From assembly GCF_001792815.1 (NCBI RefSeq), contig NZ_CP017674.1, positions 186,001-250,000 on the forward strand: a stretch of 64,000 nt of DNA, in the 5' to 3' direction. The translations under genes and the position numbers were made by a program. Of this stretch, positions 1 through 64,000 are shown in pieces; position 1 is the stretch's first letter; the number at the start of each line of letters is the position of its first letter. The DNA is from Microbacterium sp. BH-3-3-3. Its GTDB lineage: Bacteria > Actinomycetota > Actinomycetes > Actinomycetales > Microbacteriaceae. The notes beneath the pieces are model-generated. The model did not search any database. It had not been told where the DNA came from and was given only the letters and a program-made list of their open reading frames with translations.

Positions 1-478
1 TGTCTTCGTCGTCGAGGCGGTCGACGTACAGGATGCCGTCGAGGTGATCGAACTCGTGCTGCAGGATGCGCGCGCGCCACCCGGTGACCTCGACGCGCAC
101 CGAGTGCCCGTCGAGATCGGTCCCCGTCATCAGCGCGGCCTCGGACCGTCGCAGCGGGAAGCGCTCACCGGGGAACGACAGGCACCCCTCCGACTCGTCG
201 TCGGGATCGGGGTACCCCGGCTCGGTGGGGCGGATCCACAGCTCGGGGTTGATGACCACGCCGCGCCAGGGGAGGCCCTCGTCGTCCTCGTACGTGTAGG
301 TGAAGATGCGCAGGCCCACACCCACCTGGGGAGCCGCGAGCCCGACACCGGGGGCGGCGTCCATGGTCTCGAACATGTCGGCCACGAGGGTGCGCACCTC
401 GTCGGTGATCTCGTCGACGCGGGCAGCGGGGGCGTGCAGCACGGGATCGCCCATGATGCGAATCGGGAGTACGGCCAC
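1..478 (-). CDS. def: Peptide deformylase (3' end cut by window edge)
   Basis: Removes the N-formyl group from nascent proteins, using a metal ion in the cytoplasm. All three family motifs are visible: GVGLAAPQVG at residues 44-53, EGCLSFPG with the metal-binding Cys at 99, and HEFDHLDG with the two metal-binding His at 141 and 145. The 159 visible residues run past the last motif, so only a short C-terminus is missing. I chose the GTG at 478 because the minus strand has TAGGCT ending 6 nt upstream, a -10 box placed for leaderless transcription, and no Shine-Dalgarno. It is divergent from the transporter at 520, 41 bp away. The family call is secure. Confidence 0.95.
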   Translation of the reverse strand, partial: MAVLPIRIMGDPVLHAPAARVDEITDEVRTLVADMFETMDAAPGVGLAAPQVGVGLRIFTYTYEDDEGLPWRGVVINPELWIRPTEPGYPDPDDESEGCLSFPGERFPLRRSEAALMTGTDLDGHSVRVEVTGWRARILQHEFDHLDGILYVDRLDDED

Positions 479-519
479 GTCTCCAGCCTAACCAGCGACC
501 GGACCGTTATCGTCGAGGG

Positions 520-1482
520 GTGATCCCGCTCGATGTCTCCCTGACCGACGGTATCGACGATCTCGTCGGCATCTTCCGCGATCCGCGCATCCTTCTCGGC
601 ATCCCGCTCGCCCTTCTCGGCGCGGTGTTCATGTCGTTCGGAGCGCAGTACCAGCACCGGGGCGTGCAGAAGGTGGAGCGCCTGTCGGGCAAGACCACCG
701 GCGGCCTCTCGCGCAAGCAGCTCACCTCGCTGCTGACGCGTCCGTCGTGGGTCGCGGGCACCGTGATGCTCGCGCTCGCCATCGTCTGCCAGCTCGGGGC
801 GCTCTCGGTCGCACCGCTCATCCTGGTGCAGCCGCTGGGTGCGATCGCGCTCGTCATCACGACGGTGCTGAACGCCCGGGTCTCCCACCACAAGCCCACC
901 CGGCAGTCGCTCATCGCGATCGCCCTGTGCGTCGGCGGCATCTTCATCTTCGTGACGATCGCCGCGTTCTTCGCCACCGAGCACGTGGTCACCGAGCGCG
1001 AGCTGCTGATCATCCTCGGCATCCTGGCCGTGGTCGTCGTGGTCTTCGGTGCCTTCTGGATGCTGGTGCGCCGCCGCGCGCAGGCCCTGTTCTACATCAT
1101 GGCCGCCGGCGTCATCTACGGCTTCGTGGCCACCCTCGCCAAGGTCATCATCAGCCGCATCCAGGCCGGCAACTTCGAGTGGCTCACCCTGCTCTGCGTC
1201 GTCGCGCTGGTCGCCGCCGTCGCCGTCGGCGCCTACTTCGTGCAGACCGCCTACTCGGTCGGCCCGCCCGACCTGGTCATCGCCGGACTCACCGTGATCG
1301 ACCCGATCGTGGCCGTGCTGATCGGCCTGCTGGTGCTGGGCGAGGCGTCGACCGCCCCCGCGTGGGCGTTGATCGGTTTCGTCATCGCCGGCGCGATCGC
1401 CACGTGGGGCGTCATCCAGCTCACCAAGCACCACCCGCAGATCGCCGGCGACGGCAAGCCCGCCAAGCCGCGCGTGCGCTGA
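520..1482 (+). CDS. DMT/EamA-like multi-pass membrane transporter
   Basis: A 320-residue, strongly hydrophobic protein with about nine or ten predicted membrane helices arranged as two similar halves, typical of the drug/metabolite transporter superfamily. Sequence in the C-terminal half (VIDPIVAVLIGLLVLGE) is typical of the second EamA repeat. The substrate cannot be read from sequence. The N-terminal half also recalls NIPA-like magnesium transporters (SFGAQYQHRGVQK), so a metal substrate is possible. The GTG start at 520 follows TATCGT (508-513) by 6 nt, which suggests a leaderless message. It is divergent from def. Confidence 0.8.
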   Translation: MIPLDVSLTDGIDDLVGIFRDPRILLGIPLALLGAVFMSFGAQYQHRGVQKVERLSGKTTGGLSRKQLTSLLTRPSWVAGTVMLALAIVCQLGALSVAPLILVQPLGAIALVITTVLNARVSHHKPTRQSLIAIALCVGGIFIFVTIAAFFATEHVVTERELLIILGILAVVVVVFGAFWMLVRRRAQALFYIMAAGVIYGFVATLAKVIISRIQAGNFEWLTLLCVVALVAAVAVGAYFVQTAYSVGPPDLVIAGLTVIDPIVAVLIGLLVLGEASTAPAWALIGFVIAGAIATWGVIQLTKHHPQIAGDGKPAKPRVR

Positions 1483-1576
1483 GCGGGATGGGGCTTAGCC
1501 GGGCCACGGCGGCAGGCCGGCCCTGAGCCCCGCTTTTCTCGGCGGACGATGGATGCCGGTAGGCTCGTCGTCGCTG

Positions 1577-1650
1577 GGGGCGGTGGCCAAGCTGGTCAAG
1601 GCAGCGGGCTCATAACCCGACGATCGTGGGTTCAAGTCCCACCCGCCCTA
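1577..1650 (+). tRNA. tRNA with CAT anticodon (tRNA-Met)
   Basis: A 74-nt cloverleaf. The acceptor stem is 1577-1583 paired with 1643-1649, the T arm is 1626-1642 with TTCAAGT as the loop, and the anticodon loop CTCATAA (1609-1615) reads CAT. CCA is not encoded. The stem next to the anticodon has three consecutive G:C pairs (GGG/CCC), a feature of initiator tRNA. The first acceptor pair is a G-T wobble rather than the usual initiator C-A mismatch, and the outer anticodon-stem pair is a G-A mismatch. Methionine is the likely amino acid. CAT could also be a tRNA-Ile2 precursor, but the body does not look like that class. Confidence 0.9.
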
Positions 1651-1699
1651 CGTTCCCCTCCGTCAGGCCGTGCATGATCGGAGGGCGTTTTCTCTGCCC

Positions 1700-2881
1700 T
1701 CACACCGTCGCGTGGGCTGCCGAACCATCTCCCGGACAGGACGGTAGTCCCTGGTCGGGCGGGTTCGATACGAGAAGTGGTCGCATGCGCGCCAACCGCT
1801 CACGACGAGTGGCGCAACGGTCCCGCTCCGCCCAACGCGACGCGGGACCCGCACCACCTACCGTGCGAGCGGAACGAGTTTCCCCCGCGCCCGGCAGAAT
1901 CTCGCGCAACAGGTCGTCGAGGGTGACCACCCCGATCAAACGCTCGCCGTCGACGACCGTCGCCAACTGCACGCGCCCGCGCCGCATGCGCGCGAGAGCA
2001 TCGTACGCCGACGCCGACGGCTCCAGCACCAGGGGCTCGCGCGCGATCTCGAGCGCCGGGGTCGTCGGGTCGACGGTGAGCGTGTCGCGCACGTGGGCGA
2101 CGCGTGACGTCGCACCCGCCCCGACGAGGATGCGCAGGTGCGTCGACGAGGCGGCGACCGCCTGGATGTCGGCGACCGTCGCATCCGCGGCGACCGACGT
2201 CGGCGTGCGATCGGTGCGCACGATGTCGCCGACCGTCAGCGTCCCCAGCGCGATTGCCTGCGCGATCGGCTCGGAGTACTGCTTCTCGAGCGTGCCCGCC
2301 CGACGCGAGTGCGCCACGAGTTCGCGGATCGTGTCGGCATCCTGCCCACCGGCGGCGGCCTTGTCGACGGGCTCCACGCCCGACGCCTTCACGAGGCGGT
2401 TGGCGATGTGGTTGATCCACAGCAGGAACGGGCGCAGCGGCCAGGTGAGGGCGCGGGCCAGGATGCCGGTGGCCTTCGCCGCCGTCTCCGGGTGGGCGAT
2501 CGCCCACGACTTGGGCGCCATCTCGCCGATCACGAGGTGGAGGAACGTCACCACGATCAGCGCCAGCATGAACGCGATGACCCCGGACAGAACGGGAGGG
2601 AGCCCCCACTGCTCGAGAACCGGTGCCAGGGCGTAGTCGATGGCCGGCTTGGTGATCGCGCCGAGCAGGAACGTGCAGGCGGTGATGCCCAACTGCGCGA
2701 AGGCGAGCATGACGGTCAGCTCGTTGACGCCGCGCAGGGCAGAGCGCGCCGAGGCGCTGGTCGCCGCCTCTTCTTCGAGTCGGTGACGTCGGGCGGCGAG
2801 CAGCGCGAACTCGACGATCACGAAGAACGCACTCGCGACGATGAGCGCGGTGGTGATGAGAGCGACGGTCCAGCCGTTCAT
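1700..2881 (-). CDS. CNNM/hemolysin-C-type membrane protein with CBS domains
   Basis: A 393-residue membrane protein. An N-terminal DUF21/CNNM transmembrane domain (about residues 1-180, including the conserved stretch HLVIGEMAPKSWAI) is followed by a CBS-domain pair to about residue 330. Family members are linked to magnesium or cobalt efflux and ion homeostasis. The ATG overlaps the stop of the upstream paralogue by 4 nt (2878-2881), so the two are translationally coupled and may form a heteromer. It lacks the C-terminal CorC/HlyC domain that its partner has. The last ~60 residues are Arg/Gly-rich, look unlike the family, and run to within 50 nt of the tRNA; this may be natural drift or a late frameshift. 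Confidence 0.88.
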   Translation of the reverse strand: MNGWTVALITTALIVASAFFVIVEFALLAARRHRLEEEAATSASARSALRGVNELTVMLAFAQLGITACTFLLGAITKPAIDYALAPVLEQWGLPPVLSGVIAFMLALIVVTFLHLVIGEMAPKSWAIAHPETAAKATGILARALTWPLRPFLLWINHIANRLVKASGVEPVDKAAAGGQDADTIRELVAHSRRAGTLEKQYSEPIAQAIALGTLTVGDIVRTDRTPTSVAADATVADIQAVAASSTHLRILVGAGATSRVAHVRDTLTVDPTTPALEIAREPLVLEPSASAYDALARMRRGRVQLATVVDGERLIGVVTLDDLLREILPGAGETRSARTVGGAGPASRWAERDRCATRRERLARMRPLLVSNPPDQGLPSCPGDGSAAHATV

Positions 2882-4281
2882 CGGGCCACCTCCCCGTCGA
2901 TCGCGACGACGTCGTCGGCGGGCTCGGCATCCCGGTCCACCTCGTGCAGGTCGACCTTCAGCTGCGAGGGCACGTGCCGGTCGACCTCGACGACCTCGAT
3001 CGCGAGCCAGCGCTCGATGTCGAGACCCTGCACCGTCTCGGACGCACGTTCGGGCAGATCCACCCGCACGACGATGCCGACGGCCGGAAGGTCGCCGTGC
3101 GCCTCGATGACGAGACCGGCGACCGTCTCGACGTCGCCCTCGGTGAGGTCGTGGCCGATGAGTCGCTCGAGCTCGTCGAGATGCAGGTCGCCGGGAACGC
3201 TCCACGCGTCGTCGCCGACCGAGGCGGCCTCGGCGACCTCGACGTCGTGTTCGTCGGAGAGTTCGCCGATGACTTCTTCGGTCAGGTCCTCGATGGTCAG
3301 GATGCCGTCGAAGTTGCCGTACTCGTCGACGACGCACGCCAGTTCGTTGCGCGTCTGGCGCATGCGATCCAACGCGACGGGGAGCAGCATCGAGGTGGGC
3401 AGCACGACCGCGGCGCGCATGACGGCGGCCACGGGGGTCTCTTCCGACGGGTTCTCGCGCAGCACGTCGATGAGTTCGACGACACCGACGGGGGAGTCCT
3501 CGTCACCGATGACGGGGTAGCGGGTGTGCCCGGTGGCCATCAGGGCGCGCACCTCGCCCACGGTGGTCTCGGGGGTGACCGAATCGATCTGGGAACGCGG
3601 GATCATCGCGTGCTCCACATCGCGGTGCGGAAAGTCGAGGATGCGGTCGATGATCATCGACAGATCGTCGGGCAGGTCACCGCTCGCGCGGGACTCCTCG
3701 ATGATGGCCTCGAGGTCGCGCGCGGTCGCGCTCTCGTCGACGTCTTCGAGCGGCTCGATGCGCAGCACCCGCAGCAGGGCGTTGGCGGCGACGTCGAAGA
3801 CCGAGATCAACCAGCCGAACAGCAGGAGGTAGATGCGCGTCGGCACGGCGAGGGCGCGCGCCAGCGGCTCAGGGTCGGCGATGGCGAGGTTCTTCGGGTA
3901 CAGCTCACCGAAGATCATGGTGACGATCGTGGCGAGCAACAGGGCGCCGACGGTGCCGATCAGCACCGAGACGGCCGGATCGATCCCGACCCCGCCGAGC
4001 AGCGTCCCGAGTGATTCACCGATGAGCGGTTCGGCGACGTACCCGATCAGCAGACCGGTGACGGTGATGCCGAGCTGCGCGCCCGACAACATGAACGACG
4101 TGCGCTTGGTGATGGCGAGGACGCGCTTCGCCTGGGCGTCGCCCTTCTCGGCCAACGCCGCCATGCGCGAGCGGTCGACCGACATGTACGCGAACTCCTG
4201 AGCGACGAAGAAGCCGCAGGCCACGATGATCGCCAGCGTCACGATGACGCCCACCAGGAGCGTCAAGACCGCAGCCAGCAT
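2878..4281 (-). CDS. CNNM/hemolysin-C family protein with CBS pair and CorC/HlyC domain
   Basis: A 467-residue protein with the full family architecture: a DUF21 membrane domain (about 1-190, with TMIFGELYPKNLAIA), a CBS pair (about 205-330, ending in NFDGILTIEDLTEEVIGE) and a C-terminal CorC/HlyC domain (about 345-430). The predicted role is divalent-cation (Mg/Co) transport or its control at the cytoplasmic membrane. It is the first gene of a two-gene operon with its shorter paralogue. The ATG at 4281 is preceded by a perfect 8-bp hairpin that buries the purine-rich ribosome-binding region (see 4291-4311), so translation may depend on RNA structure. Confidence 0.9.
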   Translation of the reverse strand: MLAAVLTLLVGVIVTLAIIVACGFFVAQEFAYMSVDRSRMAALAEKGDAQAKRVLAITKRTSFMLSGAQLGITVTGLLIGYVAEPLIGESLGTLLGGVGIDPAVSVLIGTVGALLLATIVTMIFGELYPKNLAIADPEPLARALAVPTRIYLLLFGWLISVFDVAANALLRVLRIEPLEDVDESATARDLEAIIEESRASGDLPDDLSMIIDRILDFPHRDVEHAMIPRSQIDSVTPETTVGEVRALMATGHTRYPVIGDEDSPVGVVELIDVLRENPSEETPVAAVMRAAVVLPTSMLLPVALDRMRQTRNELACVVDEYGNFDGILTIEDLTEEVIGELSDEHDVEVAEAASVGDDAWSVPGDLHLDELERLIGHDLTEGDVETVAGLVIEAHGDLPAVGIVVRVDLPERASETVQGLDIERWLAIEVVEVDRHVPSQLKVDLHEVDRDAEPADDVVAIDGEVAR

Positions 4282-4290
4282 CAGATCTCA

Positions 4291-4311
4291 CCCCCTCTCG
4301 GAAAGAGGGGG
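4291..4311 (-). promoter_or_regulatory. Hairpin masking the ribosome-binding site of the CNNM gene
   Basis: On the minus strand an 8-bp perfect stem (CCCCCTCT pairing with AGAGGGGG) closes a 5-nt loop and ends 9 nt before the ATG at 4281. The 3' arm AGAGGGGG is itself the best Shine-Dalgarno candidate, so the folded form would block initiation. I searched the leader for the M-box magnesium riboswitch core and did not find it. A thermosensor-like or protein-controlled switch is possible, but this is inference. Confidence 0.5.
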
Positions 4312-4470
4312 CTCGAAGATCGGCCCTCCTGGTCGGTGGAGGTGCGGTGAGGGCTCACGGGGTTGTCTCTCTCGTGGGTCGGGTGATCGCAGATCCCTTC
4401 GATGCTACCGAGGCCGCTCGCTCGTAGCTGGGGATTCGCCTCGCCGCCGGGCTCGCTGCCGCGCGGGAAC

Positions 4471-4510
4471 GCGAAGGGGCCGGACCGCCGAGACGGTCCG
4501 GCCCCTTCGC
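4471..4510 (-). terminator. Strong hairpin terminator downstream of the ABC permease gene
   Basis: A 17-bp perfect GC-rich stem (GCGAAGGGGCCGGACCG and its complement) closes a 6-nt loop, 8 nt after the stop codon of the permease gene at 4518. It lies between that operon and the CNNM operon, both on the minus strand. There is no T-run, as is common in high-GC actinobacteria. Confidence 0.75.
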
Positions 4511-4517
4511 ATCCGTG

Positions 4518-5213
4518 TCAGGGGACGGCGCGGCGCAACGTCGCGAACGACGACGTCGCGAGCACCGCGGTGAGCACGATCCCGCAGACCGCGAGGCCGA
4601 GGGCGCCGAGCGTGAGAACGATGTCGGCGACCCCCTGCCACGACCGCGTCACCGTGATCAGCCACACCACGAGCACGAGGAGCAGGCCGACGCCGACCAG
4701 GGTGACCGTGGTCACCAGGCCGCCGAAGCGCTTGAACACGGTGGCGGCCCAGAAGCCGATGACGAAGAAGAACATCGCCAGGGCGAAGTAGGCGACTCCC
4801 GCGGCGAGCGGACCGGCCTCCCACACCCACGGGATGTAGAAGAACCACCCGTTCATCCCGTAGCCGTTGGTCGCCCGCTCGATCATGCCGCCGAGGACGA
4901 AGACCACCGACAGCAGTGCCGCCGTCAGCGCAGCGGTCAGGAGGGTGCCGGCGAAGAAGTCGCGACGGGTGACGCTCATCGCCTGCGAGAACGGGAAAGT
5001 CCGCGTCAGGGACTGGGCGCCGATGACGCCGAAGTACCACAGGGGCGCCTGCACCCCACCGCTGATCATCACGCCGCGCGCCCCCGCCGACTGGATGATG
5101 CCGTAGAGCAGCAAGCTGATGGCGAGAGAGCCGAACAGGATGATCAGGGGGATCCAGACGAACGTCTGACGGTTGATGAGCTGAAGACGGACGACGTTCA
5201 GCGCGCGGTTCAT
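4518..5213 (-). CDS. ABC transporter permease-like membrane protein (YtrA-operon type)
   Basis: A 231-residue protein with about six hydrophobic segments, no signal peptide and a short basic N-terminus. It is the third gene of a gntR-ATPase-permease operon and its ATG overlaps the ATPase stop by 4 nt (5210-5213), so it is almost certainly the membrane partner of that ATPase. Family members in YtrA-type operons respond to cell-envelope stress or export unknown substrates. No substrate-determining motif is visible. The operon ends at the hairpin at 4471-4510. Confidence 0.8.
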   Translation of the reverse strand: MNRALNVVRLQLINRQTFVWIPLIILFGSLAISLLLYGIIQSAGARGVMISGGVQAPLWYFGVIGAQSLTRTFPFSQAMSVTRRDFFAGTLLTAALTAALLSVVFVLGGMIERATNGYGMNGWFFYIPWVWEAGPLAAGVAYFALAMFFFVIGFWAATVFKRFGGLVTTVTLVGVGLLLVLVVWLITVTRSWQGVADIVLTLGALGLAVCGIVLTAVLATSSFATLRRAVP

Positions 5214-6121
5214 CGCAGCGCTCCTTCCGGAAGGGTGGCGGCCGACGCGCTCGCCGCGTGCGGGGTCGCGCGGACGATGAACTCCTGCAGCGAGACGGGC
5301 GAGACCTCGAGCCGCGCCTCGGCGAGGGCGCGTCGGTCGCCCGGGGTCAGGGCGCCCAGGATCGTGACCGAGGCGACGCCTCCGAGCGCTTCCCGGTGCA
5401 GCACCTCACGGCCCACGCAGAAGGCGTCGACGGCGGCGGCGTCTCCGACGATGGTCGCGGCCCGCTCCCGCACGGCATCGGTGTCTTCGTCCATCACCAC
5501 ACGGCCCCCGTCGAGCACGATGACGCGTTCGAGCAGGTTGGCGACCTCGTCGATGAGGTGACTGGAGAGGATGATCGTGCGCGGGTGGGAGGAATAGTCC
5601 TCGAGCAGACGGTCGTAGAAGATCTGACGGGCCACCGCGTCGAGTCCGAGGTACGGCTCGTCGAAGAACGTGATCTCGGCGCGCGATGCCAAGCCGATGA
5701 CGACCCCCACGGCCGAGAGCTGACCACGCGAGAGCTTTTTGATCGTTCGAGTCACGGGGATCTGGAACTGCCGGATGAGATCGGCGGCGAGGTCGTCGTC
5801 CCAGTTCGGGAAGAAGATCTTCGCGGCCGCGAAGGCGTGGGCGGGCTTGGCATCATCGGGATACTTCTGGCTCTCGCGCACGAAGCACATCCGCGACAGC
5901 ACCCGCGGGTTCTCGTACGGGTCCTCGCCGAACACGCGCACGCTCCCCTCGGTGGCGAAGTTCTGCGCGGTCAGGATCGACATCAGGGTGGTCTTGCCGG
6001 CGCCGTTACGCCCCAGCAGGCCGTAGATGGCATCTTTCTCGATGCGGAACGACACGTCGTCCAGGGCGGCGGCGTCACGGTAGCGCTTGTGGAGGCCGGC
6101 GACCTCGATCACAGCGGTCAT
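5210..6121 (-). CDS. ABC transporter ATP-binding protein
   Basis: A 303-residue ATPase that powers the adjacent permease. It has Walker A GRNGAGKTT (residues 38-46), a signature-like KKLSRGQLSAVGV segment, Walker B with ITFFDEPYLGLD, and a switch His in LSSHLIDEV. The signature LSRGQ is slightly divergent from LSGGQ. The C-terminal ~80 residues form an extension typical of exporters of the YtrB/antibiotic-type ABC family. It overlaps the regulator gene (6118-6121) and the permease gene (5210-5213) by 4 nt each, which gives a tightly coupled operon. Confidence 0.93.
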   Translation of the reverse strand: MTAVIEVAGLHKRYRDAAALDDVSFRIEKDAIYGLLGRNGAGKTTLMSILTAQNFATEGSVRVFGEDPYENPRVLSRMCFVRESQKYPDDAKPAHAFAAAKIFFPNWDDDLAADLIRQFQIPVTRTIKKLSRGQLSAVGVVIGLASRAEITFFDEPYLGLDAVARQIFYDRLLEDYSSHPRTIILSSHLIDEVANLLERVIVLDGGRVVMDEDTDAVRERAATIVGDAAAVDAFCVGREVLHREALGGVASVTILGALTPGDRRALAEARLEVSPVSLQEFIVRATPHAASASAATLPEGALR

Positions 6122-6516
6122 CGGGCGATCCCTTCGTTGGTGTGGGCGGGGGAGGAGCCGAGCGCCGCGCGCTCGCGGATGAGGTCGGCGAGATCGTCGG
6201 GGCCGAGGCCCAGCGTGCGGGCCTCGGTGAGGAGGGGCTCGACGAAGCGGTCGGCGAATGCCGAGCGGCGCTCGCCCAGGAGCTGTTCCCGTGCTCCGAC
6301 CGCGACGAACATGCCGATGCCGCGTCGCTTCTGCAGCACGCCTTTGTCGACGAGCATGGTGATTCCTTTCGCTGCGGTGGCGGGGTTGATGCGGTGGAAC
6401 GCCGCCAGTTCGTTGGTCGAGGGCGCACGGCTCTCTTCGGCCAGCGAACCGTCGACGATCGCGTCCTCGACGCTCTCGGCGATCTGGAGGAACAGCGCTC
6501 GGCCGTCGTCGATCAT
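6118..6516 (-). CDS. GntR-family transcriptional regulator, YtrA subfamily
   Basis: A 132-residue repressor-type protein. The N-terminal winged helix-turn-helix (about residues 5-75) includes PSTNELAAFHRINPATAAK and VLQKRRGIGMFV, and the short C-terminal dimerisation tail of about 50 residues is the YtrA hallmark, in contrast to the long effector domains of FadR or HutC types. It is the first gene of the operon with the ABC ATPase and permease. A near-perfect palindrome at 6533-6556, 17 nt upstream of the ATG, is the likely autoregulatory operator. Inducers of this class are usually cell-wall-active compounds, which is family knowledge only. Confidence 0.92.
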   Translation of the reverse strand: MIDDGRALFLQIAESVEDAIVDGSLAEESRAPSTNELAAFHRINPATAAKGITMLVDKGVLQKRRGIGMFVAVGAREQLLGERRSAFADRFVEPLLTEARTLGLGPDDLADLIRERAALGSSPAHTNEGIAR

Positions 6517-6532
6517 GCGACCTCCGTCTCTT

Positions 6533-6556
6533 GGTTACCTACTTGACTAAGTAACC
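6533..6556. promoter_or_regulatory. Putative YtrA-type operator
   Basis: An inverted repeat with arms GGTTACCTA and TAAGTAACC (8 of 9 positions match) around a 6-nt centre containing TTGAC. The half-site GTTAC...GTAAC matches the general form of operators bound by YtrA-subfamily GntR proteins. It sits just upstream of the gntR start codon, in the only AT-rich patch nearby, where it would overlap the promoter. Confidence 0.7.
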
Positions 6557-6747
6557 ATCTAACAGGGGTGATACGCGTGTCAAGAGCGAGTTCTGACACG
6601 ACACGCCCGACCTGAGGATGGTCTCGCTCGAACGCGCCCCGACCTCGATCCGGGTGGCAGAATAGAGGTCCCGCATTGCCTCGCTTCCCGGCGTGGTCCC
6701 GCCCTTGCTCAACAGGTGCGCTTCGTCGCGCCAGAAATGGACCCGCC

Positions 6748-7089
6748 GTGGGACGCCTCATCTACCGTGACCGCGCGTCGTTCGATATCGACGACCGCAT
6801 CCTCGCCCATCTCCGCATCGTCGTGATGAACAAGCTCCGCCGCAACGAGGGCTTCATGCTCCAGCTGCCGGTGAACGAGGGCGTTCGGCAGGCCAGCCTC
6901 TGGATCCACGCCTCCAACGCGCTCGTCATGCAGTTCTACGGGGGACGGGAACCCGCCATCGATCGCGAGCTCGTCGACCAGATGATGCACGACGCCAGCG
7001 GCGCCGATGGGCTCACGCTCACCGCGGCGGGCATCGCCCCACTGCCGATCGCGACCCGTCAACCCGCGGGGGTGCGCGCCGGACGCTGA
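6748..7089 (+). CDS. Small conserved actinobacterial protein (DUF7882-like)
   Basis: A 113-residue soluble protein starting MGRLIYRDRASFDIDDR. The pattern of an N-terminal beta strand, DDRILAHLRIVVMNKLRRNEGF and a later WIHASNALVMQF strand matches a short protein family common in Microbacteriaceae, sometimes mislabelled as DNA ligase. No catalytic motif is visible and the function is unknown. The GTG at 6748 is chosen because the preceding in-frame residues (Arg/Ala/Pro-rich) do not look like part of the fold. It stands alone between the YtrA operon and the two-component system. Confidence 0.6.
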   Translation: MGRLIYRDRASFDIDDRILAHLRIVVMNKLRRNEGFMLQLPVNEGVRQASLWIHASNALVMQFYGGREPAIDRELVDQMMHDASGADGLTLTAAGIAPLPIATRQPAGVRAGR

Positions 7090-7149
7090 CCCGGTTTCGC
7101 ACCGGTGGTCGTCGCGTCCGCCGGTGCGGCCGGTCGCGACGGCGCCCGG

Positions 7150-8568
7150 TCAGTCCGAGACCGGCAGCGTCAGCTCGAAACGCGCCCCGGCATCACGGGG
7201 AACGTTTCGTACCTCACCGCCGTGCGCTCGGGCGATCCCGCGCGCGATGGGCAGGCCGAGGCCCACGCCGCCCGAGGGCGAGCGCGCGGCGTCCAGGCGC
7301 ACGAGACGGTCGAAGATGCGCTCCCGCTCCTCGGCCGGCACGCCCGGACCGTCGTCGCTGACGGCGACGGTGGCGGCGCCGCCCGTCACCGCGGCCTCGA
7401 CGACGACCGTGCCGCGCCCGTTCGTCGCGCGCGCGGCGTTCTCGACCAGGTTCGACAGGACCTGCGCGATGCGCCCCGCGTCGATGCGCACCGGCACGGC
7501 GGCATCCGGAACCACCGACGACACCTGCAGCGACGGGTGCACGAGCTGGGCGCGTTCGATCTCGGCTGCCACGATCGTCCGCAGATCGACAGAGCTCCGC
7601 GTCAGCTCGAGCCCCTGATCCACCCGGGCCATCGTGAGCAGGTCGTCGACCAGACGGGAGGCGCGCTGGGCCTCGCGGGCGACGTGCGCGGCGAGCATCT
7701 CGCGCTCGGGTCCGTCGAGATCGGCCCGCACCAGCGTGTCGGCGGCGGCGCGGATGCCGGCGACCGGCGTCCGCAGCTCGTGTGCGGCATCCGAGAGGAA
7801 CACGCGCAGGCGGGCCTCGGCCTCGCGCGCGGATTGCTCGGCTCCCGTGACGTCGTCGAGCATGTCGTCGAGTGCCGTCGCGACCCGACCGATCTCGGTG
7901 TCGGATCGCGTGGGGTGCAGGCGTCGCCCGCGTTCACCGGCTCCGATCGAGCGGGCCACCTCCGAGACCCGGTCCAGGGGCTGCAGCGTGCGACGCACGA
8001 CGAGGGTCACCGCTCCGGCGGCCACCACGAGCACGCCGACCGAGGCGATCGCCATGATCCACCGCACCTGGCCGAGCGTCTCGCCGATCCCGGCGGCGGA
8101 TGCCGTGAGGCTCAGTGTGGAACCGTCGCTCAGCGTGGAAGTCAGCGTCACGAGGTCGGCGTCGCCCGTGACGGCCGAGGCGACGACGCTCACGTCGGTC
8201 GACGCCGAGGGGAGAGGCACCGACCGCTCGGCGGGACCGGGGCCGCCGGGACCGGGCGGCCCGTCGCGCAGCTGCTCGGGGCTCGGCCCCGCGACGACCG
8301 AGTCGCCGCCCGCGCTGTCGATGCGCACCGACAGGCCCTGATCCGACAGTCGCTCGGCCAGGTCCTCGTCGTCGACCGTGCCGACGAGCGAGGCGGCCGC
8401 GGCGGCGCGGTCGCGCAGGCGCTCCTCGATCTGGCCGCGCAGGCGGGCGCCGAGGGCGACGTCGACGACGACCGAGAGCACGATGAGCAGCAGCGCGACG
8501 AGGGCGACGACCGCGACGATGGTGCGCCGCCGCAGCGACCCCGCGCGCAGCGGCCGGGTGTCGCTCAC
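7150..8568 (-). CDS. Two-component sensor histidine kinase
   Basis: A 472-residue membrane kinase. TM1 spans about 16-38, an extracytoplasmic sensor loop 39-168, TM2 170-192, then a HAMP domain and a HisKA domain with phosphoacceptor His263 in AAHELRTPVAG. The HATPase domain has the N box LSNLVENAARAT and the G boxes VSDDGPGVP and GVGLGLPIARG. The sensor loop contains an unusual GPPGPGGPGP stretch near residues 103-112. The GTG start overlaps the regulator stop by 4 nt (8565-8568), so the pair is co-translated. The ligand is unknown; the neighbouring Pro-rich protein at 9385 is the obvious candidate target. Confidence 0.93.
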   Translation of the reverse strand: MSDTRPLRAGSLRRRTIVAVVALVALLLIVLSVVVDVALGARLRGQIEERLRDRAAAAASLVGTVDDEDLAERLSDQGLSVRIDSAGGDSVVAGPSPEQLRDGPPGPGGPGPAERSVPLPSASTDVSVVASAVTGDADLVTLTSTLSDGSTLSLTASAAGIGETLGQVRWIMAIASVGVLVVAAGAVTLVVRRTLQPLDRVSEVARSIGAGERGRRLHPTRSDTEIGRVATALDDMLDDVTGAEQSAREAEARLRVFLSDAAHELRTPVAGIRAAADTLVRADLDGPEREMLAAHVAREAQRASRLVDDLLTMARVDQGLELTRSSVDLRTIVAAEIERAQLVHPSLQVSSVVPDAAVPVRIDAGRIAQVLSNLVENAARATNGRGTVVVEAAVTGGAATVAVSDDGPGVPAEERERIFDRLVRLDAARSPSGGVGLGLPIARGIARAHGGEVRNVPRDAGARFELTLPVSD

Positions 8569-9239
8569 GGCGTCACGCTCAGGCGGTAGCCGAGCCCGCG
8601 CACGGTGTGGATGAGCCGGGGACCGTGCGCCTCCATCTTGCGGCGCAGCGCGCTCAGGTGCACCTCGACCAGGTTGGGGTCGTAGTCGTCGTACCCCCAC
8701 ACCTGCGTCAGGATCTGCGCCTTCGACAGCGTGCGACCACGACTCTCGGCGAACAGCCGCAGCAGGCGGAACTCCGTCGCGGTCAGATCGAGCGACGATC
8801 CGGCGCGGCGCGCGGTCGTGGCATCCGGATCCACCACGAGGTCGGCCACCTCGATGGTCTGCGGCAGACGACCGCGGCGACGGAGCACGGCGCTCGTACG
8901 CGCGATGAGCTCGGCCATGGTGAACGGTTTCACGACGTAATCGTCGGCGCCCTCGGCGAAGCCGCGCAGACGATCGTCGACCTCGTCGCGGGCGGTGAGC
9001 ATGATGACCGCCGCGTCGCTGCGGGAGCGCACGAGCGGAAGCAACCGGATGCCGGAGGGCCCGGGCATCATCCAGTCGAGCACCACCAGGTCGGGGCGGA
9101 ACATCTCGAGGCGCTCGGCGAGGTCGGTGCCGTCGGGCGCGGCCTCGGCGACGAATCCGTCGGCGCGCAGGGCGGTCGCGACGGCGACGCGGATGGTCTC
9201 GTCGTCGTCGAGCACGAGCACGCGGGCAGCAGAGGACAT
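8565..9239 (-). CDS. OmpR/PhoB-family response regulator
   Basis: A 224-residue DNA-binding regulator paired with the kinase at 7150. The receiver domain has the acidic pocket DDDE (residues 11-14), phosphoacceptor Asp55 in LVVLDWMMPG and Lys104 in VVKPF. The C-terminal winged helix ends in the usual HTVRGLGYRL. The ATG at 9239 is preferred over an upstream GTG because the minus strand has TAGCGT ending 7 nt before it, followed by GGGGAGG. Divergent from it, 145 bp away, is the Pro-rich protein gene, a natural target promoter. Confidence 0.94.
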   Translation of the reverse strand: MSSAARVLVLDDDETIRVAVATALRADGFVAEAAPDGTDLAERLEMFRPDLVVLDWMMPGPSGIRLLPLVRSRSDAAVIMLTARDEVDDRLRGFAEGADDYVVKPFTMAELIARTSAVLRRRGRLPQTIEVADLVVDPDATTARRAGSSLDLTATEFRLLRLFAESRGRTLSKAQILTQVWGYDDYDPNLVEVHLSALRRKMEAHGPRLIHTVRGLGYRLSVTP

Positions 9240-9384
9240 CCTCCCCACGCTAGGGCCCATCGCTGCATGCCCGTTATGCGAACGGCCTGGGTTGACCGCA
9301 CGGTCGGCGGCTTCAGGTTCGCTTCAGTCCCCGCTCGAAGGCTGGTACTCGAGACGGTGACCGACACCGCCGCAGAAAGAGATC

Positions 9385-9945
9385 ATGAACGACGACAACC
9401 CCACCCTCCCGCTGCCCCGCATGGACGACGCGCACGAGCCGCGTCGTCGGTCGTGGAAGCGTCCCGCCCTCATCGCCGGCGCGGTCATCGTGGCCGCCGG
9501 CCTCACCGGCGGCACCGCCGCTCTGGCGTCGTCGGGCGGCATGACGCCCGTCGCGTCGGTCACGTCGGCGCCGAGCGCCGACGGCGTCTCGCCGAGCACG
9601 ACCACGCCCACCCCGGGCACGACCCCGAGCGGTGCCCCGACCGCACCGGCCGACGGTTCGGCCCCCACGCCTCCCGCCGACGGCACGGCCCCCGCGGCCC
9701 CGGGTCCCGGAGCCAAGCCGGGCGAGTGCGGACCCGGTGGTCCCGGCGCGCCGACCCCGCCCGCCGACGGCACGGCCCCGACCCCGCCCACCGACGGAAC
9801 CGCCCCCACCCCGCCGACCCCGGGCTCCGGACCGGACGCCGGGGAGCGTCCCACGCCCCCGACCGACGGCACCGCTCCCACCCCTCCGGCCCCGGGCACC
9901 GAGCCCGGCACCGGCGCCACGCCTCCGGCCCAGCCCGGTTCGTGA
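9385..9945 (+). CDS. Membrane-anchored Pro/Thr/Gly-rich repeat protein
   Basis: A 186-residue protein with a short basic cytoplasmic head, one membrane segment (about 28-47) and then about 140 residues of low-complexity extracytoplasmic sequence built from imperfect PTPPADGTA-type repeats. There is one Cys (115, in KPGECGPGG). No enzymatic domain is visible, and it looks like a flexible wall-spanning stalk. It is divergent from the two-component pair and probably regulated by it (inference from position). Low-complexity composition makes homology calls unreliable. Confidence 0.75.
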   Translation: MNDDNPTLPLPRMDDAHEPRRRSWKRPALIAGAVIVAAGLTGGTAALASSGGMTPVASVTSAPSADGVSPSTTTPTPGTTPSGAPTAPADGSAPTPPADGTAPAAPGPGAKPGECGPGGPGAPTPPADGTAPTPPTDGTAPTPPTPGSGPDAGERPTPPTDGTAPTPPAPGTEPGTGATPPAQPGS

Positions 9946-10023
9946 CACCTCACCCGCGCTGATCGCCGCGCCACGCCCCTCGGCGTGCAGCGCGCGGTCA
10001 GCGCGGTGGGGCACGATCGAGGG

Positions 10024-10932
10024 GTGGCGAACAGCACGCGGACCCGCCGCCCGACCCCCGGACGCCCCCGCGCTCGCCCTTCTCGTCGGCGTCGGCCCGC
10101 ACCACGTGTTCTGCGTCGCCGGCGCATCATCGTCGGTGTGGTCGGCATCCTGCTCGCGGGCCTCGTCGTGCTGGCGATCGTGCCGCTGGCCGGCCTCGTC
10201 TCGGCTTGGAACGCCGAGACACGCCGCCAGGCCGTCGATCTGACGACGTTCGATCCCGGCACCCTCATCAGCGACGCCGACTTCTACGACGCGAACGCCC
10301 TGTCGGCCGGCGAGATCCAGGATTTCCTCGACGCACAGGTGGGTGAATGTCGCAACGATTCCTGCCTCGCGGTCCTGCGGACCACCCTTCCCCCTCGGGG
10401 GCCGATCGTCTCGGATGCCACGGGAGAGACGGTCTGCGAGGGCTACGACGGCGGGGAGCTGACGGCGGCCGAGATCATCGACCGCGTCCAGCGCGCGTGC
10501 GGCATCTCGGCGAAGGTGCTGTTGGTCACGCTGCAGAAAGAACAGAGCCTCGTCGCCGGTCGCACCGCCCGAGCCCCCGAACCGCGCGAGCTCGGAGCGG
10601 CGATGGGGGCTCGATGCCCCGACGACGCCGCGTGCGACACGGGCGCCGAGGGTTTCGCCGCCCAGGTGGCCCAGGGCGCGACCGACCTGAAGTCGTACAG
10701 CGCCTCCGACTTCATGCGGCAACCGGGAACGCACTACATCGCCTACTCGCCCGATGCCGCGTGCGGCGGCTCCGACGTGACGATCACCAACGAGGCCACC
10801 GCGGCGTTGTACAACTACACGCCCTACCAACCCAACGCCGCGGCTCTCACGGCACGCTGGGGGACGGGCGACGGGTGCTCGGCCTACGGCAACCGCAACT
10901 TCGCCCTGTACTGGGCCCTCTGGTTCGGCTGA
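10024..10932 (+). CDS. Secreted/membrane-anchored actinobacterial protein (hemagglutinin-like annotation family)
   Basis: A 302-residue protein with a very basic N-terminus (about 33 residues of Arg/Pro), a signal anchor (about 34-58) and an extracytoplasmic domain with several Cys. The stretch FDPGTLISDADFYDANALS followed by EIQDFLD resembles a domain found in secreted actinobacterial proteins often labelled hemagglutinin, and the C-terminus ends in an aromatic NRNFALYWALWFG motif also typical of that group. The biochemical role is unknown; a role in wall binding or wall turnover is a guess. The GTG at 10024 is the best start because it places the Arg-rich head directly before the membrane segment. 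Confidence 0.7.
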   Translation: MANSTRTRRPTPGRPRARPSRRRRPAPRVLRRRRIIVGVVGILLAGLVVLAIVPLAGLVSAWNAETRRQAVDLTTFDPGTLISDADFYDANALSAGEIQDFLDAQVGECRNDSCLAVLRTTLPPRGPIVSDATGETVCEGYDGGELTAAEIIDRVQRACGISAKVLLVTLQKEQSLVAGRTARAPEPRELGAAMGARCPDDAACDTGAEGFAAQVAQGATDLKSYSASDFMRQPGTHYIAYSPDAACGGSDVTITNEATAALYNYTPYQPNAAALTARWGTGDGCSAYGNRNFALYWALWFG

Positions 10933-10989
10933 TCTGCGACGACCCTGACGCCGCGCGGAGCATGCCGTACGACCTGACCATCTGCGGCG

Positions 10990-11029
10990 AAATCACAGTG
11001 TTGTGATTTCGTTATGAACGGGCGATAAT
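10990..11029 (+). promoter_or_regulatory. Promoter with palindromic operator upstream of the DUF3145 gene
   Basis: A well-formed sigma70-type promoter: TTGTGA (11001-11006), a 17-nt spacer and GATAAT (11024-11029). A perfect inverted repeat, AAATCACA-N4-TGTGATTT (10990-11009), covers the -35 element. That geometry suggests repression by a dimeric regulator. The half-sites are those of CRP/FNR proteins but in the opposite arrangement (TCACA before TGTGA), so CRP/GlxR binding is not assured. Confidence 0.65.
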
Positions 11030-11103
11030 GGCCGGACAACCGAACAATCGCCGGCACTCCATCACAGGTCGTAGGGGAAGACGTACCTGACGAAGGAGAG
11101 ACC

Positions 11104-11607
11104 ATGGCGATCACGTCTTCGCGCGGAGTGATTCTGATCCACTCCGCGCCCCGCGCGTTGTGCCCCCACCTCGAGTGGGCGGTCGGACGCGCTCTCGGCC
11201 GCGCCGTCAACTTCGACTGGGCCGAACAGCCCGTGCTGACGGGCAGCCGCCGCGCGGAGTTCTACTGGGAGGGCCCGGTCGGATCCGGCGCCGCCCTGGC
11301 CAGTGCCATCCGCGGGTGGGAGCACCTGCGCTTCGAGGTGAGCGAAGATCCCACGCCCCGCAGCGACGGCGGCCGCTGGATGCACACGCCGGGTCTCGGC
11401 ATCCACTACGCGCAGACGGACGCCGCGGGCAACGTCGTCATCGGCGAGGACCGCGTGCGCTACGCGATGGACGTCGCCGGCGGCGACGCCCTCGAGCTGC
11501 AGCGCGAACTCGACATCGCGCTCGGCTCCGCCTGGGACGAAGAGCTCGAACCTTTCCGCCACGCCAGCGACGACCAGCAGATCGTCTGGCTGCACAAGGT
11601 GGGGTGA
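11104..11607 (+). CDS. DUF3145 family protein
   Basis: A 167-residue soluble protein with the hallmarks of DUF3145: near the start RGVILIHSAPRALCPHLEW, then RAEFYWEGPVGSG and RGWEHLRFEVSEDP, and WLHKVG at the C-terminus. The family is confined to actinobacteria and widely conserved in them; no biochemical function is known to me. AGGAGAG precedes the ATG by 5 nt, so the start is secure. It has its own strong promoter at 10990-11029 with an operator-like palindrome and ends before the hairpin at 11695. Confidence 0.92.
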   Translation: MAITSSRGVILIHSAPRALCPHLEWAVGRALGRAVNFDWAEQPVLTGSRRAEFYWEGPVGSGAALASAIRGWEHLRFEVSEDPTPRSDGGRWMHTPGLGIHYAQTDAAGNVVIGEDRVRYAMDVAGGDALELQRELDIALGSAWDEELEPFRHASDDQQIVWLHKVG

Positions 11608-11694
11608 AGACGTCGGGCGGGGGAGGCGCCACTACCGGAGGCCGGTGATCGCACCCGGCATCGAGACCGCGTATCCCTCGCCCGACAAAGGCAG

Positions 11695-11738
11695 AACGCC
11701 CCCGGCGTCCCGATTCGATTCGGGATGCCGGGGGCGTT
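11695..11738. terminator. Bidirectional hairpin between DUF3145 and fabF
   Basis: Arms AACGCCCCCGGC and GCCGGGGGCGTT, with an inner TCCCG/CGGGA pairing and an 8-nt loop, lie between two convergent genes. The plus-strand side is followed by CTTC. It most likely ends both transcripts. Confidence 0.8.
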
Positions 11739-11747
11739 CTTCGTGCG

Positions 11748-12986
11748 TCAGACCGAGGCGATCGCGACGACGGCGTTGTGACCGCCGAAGCCGAACGAGT
11801 TGCTGATCGCGAGTTGGTCGCCGGAGCCCAGCTCGACCGGCGCACCCGAGAGCGCGAAGGGCACGTCGGGGTCCTGCTCGGTGAGGTTGATGGTCGGAGG
11901 CGCGACGCGGTTCTTCAGCGCGAGCACCGTGAAGATGGCCTCGAGCGCTCCCGTGCCACCCAGCAGGTGACCCGTCGAGGCCTTCGTCGCCGACACGGGG
12001 ATCTCGTCGATCCGGTCGCCGAACACCGTGTGGAGGGCCTTGTATTCGTTCGGGTCGCCCACGGGGGTCGAGGTGGCGTGCGCGTTGATGTGCGTGACAT
12101 CGTCTGCCGATGCCCCCGCCATCTCGAGCGCCAGGCGCACCGCGCGGGCGGCTCCCGTGCCCTCGGGGTCGTTGGCGGTGATGTGGTACGAGTCGGCGGT
12201 GACGCCGCCTCCCACGATCGAGGCGTAGATCTTGGCGCCGCGGGCCAGGGCGTGCTCCTCGGTCTCGAGGATCAGCACGCCCGCGCCCTCGCCCATGACA
12301 AAACCGTCACGGTCGATGCTCGCCGGACGCGAGGCCGTCTCGGGGGAGTCGTTGCGCTTCGACAGCGCCTGCATCGACGCGAACGAGGCGATGGTGATCG
12401 GGTGGATCGCCGACTCGCTTCCGCCCGCGATCACGACGTCGGCCAGACCGTCGCGGATATGCTGCACGGCGTTCACGATCGACTCGGTGCTCGAGGCGCA
12501 CGCCGAGGCCACGGTGCGCGCGAACGCCCGGGCGTTGAAGTGCAGCGAGAGGTTGCCGGCGGCCGCGTTCGGCATGAGCATCGGCACCGTCATCGGCATG
12601 ACGCGACGCGGGCCCTTCTCACGCAGCACGTCCCAGGCGTCGAGCAGCGTCCACACGCCGCCGATGCCGGTGGCGAAGTCGACGCCGAGGCGATCGGGGT
12701 CGACGTCGGGCGAGCCCGCGTCTTCCCAGGCCTCTTTGGCGGCGACCATGGCCAGCTGCGCCGAGGGGTCGAGGCGCTTGGCGACGGGACGATCCAGAAC
12801 CGTCTCGGGTCGCACGAGCGCCTCGGCGGCGAAGGTGACGGGCAGGTTGTACTTCTCGACCCATTCGTGCTCGAGGGTGCGCGCGCCGGAGGTGCCGGCG
12901 AGCAGCGCCGACCAGCTCTCGGGGGCGGTACCGCCGATGGGCGAGGTGGCACCGATGCCGGTGACGACGATGCGGGATGTGCTCAT
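11748..12986 (-). CDS. fabF: Beta-ketoacyl-ACP synthase II
   Basis: Condenses malonyl-ACP with the growing acyl-ACP in type II fatty acid synthesis. It is a 412-residue thiolase fold with the active-site triad in place: Cys163 in SACASSTES, His303 in NAHATSTPVGD and His340 in ASTGHLLGG, with Lys335 just before it and the C-terminal SFGFGGHNA loop. It is the last gene of fabD-fabH-acpP-fabF. A UUCG-capped hairpin separates it from acpP, so its expression may be lowered relative to ACP. The ATG at 12986 has AGGATCC upstream. Confidence 0.97.
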   Translation of the reverse strand: MSTSRIVVTGIGATSPIGGTAPESWSALLAGTSGARTLEHEWVEKYNLPVTFAAEALVRPETVLDRPVAKRLDPSAQLAMVAAKEAWEDAGSPDVDPDRLGVDFATGIGGVWTLLDAWDVLREKGPRRVMPMTVPMLMPNAAAGNLSLHFNARAFARTVASACASSTESIVNAVQHIRDGLADVVIAGGSESAIHPITIASFASMQALSKRNDSPETASRPASIDRDGFVMGEGAGVLILETEEHALARGAKIYASIVGGGVTADSYHITANDPEGTGAARAVRLALEMAGASADDVTHINAHATSTPVGDPNEYKALHTVFGDRIDEIPVSATKASTGHLLGGTGALEAIFTVLALKNRVAPPTINLTEQDPDVPFALSGAPVELGSGDQLAISNSFGFGGHNAVVAIASV

Positions 12987-13022
12987 GGGTGAAGGATCCT
13001 TGGTCCGACCGGAAAGACATGA

Positions 13023-13048
13023 CCGGTGGGGGCCGAAGCCCCCACCGG
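13023..13048 (-). promoter_or_regulatory. Intercistronic UUCG hairpin between acpP and fabF
   Basis: On the minus strand an 11-bp perfect stem (CCGGTGGGGGC and its complement) is capped by a C(TTCG)G tetraloop, the most stable RNA tetraloop class. It begins 6 nt after the acpP stop and ends 37 nt before the fabF start. There is no T-run. It may act as a partial terminator or as a 3' stabiliser of the acpP message. Confidence 0.65.
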
Positions 13049-13053
13049 GAGAG

Positions 13054-13302
13054 TCAGGACTGGTTCGACGTGATGAACGTGACAGCGTCGCCGACGGTCT
13101 TGAGGTTCTTGACCTCGTCGTCGGGGATGGTGACGCCGAACTTCTCCTCGGCGTTGACGACGATCGTCATCATCGAGATGGAGTCGATGTCGAGGTCATC
13201 GGTGAACGACTTCTCGAGGGCGACCTCGTCGGCCGAGATACCGGTCTCGTCGGTGATGAGCTCGGCAAGGCCGGCGAGAACCTCGTCGTTGGTGAATGCC
13301 AT
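13054..13302 (-). CDS. acpP: Acyl carrier protein
   Basis: An 82-residue acidic four-helix carrier of growing acyl chains. Ser41 in DLDIDSISM is the phosphopantetheine site; the usual DSL is DSI here. The context between fabH and fabF is decisive. The ATG at 13302 follows AGGAGACATC, a good ribosome-binding site. About 68 bp separate it from fabH and 67 bp from fabF, the latter containing a stable hairpin. Confidence 0.97.
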   Translation of the reverse strand: MAFTNDEVLAGLAELITDETGISADEVALEKSFTDDLDIDSISMMTIVVNAEEKFGVTIPDDEVKNLKTVGDAVTFITSNQS

Positions 13303-13370
13303 GATGTCTCCTGTTTGTTAGGGGTGGACCCTGACGGGCCCCGATCAGTCTAGAGTTCGGCGACGCTGCG

Positions 13371-14375
13371 TCAGGGAAGGACGACGACCTGCGCGCCGAA
13401 CACGAGACCGGCTCCGAAGCCGATCTGCAGGGCGAGCCCGCCGCTGAGCTCGGGGTGCTCCTCGAGCAGGCGGTGGGTGGCGAGCGGGATGGATGCCGCG
13501 GAGGTGTTGCCCGTGGTCTCGATGTCGCGGCCGATGACCACCGTCTCGGGCAGACCCAGCTGCTTGGCGAACTCGTCGATGATGCGCATGTTCGCCTGGT
13601 GCGGCACGAAGGCGGCGAGGTCCGACGGCTCGATGCCGGCCGCCTCGATCGCCTGACGCGCGACCTTGACCATCTCCCAGACGGCCCAGCGGAACACGGT
13701 GGGACCCTCCTGGCGCAGCGTCGGCCACGGCGCGGCTCCGTCGCGGAACTGCGTCAGCGTGGCGTTCATGCCCACGGCATCCGCTTTCGATCCGTCGGAT
13801 CCCCACACGGTGGGACCGATGCCGGGGGTGTCGCTCGGGCCGATGACGACCGCGCCGGCACCATCGCCGAGCAGGAACGAGATGCTGCGGTCGGTGGGGT
13901 CGACGATGTCGCTGAGCTTCTCGGCGCCCACCACGACCACGTGCTTCGCGAGACCGCCGCGCACCAGGGCGTCGGCCTGGGCGACGCCGTAGGCGAAGCC
14001 GGCGCAGGCCGCGTTGAGGTCGTAGGCCGCCGCGGGGTTGGCGCCGATCCGGTCGGCGACGATCGCCGAGGCCGAGGGCGTCTGCTTGGGATTGCTGATG
14101 GTCGCCACGATCACGGCGTCGATGTCGGCCGGCGCGACGCCCGACCTCTCGACGGCCTCACGGGCGGCATCGGTGGCGAGGTCGATGACGTCGGTCTCGG
14201 CGTTCGCACGAACGCGCGTGACGATGCCGGTGCGCTGGCGGATCCACTCGTCGCTCGAGTCGATGGGGCCGACGAGGTCGTCGTTCGGCACGAAGTTCTC
14301 GCCGCGCGCGGCGCCGTACGCGTAGATGCGCGTGTGGGCGGGGCCCTGCAGCTGACGGAGGGTGGGGGTGCTCAT
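13371..14375 (-). CDS. fabH: Beta-ketoacyl-ACP synthase III
   Basis: Starts fatty acid synthesis by condensing acyl-CoA primers with malonyl-ACP. In Gram-positives this enzyme sets branched-chain content. It has 334 residues with the triad Cys124 (NAACAGFAYG), His259 (VPHQANMRI) and Asn290 (TTGNTSAASIP). The ATG at 14375 overlaps the fabD stop by 4 nt (14372-14375), so the two are translationally coupled. Confidence 0.97.
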   Translation of the reverse strand: MSTPTLRQLQGPAHTRIYAYGAARGENFVPNDDLVGPIDSSDEWIRQRTGIVTRVRANAETDVIDLATDAAREAVERSGVAPADIDAVIVATISNPKQTPSASAIVADRIGANPAAAYDLNAACAGFAYGVAQADALVRGGLAKHVVVVGAEKLSDIVDPTDRSISFLLGDGAGAVVIGPSDTPGIGPTVWGSDGSKADAVGMNATLTQFRDGAAPWPTLRQEGPTVFRWAVWEMVKVARQAIEAAGIEPSDLAAFVPHQANMRIIDEFAKQLGLPETVVIGRDIETTGNTSAASIPLATHRLLEEHPELSGGLALQIGFGAGLVFGAQVVVLP

Positions 14376-15292
14376 GCCTGGTCTTCTTTCAGGAGTGAGA
14401 CGGCCGCGTCGAGGTCGTCGGGGGTCTTGACCGCCACGGTCGGCGTTCCACGCAGGGCGCGCTTGGCGAGCCCGGTCAGGGCGCCCGCGGGCGAGAGTTC
14501 GATGATGCCGGTCACACCCTGCTCGGCGAACGACGCCATGCAGCGGTCCCAGCGCACGGGCGACGCCACCTGGGCGACGACGAGGTCGAGCGCGCGGCGC
14601 CCCTGGTCGACGATGGTGCCGTCGGAGTTGGTCCAGAGCGTCGTCGAGGGGTCCGACACCGACACGTCGGCGGCGGCGGCGCGCAGCGTCTCGACGGCGG
14701 GTTCCATGAAGCGCGTGTGGAACGCACCGGCGACCTGCAGGGCGATCACCCGGGTTCCGCGCGGGGCGTCGGCGGCGAGCTCCGCCAGAGCGGGCAGTTC
14801 GCCGGCGGCGACGATCTGACCGCCGCCGTTGTAGTTGGCCGGGGTGAGCCCGAGCGCTTCGAGACGCTCGAGCACGGCGGCCTCGTCTCCGCCGACCACG
14901 GCGCTCATGCCCGTCTCGACGGCCGAGGCCGCCTCGGCCATGGCGCGCCCGCGCAGTCCGACCAGGCGCAGGGCGTCGGCCTCGTCGATGACGCCGGATG
15001 CCGCGAGGGCGGCGATCTCTCCGACGGAGTGCCCCGCGACACCGGCGGGTCGAGGGGCGTCGGATGCCGTCAGGGCCGACCACGACAGCAGGCTCGCCGC
15101 GACGATGAGCGGCTGCGCGACGCTGGTGTCGCGGATACGGTCGGCGTCCCACTCGGTTCCGGCGGCGACGAGATCGACGCCGGCCTGCTCGGAGTAGGCC
15201 TCGAGGCGCTCCCGCGCTCCGTCGAGTTCGAGCCAGGGGGAGAGGAACCCAGGAGTCTGCGAGCCCTGCCCGGGGAAGACGGCGATGATCAC
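14372..15292 (-). CDS. fabD: Malonyl-CoA:ACP transacylase
   Basis: Loads malonate onto ACP for chain extension. A 306-residue alpha/beta hydrolase-like enzyme with FPGQGSQ near the N-terminus, the catalytic Ser89 in GHSVGE and a QVAGAFHTRFM segment carrying the catalytic His. It is the first gene of the fatty acid operon. The GTG at 15292 is used because an in-frame ATG is absent upstream and the protein begins right at the conserved IIAVFPGQG. An imperfect inverted repeat at 15340-15364 is a candidate site for the FasR regulator encoded next door. Confidence 0.96.
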   Translation of the reverse strand: MIIAVFPGQGSQTPGFLSPWLELDGARERLEAYSEQAGVDLVAAGTEWDADRIRDTSVAQPLIVAASLLSWSALTASDAPRPAGVAGHSVGEIAALAASGVIDEADALRLVGLRGRAMAEAASAVETGMSAVVGGDEAAVLERLEALGLTPANYNGGGQIVAAGELPALAELAADAPRGTRVIALQVAGAFHTRFMEPAVETLRAAAADVSVSDPSTTLWTNSDGTIVDQGRRALDLVVAQVASPVRWDRCMASFAEQGVTGIIELSPAGALTGLAKRALRGTPTVAVKTPDDLDAAVSLLKEDQA

Positions 15293-15339
15293 CGTTCCAT
15301 CCTGCCAAGGATCAGGCGCGGGGTTCTGGAGATATCGAC

Positions 15340-15364
15340 ACAGAAATACGGCGTGTCTTTGTGC
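15340..15364. promoter_or_regulatory. Candidate FasR operator upstream of fabD
   Basis: An imperfect inverted repeat with 11-nt arms (CACAGAAATAC and GTGTCTTTGTG, 8 of 11 complementary) around GGC. It lies 48-72 bp before the fabD start, in the 82-bp gap between fasR and fabD. In Streptomyces, FasR activates fabD-fabH-acpP-fabF from this interval. No binding consensus was available to me for comparison. Confidence 0.4.
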
Positions 15365-15374
15365 GCGCCGTGCA

Positions 15375-16697
15375 TCAGCGCGGCAGAGAGGAGCGCCGAC
15401 CGGCGGGTCCGCGTCGACGCGTGGCGTCGGTTCCGATCGATCCGAGGATCAACGCGGTCTGCAGGATGAGCGCCTCGCGGGGCCCCGTGGCATCCCATCC
15501 GATGACCTCCGACACCCTCTTGAGGCGATACCGCACGGTGTTGGGGTGCACGTAGAGCTCGCGCGCGGTGGCCTCGAGAGACCGACCGTTGTCGAGGTAG
15601 CTCCAGAGCGTGGCGACCAGGTCGGCGCTGTGCGCCTGCAGGGGTCGGTAGACGCGCTCCACCAGCGTCTGCTTCGCCACCGCGTCGCCGGCGAGGGCCC
15701 GCTCGGGCAGAAGGTCGTCGGCCTCGACCGGGCGGGGGGCGTTCCGCCACGCGCGCGCGACGGCGAAGCCCGCCAGCGCGGCGCGGGCACTCTGTCCCGC
15801 GTCGACGAGAGCGGCGACGGGAGGCCCGAGCACGAGGTGCCCCGTGCCGAAGCCGGGCTCGAGGCGCTTGGCGATCTCGGTGAAGGCGAGCTCGGTGGCC
15901 TCGTCACCCCCGCGGGCGGGGAGGTCGGCGCGTCCGAGCACCAGTACGAGCCGCGACCCCTGCACACCGATGAGCACGTCGACGCCGAGCTTGCGCGCGG
16001 TGCGGCGCACCTGGTCGACGTCGAACTGCGGGGGAGTCGTGCCCACCAGCACGGCAACCTCGCCGTGGCCGTGCCAGCCGAGGGCCGCGATGCGGCTGGG
16101 GAGTTCGTCATCGGCTTCGCCGGTGAGGATCGAGTCGACGACGAGGGCTTCGAGCCGGGCGTCCCAGAGGCCTCGGGCTTCGGCTGCGCGGGCATACACG
16201 TCGGCCGCGGCGAACGCCACCTCGCGCGAGTAGAGCAGCATGGCCTCGCGCACGGTCTTGCTGCGCCCGGCGACGCGTTCCTCCATGACCTCGACGGTCA
16301 CGCGTACCAGCTGCAGCGTCTGGGTGAGGCTGACGCTGCGCAACAGCTCGCGGGGCGCGGCGGCGAAGATGTCGGACGCGATCGCGGGGGTCTGCGCCGG
16401 GTCCTCGACCCACTGGGTGAACGAGGTGATGCCGGCCTGGGCGACGAGCCCGACGGCCGAACGGCGCGCCGGGGGCATGCCGGCGTACCAGGGGAGCGTG
16501 TCTTCGAGGCGCTGGATGGTCGCCGTGGCGAGGTCGCCCGAGATCCGGCGGAGCCACGCGAGAGTCTCGGCCTTGTCGCGCGCGACGCGGTCGGAGCCGG
16601 CGGGCGCGGCGCCGGTCTCGCCGCCGCCGGAGGAAACGCGATCGGGACCGGCCCCACCCGAAAGGGCGGGGCCGGTCCCGATCTCCGGATCGCTCAC
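15375..16697 (-). CDS. fasR: PucR-like transcriptional activator of fatty acid synthesis (FasR type)
   Basis: A 440-residue regulator. The N-terminal part includes LEDTLPWYAGMPP and RRSAVGLVAQAGITSF, as in Streptomyces FasR, followed by a GGDEF-like central region (about 190-300) and a C-terminal PucR helix-turn-helix (LEATARELYVHPNTVRYR). It lies directly upstream of fabD, as FasR does in Streptomyces. The only usable in-frame start before the conserved region is the GTG at 16697, 4 nt after the aceE stop. That puts a 44-nt GC-rich hairpin (16640-16683) inside codons 5-20. The first ~30 residues are Gly/Pro-rich and probably unstructured. Confidence 0.88.
   Translation of the reverse strand: MSDPEIGTGPALSGGAGPDRVSSGGGETGAAPAGSDRVARDKAETLAWLRRISGDLATATIQRLEDTLPWYAGMPPARRSAVGLVAQAGITSFTQWVEDPAQTPAIASDIFAAAPRELLRSVSLTQTLQLVRVTVEVMEERVAGRSKTVREAMLLYSREVAFAAADVYARAAEARGLWDARLEALVVDSILTGEADDELPSRIAALGWHGHGEVAVLVGTTPPQFDVDQVRRTARKLGVDVLIGVQGSRLVLVLGRADLPARGGDEATELAFTEIAKRLEPGFGTGHLVLGPPVAALVDAGQSARAALAGFAVARAWRNAPRPVEADDLLPERALAGDAVAKQTLVERVYRPLQAHSADLVATLWSYLDNGRSLEATARELYVHPNTVRYRLKRVSEVIGWDATGPREALILQTALILGSIGTDATRRRGPAGRRSSLPR
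16640..16683 (-). terminator. Long hairpin after aceE, inside the 5' end of fasR
   Basis: A 44-nt near-perfect hairpin: 16 bp (GATCGGGACCGGCCCC and its complement), a further 4 bp including one G-T, and a TTTC loop. It starts 19 nt after the aceE stop, where a terminator is expected, but also falls within the first codons of fasR. The downstream sequence GCGTTTCC is a weak T-run. It may be an attenuator between aceE and the fatty-acid genes. Confidence 0.6.
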
Positions 16698-16701
16698 GCG
16701 A

Positions 16702-19428
16702 TCAGGCCTCGCCACCCGCGTTACCGCTGGTGCCGGCGTTGACGTCGTGCAGACGGTACTTCTCGATCGCCCGTCCGACGACGGCGCGATCGACCTTGCC
16801 CTCTTCGGCCAGCGCCTGCAGGGCGCGAACGGCGAGCGAGGGGCCGTCGATCTTGAAGAAGCGACGGGCCGCGGCGCGCGTGTCCGAGAAGCCGAAGCCA
16901 TCGGCACCGAGCGTCCAGTAGTTCTGCGGAACCCACTGGCGGATCTGGTCCTGGACGGCGTGCATCCAGTCGCTCACGGCGACGACGGGGCCCTCGGCCT
17001 CTTTCAGCTTGTCGGTGAGGTAGGCCACGCGGGGCTCCTCTTCGGGGTGCAGGAAGTTGTGCTCGTCGGCGGCCAGGCCGTCGCGGCGCAGCTCGGTCCA
17101 CGAGGTGACCGACCACACGTCGGCGACCACGCCCCAGTCGTCCTTCAGCAGGCGCTGGGCCTCGTGCGCCCACGGCACACCGACACCCGACGCGAGCAGC
17201 TGCGTGCGGGGGCCATCGCCCTCGCCGGAGGAGATGTGGTGGATGCCACGGACGATTCCGTCGACATCAACGCCCTCGGGCTCGGCCGGCTGCACGTAGG
17301 GCTCGTTGTAGACCGTCATGTAGTACATGACGTTCGGGTCGGGGTGGTTGCCGCCGTACATGCGCTCGATACCCGAACGCACGATGTGCGAGATCTCGTA
17401 GCCATAGGCGGGGTCGTACGACACGGTCGCCGGGTTGGTGGACGCCAGCAGCTGCGAGTGTCCGTCGGCGTGCTGCAGGCCCTCGCCCGTCAGCGTCGTG
17501 CGACCGGCGGTCGCGCCGATGATGAAGCCGCGCGCCATCTGGTCGCCCGCCGCCCACTGAGCGTCGCCCGTGCGCTGGAAGCCGAACATCGAGTAGAAGA
17601 CGTAGACCGGGATGAGCGGCTCACCGTGCGTGGAGTACGCCGTTCCCGCAGCGGTGAACGCCGCGAGAGCGCCGGCCTCGTTGATGCCGACGTGGATAAT
17701 TTGCCCCTGCGGGCTCTCCTTGTACGCCAGCAGCAGCTCACGGTCGACCGAGGTGTAGTGCTGGCCCTTGGGGTTGTAGATCTTCGCCGTCGGGAAGTAC
17801 GCGTCCATACCGAACGTGCGCGCCTCGTCGGGAATGATCGGCACGATGCGGTGACCGAAGTCCTTCACCCGCAGCAGGTCCTTGAGCAGACGCACGAACG
17901 CCATCGTCGTGGCGATCTCCTGCGTGCCCGAGCCCTTCTTGGGCAGGGCGTACGCGGCATCGCCGGGCAGTTCCAGACCGACGTGCGTCGTGCGACGCTC
18001 GGGCAGGAAGCCGCCGAGCGCGCGACGACGCTCGAGCATGTACTGGATCGTCTCGTCCTGCTCACCGGGGGTGTAGTACGGCGGCTGGTACGGGTTCTCT
18101 TCGAGCTGCGCGTCGGTGACCGGGATGTCCATCGCGTCGCGGAACGACTTGAGGTCGTCGAGCGTCAGCTTCTTCATCTGGTGCGTGGCGTTGCGGCCCT
18201 CGAAGTGGGGACCGAGGCCGTAGCCCTTGATGGTCTTGGCGAGGATGACCGTCGGCTGGCCCTTGTGCTCCTTGGCCGCCTTGAACGCGGCGAACACCTT
18301 GCGGTAATCGTGGCCACCGCGCTTGAGGTTCCAGACCTGGTCGTCGGTGAAGTCCTTGACCAGCTCGAGGGCGCGGGGGTCGCGGCCGAAGAAGTTCTCG
18401 CGCACGTAGGCGCCGTTCTCGGCCTTGTAGGTCTGGTAGTCGCCGTCGGGGGTGCTGTTCATGAGGTTGAGCAGCGCGCCCTCGGTGTCGCGGGCGAGCA
18501 GGTCGTCCCACTCGCGGCCCCAGACGACCTTGATGACGTTCCAGCCGGCACCGCGGAAGAAGCTCTCGAGCTCCTGGATGATCTTGCCGTTGCCGCGGAC
18601 GGGTCCGTCCAGGCGCTGGAGGTTGCAGTTGACGATGAACGTCAGGTTGTCGAGGCCCTCGTTGGCCGCGACCTGCAGCTGACCGCGGCTCTCGACCTCG
18701 TCCATCTCGCCGTCGCCGAGGTAGGCCCAGACGTGCGAGTCGCCCACGTCTTTGATGCCGCGGTTCGAGATGTACTTGTTCGACATCGCCTGGTAGATGG
18801 CGTTGATCGGGCCGAGACCCATCGAGACCGTCGGGAACTGCCAGAACTCCGGCATGAGACGGGGGTGCGGGTACGACGGGATGCCGTTGGGCGCCTGCGA
18901 CTTCTCCTGGCGGAAGCCGTCGAGCTGCGCCTCGGTGAGGCGGCCCTCGAGGTAGGCGCGGGCGTACGCACCGGGAGAGGCGTGGCCCTGGATGAAGATC
19001 TGGTCGCCGCCCGAGGGGTCGTCGAGGCCGCGGAAGAAGTGGTTGAAACCGACTTCGTAGAGGGCGGCCGACGAGGCGTAGGTCGAGATGTGCCCGCCGA
19101 CACCGATCCCGGGGCGCTGAGCGCGGTGCACGGTGACCGCGGCGTTCCAGCGGATCCACTTGCGGTAGCGGCGTTCGAGCTCCTCATCACCGGGGAACTC
19201 GGGCTCGTTCTTGAGCGCGATGGTGTTGATGTAGTCGGTGGTCGGAACCATCGGCACATTGAGGTGCAGTTCCTTGGAGCCCTTGAGCAGGCTCAGCATG
19301 ATCTCGCGGGCGCGAGCCGGACCCTTCGCCTGGACGAGCTGTCGCAGGGATTCCTGCCACTCCCCGGTCTCTTCCGGGTCGCTGTCCTGCGGCCCCTGCG
19401 AATACGGATCCTGGTCGTGAACAGTCAC
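16702..19428 (-). CDS. aceE: Pyruvate dehydrogenase E1 component (homodimeric type)
   Basis: Decarboxylates pyruvate with thiamine diphosphate and passes the acetyl group to the lipoyl E2. A 908-residue single-chain E1, the usual length, with the TPP motif [12 protein letters not shown] followed by a LTFIVNCN segment (about residues 237-265), the transketolase-like central domain and the C-terminal domain. The GTG at 19428 follows GAAAGGTCTTCC; the upstream in-frame ATGs precede a non-conserved stretch. Its acetyl-CoA feeds the fab genes just downstream on the same strand. The E2 and E3 partners may be sucB and lpdA in this window. Confidence 0.97.
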
Positions 19429-19634
19429 GGAAGACCTTTCGTCGTCTGGCAGGTCATGCCAGAGAATCGCCATAAAAGTGCGGCAACCCTTGTTCGCTCC
19501 GCACAATCAACCAGCGTCCAGCCTAGCGAGTCCCGACGACATCGGCTGTTCATGAAGACCGAGTCGACTCTCCCGGGTGGTCGGATGCCTCGATGTCGAG
19601 CATCCGTGATCGGGCAGAGGAATACCCTGAGCGC

Positions 19635-20330
19635 GTGAACACGCACGATCGCGCAGGATTCCGCACACGCCCCGAGCACCGGTGGCCCGTGCTGATCGCC
19701 CTCGGGGTGGGCACGGGGCTCTACGCCGTCCTCCCGAGCGACGCCTCCGGCATCCTGCGCTACGTGGTGGTGATCGCGGGTGTGCTGTGCGCGATCCCCA
19801 TGGTGGTGACCAACCCGGCGCGGCTCACCCGGGAATCACGCGTGGGGCGCGGCTTCGCTCTCGCCTTCACCTCGGTGCTGCTGCTCGCGAACCAGGTGGC
19901 GCTCCTCCTGCTCGTCCAGCAGCTGCTGCGCGGAGAGGGGAGTGGGGCGACCACCCTGCTCGGCGCGGCGCAGGTGTGGGCGATCAACGTCATCGGTTAC
20001 GCCGTCGTCTATTGGGAGATGGATCGCGGCGGTCCCATCGCCCGGCGCCGCGACGCGCGCGACGCCCTGCCCGCGGCGGACTTCCAGTTCCCGCAGGACT
20101 CCGACCGCGACGCGGTCAGCGAGGTGGCCCGCCGCTCGTCCGACGTCGAGGACTGGGCCCCCGGCTACGTGGACTACCTCTACTTCTCGGCGTCCAACGC
20201 CATGGCCTTCAGCCCCACCGACGTCATGCCGCTGAGCAGCCGCGCGAAGGTGTTCATGATGGTGCAGGCCATCTCGGGGTTCATCCTGCTCGCGCTGGTG
20301 ATCTCGCGCAGCGTGAATATCTTGAACTGA
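19635..20330 (+). CDS. Multi-pass membrane protein of unknown function
   Basis: A 231-residue protein with five or six hydrophobic segments: two near the N-terminus (about 20-60), two around 80-150 and one at the C-terminal end. The loop VDYLYFSASNAMAFSPTDVMPLSSRAK, close to the last helix, is conserved in form with DUF1345-like and ion-channel-like membrane proteins. No function can be assigned. The GTG at 19635 is chosen because TACCCT (19623-19628) ends 6 nt upstream, the spacing for a leaderless message. An upstream ATG at 19593 would place that -10 box inside the coding region. Confidence 0.7.
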   Translation: MNTHDRAGFRTRPEHRWPVLIALGVGTGLYAVLPSDASGILRYVVVIAGVLCAIPMVVTNPARLTRESRVGRGFALAFTSVLLLANQVALLLLVQQLLRGEGSGATTLLGAAQVWAINVIGYAVVYWEMDRGGPIARRRDARDALPAADFQFPQDSDRDAVSEVARRSSDVEDWAPGYVDYLYFSASNAMAFSPTDVMPLSSRAKVFMMVQAISGFILLALVISRSVNILN

Positions 20331-20336
20331 GTGCGG

Positions 20337-20409
20337 TGGGCCCTGCCGGGATCGAACCGACGACATCCACGGTGTAAACGTGGCGCTCTACCAGCTGAGC
20401 TAAAGGCCC
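20337..20409 (-). tRNA. tRNA-Val (TAC anticodon)
   Basis: A 73-nt cloverleaf on the minus strand: acceptor GGGCCTT paired with AGGGCCC, a D arm with AGCTCAGCTGGTAGAGC, anticodon loop TTTACAC reading TAC, and T loop TTCGATC. CCA is not encoded. It sits 6 nt after the stop codon of the membrane protein at 19635, on the opposite strand. Confidence 0.95.
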
Positions 20410-20503
20410 GGGATGCCACGAGTCTACGAGGCTTGGCGCATCGGATGTGCATCGGCGGCGCCCGCGGCTACGGATGTCGGACCCCCGGGGTAGCGTGGGT
20501 CCT

Positions 20504-21232
20504 GTGAATGCCGACCCCGCCGACCAGCGCAAACTGCTCGATCTCGCCGATCTCGATGCCCGCATCCTCCGTGATCAGCACCTGTCGGCGAACCCTCCGC
20601 AGGCGCCGCGCGTGCGGGAGCTGCTGGCGCAGCGCGCGACTCTCTCGCAAGAGCTGTCGGCGCGGGCCAACGCGCGTGACGACATCACCGCAGAGATCGC
20701 GCGGCTCGAGTCCGACGTCGCCGTGGTCGACGCCCGCATCGCCCGCGACACCCAGCGTCTCGCCGCCGCGACCAACCCCAAGCAGGCGCAGAGCTTCGAG
20801 AGCGAGCTCACCTCCCTCAACCGCCGCAAGGGCGATCTCGAAGACATGGAGATCGCGCTCATGGAGCGCCTCGAGACGGCCGATGCGGCGATCGCCGAAC
20901 AAGAGGCCGTGATCGCCGAGACCAACGCCCTCGGCGCCGAGCTCAGCGCCGAGGCCAAGACCGTCGTCGCCGACGCCACGACGCGTCTCGAAGGTGCCCG
21001 CCGCGACCGTGAGGCCGTCGCCGCCTCGGTCCCCGACGCGCTCCTCGCACTCTACGAACGCCTCGCCTCGCGCGGGAACGGCGCGGGCCTGCTCCGCGCC
21101 GGCGCCTGCGAAGCCTGCCGCATGGTGATCCCGCCCAGCGACATCGCGACGATCCGACGCGCGCAGACCGACGACGTCGTGTTCTGCCCCGAGTGCGGCG
21201 CCATCCTCGTCCGCACCGAAGAATCGCGGTGA
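20504..21232 (+). CDS. Coiled-coil protein with C4 zinc ribbon (CT398-like)
   Basis: A 242-residue protein: a long charged coiled coil (about residues 10-185) and a C-terminal C4 zinc ribbon with Cys pairs in GACEACRMV and VFCPECGA. The family is widespread and linked by context to nucleic acid metabolism; in actinobacteria it often neighbours RNase H or the PolA-like gene, as here (15 bp upstream of it). The role is unresolved. The GTG at 20504 follows TAGCGT (20491-20496) by 7 nt, which indicates a leaderless transcript. Confidence 0.88.
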   Translation: MNADPADQRKLLDLADLDARILRDQHLSANPPQAPRVRELLAQRATLSQELSARANARDDITAEIARLESDVAVVDARIARDTQRLAAATNPKQAQSFESELTSLNRRKGDLEDMEIALMERLETADAAIAEQEAVIAETNALGAELSAEAKTVVADATTRLEGARRDREAVAASVPDALLALYERLASRGNGAGLLRAGACEACRMVIPPSDIATIRRAQTDDVVFCPECGAILVRTEESR

Positions 21233-21247
21233 CCCCCGCCGACGTCC

Positions 21248-22954
21248 GTGGCGTCTGACACGGTCGTCGTCGGACGCGCGGTCTCGGGCGAGATCGCCCT
21301 GATCGACCTCGATGCCGAGGCGACACCGGTCCACACGACCGAGGTGGCCCGAGACGCTCTCGCCGCGACCGTCGCCGCGCGTGAGGCGGCCGGCGACGTC
21401 CGGTGGATCTGGTCCGACACGCCCACCTGGTACGGACCGCTCCTGACTGCGGGAGTACGGGTCGCACGAGCGTGGGACCTCCGGCTCGTACACGTCCTGC
21501 TCCGCGACGCTGCGGCGATCGACGCCGACCACGGCCTGCGCGATGCGCGTCACTGGGATGCCGCGGCCGCGGCCCCCGAGAGCGGTGACACGCTCTTCGA
21601 CCTCGGCGACGCGGCATCCGGTCTGCCCGACACCGCCGTCGAAGCGCTGGCGGAGTACCGGCGTCAGCGCGCCGCCCTCGACGGCTCGCCGGGGGCGGGG
21701 TCGCTCCGGCTGCTCTGCGCCGCCGAATCCGCCGGAGCGCTCATCGCCGTGGAGTTGCACGCCGTCGGTGTGCCGTGGAGCGTCGAGGCGCACGAGCGGA
21801 TCCTGCACGACGAGCTCGGCCCCCGGCACGGTGGCGGCCTGCCCGCCCGCATCGAGCAGACCGCGGCGGCGGTGCGCGCGGCCCTCGGCGATCCCTCGGT
21901 GTCGCTGGACTCCCACCCGCGTCTGCTGCGGTCGCTGCACCGCGCCGGTCTACTCGTCGAGTCGACCAGCCGGTGGGAGCTGAGCGAGCACGACCATCCG
22001 GTGGTCGCCCCGCTCATCGCCTACAAGAAGCAGATGCGGCTCTACACGGCGAACGGTTGGGCCTGGTTGGCCGAGTGGGTGCGCGACGGACGCTTCCGCC
22101 CCGTCTACGTGCCCGGCGGCGTCGTGACCGGGCGGTGGGCGTCGTCGGGCGGCGGCGCTCTGCAGATCCCCCGGCAGTTGCGCACCGCCGTGCGGGCAGA
22201 CCCGGGCTGGACGCTCGTGACGGCCGACGTCGCGCAGCTCGAACCGCGGGTGCTCGCGGCCATGGCGCGCGACACGGCGCTGGCCGAGGCGGCATCCGGT
22301 CGCGATCTATACGCGGGCATCGTCGACACCGGGGCCGTGGCCAGCCGCCCCGAGGCCAAGCTCGCGATGCTGGGGGCGATGTACGGCGCGACCACGGGCG
22401 AGAGCGGTCGCCTGCTGCCGCGCCTGCGGCGCACCTTCCCCCGCGCCATGCGCCTCGTCGACGACGCCGCGCGCACGGGAGAAGACGGTGGGCTCGTGCA
22501 CACCTGGCTCGGGCGCACGTCACCCACGGCGGGCGAGGACTGGCGGGCGGTGCAGTCCCGTGCGAGCGACGCCGAGGCGTCGGGGGTCGACGAGACGCGG
22601 GCCCGGCGCTCCGCTCGGGACCGCGGACGCTTCACCCGTAACTTCGTCGTGCAGGGCACCGCGGCGGAGTGGGCGTTGGCCTGGCTCGCCGACCTGCGCG
22701 CGCGCCTGGCGACGATCCCCGCGGTGGATGCCGCCGACGCGGCGCCCGCGTCGGGACCGGTGTTCGATCGGGTGCCGCACCTGGCGTTCTTCCTTCACGA
22801 CGAGATCGTCGTCCACACCCCGGCCGTGCACGCCGACGCGGTCGCCGACGCCGTCCGTGCCTCCGCCGCGTCGGCGGGGCGCCTGCTCTTCGGCGCGTTC
22901 CCCATCGACTTCCCGCTCGACCTGCGCATCTCGGAGACAGCCGAGAAGGGCTGA
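21248..22954 (+). CDS. PolA-like DNA polymerase with degenerate 3'-5' exonuclease domain
   Basis: A 568-residue family A polymerase. The polymerase core is intact: motif A with Asp327 (VTADVAQLEPRVLA), motif B with Lys371 and YG at 379-380, and motif C His-Asp-Glu at 517-519. The first ~150 residues correspond to an exonuclease-like region without clear catalytic acids, and there is no 5'-3' exonuclease domain. This architecture is annotated in actinobacteria as bifunctional 3'-5' exonuclease/DNA polymerase and is distinct from replicative Pol I (about 880 residues). It follows the zinc-ribbon gene by 15 bp, so the two are probably one operon. A role in repair is plausible but unproven. Confidence 0.88.
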   Translation: MASDTVVVGRAVSGEIALIDLDAEATPVHTTEVARDALAATVAAREAAGDVRWIWSDTPTWYGPLLTAGVRVARAWDLRLVHVLLRDAAAIDADHGLRDARHWDAAAAAPESGDTLFDLGDAASGLPDTAVEALAEYRRQRAALDGSPGAGSLRLLCAAESAGALIAVELHAVGVPWSVEAHERILHDELGPRHGGGLPARIEQTAAAVRAALGDPSVSLDSHPRLLRSLHRAGLLVESTSRWELSEHDHPVVAPLIAYKKQMRLYTANGWAWLAEWVRDGRFRPVYVPGGVVTGRWASSGGGALQIPRQLRTAVRADPGWTLVTADVAQLEPRVLAAMARDTALAEAASGRDLYAGIVDTGAVASRPEAKLAMLGAMYGATTGESGRLLPRLRRTFPRAMRLVDDAARTGEDGGLVHTWLGRTSPTAGEDWRAVQSRASDAEASGVDETRARRSARDRGRFTRNFVVQGTAAEWALAWLADLRARLATIPAVDAADAAPASGPVFDRVPHLAFFLHDEIVVHTPAVHADAVADAVRASAASAGRLLFGAFPIDFPLDLRISETAEKG

Positions 22955-23020
22955 GCCATCGCCCGGATCGCCCGGGGCGGCCCGACCGAGGCGGCGGCGG
23001 GGCGACGGCGGACCCGCCGG

Positions 23021-23026
23021 TAGACT
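23021..23026 (+). promoter_or_regulatory. -10 box of the rnpB promoter
   Basis: TAGACT ends 7 nt before the inferred 5' end of RNase P RNA at 23034. The same TANNNT spacing recurs before many start codons in this window, which supports both calls. No clear -35 element is visible. Confidence 0.5.
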
Positions 23027-23033
23027 GGATGAC

Positions 23034-23412
23034 GCGAATGGGTCGGCTGGACGGTCGCGTCACGGGTTCGCCCGTGCCGAGGAACGTCCGGGCTCCACAG
23101 GGCAGGACGGTGGGTAACGCCCACCCGGAGCAATCCGCGAGACAGTGCCACAGAGAGTAGACCGCCCGCACCACGCTCGTCGTGGGAGCGGGTAAGGGTG
23201 AAAGGGTGGTGTAAGAGACCACCGGGGTCGTGGTGACACGACCCGCAAGGTAAACCTCGTCCGGAGCAAGGCCAGACAGGGGATGTTGACGCGGCTCGCC
23301 GAGTCCCCGGGTAGGCCGCTGGAGTGGCACGGCAACGTGTCGCCGAGAGAGATGACCGTCCACGGGGCTTCGGCCCCCGGACAGAACCCGGCGTACAGGC
23401 CGGCCCATTCGC
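23034..23412 (+). ncRNA. rnpB: RNase P RNA (type A)
   Basis: The catalytic RNA that trims the 5' ends of tRNAs. Universally conserved segments are visible: GAGGAACGTCCGGGCTCCAC with CAGGGC (23082-23106), the ACAGTGCCACAGAGAGTAGA stretch (23142-23161), GGGTGAAAGGGTGGTGTAAG (23195-23214) and, near the 3' end, ACAGAACCCGGCGTACAGGC. The ends were set by the P1 helix: GCGAATGGGTCGGC at the 5' end pairs with GCCGGCCCATTCGC at the 3' end, with one G-T pair. About 379 nt, normal for an actinobacterium. Confidence 0.96.
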
Positions 23413-23610
23413 ACCCCACACTGCGCCCAAGCGATGTCCCGCTCGGGAGCGGCGTGAATCACCGCGTCGAACCGGGCCGCCACTCGAACGGGCGCGCGTC
23501 GTGGTCTCAGCCGCAGACGGAGCTTCGTGCCGCTCGTCGGATGGCGCGAATGTTGTCGCCGTCCGACACCCGGGCATCGCCGACGCGAGCGCCCGCGGCC
23601 CGGGCCGCCG

Positions 23611-24012
23611 TCACCCGCAGAGTGCGACGGACGCCGCGTCGACGATGGCGGTGGCGTCGTCGCTACCCGCCTTCACCGTCCGGCCTGCCACCGTGAGAGC
23701 GATGTCGTCGTCGTCGATGCCCTGGGCGAGCTGGTCGCAGGCGGCCTGCCCGGCGGCGAGCAGGTCGGCATCGGTGGCGGAGAGGAGGACGCTGCCGGCC
23801 ACGCCGCCGTCTCGGATCTCGCTCAGATACGCGGCCTCGTCCCGCGGGGCGTCGGTCGCGTCCCCACCGACGACGATGGTGGAATCCCCGTTGGTGAACG
23901 TTCCCGTCTGGCCGGGAGTGATGGTGATCGTCTCGGACGCCGTCTCGCTGGTGCAGCCCGCGAGGAACACGAGAGCGAGCGAAACGGCGGCAAGGGCGAG
24001 GGGGCGCTTCAT
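23611..24012 (-). CDS. Small secreted lipoprotein
   Basis: A 133-residue protein with a lipoprotein signal peptide; the lipobox LAGC places the lipidated Cys at residue 20. The mature part is acidic and has two further Cys (in AACDQLAQG and at the C-terminal ALCG) that could form a disulphide, an arrangement recalling the DUF732 family. The function is unknown. The ATG at 24012 is preceded on the minus strand by TAGGGT, ending 6 nt upstream, so the message is probably leaderless. Confidence 0.8.
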   Translation of the reverse strand: MKRPLALAAVSLALVFLAGCTSETASETITITPGQTGTFTNGDSTIVVGGDATDAPRDEAAYLSEIRDGGVAGSVLLSATDADLLAAGQAACDQLAQGIDDDDIALTVAGRTVKAGSDDATAIVDAASVALCG

Positions 24013-24081
24013 GCCGTCACCCTATCGACCCTGACATTCGCCTGGGAGCTCGACCCGGCGTCGAGCTCCGCCTCGGGACGG

Positions 24082-24867
24082 TTACTTGATGGCGGGCAGC
24101 GCCTCGGGCACGGCCACCGCGAGCGAGGCCGCACCGATGATGCCCGCGTTGTTGCGGTGCTTCGCGGGCACGATCGGGGCGCGCAGCTTCAGCAGCGGCA
24201 GGAAGTTCTCGGAGTGCTTCGAAACCCCACCGCCGACGACGAGCAGGTCGGGGCTGAAGAGGAACTCGACGTAGTCGTAGTACCACTGCAGACGCTTCGC
24301 CCACTTGTCCCACGACAGCTCTTCGCGCTCCATCGCCGAGTAGGCGGCGAAGTGCTCCGCGTCTTTCTTGTGTCCGGCGCGCTGTAGGTGGCCCAGTTCG
24401 CTGTTCGGCACCAGCACGCCGTCGTAGATCATGGCCGAGCCGATGCCGGTGCCGAGGGTGGTGAGGATGACGAGACCGTCGACGCCCTTCGCGGCGCCGT
24501 AGCGCACCTCGGCGATACCGGCCACGTCGGCGTCGTTGGCGAAGTGGATGCCACGCGACAGCCCGTCTTCGAAGAACTTCTCGGCCTCGAAGCCGATCCA
24601 CGACGGCGACACGTTGGCGGCCGACAGCGTCTTGCCGCTCTTCACGATCGCCGGGAAGGCGACGCCGAGGGGCAGATCGGCCGGGGCTTCGAGGGTGTCG
24701 AGCACCTGACGCACCGCGGCCAGCACGTCGGCGGGTTCCGCCCCCGCGGGGGTGGCCACCTTCACCCGATCGCTGACGAGTTCGCCGGCATCGAGGTCGA
24801 CGATCCCCGCCTTGATGCCGGTTCCGCCGATGTCCACTCCGACCGCACGCGATGCATTCGTTGCCAT
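24082..24867 (-). CDS. ppgK: Polyphosphate glucokinase
   Basis: Phosphorylates glucose with polyphosphate, and in relatives also ATP, as donor. A 261-residue ROK-type kinase with the phosphate loop VDIGGTGIKAGIVDLD at the N-terminus, catalytic Asp in HFANDADVAGIAEVRYG, and the TLGTGIGSAMI adenosine-region motif, all close to the mycobacterial PpgK pattern. The ATG at 24867 is right after TAGGCT with a 7-nt gap on the minus strand, so the transcript is probably leaderless. The longer in-frame extension is not conserved. It is divergent from the SPOR-like gene. Confidence 0.93.
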   Translation of the reverse strand: MATNASRAVGVDIGGTGIKAGIVDLDAGELVSDRVKVATPAGAEPADVLAAVRQVLDTLEAPADLPLGVAFPAIVKSGKTLSAANVSPSWIGFEAEKFFEDGLSRGIHFANDADVAGIAEVRYGAAKGVDGLVILTTLGTGIGSAMIYDGVLVPNSELGHLQRAGHKKDAEHFAAYSAMEREELSWDKWAKRLQWYYDYVEFLFSPDLLVVGGGVSKHSENFLPLLKLRAPIVPAKHRNNAGIIGAASLAVAVPEALPAIK

Positions 24868-24964
24868 ACCCCCCAGCCTATCCAGGCGCACGGTCGGGAT
24901 CAGTAGGATCGGGGGAGCACCGGCGGTTCTGCGCCGAGACGCGAGACCCACCGAAGGAGCCATC

Positions 24965-25174
24965 GTGAGCGACGAGAGCAACAAGTACTGGTACAACCTC
25001 GAGACCAAGCAGGTCGAGCAGGGCTTCGCCTCTCCGATGGCCGACCGTGCCGGCCCCTTCGACACCGCCGAAGAAGCCGAACGTGCGCCCGAGATCCTGC
25101 GCCAGCGCTCCGAGAAGTGGGATGACGACGACGCCCGCGACGCGGACTGGGGCTCCGACGGCGTCAAGGCCTGA
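24965..25174 (+). CDS. Small SPOR-like protein
   Basis: A 69-residue acidic protein: YWYNLETKQVEQGF, then GPFDTAEEAERA, then a charged tail. This matches short actinobacterial proteins annotated as SPOR-domain-containing because of their YWYN...GPF..TAEEA pattern. The function is unknown. GAAGGAG lies 5 nt before the GTG. It is 26 bp upstream of glnA2 on the same strand and probably cotranscribed with it. Confidence 0.85.
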   Translation: MSDESNKYWYNLETKQVEQGFASPMADRAGPFDTAEEAERAPEILRQRSEKWDDDDARDADWGSDGVKA

Positions 25175-25200
25175 CAGCCTTACCGAAACGAGGGATGACG

Positions 25201-26541
25201 ATGGACAAGCAGCGCGATTTCGTCCTGCGGACGATCGAAGAACGGGGCGTGAAGTTCGTCCGCCTCTGGTTCACCGACGTGGTGGGAACGCTCAAGTCGG
25301 TGGCGATCGCCCCCGCTGAGGTGGAGGGGGCCTTCACCGAGGGCCTGGGCTTCGACGGATCGGCGATCGAGGGACTGACGCGTTCCTACGAGTCCGACCT
25401 GCTCGCGCACCCCGATCCCACGACCTTCCAGATCCTGCCGTGGCGCGGCGAGATCGACCCGACGGCGCGCATGTTCTGCGACATCACCACGCCCGACGGA
25501 CAACCGGCCGTCGCCGACCCCCGCCACGTGCTCAAGCGCACGCTGGCGAAGGCCGCCGACGCGGGGTTCACGTTCTACACGCACCCCGAGATCGAGTTCT
25601 ACCTGCTCAAGTCGTCGCAGCTCGGTGCCGATGGGCGCCCGCAGCCGGTCGATTCGGCGGGCTACTTCGACAACGTCCCGGGTGGGACGGCGCACGACTT
25701 CCGTCGTCGCTCGGTGCGCATGCTCGAAGACCTCGGCATCTCGGTCGAGTTCAGCCACCACGAGGGTGGTCCCGGCCAGAACGAGATCGATCTGCGGTAC
25801 GCCGACGCCCTCACCACGGCCGACAACATCATGACGTTCCGCACGGTGGTGAAAGAGGTCGCCATCGAGCAGGGCGTGTACGCGACCTTCATGCCGAAGC
25901 CCATCAGCGGCCAGCCCGGCAGCGGCATGCACACCCACCTGTCACTGTTCGAGGGCGACATGAACGCCTTCTACGAAGAGGGCTCGCAGTACCAGCTGTC
26001 GAAGGTCGGCCGTCACTTCATCGCCGGCCTGCTTCGCCACGCGAACGAGATCTCGGCCGTCACCAACCAGTTCGTCAACTCGTACAAGCGTCTCTGGGGT
26101 GGCGACGAAGCCCCGAGCTTCATCTGCTGGGGTCACAACAACCGTTCGGCCCTCGTGCGCGTTCCGCTGTACAAGCCCAACAAGGGGCAGTCCACGCGCG
26201 TCGAGTACCGCGCGCTCGACTCCGCGGCGAACCCGTACCTGTCGTACGCGCTCATGCTCGCGGCCGGGCTCAAGGGCATCGAGCAGGAGTACGAGCTGCC
26301 GGCCGAGGCCGAAGACAACGTCTGGTCGCTCACCGACGCGGAGCGCCGCGCCCTGGGTTACGCGCCGCTGCCGGCGAGCCTCGACCACGCTCTCGAGTAC
26401 CTCGAGGAGTCCGAGCTCGTGGCCGAGACGCTGGGGGAGCAGGTCTTCAAGTACGTGCTGCTCAACAAGCGACGCGAGTGGCAGCAGTACCGCGCCCAGG
26501 TCACGCCGTTCGAGCTCGAGAGCAACCTCGAAGCGCTCTGA
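25201..26541 (+). CDS. glnA2: Glutamine synthetase, type I (GlnA2 form)
   Basis: Makes glutamine from glutamate, ammonia and ATP. A 446-residue GS-I chain with GFDGSAIEGL, EIEFYLL, PKPISGQPGSGMHTHLS and the glutamate-binding loop region. It lacks the adenylylation motif (YELPAEAEDNVWSLT in place of the NLYDLP type), so it is probably not a GlnE target, as for mycobacterial GlnA2. In Mycobacterium glnA2 is likewise adjacent to glnE. An in-frame ATG lies 6 nt upstream at 25195; 25201 is preferred because the AGGG at 25191-25194 then has a normal spacing. Confidence 0.94.
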   Translation: MDKQRDFVLRTIEERGVKFVRLWFTDVVGTLKSVAIAPAEVEGAFTEGLGFDGSAIEGLTRSYESDLLAHPDPTTFQILPWRGEIDPTARMFCDITTPDGQPAVADPRHVLKRTLAKAADAGFTFYTHPEIEFYLLKSSQLGADGRPQPVDSAGYFDNVPGGTAHDFRRRSVRMLEDLGISVEFSHHEGGPGQNEIDLRYADALTTADNIMTFRTVVKEVAIEQGVYATFMPKPISGQPGSGMHTHLSLFEGDMNAFYEEGSQYQLSKVGRHFIAGLLRHANEISAVTNQFVNSYKRLWGGDEAPSFICWGHNNRSALVRVPLYKPNKGQSTRVEYRALDSAANPYLSYALMLAAGLKGIEQEYELPAEAEDNVWSLTDAERRALGYAPLPASLDHALEYLEESELVAETLGEQVFKYVLLNKRREWQQYRAQVTPFELESNLEAL

Positions 26542-26552
26542 CGGAAGCCGCC

Positions 26553-29543
26553 ATGACCTCAGGTGACCGCACGACCGCGCTCACCGCACTCGCCCGCACC
26601 GGATTCTCGCAGCTCGCCGAAGCAGACACCCTGCTCGGCGAGCTCGCGGAGCTGGTGGGCGTGGAGCGGGTCGGCGCCATGCAGCTCGCCCAGCGCGTGG
26701 CCGATCCCGATCGCGCCCTGTGGGCGATCGTGCAGGTGGCGCGCCGCGACGCCGACGCGGTGCGCGGTGCGGCGGGCGATCCGGGAGCGTGGCGGGCCCT
26801 GTGGGACATCGTCGGTGCCTCCGACGGGTTCGCGGAGTTCTACCTGCGTCACCCCGACGAACTACGTCACCTCTCGGGTGCGGGTCTGACCCTGCCCGAC
26901 GAGCCGACCATGCGGGCCGAGCTGCTGGCATCCGTCGGCGACGTCGAGGGTTTCGCGACGGATACCTCGGATGCCGCCTGGGTCGCGCTCCGCGTGCGGT
27001 ACCGGCGTCTTCTGGCGCGCATCGCCGCCTACGACCTCGGTCAAGACGATCCCGCCGGCGCGATCGACATCGTCTCGGCCTCGCTCGCCGACTTGGCCGG
27101 CGCGGCCCTCGAGGCGTCGTTGAGCGTGGCGCGCGGCCGCGTGAGCGGTACGGGCCCGGCGGCGTTCCCGAGGGCGCAGGTCGAGGCCACCCGGTTCGCG
27201 ATCATCGCGATGGGCAAGACCGGCGCCCGTGAACTCAACTACGTCAGCGATGTCGACGTGATCTTCGTCGGCGGCTCCGCCGACGAAGACATCGTCACCG
27301 AAGCGCGCGCCATCGACATCGGCACGCGCCTCGCCGTGCAGACGATGCGGGGCATCTCGGGGCCCGAGATCGAACCGCCCCTGTGGGAGGTCGACCCCAA
27401 CCTGCGCCCCGAGGGCAAGCAGGGCGCTCTGGTGCGCAGCCTCGCCTCTCACCAGCAGTACTACGCCCGCTGGGCCAAGAGCTGGGAGTTCCAGGCGCTG
27501 CTGAAGGCGCGCCCGCTGGCGGGCGATGCCACCCTCGGCGCCGAGTACGTCGCCGCGGTGCAGCCGCTCGTCTGGCACAGCGCCGCGCGTGAGAACTTCG
27601 TCGAGGGCGTGCAGCGCATGCGCGAGCGGGTGACCGACCACATCCCGGCCGCCGAGGTGAATCGCCAGCTCAAGCTCGGTCCCGGCGGGATCCGCGACGT
27701 CGAGTTCACCGTGCAGCTGCTGCAGCTCGTGCACGGCCTGACCGACGAGCGCATCCGTCAGCGCGGCACTCTCGACGCCCTCGAGGCCCTGGTGGCCGAG
27801 GGGTACATCGGTCGCTCCGAGGCGGAGGCGTTCGGCCGTGACTATCGCCTACTGCGTCTTCTCGAGCACCGCCTGCAGTTGCGCGGCCTGCGCCGTACCG
27901 CTCTGCTGCCCGAGAAAGACGACGACCTGCGTGTCCTCGCGCGCGCGTCGCGGCTGGCCGACTCGGCCGCCGGGGTGCAGACGGTGTGGGAGGGCATCAA
28001 GCGCGAGGTGCGCGACATCCACGTGCGCCTGTTCTACCGCCCGCTGTTGTCGGCGGTCGCGGCGCTGCCCGAGGGGGAGCGCACCCTGTCGACCGAGCAG
28101 GCGCGCGATCGTCTGGCGGCCATCGGCTTCCGCGACCCGGCCGGTGCCCTGCGTCACATCGCCGCACTCACCAGCGGACTGAGCCGCAAGTCGACCATCC
28201 AGCGGCACCTCATGCCGATCATGATCCGGTGGTTCGCCGACGGCGTCGATCCCGACTACGGCCTCCTCGTCTTCCGTCGCATCAGCGAACGCCTCGGCAA
28301 TACGCCCTGGTTCCTGCGCATGCTGCGCGATTCCGCCGGTGCCGCCGAAAGCCTCACTCACGTGCTGTCGGGCTCGCGGTACATCGGCGAGTTGATGGAG
28401 TGGATCCCCGAGTCGGTCGCATGGCTCGACGACGACGCGTTGCTGCGCCCCCGCTCCGGCAAGGCTCTCGAAGAAGAGGCGCGGGCGATTCAGACGCGCT
28501 GGCAGAACATCGACGACGCGATGCGCTCGGTGCGCGCGCTGCGACGCCGCGAGATGCTGCGCGTCGCGATGGCGGCCGTGCTCGGCACGGTCTCGCTCGA
28601 AGAGTTATCGGACGCACTGTCGACGATCACCGAGGTCACGATCCAGGCGACCCTGCGGGCGGTACGGCGCGTGGTCGTTCCGCCCGAAGACGACGACCTC
28701 GATTTCGCGGTCATCGCGATGGGGCGCTTCGGCGGGCGCGAGATCGGCTTCGGCTCCGACGCCGATGTGATGTACGTCTACCGCTCGAACGGTGTCGATC
28801 CGCAGCGGGCCGGCACCCTGGCGCTCAAGCTCGTTGCGGGCCTGCGCGAGCACTCCGAAGACCACCGCCTCCCGCTCGACCTCGACGCCGAGCTGCGTCC
28901 CGAGGGGCGGAGCGGCCCCCTGGTCCGCTCGATCGAGTCCTACGCCGAGTACTACCGGCGCTGGTCGCTGTCGTGGGAGGCGCAAGCGCTGCTGCGCGCC
29001 CGTGGCGTCGCGGGGAGCGTCAAGCTCATCAACACGTTCATGGAGCTGGCCGATGAGGTGCGTTATCCCGTCACCGCCGATGAGAACGGCTTGCGTGAGA
29101 TCCGGCGCATCAAGGCCCGCGTCGAGAACGAGCGCCTCCCGCAGGGCGCCGATCCCGCGCGCCATCTGAAGCTCGGACCGGGTTCGCTGAGCGACGTCGA
29201 GTGGCTCGTGCAACTGCTGCAGCTGCAGCACGCGCGCACCGTCCCGGGAATGCGCACCACCTCGACGCTGGGGGCTCTCGACGCCGCCGTCGAGGCGGGG
29301 ATCGTCGAGCCCGACGCCGCCGAGAAGCTCGCGGCCGCGTGGCATCTCGCCAGTCGTCTGCGTTCGGCCAACACCCTGCTGTCGGGCCAGACCAGCAATG
29401 TGCTGCCCACGGACCGCCTGCGACTCGACGGGATCGGACGCATCCTCGAATACGCCCCGCGCTCCGCGACGCAGGTCGAAGAGGACTACCTCGGCGCCAC
29501 ACGACGCGCGCGCCGCGTGTTCGACAAGCTGTTCTACGGCTGA
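26553..29543 (+). CDS. glnE: Bifunctional glutamine-synthetase adenylyltransferase/deadenylase
   Basis: Adds and removes AMP on the regulatory Tyr of GlnA1, turning it off and on according to nitrogen status. A 996-residue protein with two nucleotidyltransferase domains: the first carries ELNYVSDVDVIFVGG (about 227-241), the second EIGFGSDADVMYVY (about 731-744), each with paired metal-binding Asp residues. Each is followed by a helical GlnD-UTase-like domain (LGPGGIRDVEF and LGPGSLSDVEW). It starts 11 bp after glnA2. Its likely substrate is Tyr402 of GlnA1 at 35389. Confidence 0.97.
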   Translation: MTSGDRTTALTALARTGFSQLAEADTLLGELAELVGVERVGAMQLAQRVADPDRALWAIVQVARRDADAVRGAAGDPGAWRALWDIVGASDGFAEFYLRHPDELRHLSGAGLTLPDEPTMRAELLASVGDVEGFATDTSDAAWVALRVRYRRLLARIAAYDLGQDDPAGAIDIVSASLADLAGAALEASLSVARGRVSGTGPAAFPRAQVEATRFAIIAMGKTGARELNYVSDVDVIFVGGSADEDIVTEARAIDIGTRLAVQTMRGISGPEIEPPLWEVDPNLRPEGKQGALVRSLASHQQYYARWAKSWEFQALLKARPLAGDATLGAEYVAAVQPLVWHSAARENFVEGVQRMRERVTDHIPAAEVNRQLKLGPGGIRDVEFTVQLLQLVHGLTDERIRQRGTLDALEALVAEGYIGRSEAEAFGRDYRLLRLLEHRLQLRGLRRTALLPEKDDDLRVLARASRLADSAAGVQTVWEGIKREVRDIHVRLFYRPLLSAVAALPEGERTLSTEQARDRLAAIGFRDPAGALRHIAALTSGLSRKSTIQRHLMPIMIRWFADGVDPDYGLLVFRRISERLGNTPWFLRMLRDSAGAAESLTHVLSGSRYIGELMEWIPESVAWLDDDALLRPRSGKALEEEARAIQTRWQNIDDAMRSVRALRRREMLRVAMAAVLGTVSLEELSDALSTITEVTIQATLRAVRRVVVPPEDDDLDFAVIAMGRFGGREIGFGSDADVMYVYRSNGVDPQRAGTLALKLVAGLREHSEDHRLPLDLDAELRPEGRSGPLVRSIESYAEYYRRWSLSWEAQALLRARGVAGSVKLINTFMELADEVRYPVTADENGLREIRRIKARVENERLPQGADPARHLKLGPGSLSDVEWLVQLLQLQHARTVPGMRTTSTLGALDAAVEAGIVEPDAAEKLAAAWHLASRLRSANTLLSGQTSNVLPTDRLRLDGIGRILEYAPRSATQVEEDYLGATRRARRVFDKLFYG

Positions 29544-29553
29544 CGCGAGGGCC

Positions 29554-29589
29554 GAGGGATGCCGACGGCTCGACGCCGCGGCATCCCTC
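29554..29589. terminator. Bidirectional hairpin between glnE and the acyl-CoA ligase gene
   Basis: An 11-bp perfect stem (GAGGGATGCCG and CGGCATCCCTC) with a 14-nt loop fills the 52-bp gap between two convergent genes. It starts 10 nt after the glnE stop. Confidence 0.7.
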
Positions 29590-29595
29590 CGTCCG

Positions 29596-31290
29596 TCAGG
29601 CCATCAGGCGCTCGCGCACCTCTCGCCGCTGCACCTTGCCGATGAGCGAACGCGGCAGGTCGTCGACGACGACGATCCGACGCGGCACCTTGTAGTCGGC
29701 CAGTCGCGTCTTGCAGTAGTCGCGGACGGCGTCGGGAGCGATCTCGACTCCGTCGCGCACGACGATCGCCGCCGCCACGTCTTCGCCGCCGCGCGCCTTG
29801 GGCAGGCCGACGACCGCGGCCCCCTCGATGTCGGGGTGCGAGGTGAGCACGTCTTCGACCTCGCTCGGGGCGACATTGAAGCCACCGGTGATGATGATCT
29901 CTTTCAGACGATCGACGATCGTGACGAACCCGTCGGGCGAGACCGAGGCGATGTCACCCGTGCGCAGCCACCCCCCGTCGAGCAGCGTCGCCGCGGAGTC
30001 GGTGGGGCGGTTCCAGTACCCCTGGAACACCTGCGGGCCGCGGAGCAGCAGCTCGCCCGTCTCGCCGAGCGGCAGATCGTGCGACGGGTTCTCGGGATCG
30101 ACCACGCGGATGTCGGTGCTGGGGAACGGCACGCCCACCGTTCCCGGCCGCCGTGAGGGACCGATCGGGTTGCCGAGCGCGACCGGTGAGGACTCCGTCA
30201 TCCCGTACCCCTCGACGAGCAGACCGCCGGTGGTCGCCTCCCAGCGGTCGACGGTGGCGACGGGCAGGCTCATCGCCCCCGAGATCGCGAAGCGCACGGT
30301 CGAGAGGTCGATGGTGCCGCGCGCTCCGGCCCGCGCGAGCTGGTCGTAGATCGGCGGCACCGCCGGCAGGAAGGTCGGCGGGCTCTTCTTGGCCGCGGAT
30401 GCCACGAGCTCGAGGTCGTACTTCGGGAACAGCACCAGCTTCGCGCCGATGCTCATCGCGAACGTGAGGCAGAGCGTCAGACCGTAGGCGTGGAAGAGGG
30501 GGAGCACGCCGTAGAACGTCTCTTCGCCGTCGCGCAGACCGGGTACCCACGCGCGACCCTGCATGGCGTTGGCGCGCAGGTTGCGGTGCGTGAGCACCGC
30601 GCCCTTCGGGTTACCCGTCGTGCCGCTCGTGTACTGCAGCAACGCGATGTCGTCGAGCACGGGGCCGCGGTGCTTGCGCGACAGCGTGCCGTGCGTGAGC
30701 ACCTTCTCCCACGCGACGGCGCGCTTCGACTGCGGCGTGGCGGTGAGTTGCGCCCGCGCGGCGCGGGCCTTGGCGACCGGCAGGCGCAGAGCCACCCGCT
30801 TGCCGAGGGGGAACGCCGCGGTGATGTCGACGCTCACGATGTGCTCGAGAGCCAGGTCGGAGGGGAACTCGGCGACCGTGTCGACGAGCTTGTCCCACAC
30901 GATCGCGAAGCGCGCACCGTGATCCTCGAACTGGTGACGCAGCTCGCGCGGGGTGTAGATCGGGTTGTGCTCGATCACGATGGCCCCCAGCCGCAGCGCG
31001 GCGTAGAAAGCCACCACGTGCTGCGGACAGTTCGGCAGGACTAGGGCCACCCGGTCGCCGGCGCGCACACCGAGACGACGCAGGCCCTCGGCCGCCCGTT
31101 CGACCTGCGCGCCCAGGTCTCGGTACGTGGTCGTCGCTCCGAAGAACTCCAGCGCCGTCTGCGCGCCGTACCGCGTCACCGCGGCGGCCAGCATCTCGGA
31201 AAGGGTCTGCGACGGTTCGTCGATCTCGTGCGGCACACCCTCGGCGTAGGAGCTCAACCACGGACGCGAGGCGTAGGGGAAGGTCGACAT
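29596..31290 (-). CDS. Long-chain fatty acid CoA ligase (AMP-forming)
   Basis: Activates fatty acids to acyl-CoA through an acyl-adenylate. A 564-residue ANL-superfamily enzyme with the P-loop LQYTSGTTGNPKGAVLTH (about 219-236), GYGMTESSPV, the GWLRTGDIASVSPDGF hinge region, and the C-terminal EIIITGGFNVAPSEVED. The catalytic Lys sits near the C-terminus in SLIGKVQRRE. The ATG at 31290 has GGATGG upstream. It lies in the segment that separates glnA2-glnE from glnA1 here. Confidence 0.94.
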   Translation of the reverse strand: MSTFPYASRPWLSSYAEGVPHEIDEPSQTLSEMLAAAVTRYGAQTALEFFGATTTYRDLGAQVERAAEGLRRLGVRAGDRVALVLPNCPQHVVAFYAALRLGAIVIEHNPIYTPRELRHQFEDHGARFAIVWDKLVDTVAEFPSDLALEHIVSVDITAAFPLGKRVALRLPVAKARAARAQLTATPQSKRAVAWEKVLTHGTLSRKHRGPVLDDIALLQYTSGTTGNPKGAVLTHRNLRANAMQGRAWVPGLRDGEETFYGVLPLFHAYGLTLCLTFAMSIGAKLVLFPKYDLELVASAAKKSPPTFLPAVPPIYDQLARAGARGTIDLSTVRFAISGAMSLPVATVDRWEATTGGLLVEGYGMTESSPVALGNPIGPSRRPGTVGVPFPSTDIRVVDPENPSHDLPLGETGELLLRGPQVFQGYWNRPTDSAATLLDGGWLRTGDIASVSPDGFVTIVDRLKEIIITGGFNVAPSEVEDVLTSHPDIEGAAVVGLPKARGGEDVAAAIVVRDGVEIAPDAVRDYCKTRLADYKVPRRIVVVDDLPRSLIGKVQRREVRERLMA

Positions 31291-31406
31291 GTTTCCATCC
31301 TTCCGTGCCCCACCAATATGGCCGCGCACCTTGACCTGGGGGGATGCCGGGAACTCGACCGACGCGAATCTTCCCCCCACCGGGGTCGCGGCCTACCCTT
31401 TCGGGC

Positions 31407-31718
31407 ATGTGCCGCAACATCGTTCCCCTGCACAACTTCACCCCACCCGCCACCGACGACGAGTGCCACGACGCCGCGCTGCAGTTCGTGCGCAAGATCG
31501 TGGGCACGACGAAGCCTTCACGGGCCAATCAGGAGGTGTTCGATCGCGCGGTGGGCGAGGTCGCGGCATCCGTTCGCCACCTGCTCGACGAACTCGTGAC
31601 GAACGCCCCGCCGAAAGTGCGCGAGGACGAGGCCGCCAAACGGCAGGCACGCTCGGCGGAGCGCTACGAGGCGATCCGGGTGTTCCAGGCGCAGAAGCGC
31701 AGCGAGCGGGCCGGCTGA
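31407..31718 (+). CDS. DUF2277 family protein
   Basis: A 103-residue protein beginning MCRNIVPLHNFTPPATDDE and continuing AALQFVRKIVGTTKPSRAN. The MCRNI start, the FxPPAT motif and the later LDELVTNAPP match DUF2277, a small widespread family of unknown function. The ATG at 31407 directly starts the conserved region and follows TACCCT (31394-31399) by 7 nt, so it looks leaderless. Confidence 0.9.
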   Translation: MCRNIVPLHNFTPPATDDECHDAALQFVRKIVGTTKPSRANQEVFDRAVGEVAASVRHLLDELVTNAPPKVREDEAAKRQARSAERYEAIRVFQAQKRSERAG

Positions 31719-31744
31719 GCCCCCGCCTGTCGGCGGAACGCGAC

Positions 31745-31781
31745 GACGCCCGCCCCCCGCGAAGCGGTGGGGACGGGCGTC
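31745..31781. terminator. Hairpin between DUF2277 and alkaline phosphatase genes (near-identical copy at 35337)
   Basis: Arms GACGCCCG and CGGGCGTC with inner GC pairing and a GCGAAGCGG-type loop lie between convergent genes. The 45 nt from 31741 to 31785 recur almost unchanged at 35333-35376 (about 42 of 45 positions, one C-run length difference). Confidence 0.75.
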
Positions 31782-31793
31782 GACGAATCGGGC

Positions 31794-33695
31794 TCAGACG
31801 AATTCGGTATGACGGCGACGACGCGCGCGCAGGTACGCACCGGTGGCGAGCAGGCCCACCGCGAGGACCGCTGCGCCGAGGGGGAGTGCCGCGCCGGTCG
31901 ACGCGAGCGGACCACCGTTGCCCGCTGCTCCGCCACCACCGCCGGCACCGGCTGACGACGACGGGGTCGGGCTCGGGGCGATGGGGGGAACCGGTGCGGC
32001 AGCGGCCGAGACGGTCACCGTCGCGGTCTTCGTCACGCCCGTCTGCGCACCGCGCACGGCGATCTCGAACGCGCCCTCGGTGGTCGGGGCGGTCATCTCG
32101 AAGCGCGCCGCACCGCGCAGGGCGTCGCGCTGGCCGAGAGCCGTGGAGTCCCCGGCGGAACCGACCAGTTGCCAGTCAGCCGAGAAGCCCTCGGCGGACA
32201 CCGTGATCGAGTCTCCGGGGCGCACCTCGGCCGGCACCGAGATCGACGCGTTCGCACTGAGCGAGGCGAGATCGGGTGAGAGGGCGAGACCGTTCGCCGC
32301 GGTGAAGAACAGGTCGGTCTGGTCGGTCAGGCCCACGACGTTCGCCGCCCCGGGGCCGTAGCCCGCGATGCGCACCTGAGCGCCGGTGTGCTGCTGCGAC
32401 TCGCCGAGCGCCGACGTGCCGTACGCCACGATCATCGGCTGGCCGTCGGCCGTCAGCAGGTGGGTGTTCAGGCCGGGGATCGCCGAACCGACGATCTGGC
32501 TCGTGTGCGCGTGGTCGGCGGTCACCACGACCAGGGTGTCACCCTGGGTGCGGGCGAAGTCCAGCGCGACCTGAACGGCCTCGTCGAGGTCGACGGTCTC
32601 GCCGATCTGACCGCAGGCGTTCGCGGCGTGATCCTGCTTGTCGATGCTCGCGCCCTCCACCTGCAGGAAGAAGCCGTCGTCGCCGTCGAGCAGGTCGATC
32701 GCCTTGGAGGTCAGGGATGCCAGCGACAAGCCGGTCGCCAGACGCTCGGGGTTCTCGGCGCACGACGTCGGGGCGGGCAGCTCTCCACCCGCGGTGAGGT
32801 CGGTCGCCTCCGGTCCCGACCAGCGCACCGGGAAGTTCCCCTCGGTGAACAGGCCCAGCAGCGGCTGGTCGGCGTCCGCGACGGTGACGGCGTCGAGAGC
32901 CGCCGCGTCGTCGACGAGCGTGTACCCGCGGTCCTCCGCCTGGGCGAAGAGCGTCTCGCCCTCCCACGGACCGGCTTTCGCGGTCTGCGCGAAGCTCGCC
33001 GAGCCTCCACCGAGGGTGACGTCGGGACGCACGTTCAGCAGCTGCTCGCTGATCGAGCCGAGCCCGCCGTTCTCCAACGCCTCCGTCGCACAGTTCTCCG
33101 ACGTCTGGTCGGGACCGTAGCATCCGCGCGCCGAGATGTGCGAGATCTGCGCGCCGGGGGTGGCATCCTGGATCTCCGCCGTCGAGACGTTGCCGGTCTT
33201 CAGACCGTTCGCCTTCGCGATCTCGAGCAGGGTCGACTGCGCCGTGTTCTGGTAGTCGACGCTCAGCCGACCGTTGACCGTCTTCGTCCCGGTCGCCCAG
33301 GCGCTGGCCGTCGACGCCGACTCAGACGCGTAGTTCGGCTGCCCCTCCTCGTTGACCGAGTAGGTCGTGTACTGCCCAGTCAGCGGGAGGGCGTCGATCC
33401 CGGCGAAGCGTCCGCCCGCGCCTTCCGCGTAGTTGCGCGCCACGGTGATCTCGGAATCACCCATCCCATCGCCGATGAGCAGGATGACGTTCTTGGCCGG
33501 CCCGTCGACGAGCGACGCACGAAGCGCCTCGGTCATGTCACCGTCGTTCCGAGCGGCGCCGCCGTGCTCGGTGATGTCGCCGGGGGTGGAGGCGAGGGCC
33601 GGAACGGCCACGAGCGCCACGGAGGTCGAGGCGGTCAGCGCCACCGCAACGGCCGCGACGGCCGTTCGGAGACGCCGGGAAGTACGTGAGTGCAT
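31794..33695 (-). CDS. phoA: Alkaline phosphatase with C-terminal LAXTG cell-wall anchor
   Basis: An extracytoplasmic phosphomonoesterase, 633 residues. A signal peptide (about 1-35) precedes a PhoA catalytic domain with the metal and nucleophile region [24 protein letters not shown] (the nucleophile Ser region) and a VVVTADHAH metal site. A beta-sandwich-like domain (about 445-560) follows, then a Pro/Ser/Gly-rich linker and LASTG (597-601), a hydrophobic segment and an Arg-rich tail. That ending is a sortase signal of the LAXTG type used by class E sortases. The enzyme is therefore probably fixed to the wall to scavenge phosphate. It neighbours no pho transporter. Confidence 0.92.
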
Positions 33696-33857
33696 GGGGG
33701 ATCCTTCGTCGTGTCGGTGCGGTCGTCGATCGCGCATTCAGCCCACCGGTGCGAGGACACCTCCGCACCATGCTCAGATGAAGATCAGGTGTCCAGACGG
33801 TAGTCACTCGTCCGCCGACCCCGATCGGAGGGGTGCGCCCGCCTAGGCTCGGGCACG

Positions 33858-34250
33858 ATGACCATCGCCGTCTCGCCTCCCCCCGGCCGACGCGCCGTCG
33901 GGCGCGGCATCCGGCTGATGCTCGCGCTGTTCCTCGTGTTCAGCGCGTGGGCGACGACGCACGTCGACGACGGCGTCGGCGATCACGAGGGCACCGCTCA
34001 TACGGCCTTCACGGTCGGGTCCCTGATGAACGTCGACGACGCGCCGACCGCCGGAGTCGTTCCTCCCGTCGAGGCCGACGCGACAAGCGTCATGGCCGTG
34101 GACGGCACGACGGCAGTCGTGCTCGCTGCCGTCGACGCCGTCGCCCGCGCGACGGTCTCGACGGTGAGCGCCGACACGAGGGCGGAACCGTCTCTCGATC
34201 CGCCGCCGCCGCGGCATCCGCTCCTTCTCCACACCATCTCCCGCACCTGA
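33858..34250 (+). CDS. Small hypothetical membrane/secreted protein
   Basis: A 130-residue orphan with one hydrophobic segment (about 18-33) after a basic head, then an Asp/Val/Ala-rich tail ending in PPPPRHPLLLHTISRT. I recognise no family. Support for it being real is the TAGGCT box (33844-33849) 8 nt before the ATG and a signal-anchor layout. The tail is low-complexity and could be a chance GC-rich reading frame. Confidence 0.45.
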   Translation: MTIAVSPPPGRRAVGRGIRLMLALFLVFSAWATTHVDDGVGDHEGTAHTAFTVGSLMNVDDAPTAGVVPPVEADATSVMAVDGTTAVVLAAVDAVARATVSTVSADTRAEPSLDPPPPRHPLLLHTISRT

Positions 34251-34335
34251 GTCCCGACACCCCGCCGCTCGCCGGCGGGTCGCGGTCGTCCGCCGACGAC
34301 CGATCGTGTCGGAAACCAGGATCGGGAGATTCACC

Positions 34336-35295
34336 GTGTCAGCTGCCGCCCACACCCACCGCAGCGCCCGCTCGACGTCGCGGGGTCGCCGCCATGTGAG
34401 ATCGCTCGCCGATGATGTCGCCCACCTCATCGAGCGCGCCGAGCCCGCCCGCCGGCCCGCCGCCCGGGACACGGTCGAACGCCACGCCTACGGCGGGGGC
34501 GCGGCGGAGGTGATCACGGTCCTGTCCGAGCGGACCCCAGCTCCAGCGCGGGCCCGCCCGCACGGCATCCGGATCGAGCAGACCGTCGAGATCGATCGTC
34601 CCCCCGTCGTGGACGACGATCTGCGCGCCCGCCTGCAGGGCGCCCAGACGACCTCGCTGCTGCTCGTGGGCGGGTCCGGTTGGGGCAAGACGACGCTCGC
34701 GCGGTGGCTGGCCCACCGCCGTGGCCGGCCGCTCGCGACGCTCGACCTCGCGACCACGGGGGACCGTTCGGCCGCGTCCCTCGCCGGTGAGATCCGACGG
34801 GGGACCACCGCCGGGATGACCCTCTTCATCGACAACGCCCATCTCCGCGGGCCGGCCGCCCTCTCGCTCCTCGTCGGCGTGGCCCCCGAGCCCTGGACGG
34901 TGGTGGCTTCGGAGGCACCGGATGCCGCCCACCTCGTCGATCAGGTCGTCACGCTCGAGCTCCCCGACATCGCCGCCATCGAAGCGCTTCTGCGCACCGA
35001 CGTGTGCGATGTCGACGCGCGGACGGGTCGCGTTCTCGCGGCGCTGAGCCTGGGGGAGACCCCGGCGTCGATCGTGCGCGGAATCGAAAGAGCTCGACGC
35101 TTCTCGTCGATGACCGAGGTCAGCGTCCCCGATGCGCTGCGCGCGGTGACGCTGGAGAGGTTCTCGACGTGGTCGCCCCGCCGGCGGAGCGATGCCGCCC
35201 TCGCGCTCCTTCGGCTCGGGGATCTCAGTCAGCGCGCCGTGAGCGCGGTGACCGGGGTGAGCCGGGACACGTTGCGTCGCCGGGGCGCGGCCTGA
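34336..35295 (+). CDS. AAA/P-loop ATPase with C-terminal helix-turn-helix, unknown role
   Basis: A 319-residue protein. After ~80 Arg/Ala-rich, probably disordered residues come a P-loop GGSGWGKTT (112-120), a Walker B TLFIDNA with Asp166, and a helical lid. The last ~25 residues (LSQRAVSAVTGVSRDTLRRRG) look like a helix-turn-helix. This is the layout of small AAA regulators or DNA-transaction ATPases, but it stands alone with no partner gene. The GTG at 34336 has GGGAG 7 nt upstream; a longer form from GTG 34306 is possible. It lies between near-identical hairpins with phoA, in a probable insertion. Confidence 0.65.
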   Translation: MSAAAHTHRSARSTSRGRRHVRSLADDVAHLIERAEPARRPAARDTVERHAYGGGAAEVITVLSERTPAPARARPHGIRIEQTVEIDRPPVVDDDLRARLQGAQTTSLLLVGGSGWGKTTLARWLAHRRGRPLATLDLATTGDRSAASLAGEIRRGTTAGMTLFIDNAHLRGPAALSLLVGVAPEPWTVVASEAPDAAHLVDQVVTLELPDIAAIEALLRTDVCDVDARTGRVLAALSLGETPASIVRGIERARRFSSMTEVSVPDALRAVTLERFSTWSPRRRSDAALALLRLGDLSQRAVSAVTGVSRDTLRRRGAA

Positions 35296-35336
35296 GGGTC
35301 GGCAGGCGACGGGTCGAGCGCAGGAGTGCAAACGAC

Positions 35337-35372
35337 GACGCCCGCCCCCGCGCAGCGGCGGGGACGGGCGTC
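35337..35372. terminator. Hairpin between the AAA ATPase gene and glnA1 (copy of 31745)
   Basis: The arms GACGCCCG and CGGGCGTC close a GC-rich stem 17 nt before the glnA1 stop. It serves two convergent genes and is almost identical to the hairpin at 31745-31781. Confidence 0.75.
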
Positions 35373-35388
35373 GACGTGATGCGGGCGA

Positions 35389-36813
35389 TCAGACCCCGAA
35401 GTACAGCTCGTACTCGAAGGGGTGCGGACGCTGGGCCATCGGCTGGATCTCGTTCTCGATCTTGTACTCGATCCAGGTCTCGATGAGCTCCTCGGTGAAG
35501 ACGCCACCGGCGAGCAGGAACTCGTGGTCGGCACGGAGGGCCTCGAGCGAGTCGAGCAGCGAGTTCGGAACCTGCGGGATGTTCTTCGCCTCTTCGGCGG
35601 GAAGCTCGTACAGGTCCTTGTCCACGGGCTCGTGCGGCTCGATGCGGTTCTTGATGCCGTCGAGGCCCGCCATGAGCTGCGCCGCGAAGGCGAGGTACGG
35701 GTTGCCCGAGGCGTCGGGCGCACGGAACTCGATGCGCTTGGCCTTGGGGTTGGTGCCCGTGATCGGGATGCGGATGGCCGCGGAGCGGTTACCGGCCGAG
35801 TACACCAGGTTGACCGGCGCCTCGAAGCCCTTCACCAGACGGTGGTAGCTGTTGAGGGTCGGGTTGGTGAACGCGAGCACTGCGGGGGCGTGCGCCAGCA
35901 GGCCACCGATGTACCAACGAGCGACGTCGGACAGGCCGCCGTAGCCGGCCTCGTCGTAGAACAGCGGCTTGCCGTCGAGCCAGAGCGACTGGTGCGTGTG
36001 CATGCCCGAGCCGTTGTCGCCGAACAGCGGCTTCGGCATGAAGGTGGCGACCTTGCCCCACTCTTCGGCGGTGTTCTTGACGATGTACTTGAACTTCAGG
36101 ATGTCGTCGGCGGAGTGGACCATCGTGTCGAAGCGATAGTTGATCTCCTGCTGACCGCCCGTGCCGACCTCGTGGTGCGAGCGCTCGAGCACGAAGCCCG
36201 CGTCGATCAGCTTGAGGGTGATGTCATCGCGCAGATCGGCGGTCTTGTCGACCGGCGAAACCGGGAAGTAGCCGCCCTTGTACGGGGTCTTGTTGGCGAG
36301 GTTGCCGCCCTCTTCGACGCGACCGGTGTTCCAGGCGCCTTCCTCGGAGTCCACCGAGTAGAAGCTCGAGTTCTGCTTCACCTCGAAGCGGACGTCGTCG
36401 AAGATGTAGAACTCGGCCTCGGGGGCGAAGAACGCGGTGTCGGCGATGCCGGTGGAGGCGAGGTACTTCTCGGCCTTCTTGGCGACCTGACGGGGGTCCT
36501 TGCCGTAGATCTCGCCGTTACGCGGGTTGTAGATGTCGAAGACCATGATGAGGGTCTTCGCCTCGCGGAACGGGTCGAGGTATGCCGTCGTCACGTCCGG
36601 GATGAGCTGCATGTCGGACTCGTGGATGTTCGCGAACCCGCGGATCGACGAGCCATCGAACAGCTGTCCGACGGTGAAGAACTCCTCGTCGACGGTCGAG
36701 GCGGGGATGTTGAAGTGCTGCTGCACACCAGGAAGATCCGTGAAACGGATGTCGAGGAACTTGACGTCCTCGTCCTGGATGAAGGTGAGCACCTCGGACG
36801 AATCTTTGAACAT
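35389..36813 (-). CDS. glnA1: Glutamine synthetase, type I, adenylylatable form
   Basis: The main ammonia-assimilating enzyme, a dodecamer of 474-residue chains. It shows [39 protein letters not shown] and the regulatory Tyr402 in [10 protein letters not shown], the site AMP-modified by GlnE (26553). The 25-residue insertion region of GS I-beta is present. The ATG at 36813 is secure because the conserved [11 protein letters not shown] follows at once. A GlnR box at 36906-36921 lies 93 bp upstream, so transcription should respond to nitrogen limitation. Confidence 0.97.
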
Positions 36814-36905
36814 GAAGACTCCAGAGGTAGAACATTCGGGATCGGCGGGCTTCGCCCAGCCTCCTCGACCATACCCAGAACCGGTGTCCCGGTCATATCT
36901 CGCAT

Positions 36906-36921
36906 GTTTCGAGCATGTTAC
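36906..36921 (-). promoter_or_regulatory. GlnR binding site upstream of glnA1
   Basis: On the minus strand the sequence reads GTAAC-N6-GAAAC, exactly the half-site pair described for actinobacterial GlnR (gTnAC-n6-GaAAC). It ends 93 bp before the glnA1 start, the normal position for activation. The divergent RDD gene starts 24 bp away on the other side and could share the control. Confidence 0.75.
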
Positions 36922-36944
36922 GCGGTGCCGATTACGCTGGGTCC

Positions 36945-37373
36945 GTGAGCGTCCCTGCCGAGAACGACTATCCGGGCCAGCGGCTCGGCCTTCCCCGCGA
37001 GGGTCGCGGTTCGATCGCCCGTCCGGGGCGCCGGATCGCGGCGCTGCTGATCGATGTGGCCACCGCGGGGCTGATCGGATTCGCCTTCTTTTCGACGCCC
37101 GATGCCGTCACCGGCGTCCCGTTCGCGAACCCGGTCGCGTCGAACCTCATCTTTTTCATCGCGCAGATCCTCTTCATTCCGCTGATCGGCGGCAGCCCCG
37201 GGCACCGACTCCTAGGAATGCGTCTGGAATTGGCATCCGGGGGATGGGTGGGCCTCTGGCGCCCGATCGTGCGCACGGTGCTGCTGGCGCTGATCATCCC
37301 GGCCGTCGTGTGGGATTCCGACCAGCGCGGCCTGCACGACAAGGCCGTCGGCACGATCCTCGTCCGCAGCTGA
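36945..37373 (+). CDS. RDD family membrane protein
   Basis: A 142-residue protein with an RDD domain: [22 protein letters not shown] has the R..D pattern in TM1, with two more membrane segments and a terminal [12 protein letters not shown]. The RDD-DUF4191 gene pair beside glnA1 is an actinobacterial signature (Rv2219A-Rv2219 in Mycobacterium). The role is unknown; some RDD proteins are ion antiporters. The GTG at 36945 follows TACGCT (36933-36938) by 6 nt, implying a leaderless message divergent from glnA1. Confidence 0.9.
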
Positions 37374-37413
37374 CATGAGAAAGGCCCCCGCCGCGGCGGG
37401 GGCCTTTCTCATG
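37374..37413. terminator. Perfect 40-nt palindrome, bidirectional terminator
   Basis: All 20 base pairs are complementary with no spacer: CATGAGAAAGGCCCCCGCCG and its exact reverse complement. It starts right after the stop of the RDD gene and ends 4 nt before the stop of the convergent DUF4191 gene. Each strand has a CTTTCTC pyrimidine run in the 3' arm. Confidence 0.8.
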
Positions 37414-37417
37414 AGGG

Positions 37418-38128
37418 TCAGCGCGGACGCGGGGAGCGCATCTTCGTCGGGTCGACACCCTTCGGGATCGGAAGCGACGTCAGTCCCGGCGAGACCGACG
37501 ATATGCGCTTGATGACGGCCGCCATCGTGGCGCGGTCGACCTTCTTGGGCAGACCCTTGATGGCGGAGGCGAGCTTGGCGATCTCGACCTCGTCTTCACC
37601 GTGTCCGACGTAGAACACCGTCACGGGAACGCCGGAGGCGACGCGCTGCACACGGCCTCGCTCCTCGCCGACCAGGCGCGTGAGGCGGCTGCGCGCACCC
37701 TCACCGATGAGAACCACTCCACCGCGGCCCACGGCGCGGTACAGCGCCTCCTGGGTGCGGGGGTTCACGCCGACCGGGGTGTCCGAGGCCTGCCAGTGAC
37801 GTCCGAGCGACGACGACAGCACGTGACCGGTGGCACCGGGCATGCCGTCGATCTTCTTGTACATGGCCGTCGTCGACAGGCGGGTCATCGTGATCATGGA
37901 TGCCAGGACGCCGGCGAGCAGACCGGTGAAGCCCCACAGGATGACGCTCCACACCGCGAGCGGCGGGATGAGGAATCCGATGACGACGCCGAAGGCGATG
38001 CCCACCAGAACGATGCCGGCCAGCAGGAACGGCAGCCAGCGGTACTCCTTCTGCGTGAAGGTGTACAGGGTGCGGAGCTGCGAGAAGAATCCCGGACGCT
38101 TCTCGGGCGTGGAAGTGCGAGCGGCCAT
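37418..38128 (-). CDS. DUF4191 family membrane protein
   Basis: A 236-residue protein with two membrane helices (about 35-80) and a cytoplasmic C-terminal region, ending in basic residues. QLRTLYTFTQKEYRWLPFLL and the MPGATGHVLSSSLGRHW segment are DUF4191 hallmarks; the mycobacterial homologue is Rv2219, in the same gene neighbourhood beside lipA. The function is unknown. The ATG at 38128 is right for the family and follows TAAGAT (minus strand) by 7 nt. A ~47-residue upstream extension is not conserved. Confidence 0.92.
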   Translation of the reverse strand: MAARTSTPEKRPGFFSQLRTLYTFTQKEYRWLPFLLAGIVLVGIAFGVVIGFLIPPLAVWSVILWGFTGLLAGVLASMITMTRLSTTAMYKKIDGMPGATGHVLSSSLGRHWQASDTPVGVNPRTQEALYRAVGRGGVVLIGEGARSRLTRLVGEERGRVQRVASGVPVTVFYVGHGEDEVEIAKLASAIKGLPKKVDRATMAAVIKRISSVSPGLTSLPIPKGVDPTKMRSPRPR

Positions 38129-38250
38129 AGGAACGATCTTATCTTCGCCTTCGGCTCGCCCTTCCTCCCCAGGGGCCTGATTCGTCGGATCGTCCCCGAT
38201 TCGGCGTTCTTCCTGCTCCCCGCGCCCGCCTGGTCGAGCACCATCGGGGC

Positions 38251-39255
38251 ATGAGCAGCTCCGCCGCATCCGTCCTCGTCGAACCGTTCGGCGCCTACCT
38301 GCAGCGGCGTGCCCGCAGCTCCGTCGACGTCTCGCCGGGTGAGGCGGTCACCGCCGCCGTGGGACTTCTCCGCGGATGCCGCCGGGTGGAGCCCCCCGCA
38401 CACCTCGTGCGGTGGTGGCTGAGCGCCACCGGGCGACCCTCCGCGGTCTTCGACGACGGCGGAGCAGATCCGATCGCCGCCACGGCCGAGAGCCTTTCGG
38501 AGCTGGCTGCGGTGATCCCCGACGCTCCGACCCGTCAGCTCGTGCAGTCCGCTCGCGAGAGCGTGCTGACCCGACCACCCCGCGAGTGGGAGGCGGTGGA
38601 ACGACGGCTGTTCCGCCACGCGTCGCCGTTGCCGCTGATCCTGGGCCCTCTGGCTCCCGTGGACCGGCCCGCGGAGGCCGTGACCACGCTCCCGACGAAG
38701 GCCGGAGGCATCCTCGCCCTCGTCGACGCCGACCTCTCGGATGCCGTGTGGGCAGCCGTGCGCGATCTCGCGCAACGCTGGAGAGGCTCGCGGCCCCTGC
38801 GTCTCACGGTCGTGGGGGTGTGCGCCGCGGCGCTGGTCCTCGGCGTCTCCATACTGATGCCCTCCGGAGACGGCGGATCGGGATCGACCTCCGTCGTCCC
38901 CGGCGCCGCCGTCAGCGCCGCCGCGACACCCGCCGCGGCCGCTGCGCCCACCGTCGATTCCCGCGTACCCCTGTCGGACGACGTGGCAGAGAACGCCCGC
39001 ATCACCCTTGAGCGCGCGGCGCAGTGTCAGGCCGACACGGACTGCGAGAGCGAGACGTGGGAACACGGCAGCCCGCGGGGCGACGCGCTGATCCCCGTGA
39101 CGGACGCGACCGCCGTGCAGATGGTGGACGACTTCGGAGGAGTGAGCGTCGTGCGCGTCTCCGACAGCAGCAGCGCCCAGTACGTCACCCTCGTGCGCAG
39201 AAACGACAGATGGCTGGTCCGGACCGTCAAGACGATCACGGACCAGCCATCATGA
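38251..39255 (+). CDS. Unknown single-pass membrane protein in the place of lipB-lipA
   Basis: A 334-residue protein I cannot place. Residues 1-185 look cytoplasmic and helical, a membrane helix spans about 187-207 (LRLTVVGVCAAALVLGVSIL), a Gly/Ser/Ala linker follows to about 245, and the last ~90 residues are extracytoplasmic with two Cys (in AQCQADTDCES) and a beta-rich end that reads like an NTF2-like or DUF-type sensor fold. It is head-to-head with DUF4191 and convergent with sucB. The overall plan resembles signal-transducing anchored proteins such as anti-sigma factors, but no zinc or anti-sigma motif is visible. Confidence 0.7.
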   Translation: MSSSAASVLVEPFGAYLQRRARSSVDVSPGEAVTAAVGLLRGCRRVEPPAHLVRWWLSATGRPSAVFDDGGADPIAATAESLSELAAVIPDAPTRQLVQSARESVLTRPPREWEAVERRLFRHASPLPLILGPLAPVDRPAEAVTTLPTKAGGILALVDADLSDAVWAAVRDLAQRWRGSRPLRLTVVGVCAAALVLGVSILMPSGDGGSGSTSVVPGAAVSAAATPAAAAAPTVDSRVPLSDDVAENARITLERAAQCQADTDCESETWEHGSPRGDALIPVTDATAVQMVDDFGGVSVVRVSDSSSAQYVTLVRRNDRWLVRTVKTITDQPS

Positions 39256-39272
39256 GCCGGTGTTCAGCGGTG

Positions 39273-40994
39273 TCAGATGCCGAGGTCGCCCTCGAACTGC
39301 GCAGCCTCGAGGCGCGCCTTGACGGCGCCGAGGAAGCGGGCGGCGTCAGCACCGTCGATGATGCGGTGGTCGTACGACAGCGCGAGGTAGACGTAGGAGC
39401 GCACCGCGAAGGCGTCCTTGCCGTCGACCGACACCACGCCGGGCTTCTTCACGACGGCACCGAGGCCGAGGATCGCCGACTGCGGCAGGAACACGATGGG
39501 CGTGTCGAACAGCGCCCCACGCGAACCGGTGTTGGTCAGCGTGAACGTGCCGCCGGCGAGCTCGTCGGGCTTCAGCTTGTTGTCGCGCGTGCGGGCAGCC
39601 AGGTCGGCGATCTCGCGAGCGAGCTCGGCGATGTTCTTCTCACCGGCGTCCTTGATGACGGGCGTGAGCAGTCCGCGCTCGGTGTCGACCGCGATCGACA
39701 CGTTCTCGTGCGCCGGGTAGACGATCTCGTCGCCCTCGACGGTGGAGTTGATGATCGGGAACGCCTTGAGCGCCTCGACCGCAGCGATCGCGAAGAACGG
39801 CAGGAACGACAGCTTGTCGCCCGTCTTCTGCTGGAACTCGCCCTTCATGCGGTCGCGGAGCGAAGACAGCTTGGTGACGTCCACCTCGACCACGGTCGTG
39901 AGCTGCGCGGTCGCCTGCATCGACGCCACGGCACGCTCGGCGATGACCTTGCGCAGACGCGACATCTTCTGGGTGGTTCCGCGCAGCGGCGAGGCCTCGA
40001 CGGGAGCCGGAGCGGCAGCAGGCGCGGCGGCGGGAGCTGCCGCGGGAGCGGCCTTGGCCGCCTCGGCAGCCTTGAGGACGTCTTCCTTGCGGATTCGTCC
40101 ACCGACACCGCTGCCCTTGACCGAGGTCAGGTCGACGCCCTGCTGCTGGGCGAGGCGACGCACGAGCGGCGTCACGTACGTGACGTCGTCGTTCGACGAC
40201 GCCGAGGCCTGCGGGGCAGGCTTCTCCGCGGCCGAAGCGGGCTTCTCGGCGGGCTTCTCCGCGGCGGGAGCGGGCTTCTCGGGCGCGGCGGGAGCCGGCT
40301 GCTCGGCGGGCTTCTCTTCGGCGGCGGGCTTCTCTTCGGCAGCGGGCTGCGCGGGGGCCTCGGGCTCCGCGGCCGGGGCGGCGCCGCTGCCGATGCGGGC
40401 GAGCGCCGCGCCGACGTTCACCGTCTCGTCTTCCTGCACCAGGATCTCCTGCAGCGTGCCGGCGACGGGGGAGGGGATCTCGGTGTCGACCTTGTCGGTC
40501 GAGATCTCGAGCAGCGGCTCGTCGACGGCGACGTCATCGCCGACCGCCTTCAGCCAACGGGTGACGGTGCCCTCGGTGACGCTCTCACCCAGTTCGGGGA
40601 GCTTCACCTCGGTCGAGTCTGCGGATGCGGCGGGCGCCGCCTCTGCGGCGGGCTGCTCGACGGCGGGTGCCGCGGCCGGCGCGGCCTCTTCGACGGGGGC
40701 CTGCTCAGGCTCGGCGGGGGCGGCCTCGGGAGCGTCGTCCGACGACGCGGAGCCGGAACCGTCGCCGATCTTGGCGAGGATGGCGCCGACCTCGACGGTC
40801 TCGTCTTCCTGGACCAGGATCTCCTCGATGACGCCCGAGACGGGCGACGGGATCTCGGTGTCGACCTTGTCGGTCGAGATCTCCAGCAGACCCTCGTCCT
40901 CCTGGACGGTGTCACCGACCTGCTTGAGCCAGCGGGTGACCGTTCCCTCGGTGACGCTCTCGCCGAGAGCGGGGAGGACGACGGAAGTGCTCAT
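39273..40994 (-). CDS. sucB: Dihydrolipoamide acyltransferase (E2) with two lipoyl domains
   Basis: The E2 core of a 2-oxo acid dehydrogenase; in actinobacteria this gene serves pyruvate and probably 2-oxoglutarate oxidation. 573 residues: lipoyl domain 1 with Lys43, an Ala/Pro linker, lipoyl domain 2 with Lys168 (both in [11 protein letters not shown]), another Ala/Pro/Glu linker, an E3/E1-binding domain ([16 protein letters not shown] to IRKEDVL), and the acyltransferase domain with the catalytic [14 protein letters not shown] near the C-terminus. The two lipoyl domains and linkers are near-repeats. It lies downstream of lpdA on the same strand. Confidence 0.95.
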
Positions 40995-41048
40995 GGATAT
41001 GTCTCCTTCGTACCGGATGCGGTACCTAGCTTAGTGACCGGTTTGTGG

Positions 41049-42422
41049 TCAGAGTGCGTGCAGGGGCTTGCCGGCGAGGGCCAGGAAGGCCTCGCCGAGC
41101 GCCTCGCTCTGGGTGGGGTGGGCGTGGATGAACGGTGCGATGTCTTCGGGATGCGCTTCCCAGCCGACGGCGAGCTGCGCTTCGGAGATCAATTCACCGA
41201 CGCGGTCGCCCACCAGATGGGCGCCGACGACGGGCCCGTCCACGCGTCGGACGATCTTGACGATGCCCGACGTGCCGATGATCTCACTGCGCCCGTTGCC
41301 GGCGAGGTTGTACTCGTAGGCACGGACGGCCTCGGATCCGTAACGATCCTGCGCCTGCGCTTCGGTGAGGCCGACCGAGGCCACCTCGGGGTGCGAATAG
41401 GCGACCCGCGGCACGTCGACGTCGGGGACGAGAACCGGCGAGAGGCCCGCGATCTCCTCCGCGACGAAGATGCCCTGCTGGAACCCGCGATGGGCCAGCT
41501 GGAGGCCGGGGACGATGTCGCCGACCGCCCACACGTGCGCAGCCGCCGTGCGAAGGCGCTCATCGGTCGTGACGAACCCGCGGTCCAGCACGACGCCGGC
41601 CTCCTCGTAGCCGAGGCCAGCCGTGACGGGCCCGCGACCCACGGCGACCAGCACGTAGTCCGCAACGAGGTCGGAACCGTCGTCGAGCGTGACGGTGACC
41701 GCGTCGGAGGCCGAGGCGAGCGAGGTGAAACGCCGACCGAGCTGGAAGGCGATGCCGCGTTTGCGGAACGCGCGCTCCAGGGCTTTGCTCGAGGCCACGT
41801 CTTCAGCGGGGAGCAGGTGATCGAGCGCCTCGACGATCGTCACCTCGACGCCGAACGAGCGCCACACGCTCGCGAACTCGACGCCGATGACGCCCCCGCC
41901 GAGCACGACGACCCGCTCGGGGATCACGTCGAGGTCGAGAGCCTGCTCGCTCGTGAGCACGCGTCCGCCGATCTCGAGCCCCGGCAGGCTTCGGCTGTAC
42001 GAGCCCGTCGCGAGAATGACGTCGGTTCCGCGGTACACGTCGTCGCCGACGCGGACGGCCGGACCCTCGACGAGCGTGCCCTCGCCGTGGACGACCCGGA
42101 TCCCGCGCGCCGAGATGAGCCCCTCGAGGCCCTTGAACTTCTTCGCGACGATGCCCTCGCGATAGGCGCGCACGCGCAGCGGATCGATGCCCGCGAGGGT
42201 GACCTCGACACCGATGGATGCCGCGCCGCGCGCCGCGTCAGCGACCTCCGCGGCGTGCAGGAGCGCCTTCGTCGGAATGCACCCGCGGTGCAGGCACGTT
42301 CCGCCGAGCTTGTCCTTCTCGACGAGCACAACGTCCTTGCCGAGCTCGGCGAGGCGCAGGGCCGCGGCGTAACCGCCACTGCCTCCACCCAGCACGACGA
42401 CGTCGGCGGTGACCTCGGTCAT
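41049..42422 (-). CDS. lpdA: Dihydrolipoyl dehydrogenase (E3)
   Basis: Reoxidises the dihydrolipoyl groups of E2 with NAD. A 457-residue FAD flavoprotein: VVLGGGSGGYAAAL for FAD, the redox pair Cys43 and Cys48 in GGTCLHRGCIPTKA, VVLGGGVIGVEFAS for NAD, WAVGDIVPG for FAD, and the catalytic His-Glu in HAHPTQSEALGE at the end. The ATG overlaps the pepA stop by 4 nt (42419-42422). It sits upstream of sucB, giving pepA-lpdA-sucB in one direction. Confidence 0.96.
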   Translation of the reverse strand: MTEVTADVVVLGGGSGGYAAALRLAELGKDVVLVEKDKLGGTCLHRGCIPTKALLHAAEVADAARGAASIGVEVTLAGIDPLRVRAYREGIVAKKFKGLEGLISARGIRVVHGEGTLVEGPAVRVGDDVYRGTDVILATGSYSRSLPGLEIGGRVLTSEQALDLDVIPERVVVLGGGVIGVEFASVWRSFGVEVTIVEALDHLLPAEDVASSKALERAFRKRGIAFQLGRRFTSLASASDAVTVTLDDGSDLVADYVLVAVGRGPVTAGLGYEEAGVVLDRGFVTTDERLRTAAAHVWAVGDIVPGLQLAHRGFQQGIFVAEEIAGLSPVLVPDVDVPRVAYSHPEVASVGLTEAQAQDRYGSEAVRAYEYNLAGNGRSEIIGTSGIVKIVRRVDGPVVGAHLVGDRVGELISEAQLAVGWEAHPEDIAPFIHAHPTQSEALGEAFLALAGKPLHAL

Positions 42423-43885
42423 CGTGCGGCGTCCGAGGCGAGCATCTCGACCAGCGAACGGACCGTGGCGCCCGTGACGCCCTTGTCGGTGAACCCGAAC
42501 GGCGCCGACTTGTTCATGCCCACACCGGCGATGTCGAGGTGCACCCAGGGGATGCGGGCGGCGTCGGCGGCGTCCGAGACGCGACCGACGAAGTGGCGCA
42601 AGAAGAGGCCGGCGAATAGCGACCCACCGGCGGGATCGCCGATCTTCGCGTTCTGCAGATCGGCGATGGGGGAGTCCAGGTCGTCGACCATGTGGTCGGG
42701 CAGCGGAAGCTGCCACGCGAGCTCGGCCACGCGGCCCGCGGCGGCGAGGTACGTGGCCACGGCCTCGTCGTCGCCCATCACGCCGGTGTGCCGGTTGCCG
42801 AGGGCCACGGTGATGGCCCCCGTCAGGGTCGCGACGTCGACGATGAGATCGGGGTTCTCGCGGCTGGCAGCAGCCAGACCGTCGGCGAGGACCAGACGGC
42901 CCTCGGCGTCGGTGTTCAGCACCTCGACCGTCGTGCCGTCGAGAGTGCGCAGCACGTCACCGGGGCGGATCGCGCGACCCGACGGCATGTTGTCGGCGAT
43001 GCACAACCACGCACTCACGCGGACGGGCAGCTGCATCTCGGCCGCGGCCTTGAGGACGGCCAGAACGGTCGCGGCTCCGCACATGTCGTACTTCATGCCC
43101 ACCATCGATGCCGGAGGCTTCAGCGACAGTCCACCGGTGTCGAAGGTGATCCCCTTGCCGACGAGCGCGACATGACGCTCGGCGCCGGCGGGGGAGTAAT
43201 CGAGGCGCACCATGCGGGGCGGCCGGTCGGAACCCTGGCCGACGCCCAGGATGCCGCCGAAGCCGCCCTCGCGCAGGGCCACCTCGTCGAGCACCTCGAC
43301 CTCGACTGGGAGGCCGGCGACGGCCTCGACGGCGGCGTCCGCGAAGTCGGCGGGCCCGAGCCATTCGGCGGGCGTGGTGACCAGGTCTTTGACCAGCGCC
43401 ACGGCGCCGGAGATGGCGGACACCGCGGCCGTGTCGGCCTCGGAGGGAGCCTCGGCCGTCGAGACCGTCACGCGCGAGGCGCGCGGCTTCGGCGCCTTCT
43501 TCTTGTACGCGGCGAACCGGTAACCGCCGAGCGCCGCACCCTCGGCGAGGGCCCGCCAGGGCGCGGGCACCAGCGAGGCGACCGCGACGTGTTCGAAGCC
43601 CGTGAGCTGACGAAGGCCCGTGCCGGCCGCGTCGCGGAGCGCAGCGGCATCCGGCGTGGCACCGGCGCCGACGACCGCGATCGGCGTTGTCACACCGGGG
43701 ACGTGCACGCGCTGGAACGATCCGACGGCGCCGGTGAAACCCACGGCCGAGAGAGCGGCACCGAGGCCGTCCCACCCGTCGGGATCGGGGGATCCCTCCG
43801 AAACGGTGGCGGCGATCAGCAGAATCGCGTCGGAGGGGATGTCACGGACGGGGGCGTCGGTATGCGCCACGGAGGGAAAGGGCAT
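42419..43885 (-). CDS. pepA: Leucyl aminopeptidase (M17 family)
   Basis: A cytosolic hexameric metallo-aminopeptidase, 488 residues. The catalytic domain holds the metal ligands in VGKGITFDTGGLSLKP and NTDAEGRLVLADGL, plus the DMCGAATVL loop. The ATG at 43885 is preferred over one 9 nt upstream because TAGGAT ends 7 nt before it on the minus strand, the leaderless arrangement seen repeatedly here. It is translationally coupled to lpdA and divergent from the PAC2 gene. Confidence 0.95.
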   Translation of the reverse strand: MPFPSVAHTDAPVRDIPSDAILLIAATVSEGSPDPDGWDGLGAALSAVGFTGAVGSFQRVHVPGVTTPIAVVGAGATPDAAALRDAAGTGLRQLTGFEHVAVASLVPAPWRALAEGAALGGYRFAAYKKKAPKPRASRVTVSTAEAPSEADTAAVSAISGAVALVKDLVTTPAEWLGPADFADAAVEAVAGLPVEVEVLDEVALREGGFGGILGVGQGSDRPPRMVRLDYSPAGAERHVALVGKGITFDTGGLSLKPPASMVGMKYDMCGAATVLAVLKAAAEMQLPVRVSAWLCIADNMPSGRAIRPGDVLRTLDGTTVEVLNTDAEGRLVLADGLAAASRENPDLIVDVATLTGAITVALGNRHTGVMGDDEAVATYLAAAGRVAELAWQLPLPDHMVDDLDSPIADLQNAKIGDPAGGSLFAGLFLRHFVGRVSDAADAARIPWVHLDIAGVGMNKSAPFGFTDKGVTGATVRSLVEMLASDAAR

Positions 43886-43971
43886 GGGCTCCATCCTAGG
43901 TTCGCGCGTGTTCGCTAGCAGCGGGACGCTCCGTCGCCCGGCGCATCCGAGACGGCTCGTAGAGTGGATCC

Positions 43972-44898
43972 ATGCCCCACATCGCCCCGCTGTACGACCG
44001 CGCCCCCGCCGCGCCGCCCGTGCCGTCGGGCCTGCCGCTGGTGATCGCCCTGACCGGCTTCACCGACGCCGGCGGGGCCGTGACCCGACTCGTCGAGTAC
44101 TTCCGCGCCGACCTCGAGCCCAACCCGCTCTACGTCTTCGACAACGACATGCTGCTCGATTACCGTGCGCGGCGCCCCCTCATCACCTTCGTCGAGGACC
44201 ACCTGACCGACTACCGCCCGTCGAAGCTCGAGTTGTCGCTGGCCCACGACTCGCTGGGGCACCCGTTCCTGCTGCTGGCCGGATACGAGCCCGACTTCCT
44301 CTGGGAGTCGTTCTCCGAGACGGTCCTCGAGCTCTCCGCCGGGCTGCAGGTCTCGTCGATCACCTGGGTGCACGCCATCCCCATGCCGGTTCCGCACACG
44401 CGCCCGATCGGCACGACGGTCAGCGGCACGCGCTCAGACCTGGCCGAGGCGCACTCGGTCTGGCGTCCGCACACCCAGGTTCCCTCGACCGTCGGTCACC
44501 TGCTCGAATTCCGCTTCGCCGAGGCCGGCGCCAAGGTCGCCGGCTTCGCCCTTCTGGTTCCGCACTATCTCGGTGACACCGAGTACCCCGCGGCAGCCCT
44601 CGCGGCCCTCGACAGCCTGACGGTCGCGACCGGGCTCGTCTTCTCGGGAGAGGTGCTGCGCGAAGAGAACCGCGAGTTCCTCGGCAAGGTCTCCGAACAG
44701 GTCGAGGGGAGCGACGAGCTCACCCGCATGCTCGAGAACCTCGAAGAGCGCTACGACGCCTACATGGCCGGATCGACGTCGGCCACGCCGATCATCCACA
44801 CCGGCGATCTGCCGAGCGCCGACGAGTTGGCGGCCGAGCTCGAGAGATTCCTGGCCACCCGCCCCGGAGACGACGACCGCCGCGGTCGCCTGGGCTGA
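43972..44898 (+). CDS. PAC2 family protein
   Basis: A 308-residue PAC2 (proteasome assembly chaperone-like) protein, with the family-typical VIALTGFTDAGGAVTRL start and a YVFDNDMLLDYRARRP segment. In actinobacteria PAC2 proteins are common but their role is unclear, and this lineage need not have a proteasome. The ATG at 43972 follows TAGAGT (43960-43965) by 6 nt; together with pepA it forms a divergent pair of apparently leaderless genes 86 bp apart. Confidence 0.9.
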   Translation: MPHIAPLYDRAPAAPPVPSGLPLVIALTGFTDAGGAVTRLVEYFRADLEPNPLYVFDNDMLLDYRARRPLITFVEDHLTDYRPSKLELSLAHDSLGHPFLLLAGYEPDFLWESFSETVLELSAGLQVSSITWVHAIPMPVPHTRPIGTTVSGTRSDLAEAHSVWRPHTQVPSTVGHLLEFRFAEAGAKVAGFALLVPHYLGDTEYPAAALAALDSLTVATGLVFSGEVLREENREFLGKVSEQVEGSDELTRMLENLEERYDAYMAGSTSATPIIHTGDLPSADELAAELERFLATRPGDDDRRGRLG

Positions 44899-45217
44899 CC
44901 CGCCGACGCCGTCGTCCAGGCGGCGCCGCACCCGCCCGGCCTGCGGTCGGGTTCCCCGACGGTCGACGCATCGCCGGACCGTACGCGCCGACGATTGGCC
45001 CCCCGGGGAATGATCGCCGCGTGCGTGGCGTTGTCTACGCATAGATCCCCGGCCCACGTCAAGTCCCGGGCGGGGGATGTGAGACAATGAAGAACCTGAC
45101 CCGTTGTCAACCGGACCAGGAGCCCCCGCTCCTCGGTTCGGGACTTGACAAGGGTCTTACTAGTGTCCGAGAACGACCGGCGGCCGTGCAGCGTACGTTC
45201 CCGGTGAAAGGCGAAAC
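44899..45217 (+). promoter_or_regulatory. rpoD upstream region
   Basis: A 319-bp gap without a gene. The first half shows nothing clear. A -10-like GACAAT (45083-45088) preceded by TGTGA is the best promoter candidate, without a convincing -35. It is followed by the large hairpin at 45099-45155 and then the ribosome-binding region GGTGAAAGGCGAAAC before the GTG at 45218. Confidence 0.5.
45099..45155 (+). promoter_or_regulatory. Structured 5' leader hairpin of rpoD
   Basis: A long interrupted stem: ACCC/GGGT, TTGTCAA/TTGACAA, CCG/CGG and CCAGGAGC/GCTCCTCGG around a CCCC loop. It lies 62 nt before the start codon. There is no T-run after it, so it is more likely a control or stability element of the leader than a terminator. 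The class is unknown to me. Confidence 0.5.
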
Positions 45218-46542
<1,325 letters not shown>

Positions 46543-46546
<4 letters not shown>

Positions 46547-47241
46547 GCGGCGAGGCCAACGCCGGCAAGGCGCTCACCGTTACCGTCGAGGGCACCTCGT
46601 ACGCCCGCATCCCGATCCGCACGCGGGTCGTCATGCCGGGAGACGACCTCGACGCTTTCGTCCTGGAGTACGCGAAGGATGCCGTGCAGCCGGGCGACCT
46701 GCTGTTCGTCACCGAGAAGATCGTCGCGATCACGCAGGGCCGGTCGTACAAGCTCGACACGATCACGCCGCGCAAGCTCGCGCTGTTCCTGTCGAAGTAC
46801 GTCACCCGCACGCCCTACGGCATCGGTCTCGGCATGCCCGAGACCATGGAGATGGCGCTGCGCGAGTGCGGTACCCCGCGCATCCTGTTCGCCGCGGCCG
46901 TCTCGGCCGTGACCAAGGCGTTCGGCCGGAAGGGCGACTTCTACCGCATCGCCGGCGACAAGGCCCGCGCGATCGACGGCCCCACCAAGGGAACGATCCC
47001 GCCGTACAACCAGACCGTGGTGCTCGGTCCGGAGCGCCCGCGCGAGGTCGCCGCTCACCTGAAGTCGCTGCTCGGCGTCGACCTGCAGGTCGCCGTGGTC
47101 GACATCAACGACCTGGGGGGCAACATCCTCGGCTCGACGATGGACAAGGCCGGCGAGAAGCGTCTCGTCGCGATCCTCAAGGACAACCCGCTGGGCCAGG
47201 GACACGAGTCCACCCCGCTGGGCATCGTGCGCCACAGCTGA
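46543..47241 (+). CDS. CofE-like (F420-0:gamma-glutamyl ligase family) protein
   Basis: A 232-residue protein with the CofE fold pattern: [36 protein letters not shown], and [14 protein letters not shown]. Family members add glutamate to coenzyme F420, but this short version occurs in many actinobacteria without other F420 genes nearby, and none is visible here. The substrate is therefore uncertain. The ATG overlaps the rpoD stop, so it is co-translated with the sigma factor. A strong terminator follows at 47252. Confidence 0.8.
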
Positions 47242-47251
47242 CACCACCCGT

Positions 47252-47286
47252 CGAAAGCCCGCTCCGGTCTCGGAGCGGGCTTTTCG
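47252..47286 (+). terminator. Rho-independent terminator after rpoD-cofE-like operon
   Basis: A stem of 13 consecutive base pairs (15 counting two more beyond a single bulge), CGAAAGCCCGCTCCG with its complement, has a GTCT loop and runs into TTTTCG, starting 11 nt after the stop codon. Confidence 0.9.
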
Positions 47287-47335
47287 TCGTCCGTGCGGCA
47301 CAACTCCTGCGTCACCGGCGCGCGATCAGAAACCG

Positions 47336-47367
47336 AAGGCCCGCCCCCTCACGGGAGCGGGCCTTCT
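47336..47367 (-). terminator. Terminator downstream of the ATP-grasp gene
   Basis: An interrupted GC-rich stem, GAAGGCCCGC...GCGGGCCTTC, lies 13 nt beyond the stop of the gene at 47380 on the minus strand. Confidence 0.75.
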
Positions 47368-47379
47368 CGACGTCCGGCG

Positions 47380-48402
47380 TCAGAAACCGATCGCGGCGCG
47401 GTAGCGCGGCTTGTGACCGGTGCGGATCCCGGTGACGCTCGGCTTGTTCTCGTACACGCCGGCACCCCAGTTACCCTCGACGAGCACGGGGCCGTCGGGA
47501 CCGACGACGATGTCCCAGCCCACGTACTGCACCTGCGGCACGACACGTGCGACCTGGTCGACGAACGCCTTCACCTCGTCGATCATCGGCAGCTGGAAGT
47601 CGGCGATGCGGGCTCCCGAGTCGGGGTGCAGTTCGTGCACGTGCCCGTGCGAGTCGTAGCCGGCGCCGAGCGCGTGGCCGTTCTCATCCAGCATCGTGTA
47701 GAAGCCGCCGAAGGTCATCTGGTCGCTCACGGCTCCCCGGCCGAACTTCTGCGCCATCGCGAGGATGTGCGTGGTCGAGCCGTCGAAGAACGCCGTGACG
47801 CGCGTGGTGTTCACCGTGCCGGGGCAGACCGCGGCGAGATCGTCGTGCTGGCGGATGACCTCTTCGACGAGGATCTCCCCGCGCTCGAGCAGGCCCCGGT
47901 GGAAGGCACTCCAGTCCTCGACCTCGGCCGCGTGATAGCGGTGCACGCCGGTCCCGGCCTGGCCGACCGGCTCCTTGGTGACGATGGTGCCTAGACGCTC
48001 GGTGAACGACTTCAGGGCGTCGGCGTTGTCGGCATCCACGACCATCCATTCACGGCGCAGGAAATCGCTGAACCGACGGTCGAACTCGACCTTGTCCTGG
48101 AAGATCCCGCGGTAGTCGGGGTGGTCGTATTTCTGCGAGATCTGATTCGACACGGGGTGCGTCATGTACGTCTCGCGCTCGGCGGGCGTCAGGATCGCGA
48201 AGTCGTAATCGATGTAGTCCTGGAAGCCGACGTTCTTCACACCGGCCTGGAAGAGCATGTCGGCGACCACGAGCGGCAGCGACTTGCCGTGCTGCTCCGC
48301 GGCTTCTTTGGCACGCTCGACCACCGAGCCGACGTCGATGCGGCGGGCGCGTCCGGCAAGGTAGCGGAGGCGGGTGACGGGGGAGAAGCCCTGGGTAGGC
48401 AT
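47380..48402 (-). CDS. Sugar-transfer-associated ATP-grasp protein
   Basis: A 340-residue protein with an ATP-grasp fold of the sugar-transfer-associated type: a basic N-terminus, TIVTKEPVGQAGTGVHRY for nucleotide binding, GEILVEEVIRQH, and the metal-binding WDIVVGPDGPVLVEGN near the C-terminus. ATP-grasp enzymes of this kind join a carboxylate to an amine or sugar and often act in cell-wall or capsule assembly. The exact substrate is unknown. It is divergent from the racemase-like genes with overlapping -10 boxes (48436-48442), which suggests a functional link. Confidence 0.82.
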   Translation of the reverse strand: MPTQGFSPVTRLRYLAGRARRIDVGSVVERAKEAAEQHGKSLPLVVADMLFQAGVKNVGFQDYIDYDFAILTPAERETYMTHPVSNQISQKYDHPDYRGIFQDKVEFDRRFSDFLRREWMVVDADNADALKSFTERLGTIVTKEPVGQAGTGVHRYHAAEVEDWSAFHRGLLERGEILVEEVIRQHDDLAAVCPGTVNTTRVTAFFDGSTTHILAMAQKFGRGAVSDQMTFGGFYTMLDENGHALGAGYDSHGHVHELHPDSGARIADFQLPMIDEVKAFVDQVARVVPQVQYVGWDIVVGPDGPVLVEGNWGAGVYENKPSVTGIRTGHKPRYRAAIGF

Positions 48403-48435
48403 GCACGCTCCGGGATCGGGGGAGAAGGACCCCGT

Positions 48436-48442
48436 TAGTCTA
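48436..48442. promoter_or_regulatory. Overlapping divergent -10 boxes
   Basis: TAGTCT on the plus strand (48436-48441) stands 6 nt before the GTG at 48448. TAGACT on the minus strand (48437-48442) serves the ATP-grasp gene, whose ATG at 48402 would have a leader of about 28 nt. The two hexamers overlap by 5 bp, so the polymerases would exclude each other. Confidence 0.55.
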
Positions 48443-48447
48443 GATGT

Positions 48448-49098
48448 GTGACCTCCACGCTCCCTGCCCGCACGCCCGCGGCCGGGGGAGTCGCGCCCGT
48501 GGCCCTCGTATCGGAGTCCGCTCTGCGCGCCAACGCGCCCCTCGCCCTCGCGGCCGGTGCGGCTTCCGGCGCCGACGACGTCTTCACGGCCGACGGCTGG
48601 GGGCACGGCGCGGCATGGGTGGCCTCCGTGCTGTCCGATCTCGACATGGATGCCGCCGCCCTCGACGCCGCAATCCTGTTCGGCCTACCCGGCTCGCACG
48701 CGCGCCCGGTGCTGTCGCTGCGCGGACGATCCCTCGGCTCCAAGCCCCTGTTGCGCGGGGAGGGCGTCTCGTACGGGTACACGCACCGCGCCCCCCACGA
48801 CACGACCATCGCTCTGGTCACCGGCGGCTATGCCCAGGGCGTCGTGCGCTCGCTCGGCAACGCGGTGACCGTCGCCATCGACGGGCGCCGTCACCGCATC
48901 GTCGGCCGCGTGGCCATGGACGTCTGCGTCGTCGACGTCGAAGACGCCCCCGTCGCCCGGGGGGCCGAGGTGGTCTTCTTCGGCGACCCGGCCGACGGCC
49001 ACCCGTCGCTCGAGGAGTGGACGGATGCCACCGGTCTCACCGCCGCGGAGATCGTTGCGATCGTCGGCGCCCGGGCAGACCGCAGGGTGGCCGCGTGA
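48448..49098 (+). CDS. Alanine-racemase-like protein: truncated barrel plus C-terminal (Tyr) domain
   Basis: A 216-residue protein. Residues ~18-65 resemble the start of the alanine racemase PLP barrel, but the PLP Lys position is Thr (VFTADGWGHGA where VVKADAYGHGA is typical) and the rest of the barrel, about 170 residues, is missing. Residues ~85-216 are a full Ala_racemase_C domain: catalytic-type Tyr109 in GVSYGYTHRAP, GGYAQGVVRSLGN, and VGRVAMDVCVVDVED with the conserved Met-Asp. It cannot bind PLP alone. It overlaps the next gene by 4 nt. The GTG start follows TAGTCT by 6 nt. Confidence 0.85.
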   Translation: MTSTLPARTPAAGGVAPVALVSESALRANAPLALAAGAASGADDVFTADGWGHGAAWVASVLSDLDMDAAALDAAILFGLPGSHARPVLSLRGRSLGSKPLLRGEGVSYGYTHRAPHDTTIALVTGGYAQGVVRSLGNAVTVAIDGRRHRIVGRVAMDVCVVDVEDAPVARGAEVVFFGDPADGHPSLEEWTDATGLTAAEIVAIVGARADRRVAA

Positions 49099-50138
49099 GT
49101 GCCGTCTACCGCGTCGACCTCGACGCCTTCGCCCGCAACCTGCGCCGCGTGCGCGAGGCCGTCGCCCCCGCCGTCCCCATGCTCGTCGTGAAGGACGATG
49201 CCTACGCCCACGGGCTCGAGCGGATCGTGCGGCGCGCGGGCGAGGAGGGCGTCCGCTGGTTCGGTGCGTTCGACGTCGTCACCGGCGCCGCGGTGCGCGC
49301 GATCGCCGGCCCGGACGCGCGCATCTTCGTCTGGCTCATCGGGGGAGCCGACGACCTGGCCGCGGGCATCGCGGCCGACCTCGACCTCGGCCTCGGCGAC
49401 GAGGCCTTGCTCGACGACCTCGCGCGTCTTGCGGCGGACCGCCCGGCGCGTGTGCACCTCAAGATCGACACGGGACTGCATCGCAACGGCATCCGACCCG
49501 AGCGGTGGCAGGGAGCCCTCGCGCGCACCGCCGCGCTGGTCGATTCCGGACGCGCCGTGCTCGAGGGGATCTGGTCGCACATCTCCGAGGCCTCGGATAC
49601 CGACGACGACGACGCCCGTGCCCTGTTCCTCGCCGCGCGCGATCAGGCGCGCTCCGCCGGCCTCGACCCGCGCTTCTCGCACCTCGCCGCCAGCGCGGCC
49701 GGATTCGCACGCGGGGAGTTCCGCGAAGACCTCGTGCGGGTAGGGGCGTTCTCGTACGGCATCCGTCCCGCCGGCGGCCCGAGCGAGACGGACCTCGGTA
49801 TCGAGCCCATCGCCCGTCTCACGGCGACGGTGACGACCGTCGACACGGCGGGCGTCCACCTCGACGTCGGCAGCCTGCACGGCCTTCCCTGCACCCTGGC
49901 CGCCCGCTTCGACGTCGACACTCCCGGGGGCCCCCGCCGGGTCGAGGCGATCCGCGCGACCGAGACCGTCCTCGCGCCGTGGGATGACGCGGCGCCCGGC
50001 GACGAGATCGCGATCTTCGGTCGGGGAGCCCGCAGCAGCGCGACCGACCTCGCCGAGCTCATCGACACGATCGGCGAAGAGATCGCCCTCCGCGTCTCGC
50101 CGAGCCTTCCCCGGGTCTACGACGCCGACGGGCGCTGA
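49095..50138 (+). CDS. alr: Alanine-racemase-like protein: PLP barrel (Lys) with degenerate C-terminal domain
   Basis: A 347-residue fold-type III PLP enzyme. The barrel has the PLP Lys33 in LVVKDDAYAHG, HLKIDTGLHRNGI and IWSHISEASDTDDD. The C-terminal domain (about 240-347) ends normally in IGEEIALRVSPSLPRVY, but the segment that should hold the second catalytic base (SYG.TY) and the GYADG loop is absent or unrecognisable. The upstream coupled gene carries exactly those parts. In alanine racemase the active site is built from the Lys of one subunit and the Tyr of the other, so the two products may form one enzyme. Substrate may be Ala or another wall amino acid. Confidence 0.85.
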   Translation: MSAVYRVDLDAFARNLRRVREAVAPAVPMLVVKDDAYAHGLERIVRRAGEEGVRWFGAFDVVTGAAVRAIAGPDARIFVWLIGGADDLAAGIAADLDLGLGDEALLDDLARLAADRPARVHLKIDTGLHRNGIRPERWQGALARTAALVDSGRAVLEGIWSHISEASDTDDDDARALFLAARDQARSAGLDPRFSHLAASAAGFARGEFREDLVRVGAFSYGIRPAGGPSETDLGIEPIARLTATVTTVDTAGVHLDVGSLHGLPCTLAARFDVDTPGGPRRVEAIRATETVLAPWDDAAPGDEIAIFGRGARSSATDLAELIDTIGEEIALRVSPSLPRVYDADGR

Positions 50139-50168
50139 ACTCGCGACCGACGCCAGGGACCGCGAACG

Positions 50169-50218
50169 CGAAACGGGCCCCGTCCCACTCCCGGAGGAGT
50201 GGTGCGGGGCCCGTTTCG
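50169..50218. terminator. Bidirectional terminator between the racemase and DUF7455 genes
   Basis: A 14-bp outer stem (CGAAACGGGCCCCG) and a 7-bp inner stem (CCACTCC) around CGGA form a very strong hairpin between convergent genes. Confidence 0.9.
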
Positions 50219-50228
50219 ACGTACCGGC

Positions 50229-50450
50229 TCAGTCGGCGGCGGTGAGACGCGCGGTCTCGTCGTGCCACGAGGTGGCGATGCTGCGGAGCTTCTCTTCGTA
50301 CTTGCGGCCGTGGTGCGCGCAGAACAGCAGCTCGCTGCCGTTCACCTCGGCGGCGATGTAGGCCTGCGCTCCGCACGAGTCGCAGCGATCAGCCGCCGTC
50401 AGGCGGTGGTCGAGGACGGCTGACGCTTCGGGTGCAGTCGTAGTGGTCAT
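50229..50450 (-). CDS. DUF7455-like small zinc-binding protein
   Basis: A 73-residue protein with a short zinc-finger-like pattern: [30 protein letters not shown] (positions 23-52), two Cys followed by Cys-x2-His-His. Short actinobacterial proteins with this layout ([16 protein letters not shown]) are common. The function is unknown; zinc binding is inferred from the Cys/His spacing. It lies between the racemase genes and parE, and its likely terminator is the hairpin at 50169. Confidence 0.88.
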
Positions 50451-50614
50451 CTCGGGTGCCCTCCTCAGTGGTCGTTGGGCGAGTCCCCATATACAACCAC
50501 GCGGATGTTTCCCCTATGCCGCGGCGTGATCACATTTCGCTGTGCGCGTACGACGACCCGACCTCGCTGTGTGTCTGCAAGCGATGTCGGCGGCCCCGAT
50601 TACGCTGGGAGATC

Positions 50615-52683
<2,069 letters not shown>

Positions 52684-52758
52684 GTGTCGGACGACGCCTC
52701 GTCGGCCCGTCGTGGACCAGACGGCGCGCGCCGTGCGGCGCGGCGCCGTCGGCGCGCG

Positions 52759-55216
52759 TCAGCGGATGGCGGTGCCGATCGCACCGATGACGGCGTCGAG
52801 CGGCTGACCCGACGCGTCGCGCTTCGCGCCCGCCTCGGGCAGAGCCCGCACGGCACCATCGGCGCCGACGGCGCGGGGATCGGTACCGACCCAGGCCAGA
52901 ACGAGGGCGTCTTCGCCGCGCAGCAGGCGCTGCGCGCGCACGCCACCGGTGGCACGGCCCTTCGCCGGATACTCGGTGAACGCCGAGACCTTCGCGCTGC
53001 CCGCATCGGTGCCGGGAAGGGCGGCCGAAGAACCCGCGACGGTGACCACGACCGCGTCGAACGCCGACGCCCCCACGACCGCGAAGGCGATGACGTGGGC
53101 GCCGTCCGCGAGCCGGATGCCGGCCATGCCCCCGCGGAACGGCCCTGGGGGCGCACCGACGAGGCTTCGAAACGCAGCAACTGCGCGTCGCTCGCGACGA
53201 AGACGAGCTCGGCGTTGTCTCCCGCGGGTGCGGCGCCGACGACGCGGTCGCCGTCGCGCAGCGAGATGATCTCGATGTCGGGCTTGGTGCCCAGCTCGCT
53301 CGCGGCGACGCGCTTGACCACGCCCTGCGCGGTGCCCAGTGCGATCATGGGGCCCCCGACGAGGGGGACGAGTGCGACCACCGTCTCGCCCTTGGCGAGG
53401 GTGAGGTACTGCTCCACCTTCGTGCCGGCGGCCACCTGCACGGCGTTGGCCGGGACCGAGGGAAGGTCGACGGGAGAGAAACGCACCAGGCGCCCCGCCG
53501 AGGTCACGGCACCGATGTCGCCACGCGTGGTCGTGTCGACCGACGAGCGGATCGCGTCGTGCTTGGACCGACGAGCCGGGGGCACCACCCCGCCGGCGGG
53601 CGCGTCGGCGATGAGCTCGGCGCGCACCATGCGACCGGTCGACGAGAGGTAGACGCGGCACGGGGCGTCGGCGATCTGCAGGTCGGCGGCGGCGGCGGCA
53701 GCAGCACGGGCCGACCGGGGTTGCACCGGCCCGCCGTTGAGCAGCATCGTGCGCCGGGGCGTGCCGTACGCCTCGGCGGCGGCATCGAGTTCGGTCGCGA
53801 CCAACTGTCGCAGGAGCGTCTCGCTGCCGAGCAGTTCGACCAGCGCGGCGATCTCGGCGTGCAACTGATCGCGCTCGGCCTCGAGCTCGATGCGCGAGAA
53901 CTTCGTCAGGCGCCGCAGGCGCAGCTCGAGGATGTACTCGGCCTGCAGATGTGAGAGGTCGAAGACCTCCCGCAGCTTGGTTCGAGCCTGGTCGCCGTCG
54001 TCCGAGGAGCGGATGACCTGGATGACCTCGTCGATGTCGAGGATCGCGATCAGCAGGCCCTCGACCAGGTGCAGGCGTTCGCGCTTGCGCGCCAGGCGGT
54101 ACTCGCTGCGGCGCGTGACCACCCGGATGCGGTGCTCGATGTACACGCGCAGCATGTCGCGCAGCCCGAGCGTCTGCGGCTGACCGTCGACGAGGGCGAC
54201 GTTGTTGATGCCGAACGAGTCCTCGAGGGGGGTCAACCGGTAGAGCTGCTCGAGCACGGCCTTCGGGTCGAAACCGGTCTTGATGCCCACCACCAGGCGC
54301 AGACCGTGGTTGCGGTCGGTGAGGTCGGTCACATCGGCGATGCCGGTGAGCTTCTTCGCCTGCACGGCGTCTTTGATCTTCTCGATGACCCGCTCGGGTC
54401 CGACCAGGTAGGGCAGCTCGGTGAAGACGATGCCCGTACGCCGGGGGCCGAGCGACTCGATCGACGCCTTCGCCCGGGTGCGGAAGCTGCCGCGGCCGTT
54501 CGTGTAGGCGTCCTTGATGCCGTCCAAGCCCACGATGATCCCCCCGAGGGGAGATCGGGGCCCGGGACGAACTCCATGAGCTCCTCGACCGTGGCATCCG
54601 GATTCTGCAGCAGGTGCGTGGCCGCCCCCACGACCTCGATGAGGTTGTGGGGCGCCATGTTGGTCGCCATGCCGACCGCGATGCCGGTCGCGCCGTTCAC
54701 GAGCAGGTTCGGGAAGGCGGCGGGCAGCACCTCGGGCTGCTGGAACTGGCCGTCGTAGTTGGGGATGAAATCGACGACGTCCTCGTCGAGGTTCTCGGTC
54801 AGCGCCAGGGCGGCCGCGGCCAGACGGGCCTCGGTGTAACGGGGAGCTGCGGGGCCGTCGTCGAGCGAACCGAAATTGCCGTGACCGTCGACCAGCGGCA
54901 CGCGCAGCGAGAACGCCTGCGCAAGGCGCACGAGCGCGTCGTAGATCGGGGCGTCGCCGTGGGGGTGCAGCTTTCCCATCACCTCGCCCACGACACGGGC
55001 GCTCTTCACGTGCCCGCGGTCGGGCCGGAGCCCCATCTCGGCCATCTGGTACAGGATGCGCCGCTGCACGGGCTTCAACCCGTCACGCGCGTCGGGAAGG
55101 GCACGCGAGTAGATGACCGAGTAGGCGTACTCGAGGAAGGACCCCTGCATCTCGGTGGAGACATCGACGTCTTCGATGCGCTCGGTCACGGGGGCGGAGG
55201 AACGGGAATCGGGCAT
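52759..55216 (-). pseudogene. parC: DNA topoisomerase IV subunit A, twice frameshifted as sequenced
   Basis: The DNA-cutting subunit partner of ParE. The minus strand reads in three frame segments that join into a normal 819-residue protein: N-terminal part from the ATG at 55216 with the active-site Tyr in [12 protein letters not shown]; a break at six C (54540-54545) where seven would restore [16 protein letters not shown]; a middle part through the tower and first beta-pinwheel repeats; then a break at five C (53129-53133) where six would restore GRSAGGMAGIRLADGAH to the stop at 52759. Each break is a one-base deletion in a G run of the coding strand. It is convergent with parE. Confidence 0.93.
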
Positions 55217-55286
55217 AGAGGAGGCCTCGGGTCGGGCGGGCGTCCGGATCGGACGGGGATCGGAGCCGTGTGGAAGACTTGCTCCG

Positions 55287-56414
55287 ATGTCACTCAGCCT
55301 ACCGGCGGACCCGCCGCGCTCCCGGAGCCTCACCGGTGTGGTGACGCAGACCATCGCCGCGTTGTCGGGGGAGTCCGACTGGCTCGCCCCCGCGCGCAGC
55401 GCGATCGTGTTCGTCGTCGACGGCCTGGGCAGCCACAACCTCGCCGCGCGTCGCGGACACGCGCGCTTCCTGTCGTCGGCGGGCGGGCGTCGCGACGTCG
55501 CGCGCACGGTGTTCCCCTCGACCACCGCCGCCGCCCTGACGAGTCTGCTGACCGGCACCGACCCCGGTGTGCACGGCATCGTGGGCTACCGCGCCCGCGT
55601 CCCGGGCACACGCACCGCCCCCAACCAGTTGCACGGCTGGGAGACCGACGGCCTCGATCCGCACACGTGGCAGCGCAGCCGGCCCCTGCTCGAGCAGCGC
55701 GTCGACGCGGGGCACCCGTGCTTCGTCGTTTCGCGCCCGGCCTACGCCGGAACCGGCTTCACCGAAGCGACGCTCCGTGGCGCCGAGCTCGTCTCGTCGA
55801 ACGACATCGACGAACGCGTGCGCCTCGCGGCCGACCTGGCGGCCCGGCATGCCGGAGCCCTGGTGTACCTCTACGCCCCGGAACTCGACACGGCGGGCCA
55901 CCGCGACGGCTGGGAGTCGGATCGCTGGACCGACGCGCTCGAGACGGTGGATGCCGCCGCCCGCCGCCTCGGCGAGTCGATCGACGCGGGCACCGGCGTG
56001 CTCGTGACCGCCGACCACGGCATGGTGGACGTCCCTGCGCACAAGCACGTGCTGCTGCGCGACGGCGACGAGCTGCTCGACGGCGTCGACCTGCTCGGGG
56101 GTGAACCCCGCATGCTGCACCTCTACGCCGACGAGGGGCGAGCGGATGCCGTGGCTGCGGCCTGGAAGGCCCGCGAGGCGTCGCGCGCCTGGGTGCTGAC
56201 CCGCGACGAGGCGATCGCGGCGGGCCTGTTCGGTCGGGTCGACGACGAGGTACGGGAGCGGATCGGCGACGTCGTCGTCGCGGCGCGCGGGCGCTTCGCC
56301 TACTACGACGACCGCGAGGCCGACAAGCGACCCCAGCGCATGATCGGCCAGCACGGCTCGCTGACCGAAGAGGAACGCACGGTGCCGCTGCTGCGCCTCG
56401 GCGCCTTCGCCTGA
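55287..56414 (+). CDS. Alkaline-phosphatase-superfamily nucleotide pyrophosphatase/phosphodiesterase
   Basis: A 375-residue metallo-enzyme of the NPP/phosphodiesterase group. Metal and nucleophile sites: [10 protein letters not shown], the Thr/Ser nucleophile in [34 protein letters not shown] and [10 protein letters not shown]. There is no signal peptide, so it is probably cytoplasmic. Substrates may be nucleotides or phosphodiesters; the sequence does not decide. The ATG at 55287 is where the conserved region begins. It is divergent from parC (70 bp) and convergent with sepH. Confidence 0.88.
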
Positions 56415-56422
56415 GCCGTCTC

Positions 56423-56453
56423 GCGCGGGCGGGGTCCCGGCATCCGCCCGCGC
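56423..56453. terminator. Hairpin between phosphodiesterase and sepH genes
   Basis: A 10-bp stem (GCGCGGGCGG and CCGCCCGCGC) with an 11-nt loop lies between convergent genes. There is no T-run. Confidence 0.5.
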
Positions 56454-56484
56454 ACCATCCGCGTGCGGGACCGGGGAGAGAGCG

Positions 56485-57522
56485 TCAGCTCTCGTCGGTG
56501 CGCGCCCCGAACACGATCTCGTCCCACGACGGCATCGACGGGCGCCCCTTGGTGCGCCGCGCGGAATCCGCCGACGACGAAGACGAACGATCCGGGTCGG
56601 CGGGGGAGTCCGCGTCAGTGGACGGCGTCGGCTCGACCGCGTCGAACAGCGACACCGGGGGGCCCGACGGACGCCGCTCGGGAGACGGCTCGCTCTCGGT
56701 CATGCCGGGGAGCGGTTCCCGCTGCCCACGACGACGGCGCAGGGCCTCGAGCAGGTCGGCCGTCTCCGACGAGGCGACCGGGGCGTCGGGAGCGCGATTG
56801 ATGGCCGCGGCCTGCACGGCGGGGGCGATGGGGCCGGTGCCTTCGACTCCCGGCTCGTCCTCGATGTCGAGGCGACGGGGACCGAACGACCCGCTGTCGA
56901 AACGCGAGTCGTCCTTCGAGACGGTGTCGAGGGCGCGGAGGCGCGGGATGAGCCCCTCGGGGAGCGACCCCTGCCGTGAGAGCTGGATGGCGTCGGCGTT
57001 CTGCGGCGACAGGCTGCTGCGGCGCGGGTCGAAGCCCCACCGCGCGTCGTGGTCGATGCCGTTGGCCGTGAATTCGAGCTTCACCAGCCAGCTCGAACCC
57101 TCTTTCCAGCTGGTCCAGCGCTCGGCTGAGGCACCGGCCTCACCGAGCTTGGCGCGCACGGCCGCACCGAAAGTGATGGGGGCGTCGTGCTCGAGGGCAC
57201 CGCCGAGCAGCACCGGGACGGCCAGGGCCTGACCGACGACGTGCTCGCGCTCGGCGAGGACCGGGCGCTCGAAACGCTCGACGTCTTCGACGCGGGCGTT
57301 CAGCAGGGTCGCCACCTCGCGGGCCGACATCCCGGCGCGGATGTGCGCCTGGATCTCGCGGGGGCTGGGGCGCGGGGCACGGTCGTCGTCGCTGCGATCA
57401 CGACGGGCGCGGCGCGCCTCGGCGCGCAGCACGTCGTCGAGCGGCAGCGCGAAGCGCTCGCCCGCCTGAGTCGCGACGACGAGGACGTCGTCCTCGGTGC
57501 CGATGACTTTGAGCTGTTCCAT
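56485..57522 (-). CDS. sepH: Septation protein SepH (DUF3071)
   Basis: A 345-residue protein. The N-terminal DUF3071 domain (about 1-170) holds MEQLKVIGTEDDVLVVA, the helix-turn-helix-like SPREIQAHIRAGMSAREVATLL and the RWGFDPR end; the C-terminal half is disordered and charged, ending in the conserved SWDEIVFG. In Streptomyces and Mycobacterium SepH stimulates FtsZ assembly at the septum. The ATG at 57522 is chosen over the GTG 9 nt upstream because it begins the conserved region, with GGAGGGG upstream. Confidence 0.92.
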   Translation of the reverse strand: MEQLKVIGTEDDVLVVATQAGERFALPLDDVLRAEARRARRDRSDDDRAPRPSPREIQAHIRAGMSAREVATLLNARVEDVERFERPVLAEREHVVGQALAVPVLLGGALEHDAPITFGAAVRAKLGEAGASAERWTSWKEGSSWLVKLEFTANGIDHDARWGFDPRRSSLSPQNADAIQLSRQGSLPEGLIPRLRALDTVSKDDSRFDSGSFGPRRLDIEDEPGVEGTGPIAPAVQAAAINRAPDAPVASSETADLLEALRRRRGQREPLPGMTESEPSPERRPSGPPVSLFDAVEPTPSTDADSPADPDRSSSSSADSARRTKGRPSMPSWDEIVFGARTDES

Positions 57523-57744
57523 GCGAAACACCCCTCCGATCTGCGGTCGAGGCCCATGCTGACACGCTCGCCGCGTGGTTCCGGGAATATCGCGGGCGCG
57601 CCGCGAGTTTCACGCCTCGCCCAATACGCAACCCGTCCCCCGAGCATTTGCTTATCGAGGTCGGGTCATGCAAACTATGGCCGCCCGATCGGGCACCCGA
57701 TGGGGCACAGCACCACAAAACACTGGAAGTAGAGACCTGCACGC

Positions 57745-58038
57745 ATGGCAACGGATTACGACGCACCGCGCAAGACCGAGGACGACAGCGAGTCGATCGA
57801 GGCCCTCAAGGAGCGCGTGCCCGACAAGGCGTCGGGGTCGATCGACAACGAGGACGCCGACAACCCTTCGGGCTTCGAACTGCCCGGCGCCGACCTCTCC
57901 GACATCGAGCTCGATGTCGTCGTTCTCCCCGCTCAGGAAGACGAGTTCACCTGCATGAACTGCTTCCTCGTGAAGCACCGCTCCCAGATCGCAGAAGAGA
58001 GCGGCCCCGGCTTCATCTGCCTGGAGTGCGCAGCCTGA
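57745..58038 (+). CDS. DUF4193 family protein
   Basis: A 97-residue acidic protein with [14 protein letters not shown] at the start and a C-terminal CxxC...CxxC zinc ribbon: [13 protein letters not shown] and ICLECAA. It is an actinobacteria-wide family, typically next to dut and DUF3093 genes as here. The function is unknown; zinc binding is inferred from the four Cys. The last 26 bp overlap the convergent DUF3093 gene. Confidence 0.93.
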
Positions 58039-58504
58039 CCTGAGCACGCTGGATCGCCGCCACCAGGCGATCCGGCGTGCGGGTGGACACCACCCACGAC
58101 GGGGTCGGATCGTCGGGGTCGGTCACGGGAATCGTGACGACACCGTCGACACCACCCCGGATGACGTGCCAGGCCCGGTGGTCGAGACCACTCCCGCGGG
58201 CCGTGCGCGCCTCTTCGGCGGCCACGCCGACGGGGGTCCCCAAGAACTCCACCGGGATGTGGCCGCGACCTGCGCGCAACTCGCCGTCGCGGATCTCGAC
58301 GACGGGGGAGATGGCGACGAGACCCACCACGATCGCCACCGACACCAGGAGCCCGATGAACAGGGCCAGCGTGGTGTCGAGCGGCGAGAACACCAGGGCG
58401 GCCATGGGGCCGCACACGGCGGCGGCGACGAGCGCCCAGAGCGACGGGCTCAGACGCTCTCGATAGTCGGCTGCGGTGCGGATGCCGCACCCCCTCTTCT
58501 GCAT
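58013..58504 (-). CDS. DUF3093 family membrane protein
   Basis: A 163-residue protein with two adjacent membrane helices (about 25-70) and a soluble C-terminal domain ending [32 protein letters not shown] and the [22 protein letters not shown] segment are DUF3093 features. The function is unknown. The ATG at 58504 lies only 12 bp from the dut start, so the two divergent promoters must overlap or lie within the opposing genes. The 3' end overlaps DUF4193 by 26 bp. Confidence 0.9.
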
Positions 58505-58516
58505 TACCCTCGTGGG

Positions 58517-58972
58517 GTGACCGAAACGGTGGACGTCCCAATTGTCGCATCCGAGCCCCCGGTCTTCGCCCACCCCGGCGACGCCGGTGCCGACCTGATC
58601 GCCGCCGAGGCCGTGCGCCTGCAACCCGGGCGCCGTGCGCTGGTGTCCACCGGCGTGCGCATCGCCCTCCCCGAGGGCCACGCGGCCTTCGTGGTGCCCC
58701 GCAGCGGGCTCGCTGCGAAGCACGGCATCACCGTCCTCAACTCCCCGGGCACGATCGACGCCGGGTACCGCGGCGAGATCAAGGTGGCCCTGCTGAACAC
58801 CGACCTCGACGAGGCCTATGACATCGCGGTCGGAGACCGCATCGCCCAGCTCATCGTGATGCCCGTCCCGCCCGTGCGCTTCGTCCCCGTCGACGAACTT
58901 CCCGACAGCGTGCGCGGCGACGGCGGTTTCGGATCGAGCGGATACCAGAGCCTTCAAGGGAGCACACGATGA
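58517..58972 (+). CDS. dut: dUTP pyrophosphatase
   Basis: Hydrolyses dUTP to dUMP, keeping uracil out of DNA. A 151-residue trimeric-type dUTPase with the five motifs: [45 protein letters not shown] and the C-terminal [10 protein letters not shown]. The GTG at 58517 follows TACCCT (58505-58510) by 6 nt, a leaderless pattern; an earlier in-frame start would run through the divergent gene. It overlaps DUF3710 by 4 nt. Confidence 0.96.
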
Positions 58973-59592
58973 CCGACAACGACCAGCCCGGCACAGACCA
59001 GCCCGGAACCGAGGTCGTCACGGCGGCCAAGAGCGCCCCGGCCGATCGCGACAGCGCCGGCCCCTTCGACGAATCCGAAGCGAACCCGGTACGCCCCTAC
59101 ATCGACCTGGGCGGCATCAAGATCCTCCCGCGCGAAGGACTCAACCTGCGCCTCGAGGTCGAGGAGCAGACCAAGCGCATCGTGGCCGTGGGTCTCGACT
59201 ACTCCGAGTCCACCCTGCAGGTGCAGCCCTTCGCGGCCCCGCGCACCAGCGGCCTGTGGGAAGAGACGCGCGAGCAGATCCGACAGCAGGTCAAGCAGCA
59301 GGGCGGCCGCGTCGAGGAGCGCGAGGGCCCGCTGGGTCCCGAGCTGCTCGCCGAGGTGCCGGTCATGGCCGGCGCCGACGGCTCGGCCAAGCGTCTGGCC
59401 CGCTTCGTGGGCGTCGACGGCCCGCGCTGGTTCCTGCGCGGGGTGATCGGGGGAGCCGCGACCTCCGACGTCGCGGCCGCCGCCGCCGTCGAAGACCTCT
59501 TCCGCTCGATCGTCGTGGTGCGGGGCACCTCGCCCATGCCGCCGCGCGATCTGATCCCCCTCCGGATGCCGGCGACCCCCGGCACCGCATGA
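58969..59592 (+). CDS. DUF3710 family protein
   Basis: A 207-residue soluble protein with an acidic, disordered N-terminus (about 1-45) and the family core starting [19 protein letters not shown]; the later [11 protein letters not shown] segment is also typical. It is conserved next to dut in actinobacteria (mycobacterial Rv2696c next to dut Rv2697c). The function is unknown. Coupled to dut (58969-58972 overlap) and to DUF3159 (59589-59592 overlap). Confidence 0.92.
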
Positions 59593-60344
59593 GCGACGAC
59601 TCGCCGCGCCCGGCGCACGACGACGCCCGCGTCCCCCTCGAGCCGCCTTCGGCCGCAGACAGCGTCGGAGCCGCGCTGGGGAACGCCGCGCGTCGCGCGG
59701 GCCTCGACCCCGCGAAGCACAGCTCCACCGGCGCTGCCGTGTGGTCGGCGATGGGCGGGTGGCGCGGCATCCTGGAATCGGTGCTGCCGTCGCTGGCGTT
59801 CGTCGTGCTGTTCACGGTCACGATCGATCCCGAGACGCGCCAGGGCAACCTCTGGGTGAGCCTCGGGGTGTCGGTGGGTCTCGCCGTGGTCTTCACGCTG
59901 GCGCGCCTCATCGCGAAGTCTCCGCCCAGCGCCGCCATCGGGGGTCTGCTCGCCACCGCGGGCGCCGCGATCCTGGCCCTGGTGACGGGCCGCGGTCAGG
60001 ACAATTTCGTGCTCGGGTTCTTCACGAACGGCGCGTACGGCACGGCCTTCCTGGTCTCGGCCCTCATCGGCTGGCCGCTCATCGGCCTCGCGGCGGGCTA
60101 CCTGCTGGGCGAGGGCACGGCCTGGCGGGCGGACCGCCGCAAGCGTCGGGCCTACACCTGGCTCTCGATCGCCTGGGCGGCGCTGTTCGCGGCGCGCCTG
60201 ATCGTGCAGCTTCCGCTGTACTCCGCGGGCGATGTGACCGCGCTCGGCACGCTGAAGATCGTCATGGGCCTGCCGCTGTTCGCCCCGATGCTCGCCGTGA
60301 CGTGGCTCGTGGTGCGCGCTCTCACTCCTCGCCGAGAGTCCTGA
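59589..60344 (+). CDS. DUF3159 family membrane protein
   Basis: A 251-residue protein with a ~60-residue cytoplasmic head and about five or six membrane helices. GWRGILESVLPSLAFVVLF, VTGRGQDNFVLGFFTNGAYG and the RADRRKRRAYTWLSIAWAALF segment are DUF3159 features. The function is unknown. It is the last gene of dut-DUF3710-DUF3159, joined to DUF3710 by a 4-nt ATGA overlap. Its stop lies 4 nt before the palindrome at 60348. Confidence 0.9.
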   Translation: MSDDSPRPAHDDARVPLEPPSAADSVGAALGNAARRAGLDPAKHSSTGAAVWSAMGGWRGILESVLPSLAFVVLFTVTIDPETRQGNLWVSLGVSVGLAVVFTLARLIAKSPPSAAIGGLLATAGAAILALVTGRGQDNFVLGFFTNGAYGTAFLVSALIGWPLIGLAAGYLLGEGTAWRADRRKRRAYTWLSIAWAALFAARLIVQLPLYSAGDVTALGTLKIVMGLPLFAPMLAVTWLVVRALTPRRES

Positions 60345-60347
60345 TAA

Positions 60348-60365
60348 TATCTTGACATCAAGATA
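60348..60365. promoter_or_regulatory. Palindromic operator upstream of acnA
   Basis: A perfect inverted repeat TATCTTGA-CA-TCAAGATA, 113 bp before the acnA start. It contains a -35-like TTGACA and partly follows a -10-like GATAAT (60343-60348). The 8-2-8 layout fits MarR-type or similar dimeric repressors. I cannot name the regulator. Confidence 0.65.
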
Positions 60366-60477
60366 AATCCGTCGCCCCAGACGGTTAGGTCGACCTTCCT
60401 GGCATCGACGTCTCCGCGCGGGGAAGATGGGAAACTGCGGGTCTACACCTGCGCATTCGCCGACGAAGGAGACGATC

Positions 60478-63318
<2,841 letters not shown>

Positions 63319-63332
63319 CACACCCGCACCGT

Positions 63333-63363
63333 CGTGCCCCGGGAGCCTCGCTCCCGGGGCACG
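63333..63363 (+). terminator. Terminator after acnA
   Basis: A 13-bp perfect stem (CGTGCCCCGGGAG) with a CCTCG loop starts 15 nt after the acnA stop. Confidence 0.8.
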
Positions 63364-63484
63364 CGGCGTTTGCGGAGACCACGAAACGACCGTGATCGCA
63401 AGGCGTTGCCGGGCCCGACCGGCCCCCCGAGACTAGAATCGACAGGTATTCGCACCACTGCGTCTACCGCACGAGAGGAGTCGC

Positions 63485-64000
63485 ATGGCTCTCCTACCCG
63501 GCATTCACGGTCCCCGTGACCTCGACGACCTGGGCCCCGCGCAGCTGCGTCAGCTGGCCGCTGAGGTCCGGTCGTTCCTCGTCGAGAACGTCTCGCGCAC
63601 CGGCGGCCACCTCGGTCCGAACCTGGGCGTCGTCGAACTGACGATCGCCCTGCACAAGGTGTTCGACTCGCCCGCCGATCCCATCATCTTCGACACCGGT
63701 CATCAGTCGTACGTCCACAAGATGCTCACCGGGCGTCAGGACTTCGCCAACCTCCGCTCGCGCGGGGGATTGGCAGGGTATCCGCAGCGCTCCGAGAGCG
63801 AGCACGACGTCGTCGAGTCCTCGCACGCGTCGAGCTCGCTGAGCTGGGCAGACGGGGTCTCGCGCGCGTTCTCGCGCACCGGACGCACCGATCGTCACGT
63901 GGTCGCCGTCGTCGGAGACGGCGCGCTCACGGGCGGCATGACGTGGGAGGCGCTGAACAACATCAGCGACGACAACGACCGCAACCTCGTCATCGTCGTC
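63485..64000 (+). CDS. dxs: 1-deoxy-D-xylulose-5-phosphate synthase (5' part; cut by window edge)
   Basis: Condenses pyruvate and glyceraldehyde 3-phosphate, the first step of the MEP isoprenoid pathway. The visible 172 residues include [32 protein letters not shown] and the thiamine diphosphate motif [16 protein letters not shown] (about 140-155), typical of the DXS N-terminal domain. The ATG at 63485 has GAGAGGAG upstream. A -10-like TAGAAT at 63434-63439 precedes it. The full protein would be about 640 residues; the rest lies beyond the window. Confidence 0.95.

Follow-up and report, generated by a model that had tools for sequence, protein, structure and literature searches.

A two-gene alanine racemase-like pair with reciprocally lost catalytic residues in Microbacteriaceae

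Two overlapping genes in the window (the whole stretch of 64,000 nucleotides that was analysed, from Microbacterium sp. BH-3-3-3) encode alanine racemase (Alr)-like proteins, each of which retains one of the two catalytic bases of the enzyme and has lost the other (Table 1). Across all 135 split pairs examined, the second protein (P2) has the PLP lysine and never the catalytic tyrosine, and the first (P1) has the tyrosine and never an aligned lysine, a reciprocal loss that is far beyond chance. Judging from the sequences, it is likely that the two proteins together form an obligate heteromeric racemase, PLP-dependent and of the Alr fold. Alanine racemase, the target of D-cycloserine, is the textbook homodimer with active sites shared between subunits, in which the lysine of one subunit and the tyrosine of the other flank the substrate-PLP aldimine. 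A two-gene Alr with one base per gene would offer a clean test of how such a homodimer evolves into an obligate heterodimer, since a single family includes unsplit, eroded, split and fused versions.

Table 1. Positions in the window of the racemase-like pair and of the neighbouring genes
Feature	Position	Strand	Remarks
P1, Tyr-donor subunit (putative)	48448..49098	+	216 aa; reduced barrel and complete Alr C-terminal domain
P2, PLP subunit (putative)	49095..50138	+	347 aa; complete barrel, C-terminal domain without the Tyr265 segment
Overlap of P1 stop and P2 start, GTGA	49095..49098	+	4 nt
ATP-grasp protein, PF14397 (sugar-transfer associated)	47380..48402	-	retained next to the pair at some loci
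sigA-type sigma factor, locus marker	45218..46546	+	from the neighbour search
parE/gyrB-type topoisomerase subunit, locus marker on the other side	50641..52683	+	start of frame approximate

Complementary losses in two adjacent genes

The only domain match of P1 is the Alr C-terminal domain (PF00842; residues 89-213, E 1.5e-30). P2 matches the whole of the barrel domain (PF01168; residues 7-225, E 4.3e-45), and PF00842 is matched in its last part alone (residues 297-342), at 21.7 bits and below the 25-bit cut-off. On TIGR00492, the NCBI family for alr, both proteins score under the cut-off of 168 (92.8 bits for P1 and 117.6 bits for P2), and neither carries both Alr domains complete in a single chain. 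The closest named enzymes for both are alanine racemases, and database entries for the halves are called either 'alanine racemase C-terminal domain-containing protein' or 'alanine racemase'. The sequence-only reading, which had proposed a split racemase here, suggested looking for a canonical alr elsewhere in the genome; the genome (one contig of 3,508,491 bases) does encode a separate, ordinary one (C1:1257122-1258192), with both domains in one frame. Both open reading frames and their 4-nt overlap lie where that reading had placed them. Its further claim that the overlap fixes a 1:1 translation ratio is unsupported, as the overlap only suggests translational coupling of P1 and P2. The P2 barrel starts no further than about 25 nt from the stop codon of P1 in 121 of the 122 two-gene loci, a distance that is approximate as it is taken from the profile alignment.

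Residues were read at eleven functional positions on a profile of 60 canonical Alr proteins of the same order, with position numbers and residue roles that we take to be those of the Geobacillus alanine racemase. The 124 loci with a P2 relative that were read on this profile comprise 73 from the genus Microbacterium and 51 from other genera of Microbacteriaceae, and the canonical comparison set of 61 rows includes the ordinary alr of the window's genome, which served as reference. In the window, P1 has Y109 at Tyr265, Y128 at Tyr284, M157 at Met312 and D158 at Asp313, with T47 at the place of Lys39; P2 has K33 (Lys39), Y37 (Tyr43), K123 (Lys129), R130 (Arg136), H162 (His166) and R215 (Arg219), with nothing aligned at Tyr265 and E328 at the place of Tyr354. 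The profile alignment, joined for P2 by the domain search, bears out the earlier description of P1 as having Thr at the PLP lysine place and keeping Tyr109 and the Met-Asp, and of P2 as a PLP barrel with Lys33 and a missing Tyr segment.

The same pattern recurs throughout the sample. In P2, Lys39, Tyr43, Arg136, His166 and Arg219 are present at 124/124 loci and Lys129 at 123/124; the place of Tyr265 is a gap in 120, Val in 2, Ala in 1 and Tyr in 1, and position 354 is Glu (111) or Asp (13). In P1, Tyr265 and Met312 are present at 124/124 loci and Tyr284 at 120 (Phe in 4), and Asp313 is found at 111; the 13 with Asn are 12 of the 123 split rows and locus L116. At the Lys39 place of P1, Lys occurs once, other residues occur 80 times (Arg in 53), and 43 proteins are unaligned. 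The sole exception for both proteins is L116, an unsplit tandem with an intact Alr upstream and a P2 that has both residues. The complementary pattern is therefore found at 123 of the 124 loci on the profile, and also in 12 of 12 further pairs, in which P1 has Tyr265 and Met312 in 12/12 and Lys in 0/12, and P2 has Lys in 12/12, Tyr265 in 0/12 and Asp354 in 12/12. In a motif scan of the raw P1 sequences from the 122 two-gene loci, Lys was seen, among the motif matches, only in L116; no motif was found in 22 loci (one of which, L023, is cut by the contig end), and the matches in L034 and L141 look spurious. Canonical Alr has Lys39 in all 61 rows, and Tyr265 and Met312 in 60, with a gap in the remaining row. 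A catalytic tyrosine in the second protein, which the sequence-only reading had named as evidence against its own proposal, was seen in 0/135 split P2 proteins once the Lys39 and Tyr265 equivalents had been mapped. P1 lies directly upstream of each split P2 read, and a split P2 without P1 was found in 0/135 cases.

The erosion of the P1 barrel is graded: among 124 rows, at least 150 of the 222 barrel columns are occupied in 10 (including L116), 60-149 in 47 and fewer in 67, counts that are limited by the alignment. The P1 barrel, first described as shortened, is reduced further than that word suggests: in the predicted P1 structure it is about one beta-alpha unit plus helices. By their sequences, P1 and P2 look like two paralogues with reciprocal losses. 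We rejected the idea that they are the N- and C-terminal halves of one cut Alr, as P2 has its own altered C-terminal domain and longer P1 relatives (for example L068-L070, L072, L115 and L337) own a barrel.

Both genes are under purifying selection, with a median pairwise dN/dS among 12 close relatives of 0.206 for P1 (0.16 in the C-terminal domain and 0.31 in the N-terminal part) and 0.189 for P2. A decaying duplicate, now a pair of pseudogenes, could account for the loss of most of the P1 barrel and of the P2 Tyr segment. However, this reading is contradicted by a dN/dS of ~0.2 in both genes and by catalytic residues kept in 135/135 split pairs, and the pair is found at one locus in many genera; we regard it as extremely improbable.

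In the heteromeric enzyme that we propose, P2 would hold PLP on Lys33 in its barrel and supply the cis residues, and P1 would donate in trans the second base, Tyr109, together with Tyr128 and Met157-Asp158, like the partner subunit of the homodimer. The P1-P2 dimer would have one composite working site instead of the usual two, the other site being dead through the eroded P1 barrel and the Tyr-less C-terminal domain of P2. With a single composite site per dimer, each protein alone is expected to be inactive. Alternatively, P2 alone might be the enzyme, through one-base chemistry or another PLP activity, with P1 as its regulator or stabiliser: P2 has a full PLP barrel and retains a C-terminal domain, and there are known cases of a dead paralogue activating its partner. 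However, Tyr265 and Met312, for which a regulator would have no need, are kept in P1 in 135/135 pairs, Tyr284 is only ever Tyr or Phe, and the P1 barrel is eroded. Moreover, the nine P2-clade proteins without a P1 have their own Tyr, and none of the nine adjoins a Lys-less P1. A regulatory P1 thus appears improbable to us.

Natural fusions, unsplit relatives, a second, independent split, and purifying selection argue for the heteromeric racemase of the sequence-only reading. At two loci (L079 and L088) a single reading frame encodes both P1 and P2, and nine fusions of 716-745 aa were found among database proteins (P0244-P0252). P0244 is the L088 protein and P0252 is counted with L079, which leaves seven further fusions, among them proteins from Parafrigoribacterium mesophilum and Terrimesophilobacter MAGs. 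Of two more entries, P0253 is incomplete and P0254 seems to contain a frameshift. One natural P1-P2 fusion was modelled with high confidence as a two-lobed protein (pLDDT 87.8, pTM 0.86) in which both lobes are Alr-like. Structure searches against pdb matched alanine racemases and related racemases; these searches compare single chains and so carry no information on the arrangement of the two lobes.

Distribution, history and a second split

The main sample held 148 genomes, 89 from Microbacterium and 59 from other families. P2 was found at E 5.4e-69 or better in 73 of the 89 Microbacterium genomes, and P1 adjoins it in each; the search for the same pair in relatives that had been suggested at the outset therefore found it in these genomes, and also in other genera of Microbacteriaceae. 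The best P2 matches in the remaining 16 Microbacterium genomes (1e-26 to 1e-37) are at the level of canonical alr, and no P2 orthologue was found outside the family among the 59 genomes, where the best match was 1.1e-44. A frameshift or sequencing error is ruled out by the two-gene form in so many genomes of the genus; in addition, P1 is without most of the barrel and does not look like a broken-off extension of P2.

In a sample of Microbacteriaceae, a P2 match at E 1e-50 occurs in at least 57 of 299 genomes and at least 20 of 85 genera, both of which are undercounts. A profile of P2, which also matches canonical Alr, indicated additional loci, from which 20 were hand-picked for different genera: 11 of them carry the 12 further split pairs, in 8 an intact canonical alr precedes a full-length paralogue that has Lys, Tyr and Asp/Glu354, and one has a canonical alr alone. 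The unsplit state, in which a canonical alr and a paralogue of the acidic-354 type stand in tandem and are both intact, was seen at L332, L333, L338, L340, L343, L344, L346, L349 and L116. Two P2 copies are present in the genomes of M. sufflavum (G458) and M. stercoris (G471), and at L342 two complete split pairs are separated by about 5 kb. Microbacterium-type racemase genes also appear under the labels Stenotrophomonas maltophilia (L231), Rhynchospora breviuscula, a plant (P0182), Rhodococcus (P0126) and Burkholderiaceae (P0252), probably through contamination or mislabelling.

In the barrel tree, P2 forms one clade (66 rows, support 100/97). When unsplit members are included, all acidic-354 proteins fall into a single clade (50 rows, 99/94), within which the unsplit members lie in two separate places. 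Because unsplit forms are nested inside the split clade, the history was not a simple one-way split; the enzyme was split more than once, or the split was undone in some lineages, for example by exchange of the C-terminal domain with a neighbouring alr. The P1 barrels are long branches in this tree. In the tree of C-terminal domains, P1 falls on one side of a branch (91/92), with few columns and an unsettled bootstrap.

A second split occurs in genus g114, of which all five genomes sampled carry a pair at the usual locus plus a second pair with the gene order reversed (loci L208-L212). The first gene of the second pair has a barrel with Lys, Ser (4) or a gap (1) at the place of Tyr265, Ser at Met312, and Tyr354 kept in 5/5; the second gene is short, with Thr at Lys39 and with Tyr265 and Met312 intact. 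The barrel of this pair lies inside the canonical Alr clade of the family (98/91), and no intact Alr was found in any of the five genomes, the four PF00842 matches per genome all lying in the two pairs. By these residues and this placement, the canonical alr of g114 was split independently of P1-P2. As no intact copy was found, g114 provides the strongest argument from nature for a working split Alr, provided that D-alanine is not supplied by a transaminase.

Comparison with known enzymes

The homodimeric alanine racemases (Alr/DadX; PF01168 and PF00842, TIGR00492; for example PDB 1xfc, 1vfh and 5fac) have in common with P1-P2 the fold, the PLP lysine and the combination of cis and trans catalytic residues, at a site between the barrel of one chain and the C-terminal domain of the other. 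However, in P1-P2 the bases are on two paralogous chains, each incomplete, and Tyr354 is replaced by Glu/Asp. Bar (4dyj), lysine racemase (4dza), BsrV (4beu) and VanT (4ecl), which appeared as structural matches, have the Alr fold with a changed substrate range, but they are single-gene enzymes, unlike the two-gene P1-P2. In serine palmitoyltransferase (LCB1/LCB2), one paralogue has lost the PLP lysine and the heterodimer has one active site; its PLP fold and reaction differ from those of P1-P2, and LCB1/LCB2 is eukaryotic. A further likeness is Trypanosoma AdoMetDC with its prozyme, in which, according to the available part of the source (PMC5201418), a dead paralogue is required by its partner; that system differs in fold and chemistry, and P1 and P2 each retain one of two bases. 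Among the papers listed in a literature search that covered few subscription journals, none described an alanine racemase that is split or heteromeric, and none an ornithine racemase of Microbacteriaceae. What is new here would be the quaternary logic and possibly the substrate, the fold and presumably the chemistry being unchanged.

Substrate, cell wall and gene neighbourhood

The side chain of the substrate is close to Tyr354, whose replacement shifts specificity in the Geobacillus enzyme. All 144 P2-type proteins read have Glu or Asp at this place, and Tyr is found in 58 of the 61 canonical rows and in 5/5 of the g114 canonical-split proteins, which suggests a cationic side chain. We tentatively propose that the P2-type proteins act on a cationic substrate, for example ornithine for B-type peptidoglycan. 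With the same reserve, P1-P2 might then produce a D-diamino acid for such a wall, in Microbacterium D-ornithine, instead of D-alanine, a product available from the separate canonical Alr. A heteromeric racemase for alanine (or serine), so that the pair would itself be a spare alr, is another candidate to which we give appreciable but less than even weight. The closest named enzymes are alanine racemases, and the split of the canonical alr in g114 indicates that such an architecture can arise in an alanine-type lineage; the acidic residue at 354 and the canonical alr in the window's own genome speak against it.

We compared the pair with wall type, searching 49 named genomes, of which 33 have P2. 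M. paulum was placed in the M. lacticum clade, whose wall we take to contain lysine. In the available part of PMC10757982, D-ornithine is given for cluster V (M. algeriense, M. maritypicum and M. oxydans named, M. paraoxydans and M. hydrocarbonoxydans placed by context, M. galbinum and M. sufflavum described) and for cluster IV (M. testaceum and M. proteolyticum), and L-lysine for the wall of M. enclense; the available part of PMC10978784 gives an ornithine wall for M. schleiferi, in a table, and a lysine wall for M. saccharophilum. On these partial sources, 10/10 ornithine-walled species have the pair; among the three lysine species, M. saccharophilum and M. paulum (by clade only) lack it and M. 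enclense has it in 2/2 genomes. Wall type and pair thus agree in 12 of 13 species (one by clade only) and disagree in M. enclense, in a comparison with three lysine species, shared descent and several genomes from non-type strains, so that the agreement with the ornithine reading is suggestive at most. The idea of a D-ornithine wall, raised in the sequence-only reading, fits loosely: the 12 species favour it, but the L-lysine wall of pair-bearing M. enclense does not. Outside this count stand M. oleivorans, M. telephonicum, M. dauci, M. thalli and M. memoriense (all without the pair) and most other pair-positive species.

We speculate, with somewhat less than even confidence, that the acidic-354 racemases of Microbacteriaceae make the D-diamino acid of B2-type peptidoglycan, that in many genera reciprocal base loss turned them into an obligate heterodimer with a single composite site, that one genus independently did likewise with its essential alanine racemase, and that this repeated change can be traced in unsplit, partly eroded, split and re-fused forms that are all still living. 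Should the pair act on ornithine or a different diamino acid, it would point to the racemase that supplies the D-diamino acid by which taxonomists classify these bacteria.

Neighbourhoods were searched with the window's own neighbours; in this GC-rich DNA, spurious frames overwhelmed a clustering of all stop-to-stop frames against one another. The usual place of the pair is between the sigA-type sigma factor and parE. A parE lies within 3 kb in 91 of 94 pair loci, and in 78 its best frame follows the pair on the same strand; sigA lies within 3 kb in 67 of 94, and in 60 its best frame precedes the pair on the same strand. Moreover, parE is present in 11/11 further split loci, and window-type neighbours were found in none of the 9 unsplit loci. 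These two neighbours give no clear pointer to wall synthesis; the ATP-grasp neighbour is possibly a wall-related ligase. Among the 16 pair-negative Microbacterium genomes, 9 show the locus without the pair, with sigA, an F420-ligase-like gene, an ATP-grasp gene and parE in place; in 5, sigA and the F420-ligase-like gene are accompanied by a tandem of two ATP-grasp paralogues, and in 2 the stretch examined did not cover the locus. Orthologues of the ATP-grasp protein (PF14397) that are 73-94% identical occur in 7 of the 8 pair-positive genomes sampled, with none at E 1e-30 in G010. In pair-negative genomes its relatives are mostly 60% or ~40% identical and often tandem duplicates, and 2 of the 16 (G008 and G025) have an additional relative, 69-71% identical, elsewhere.
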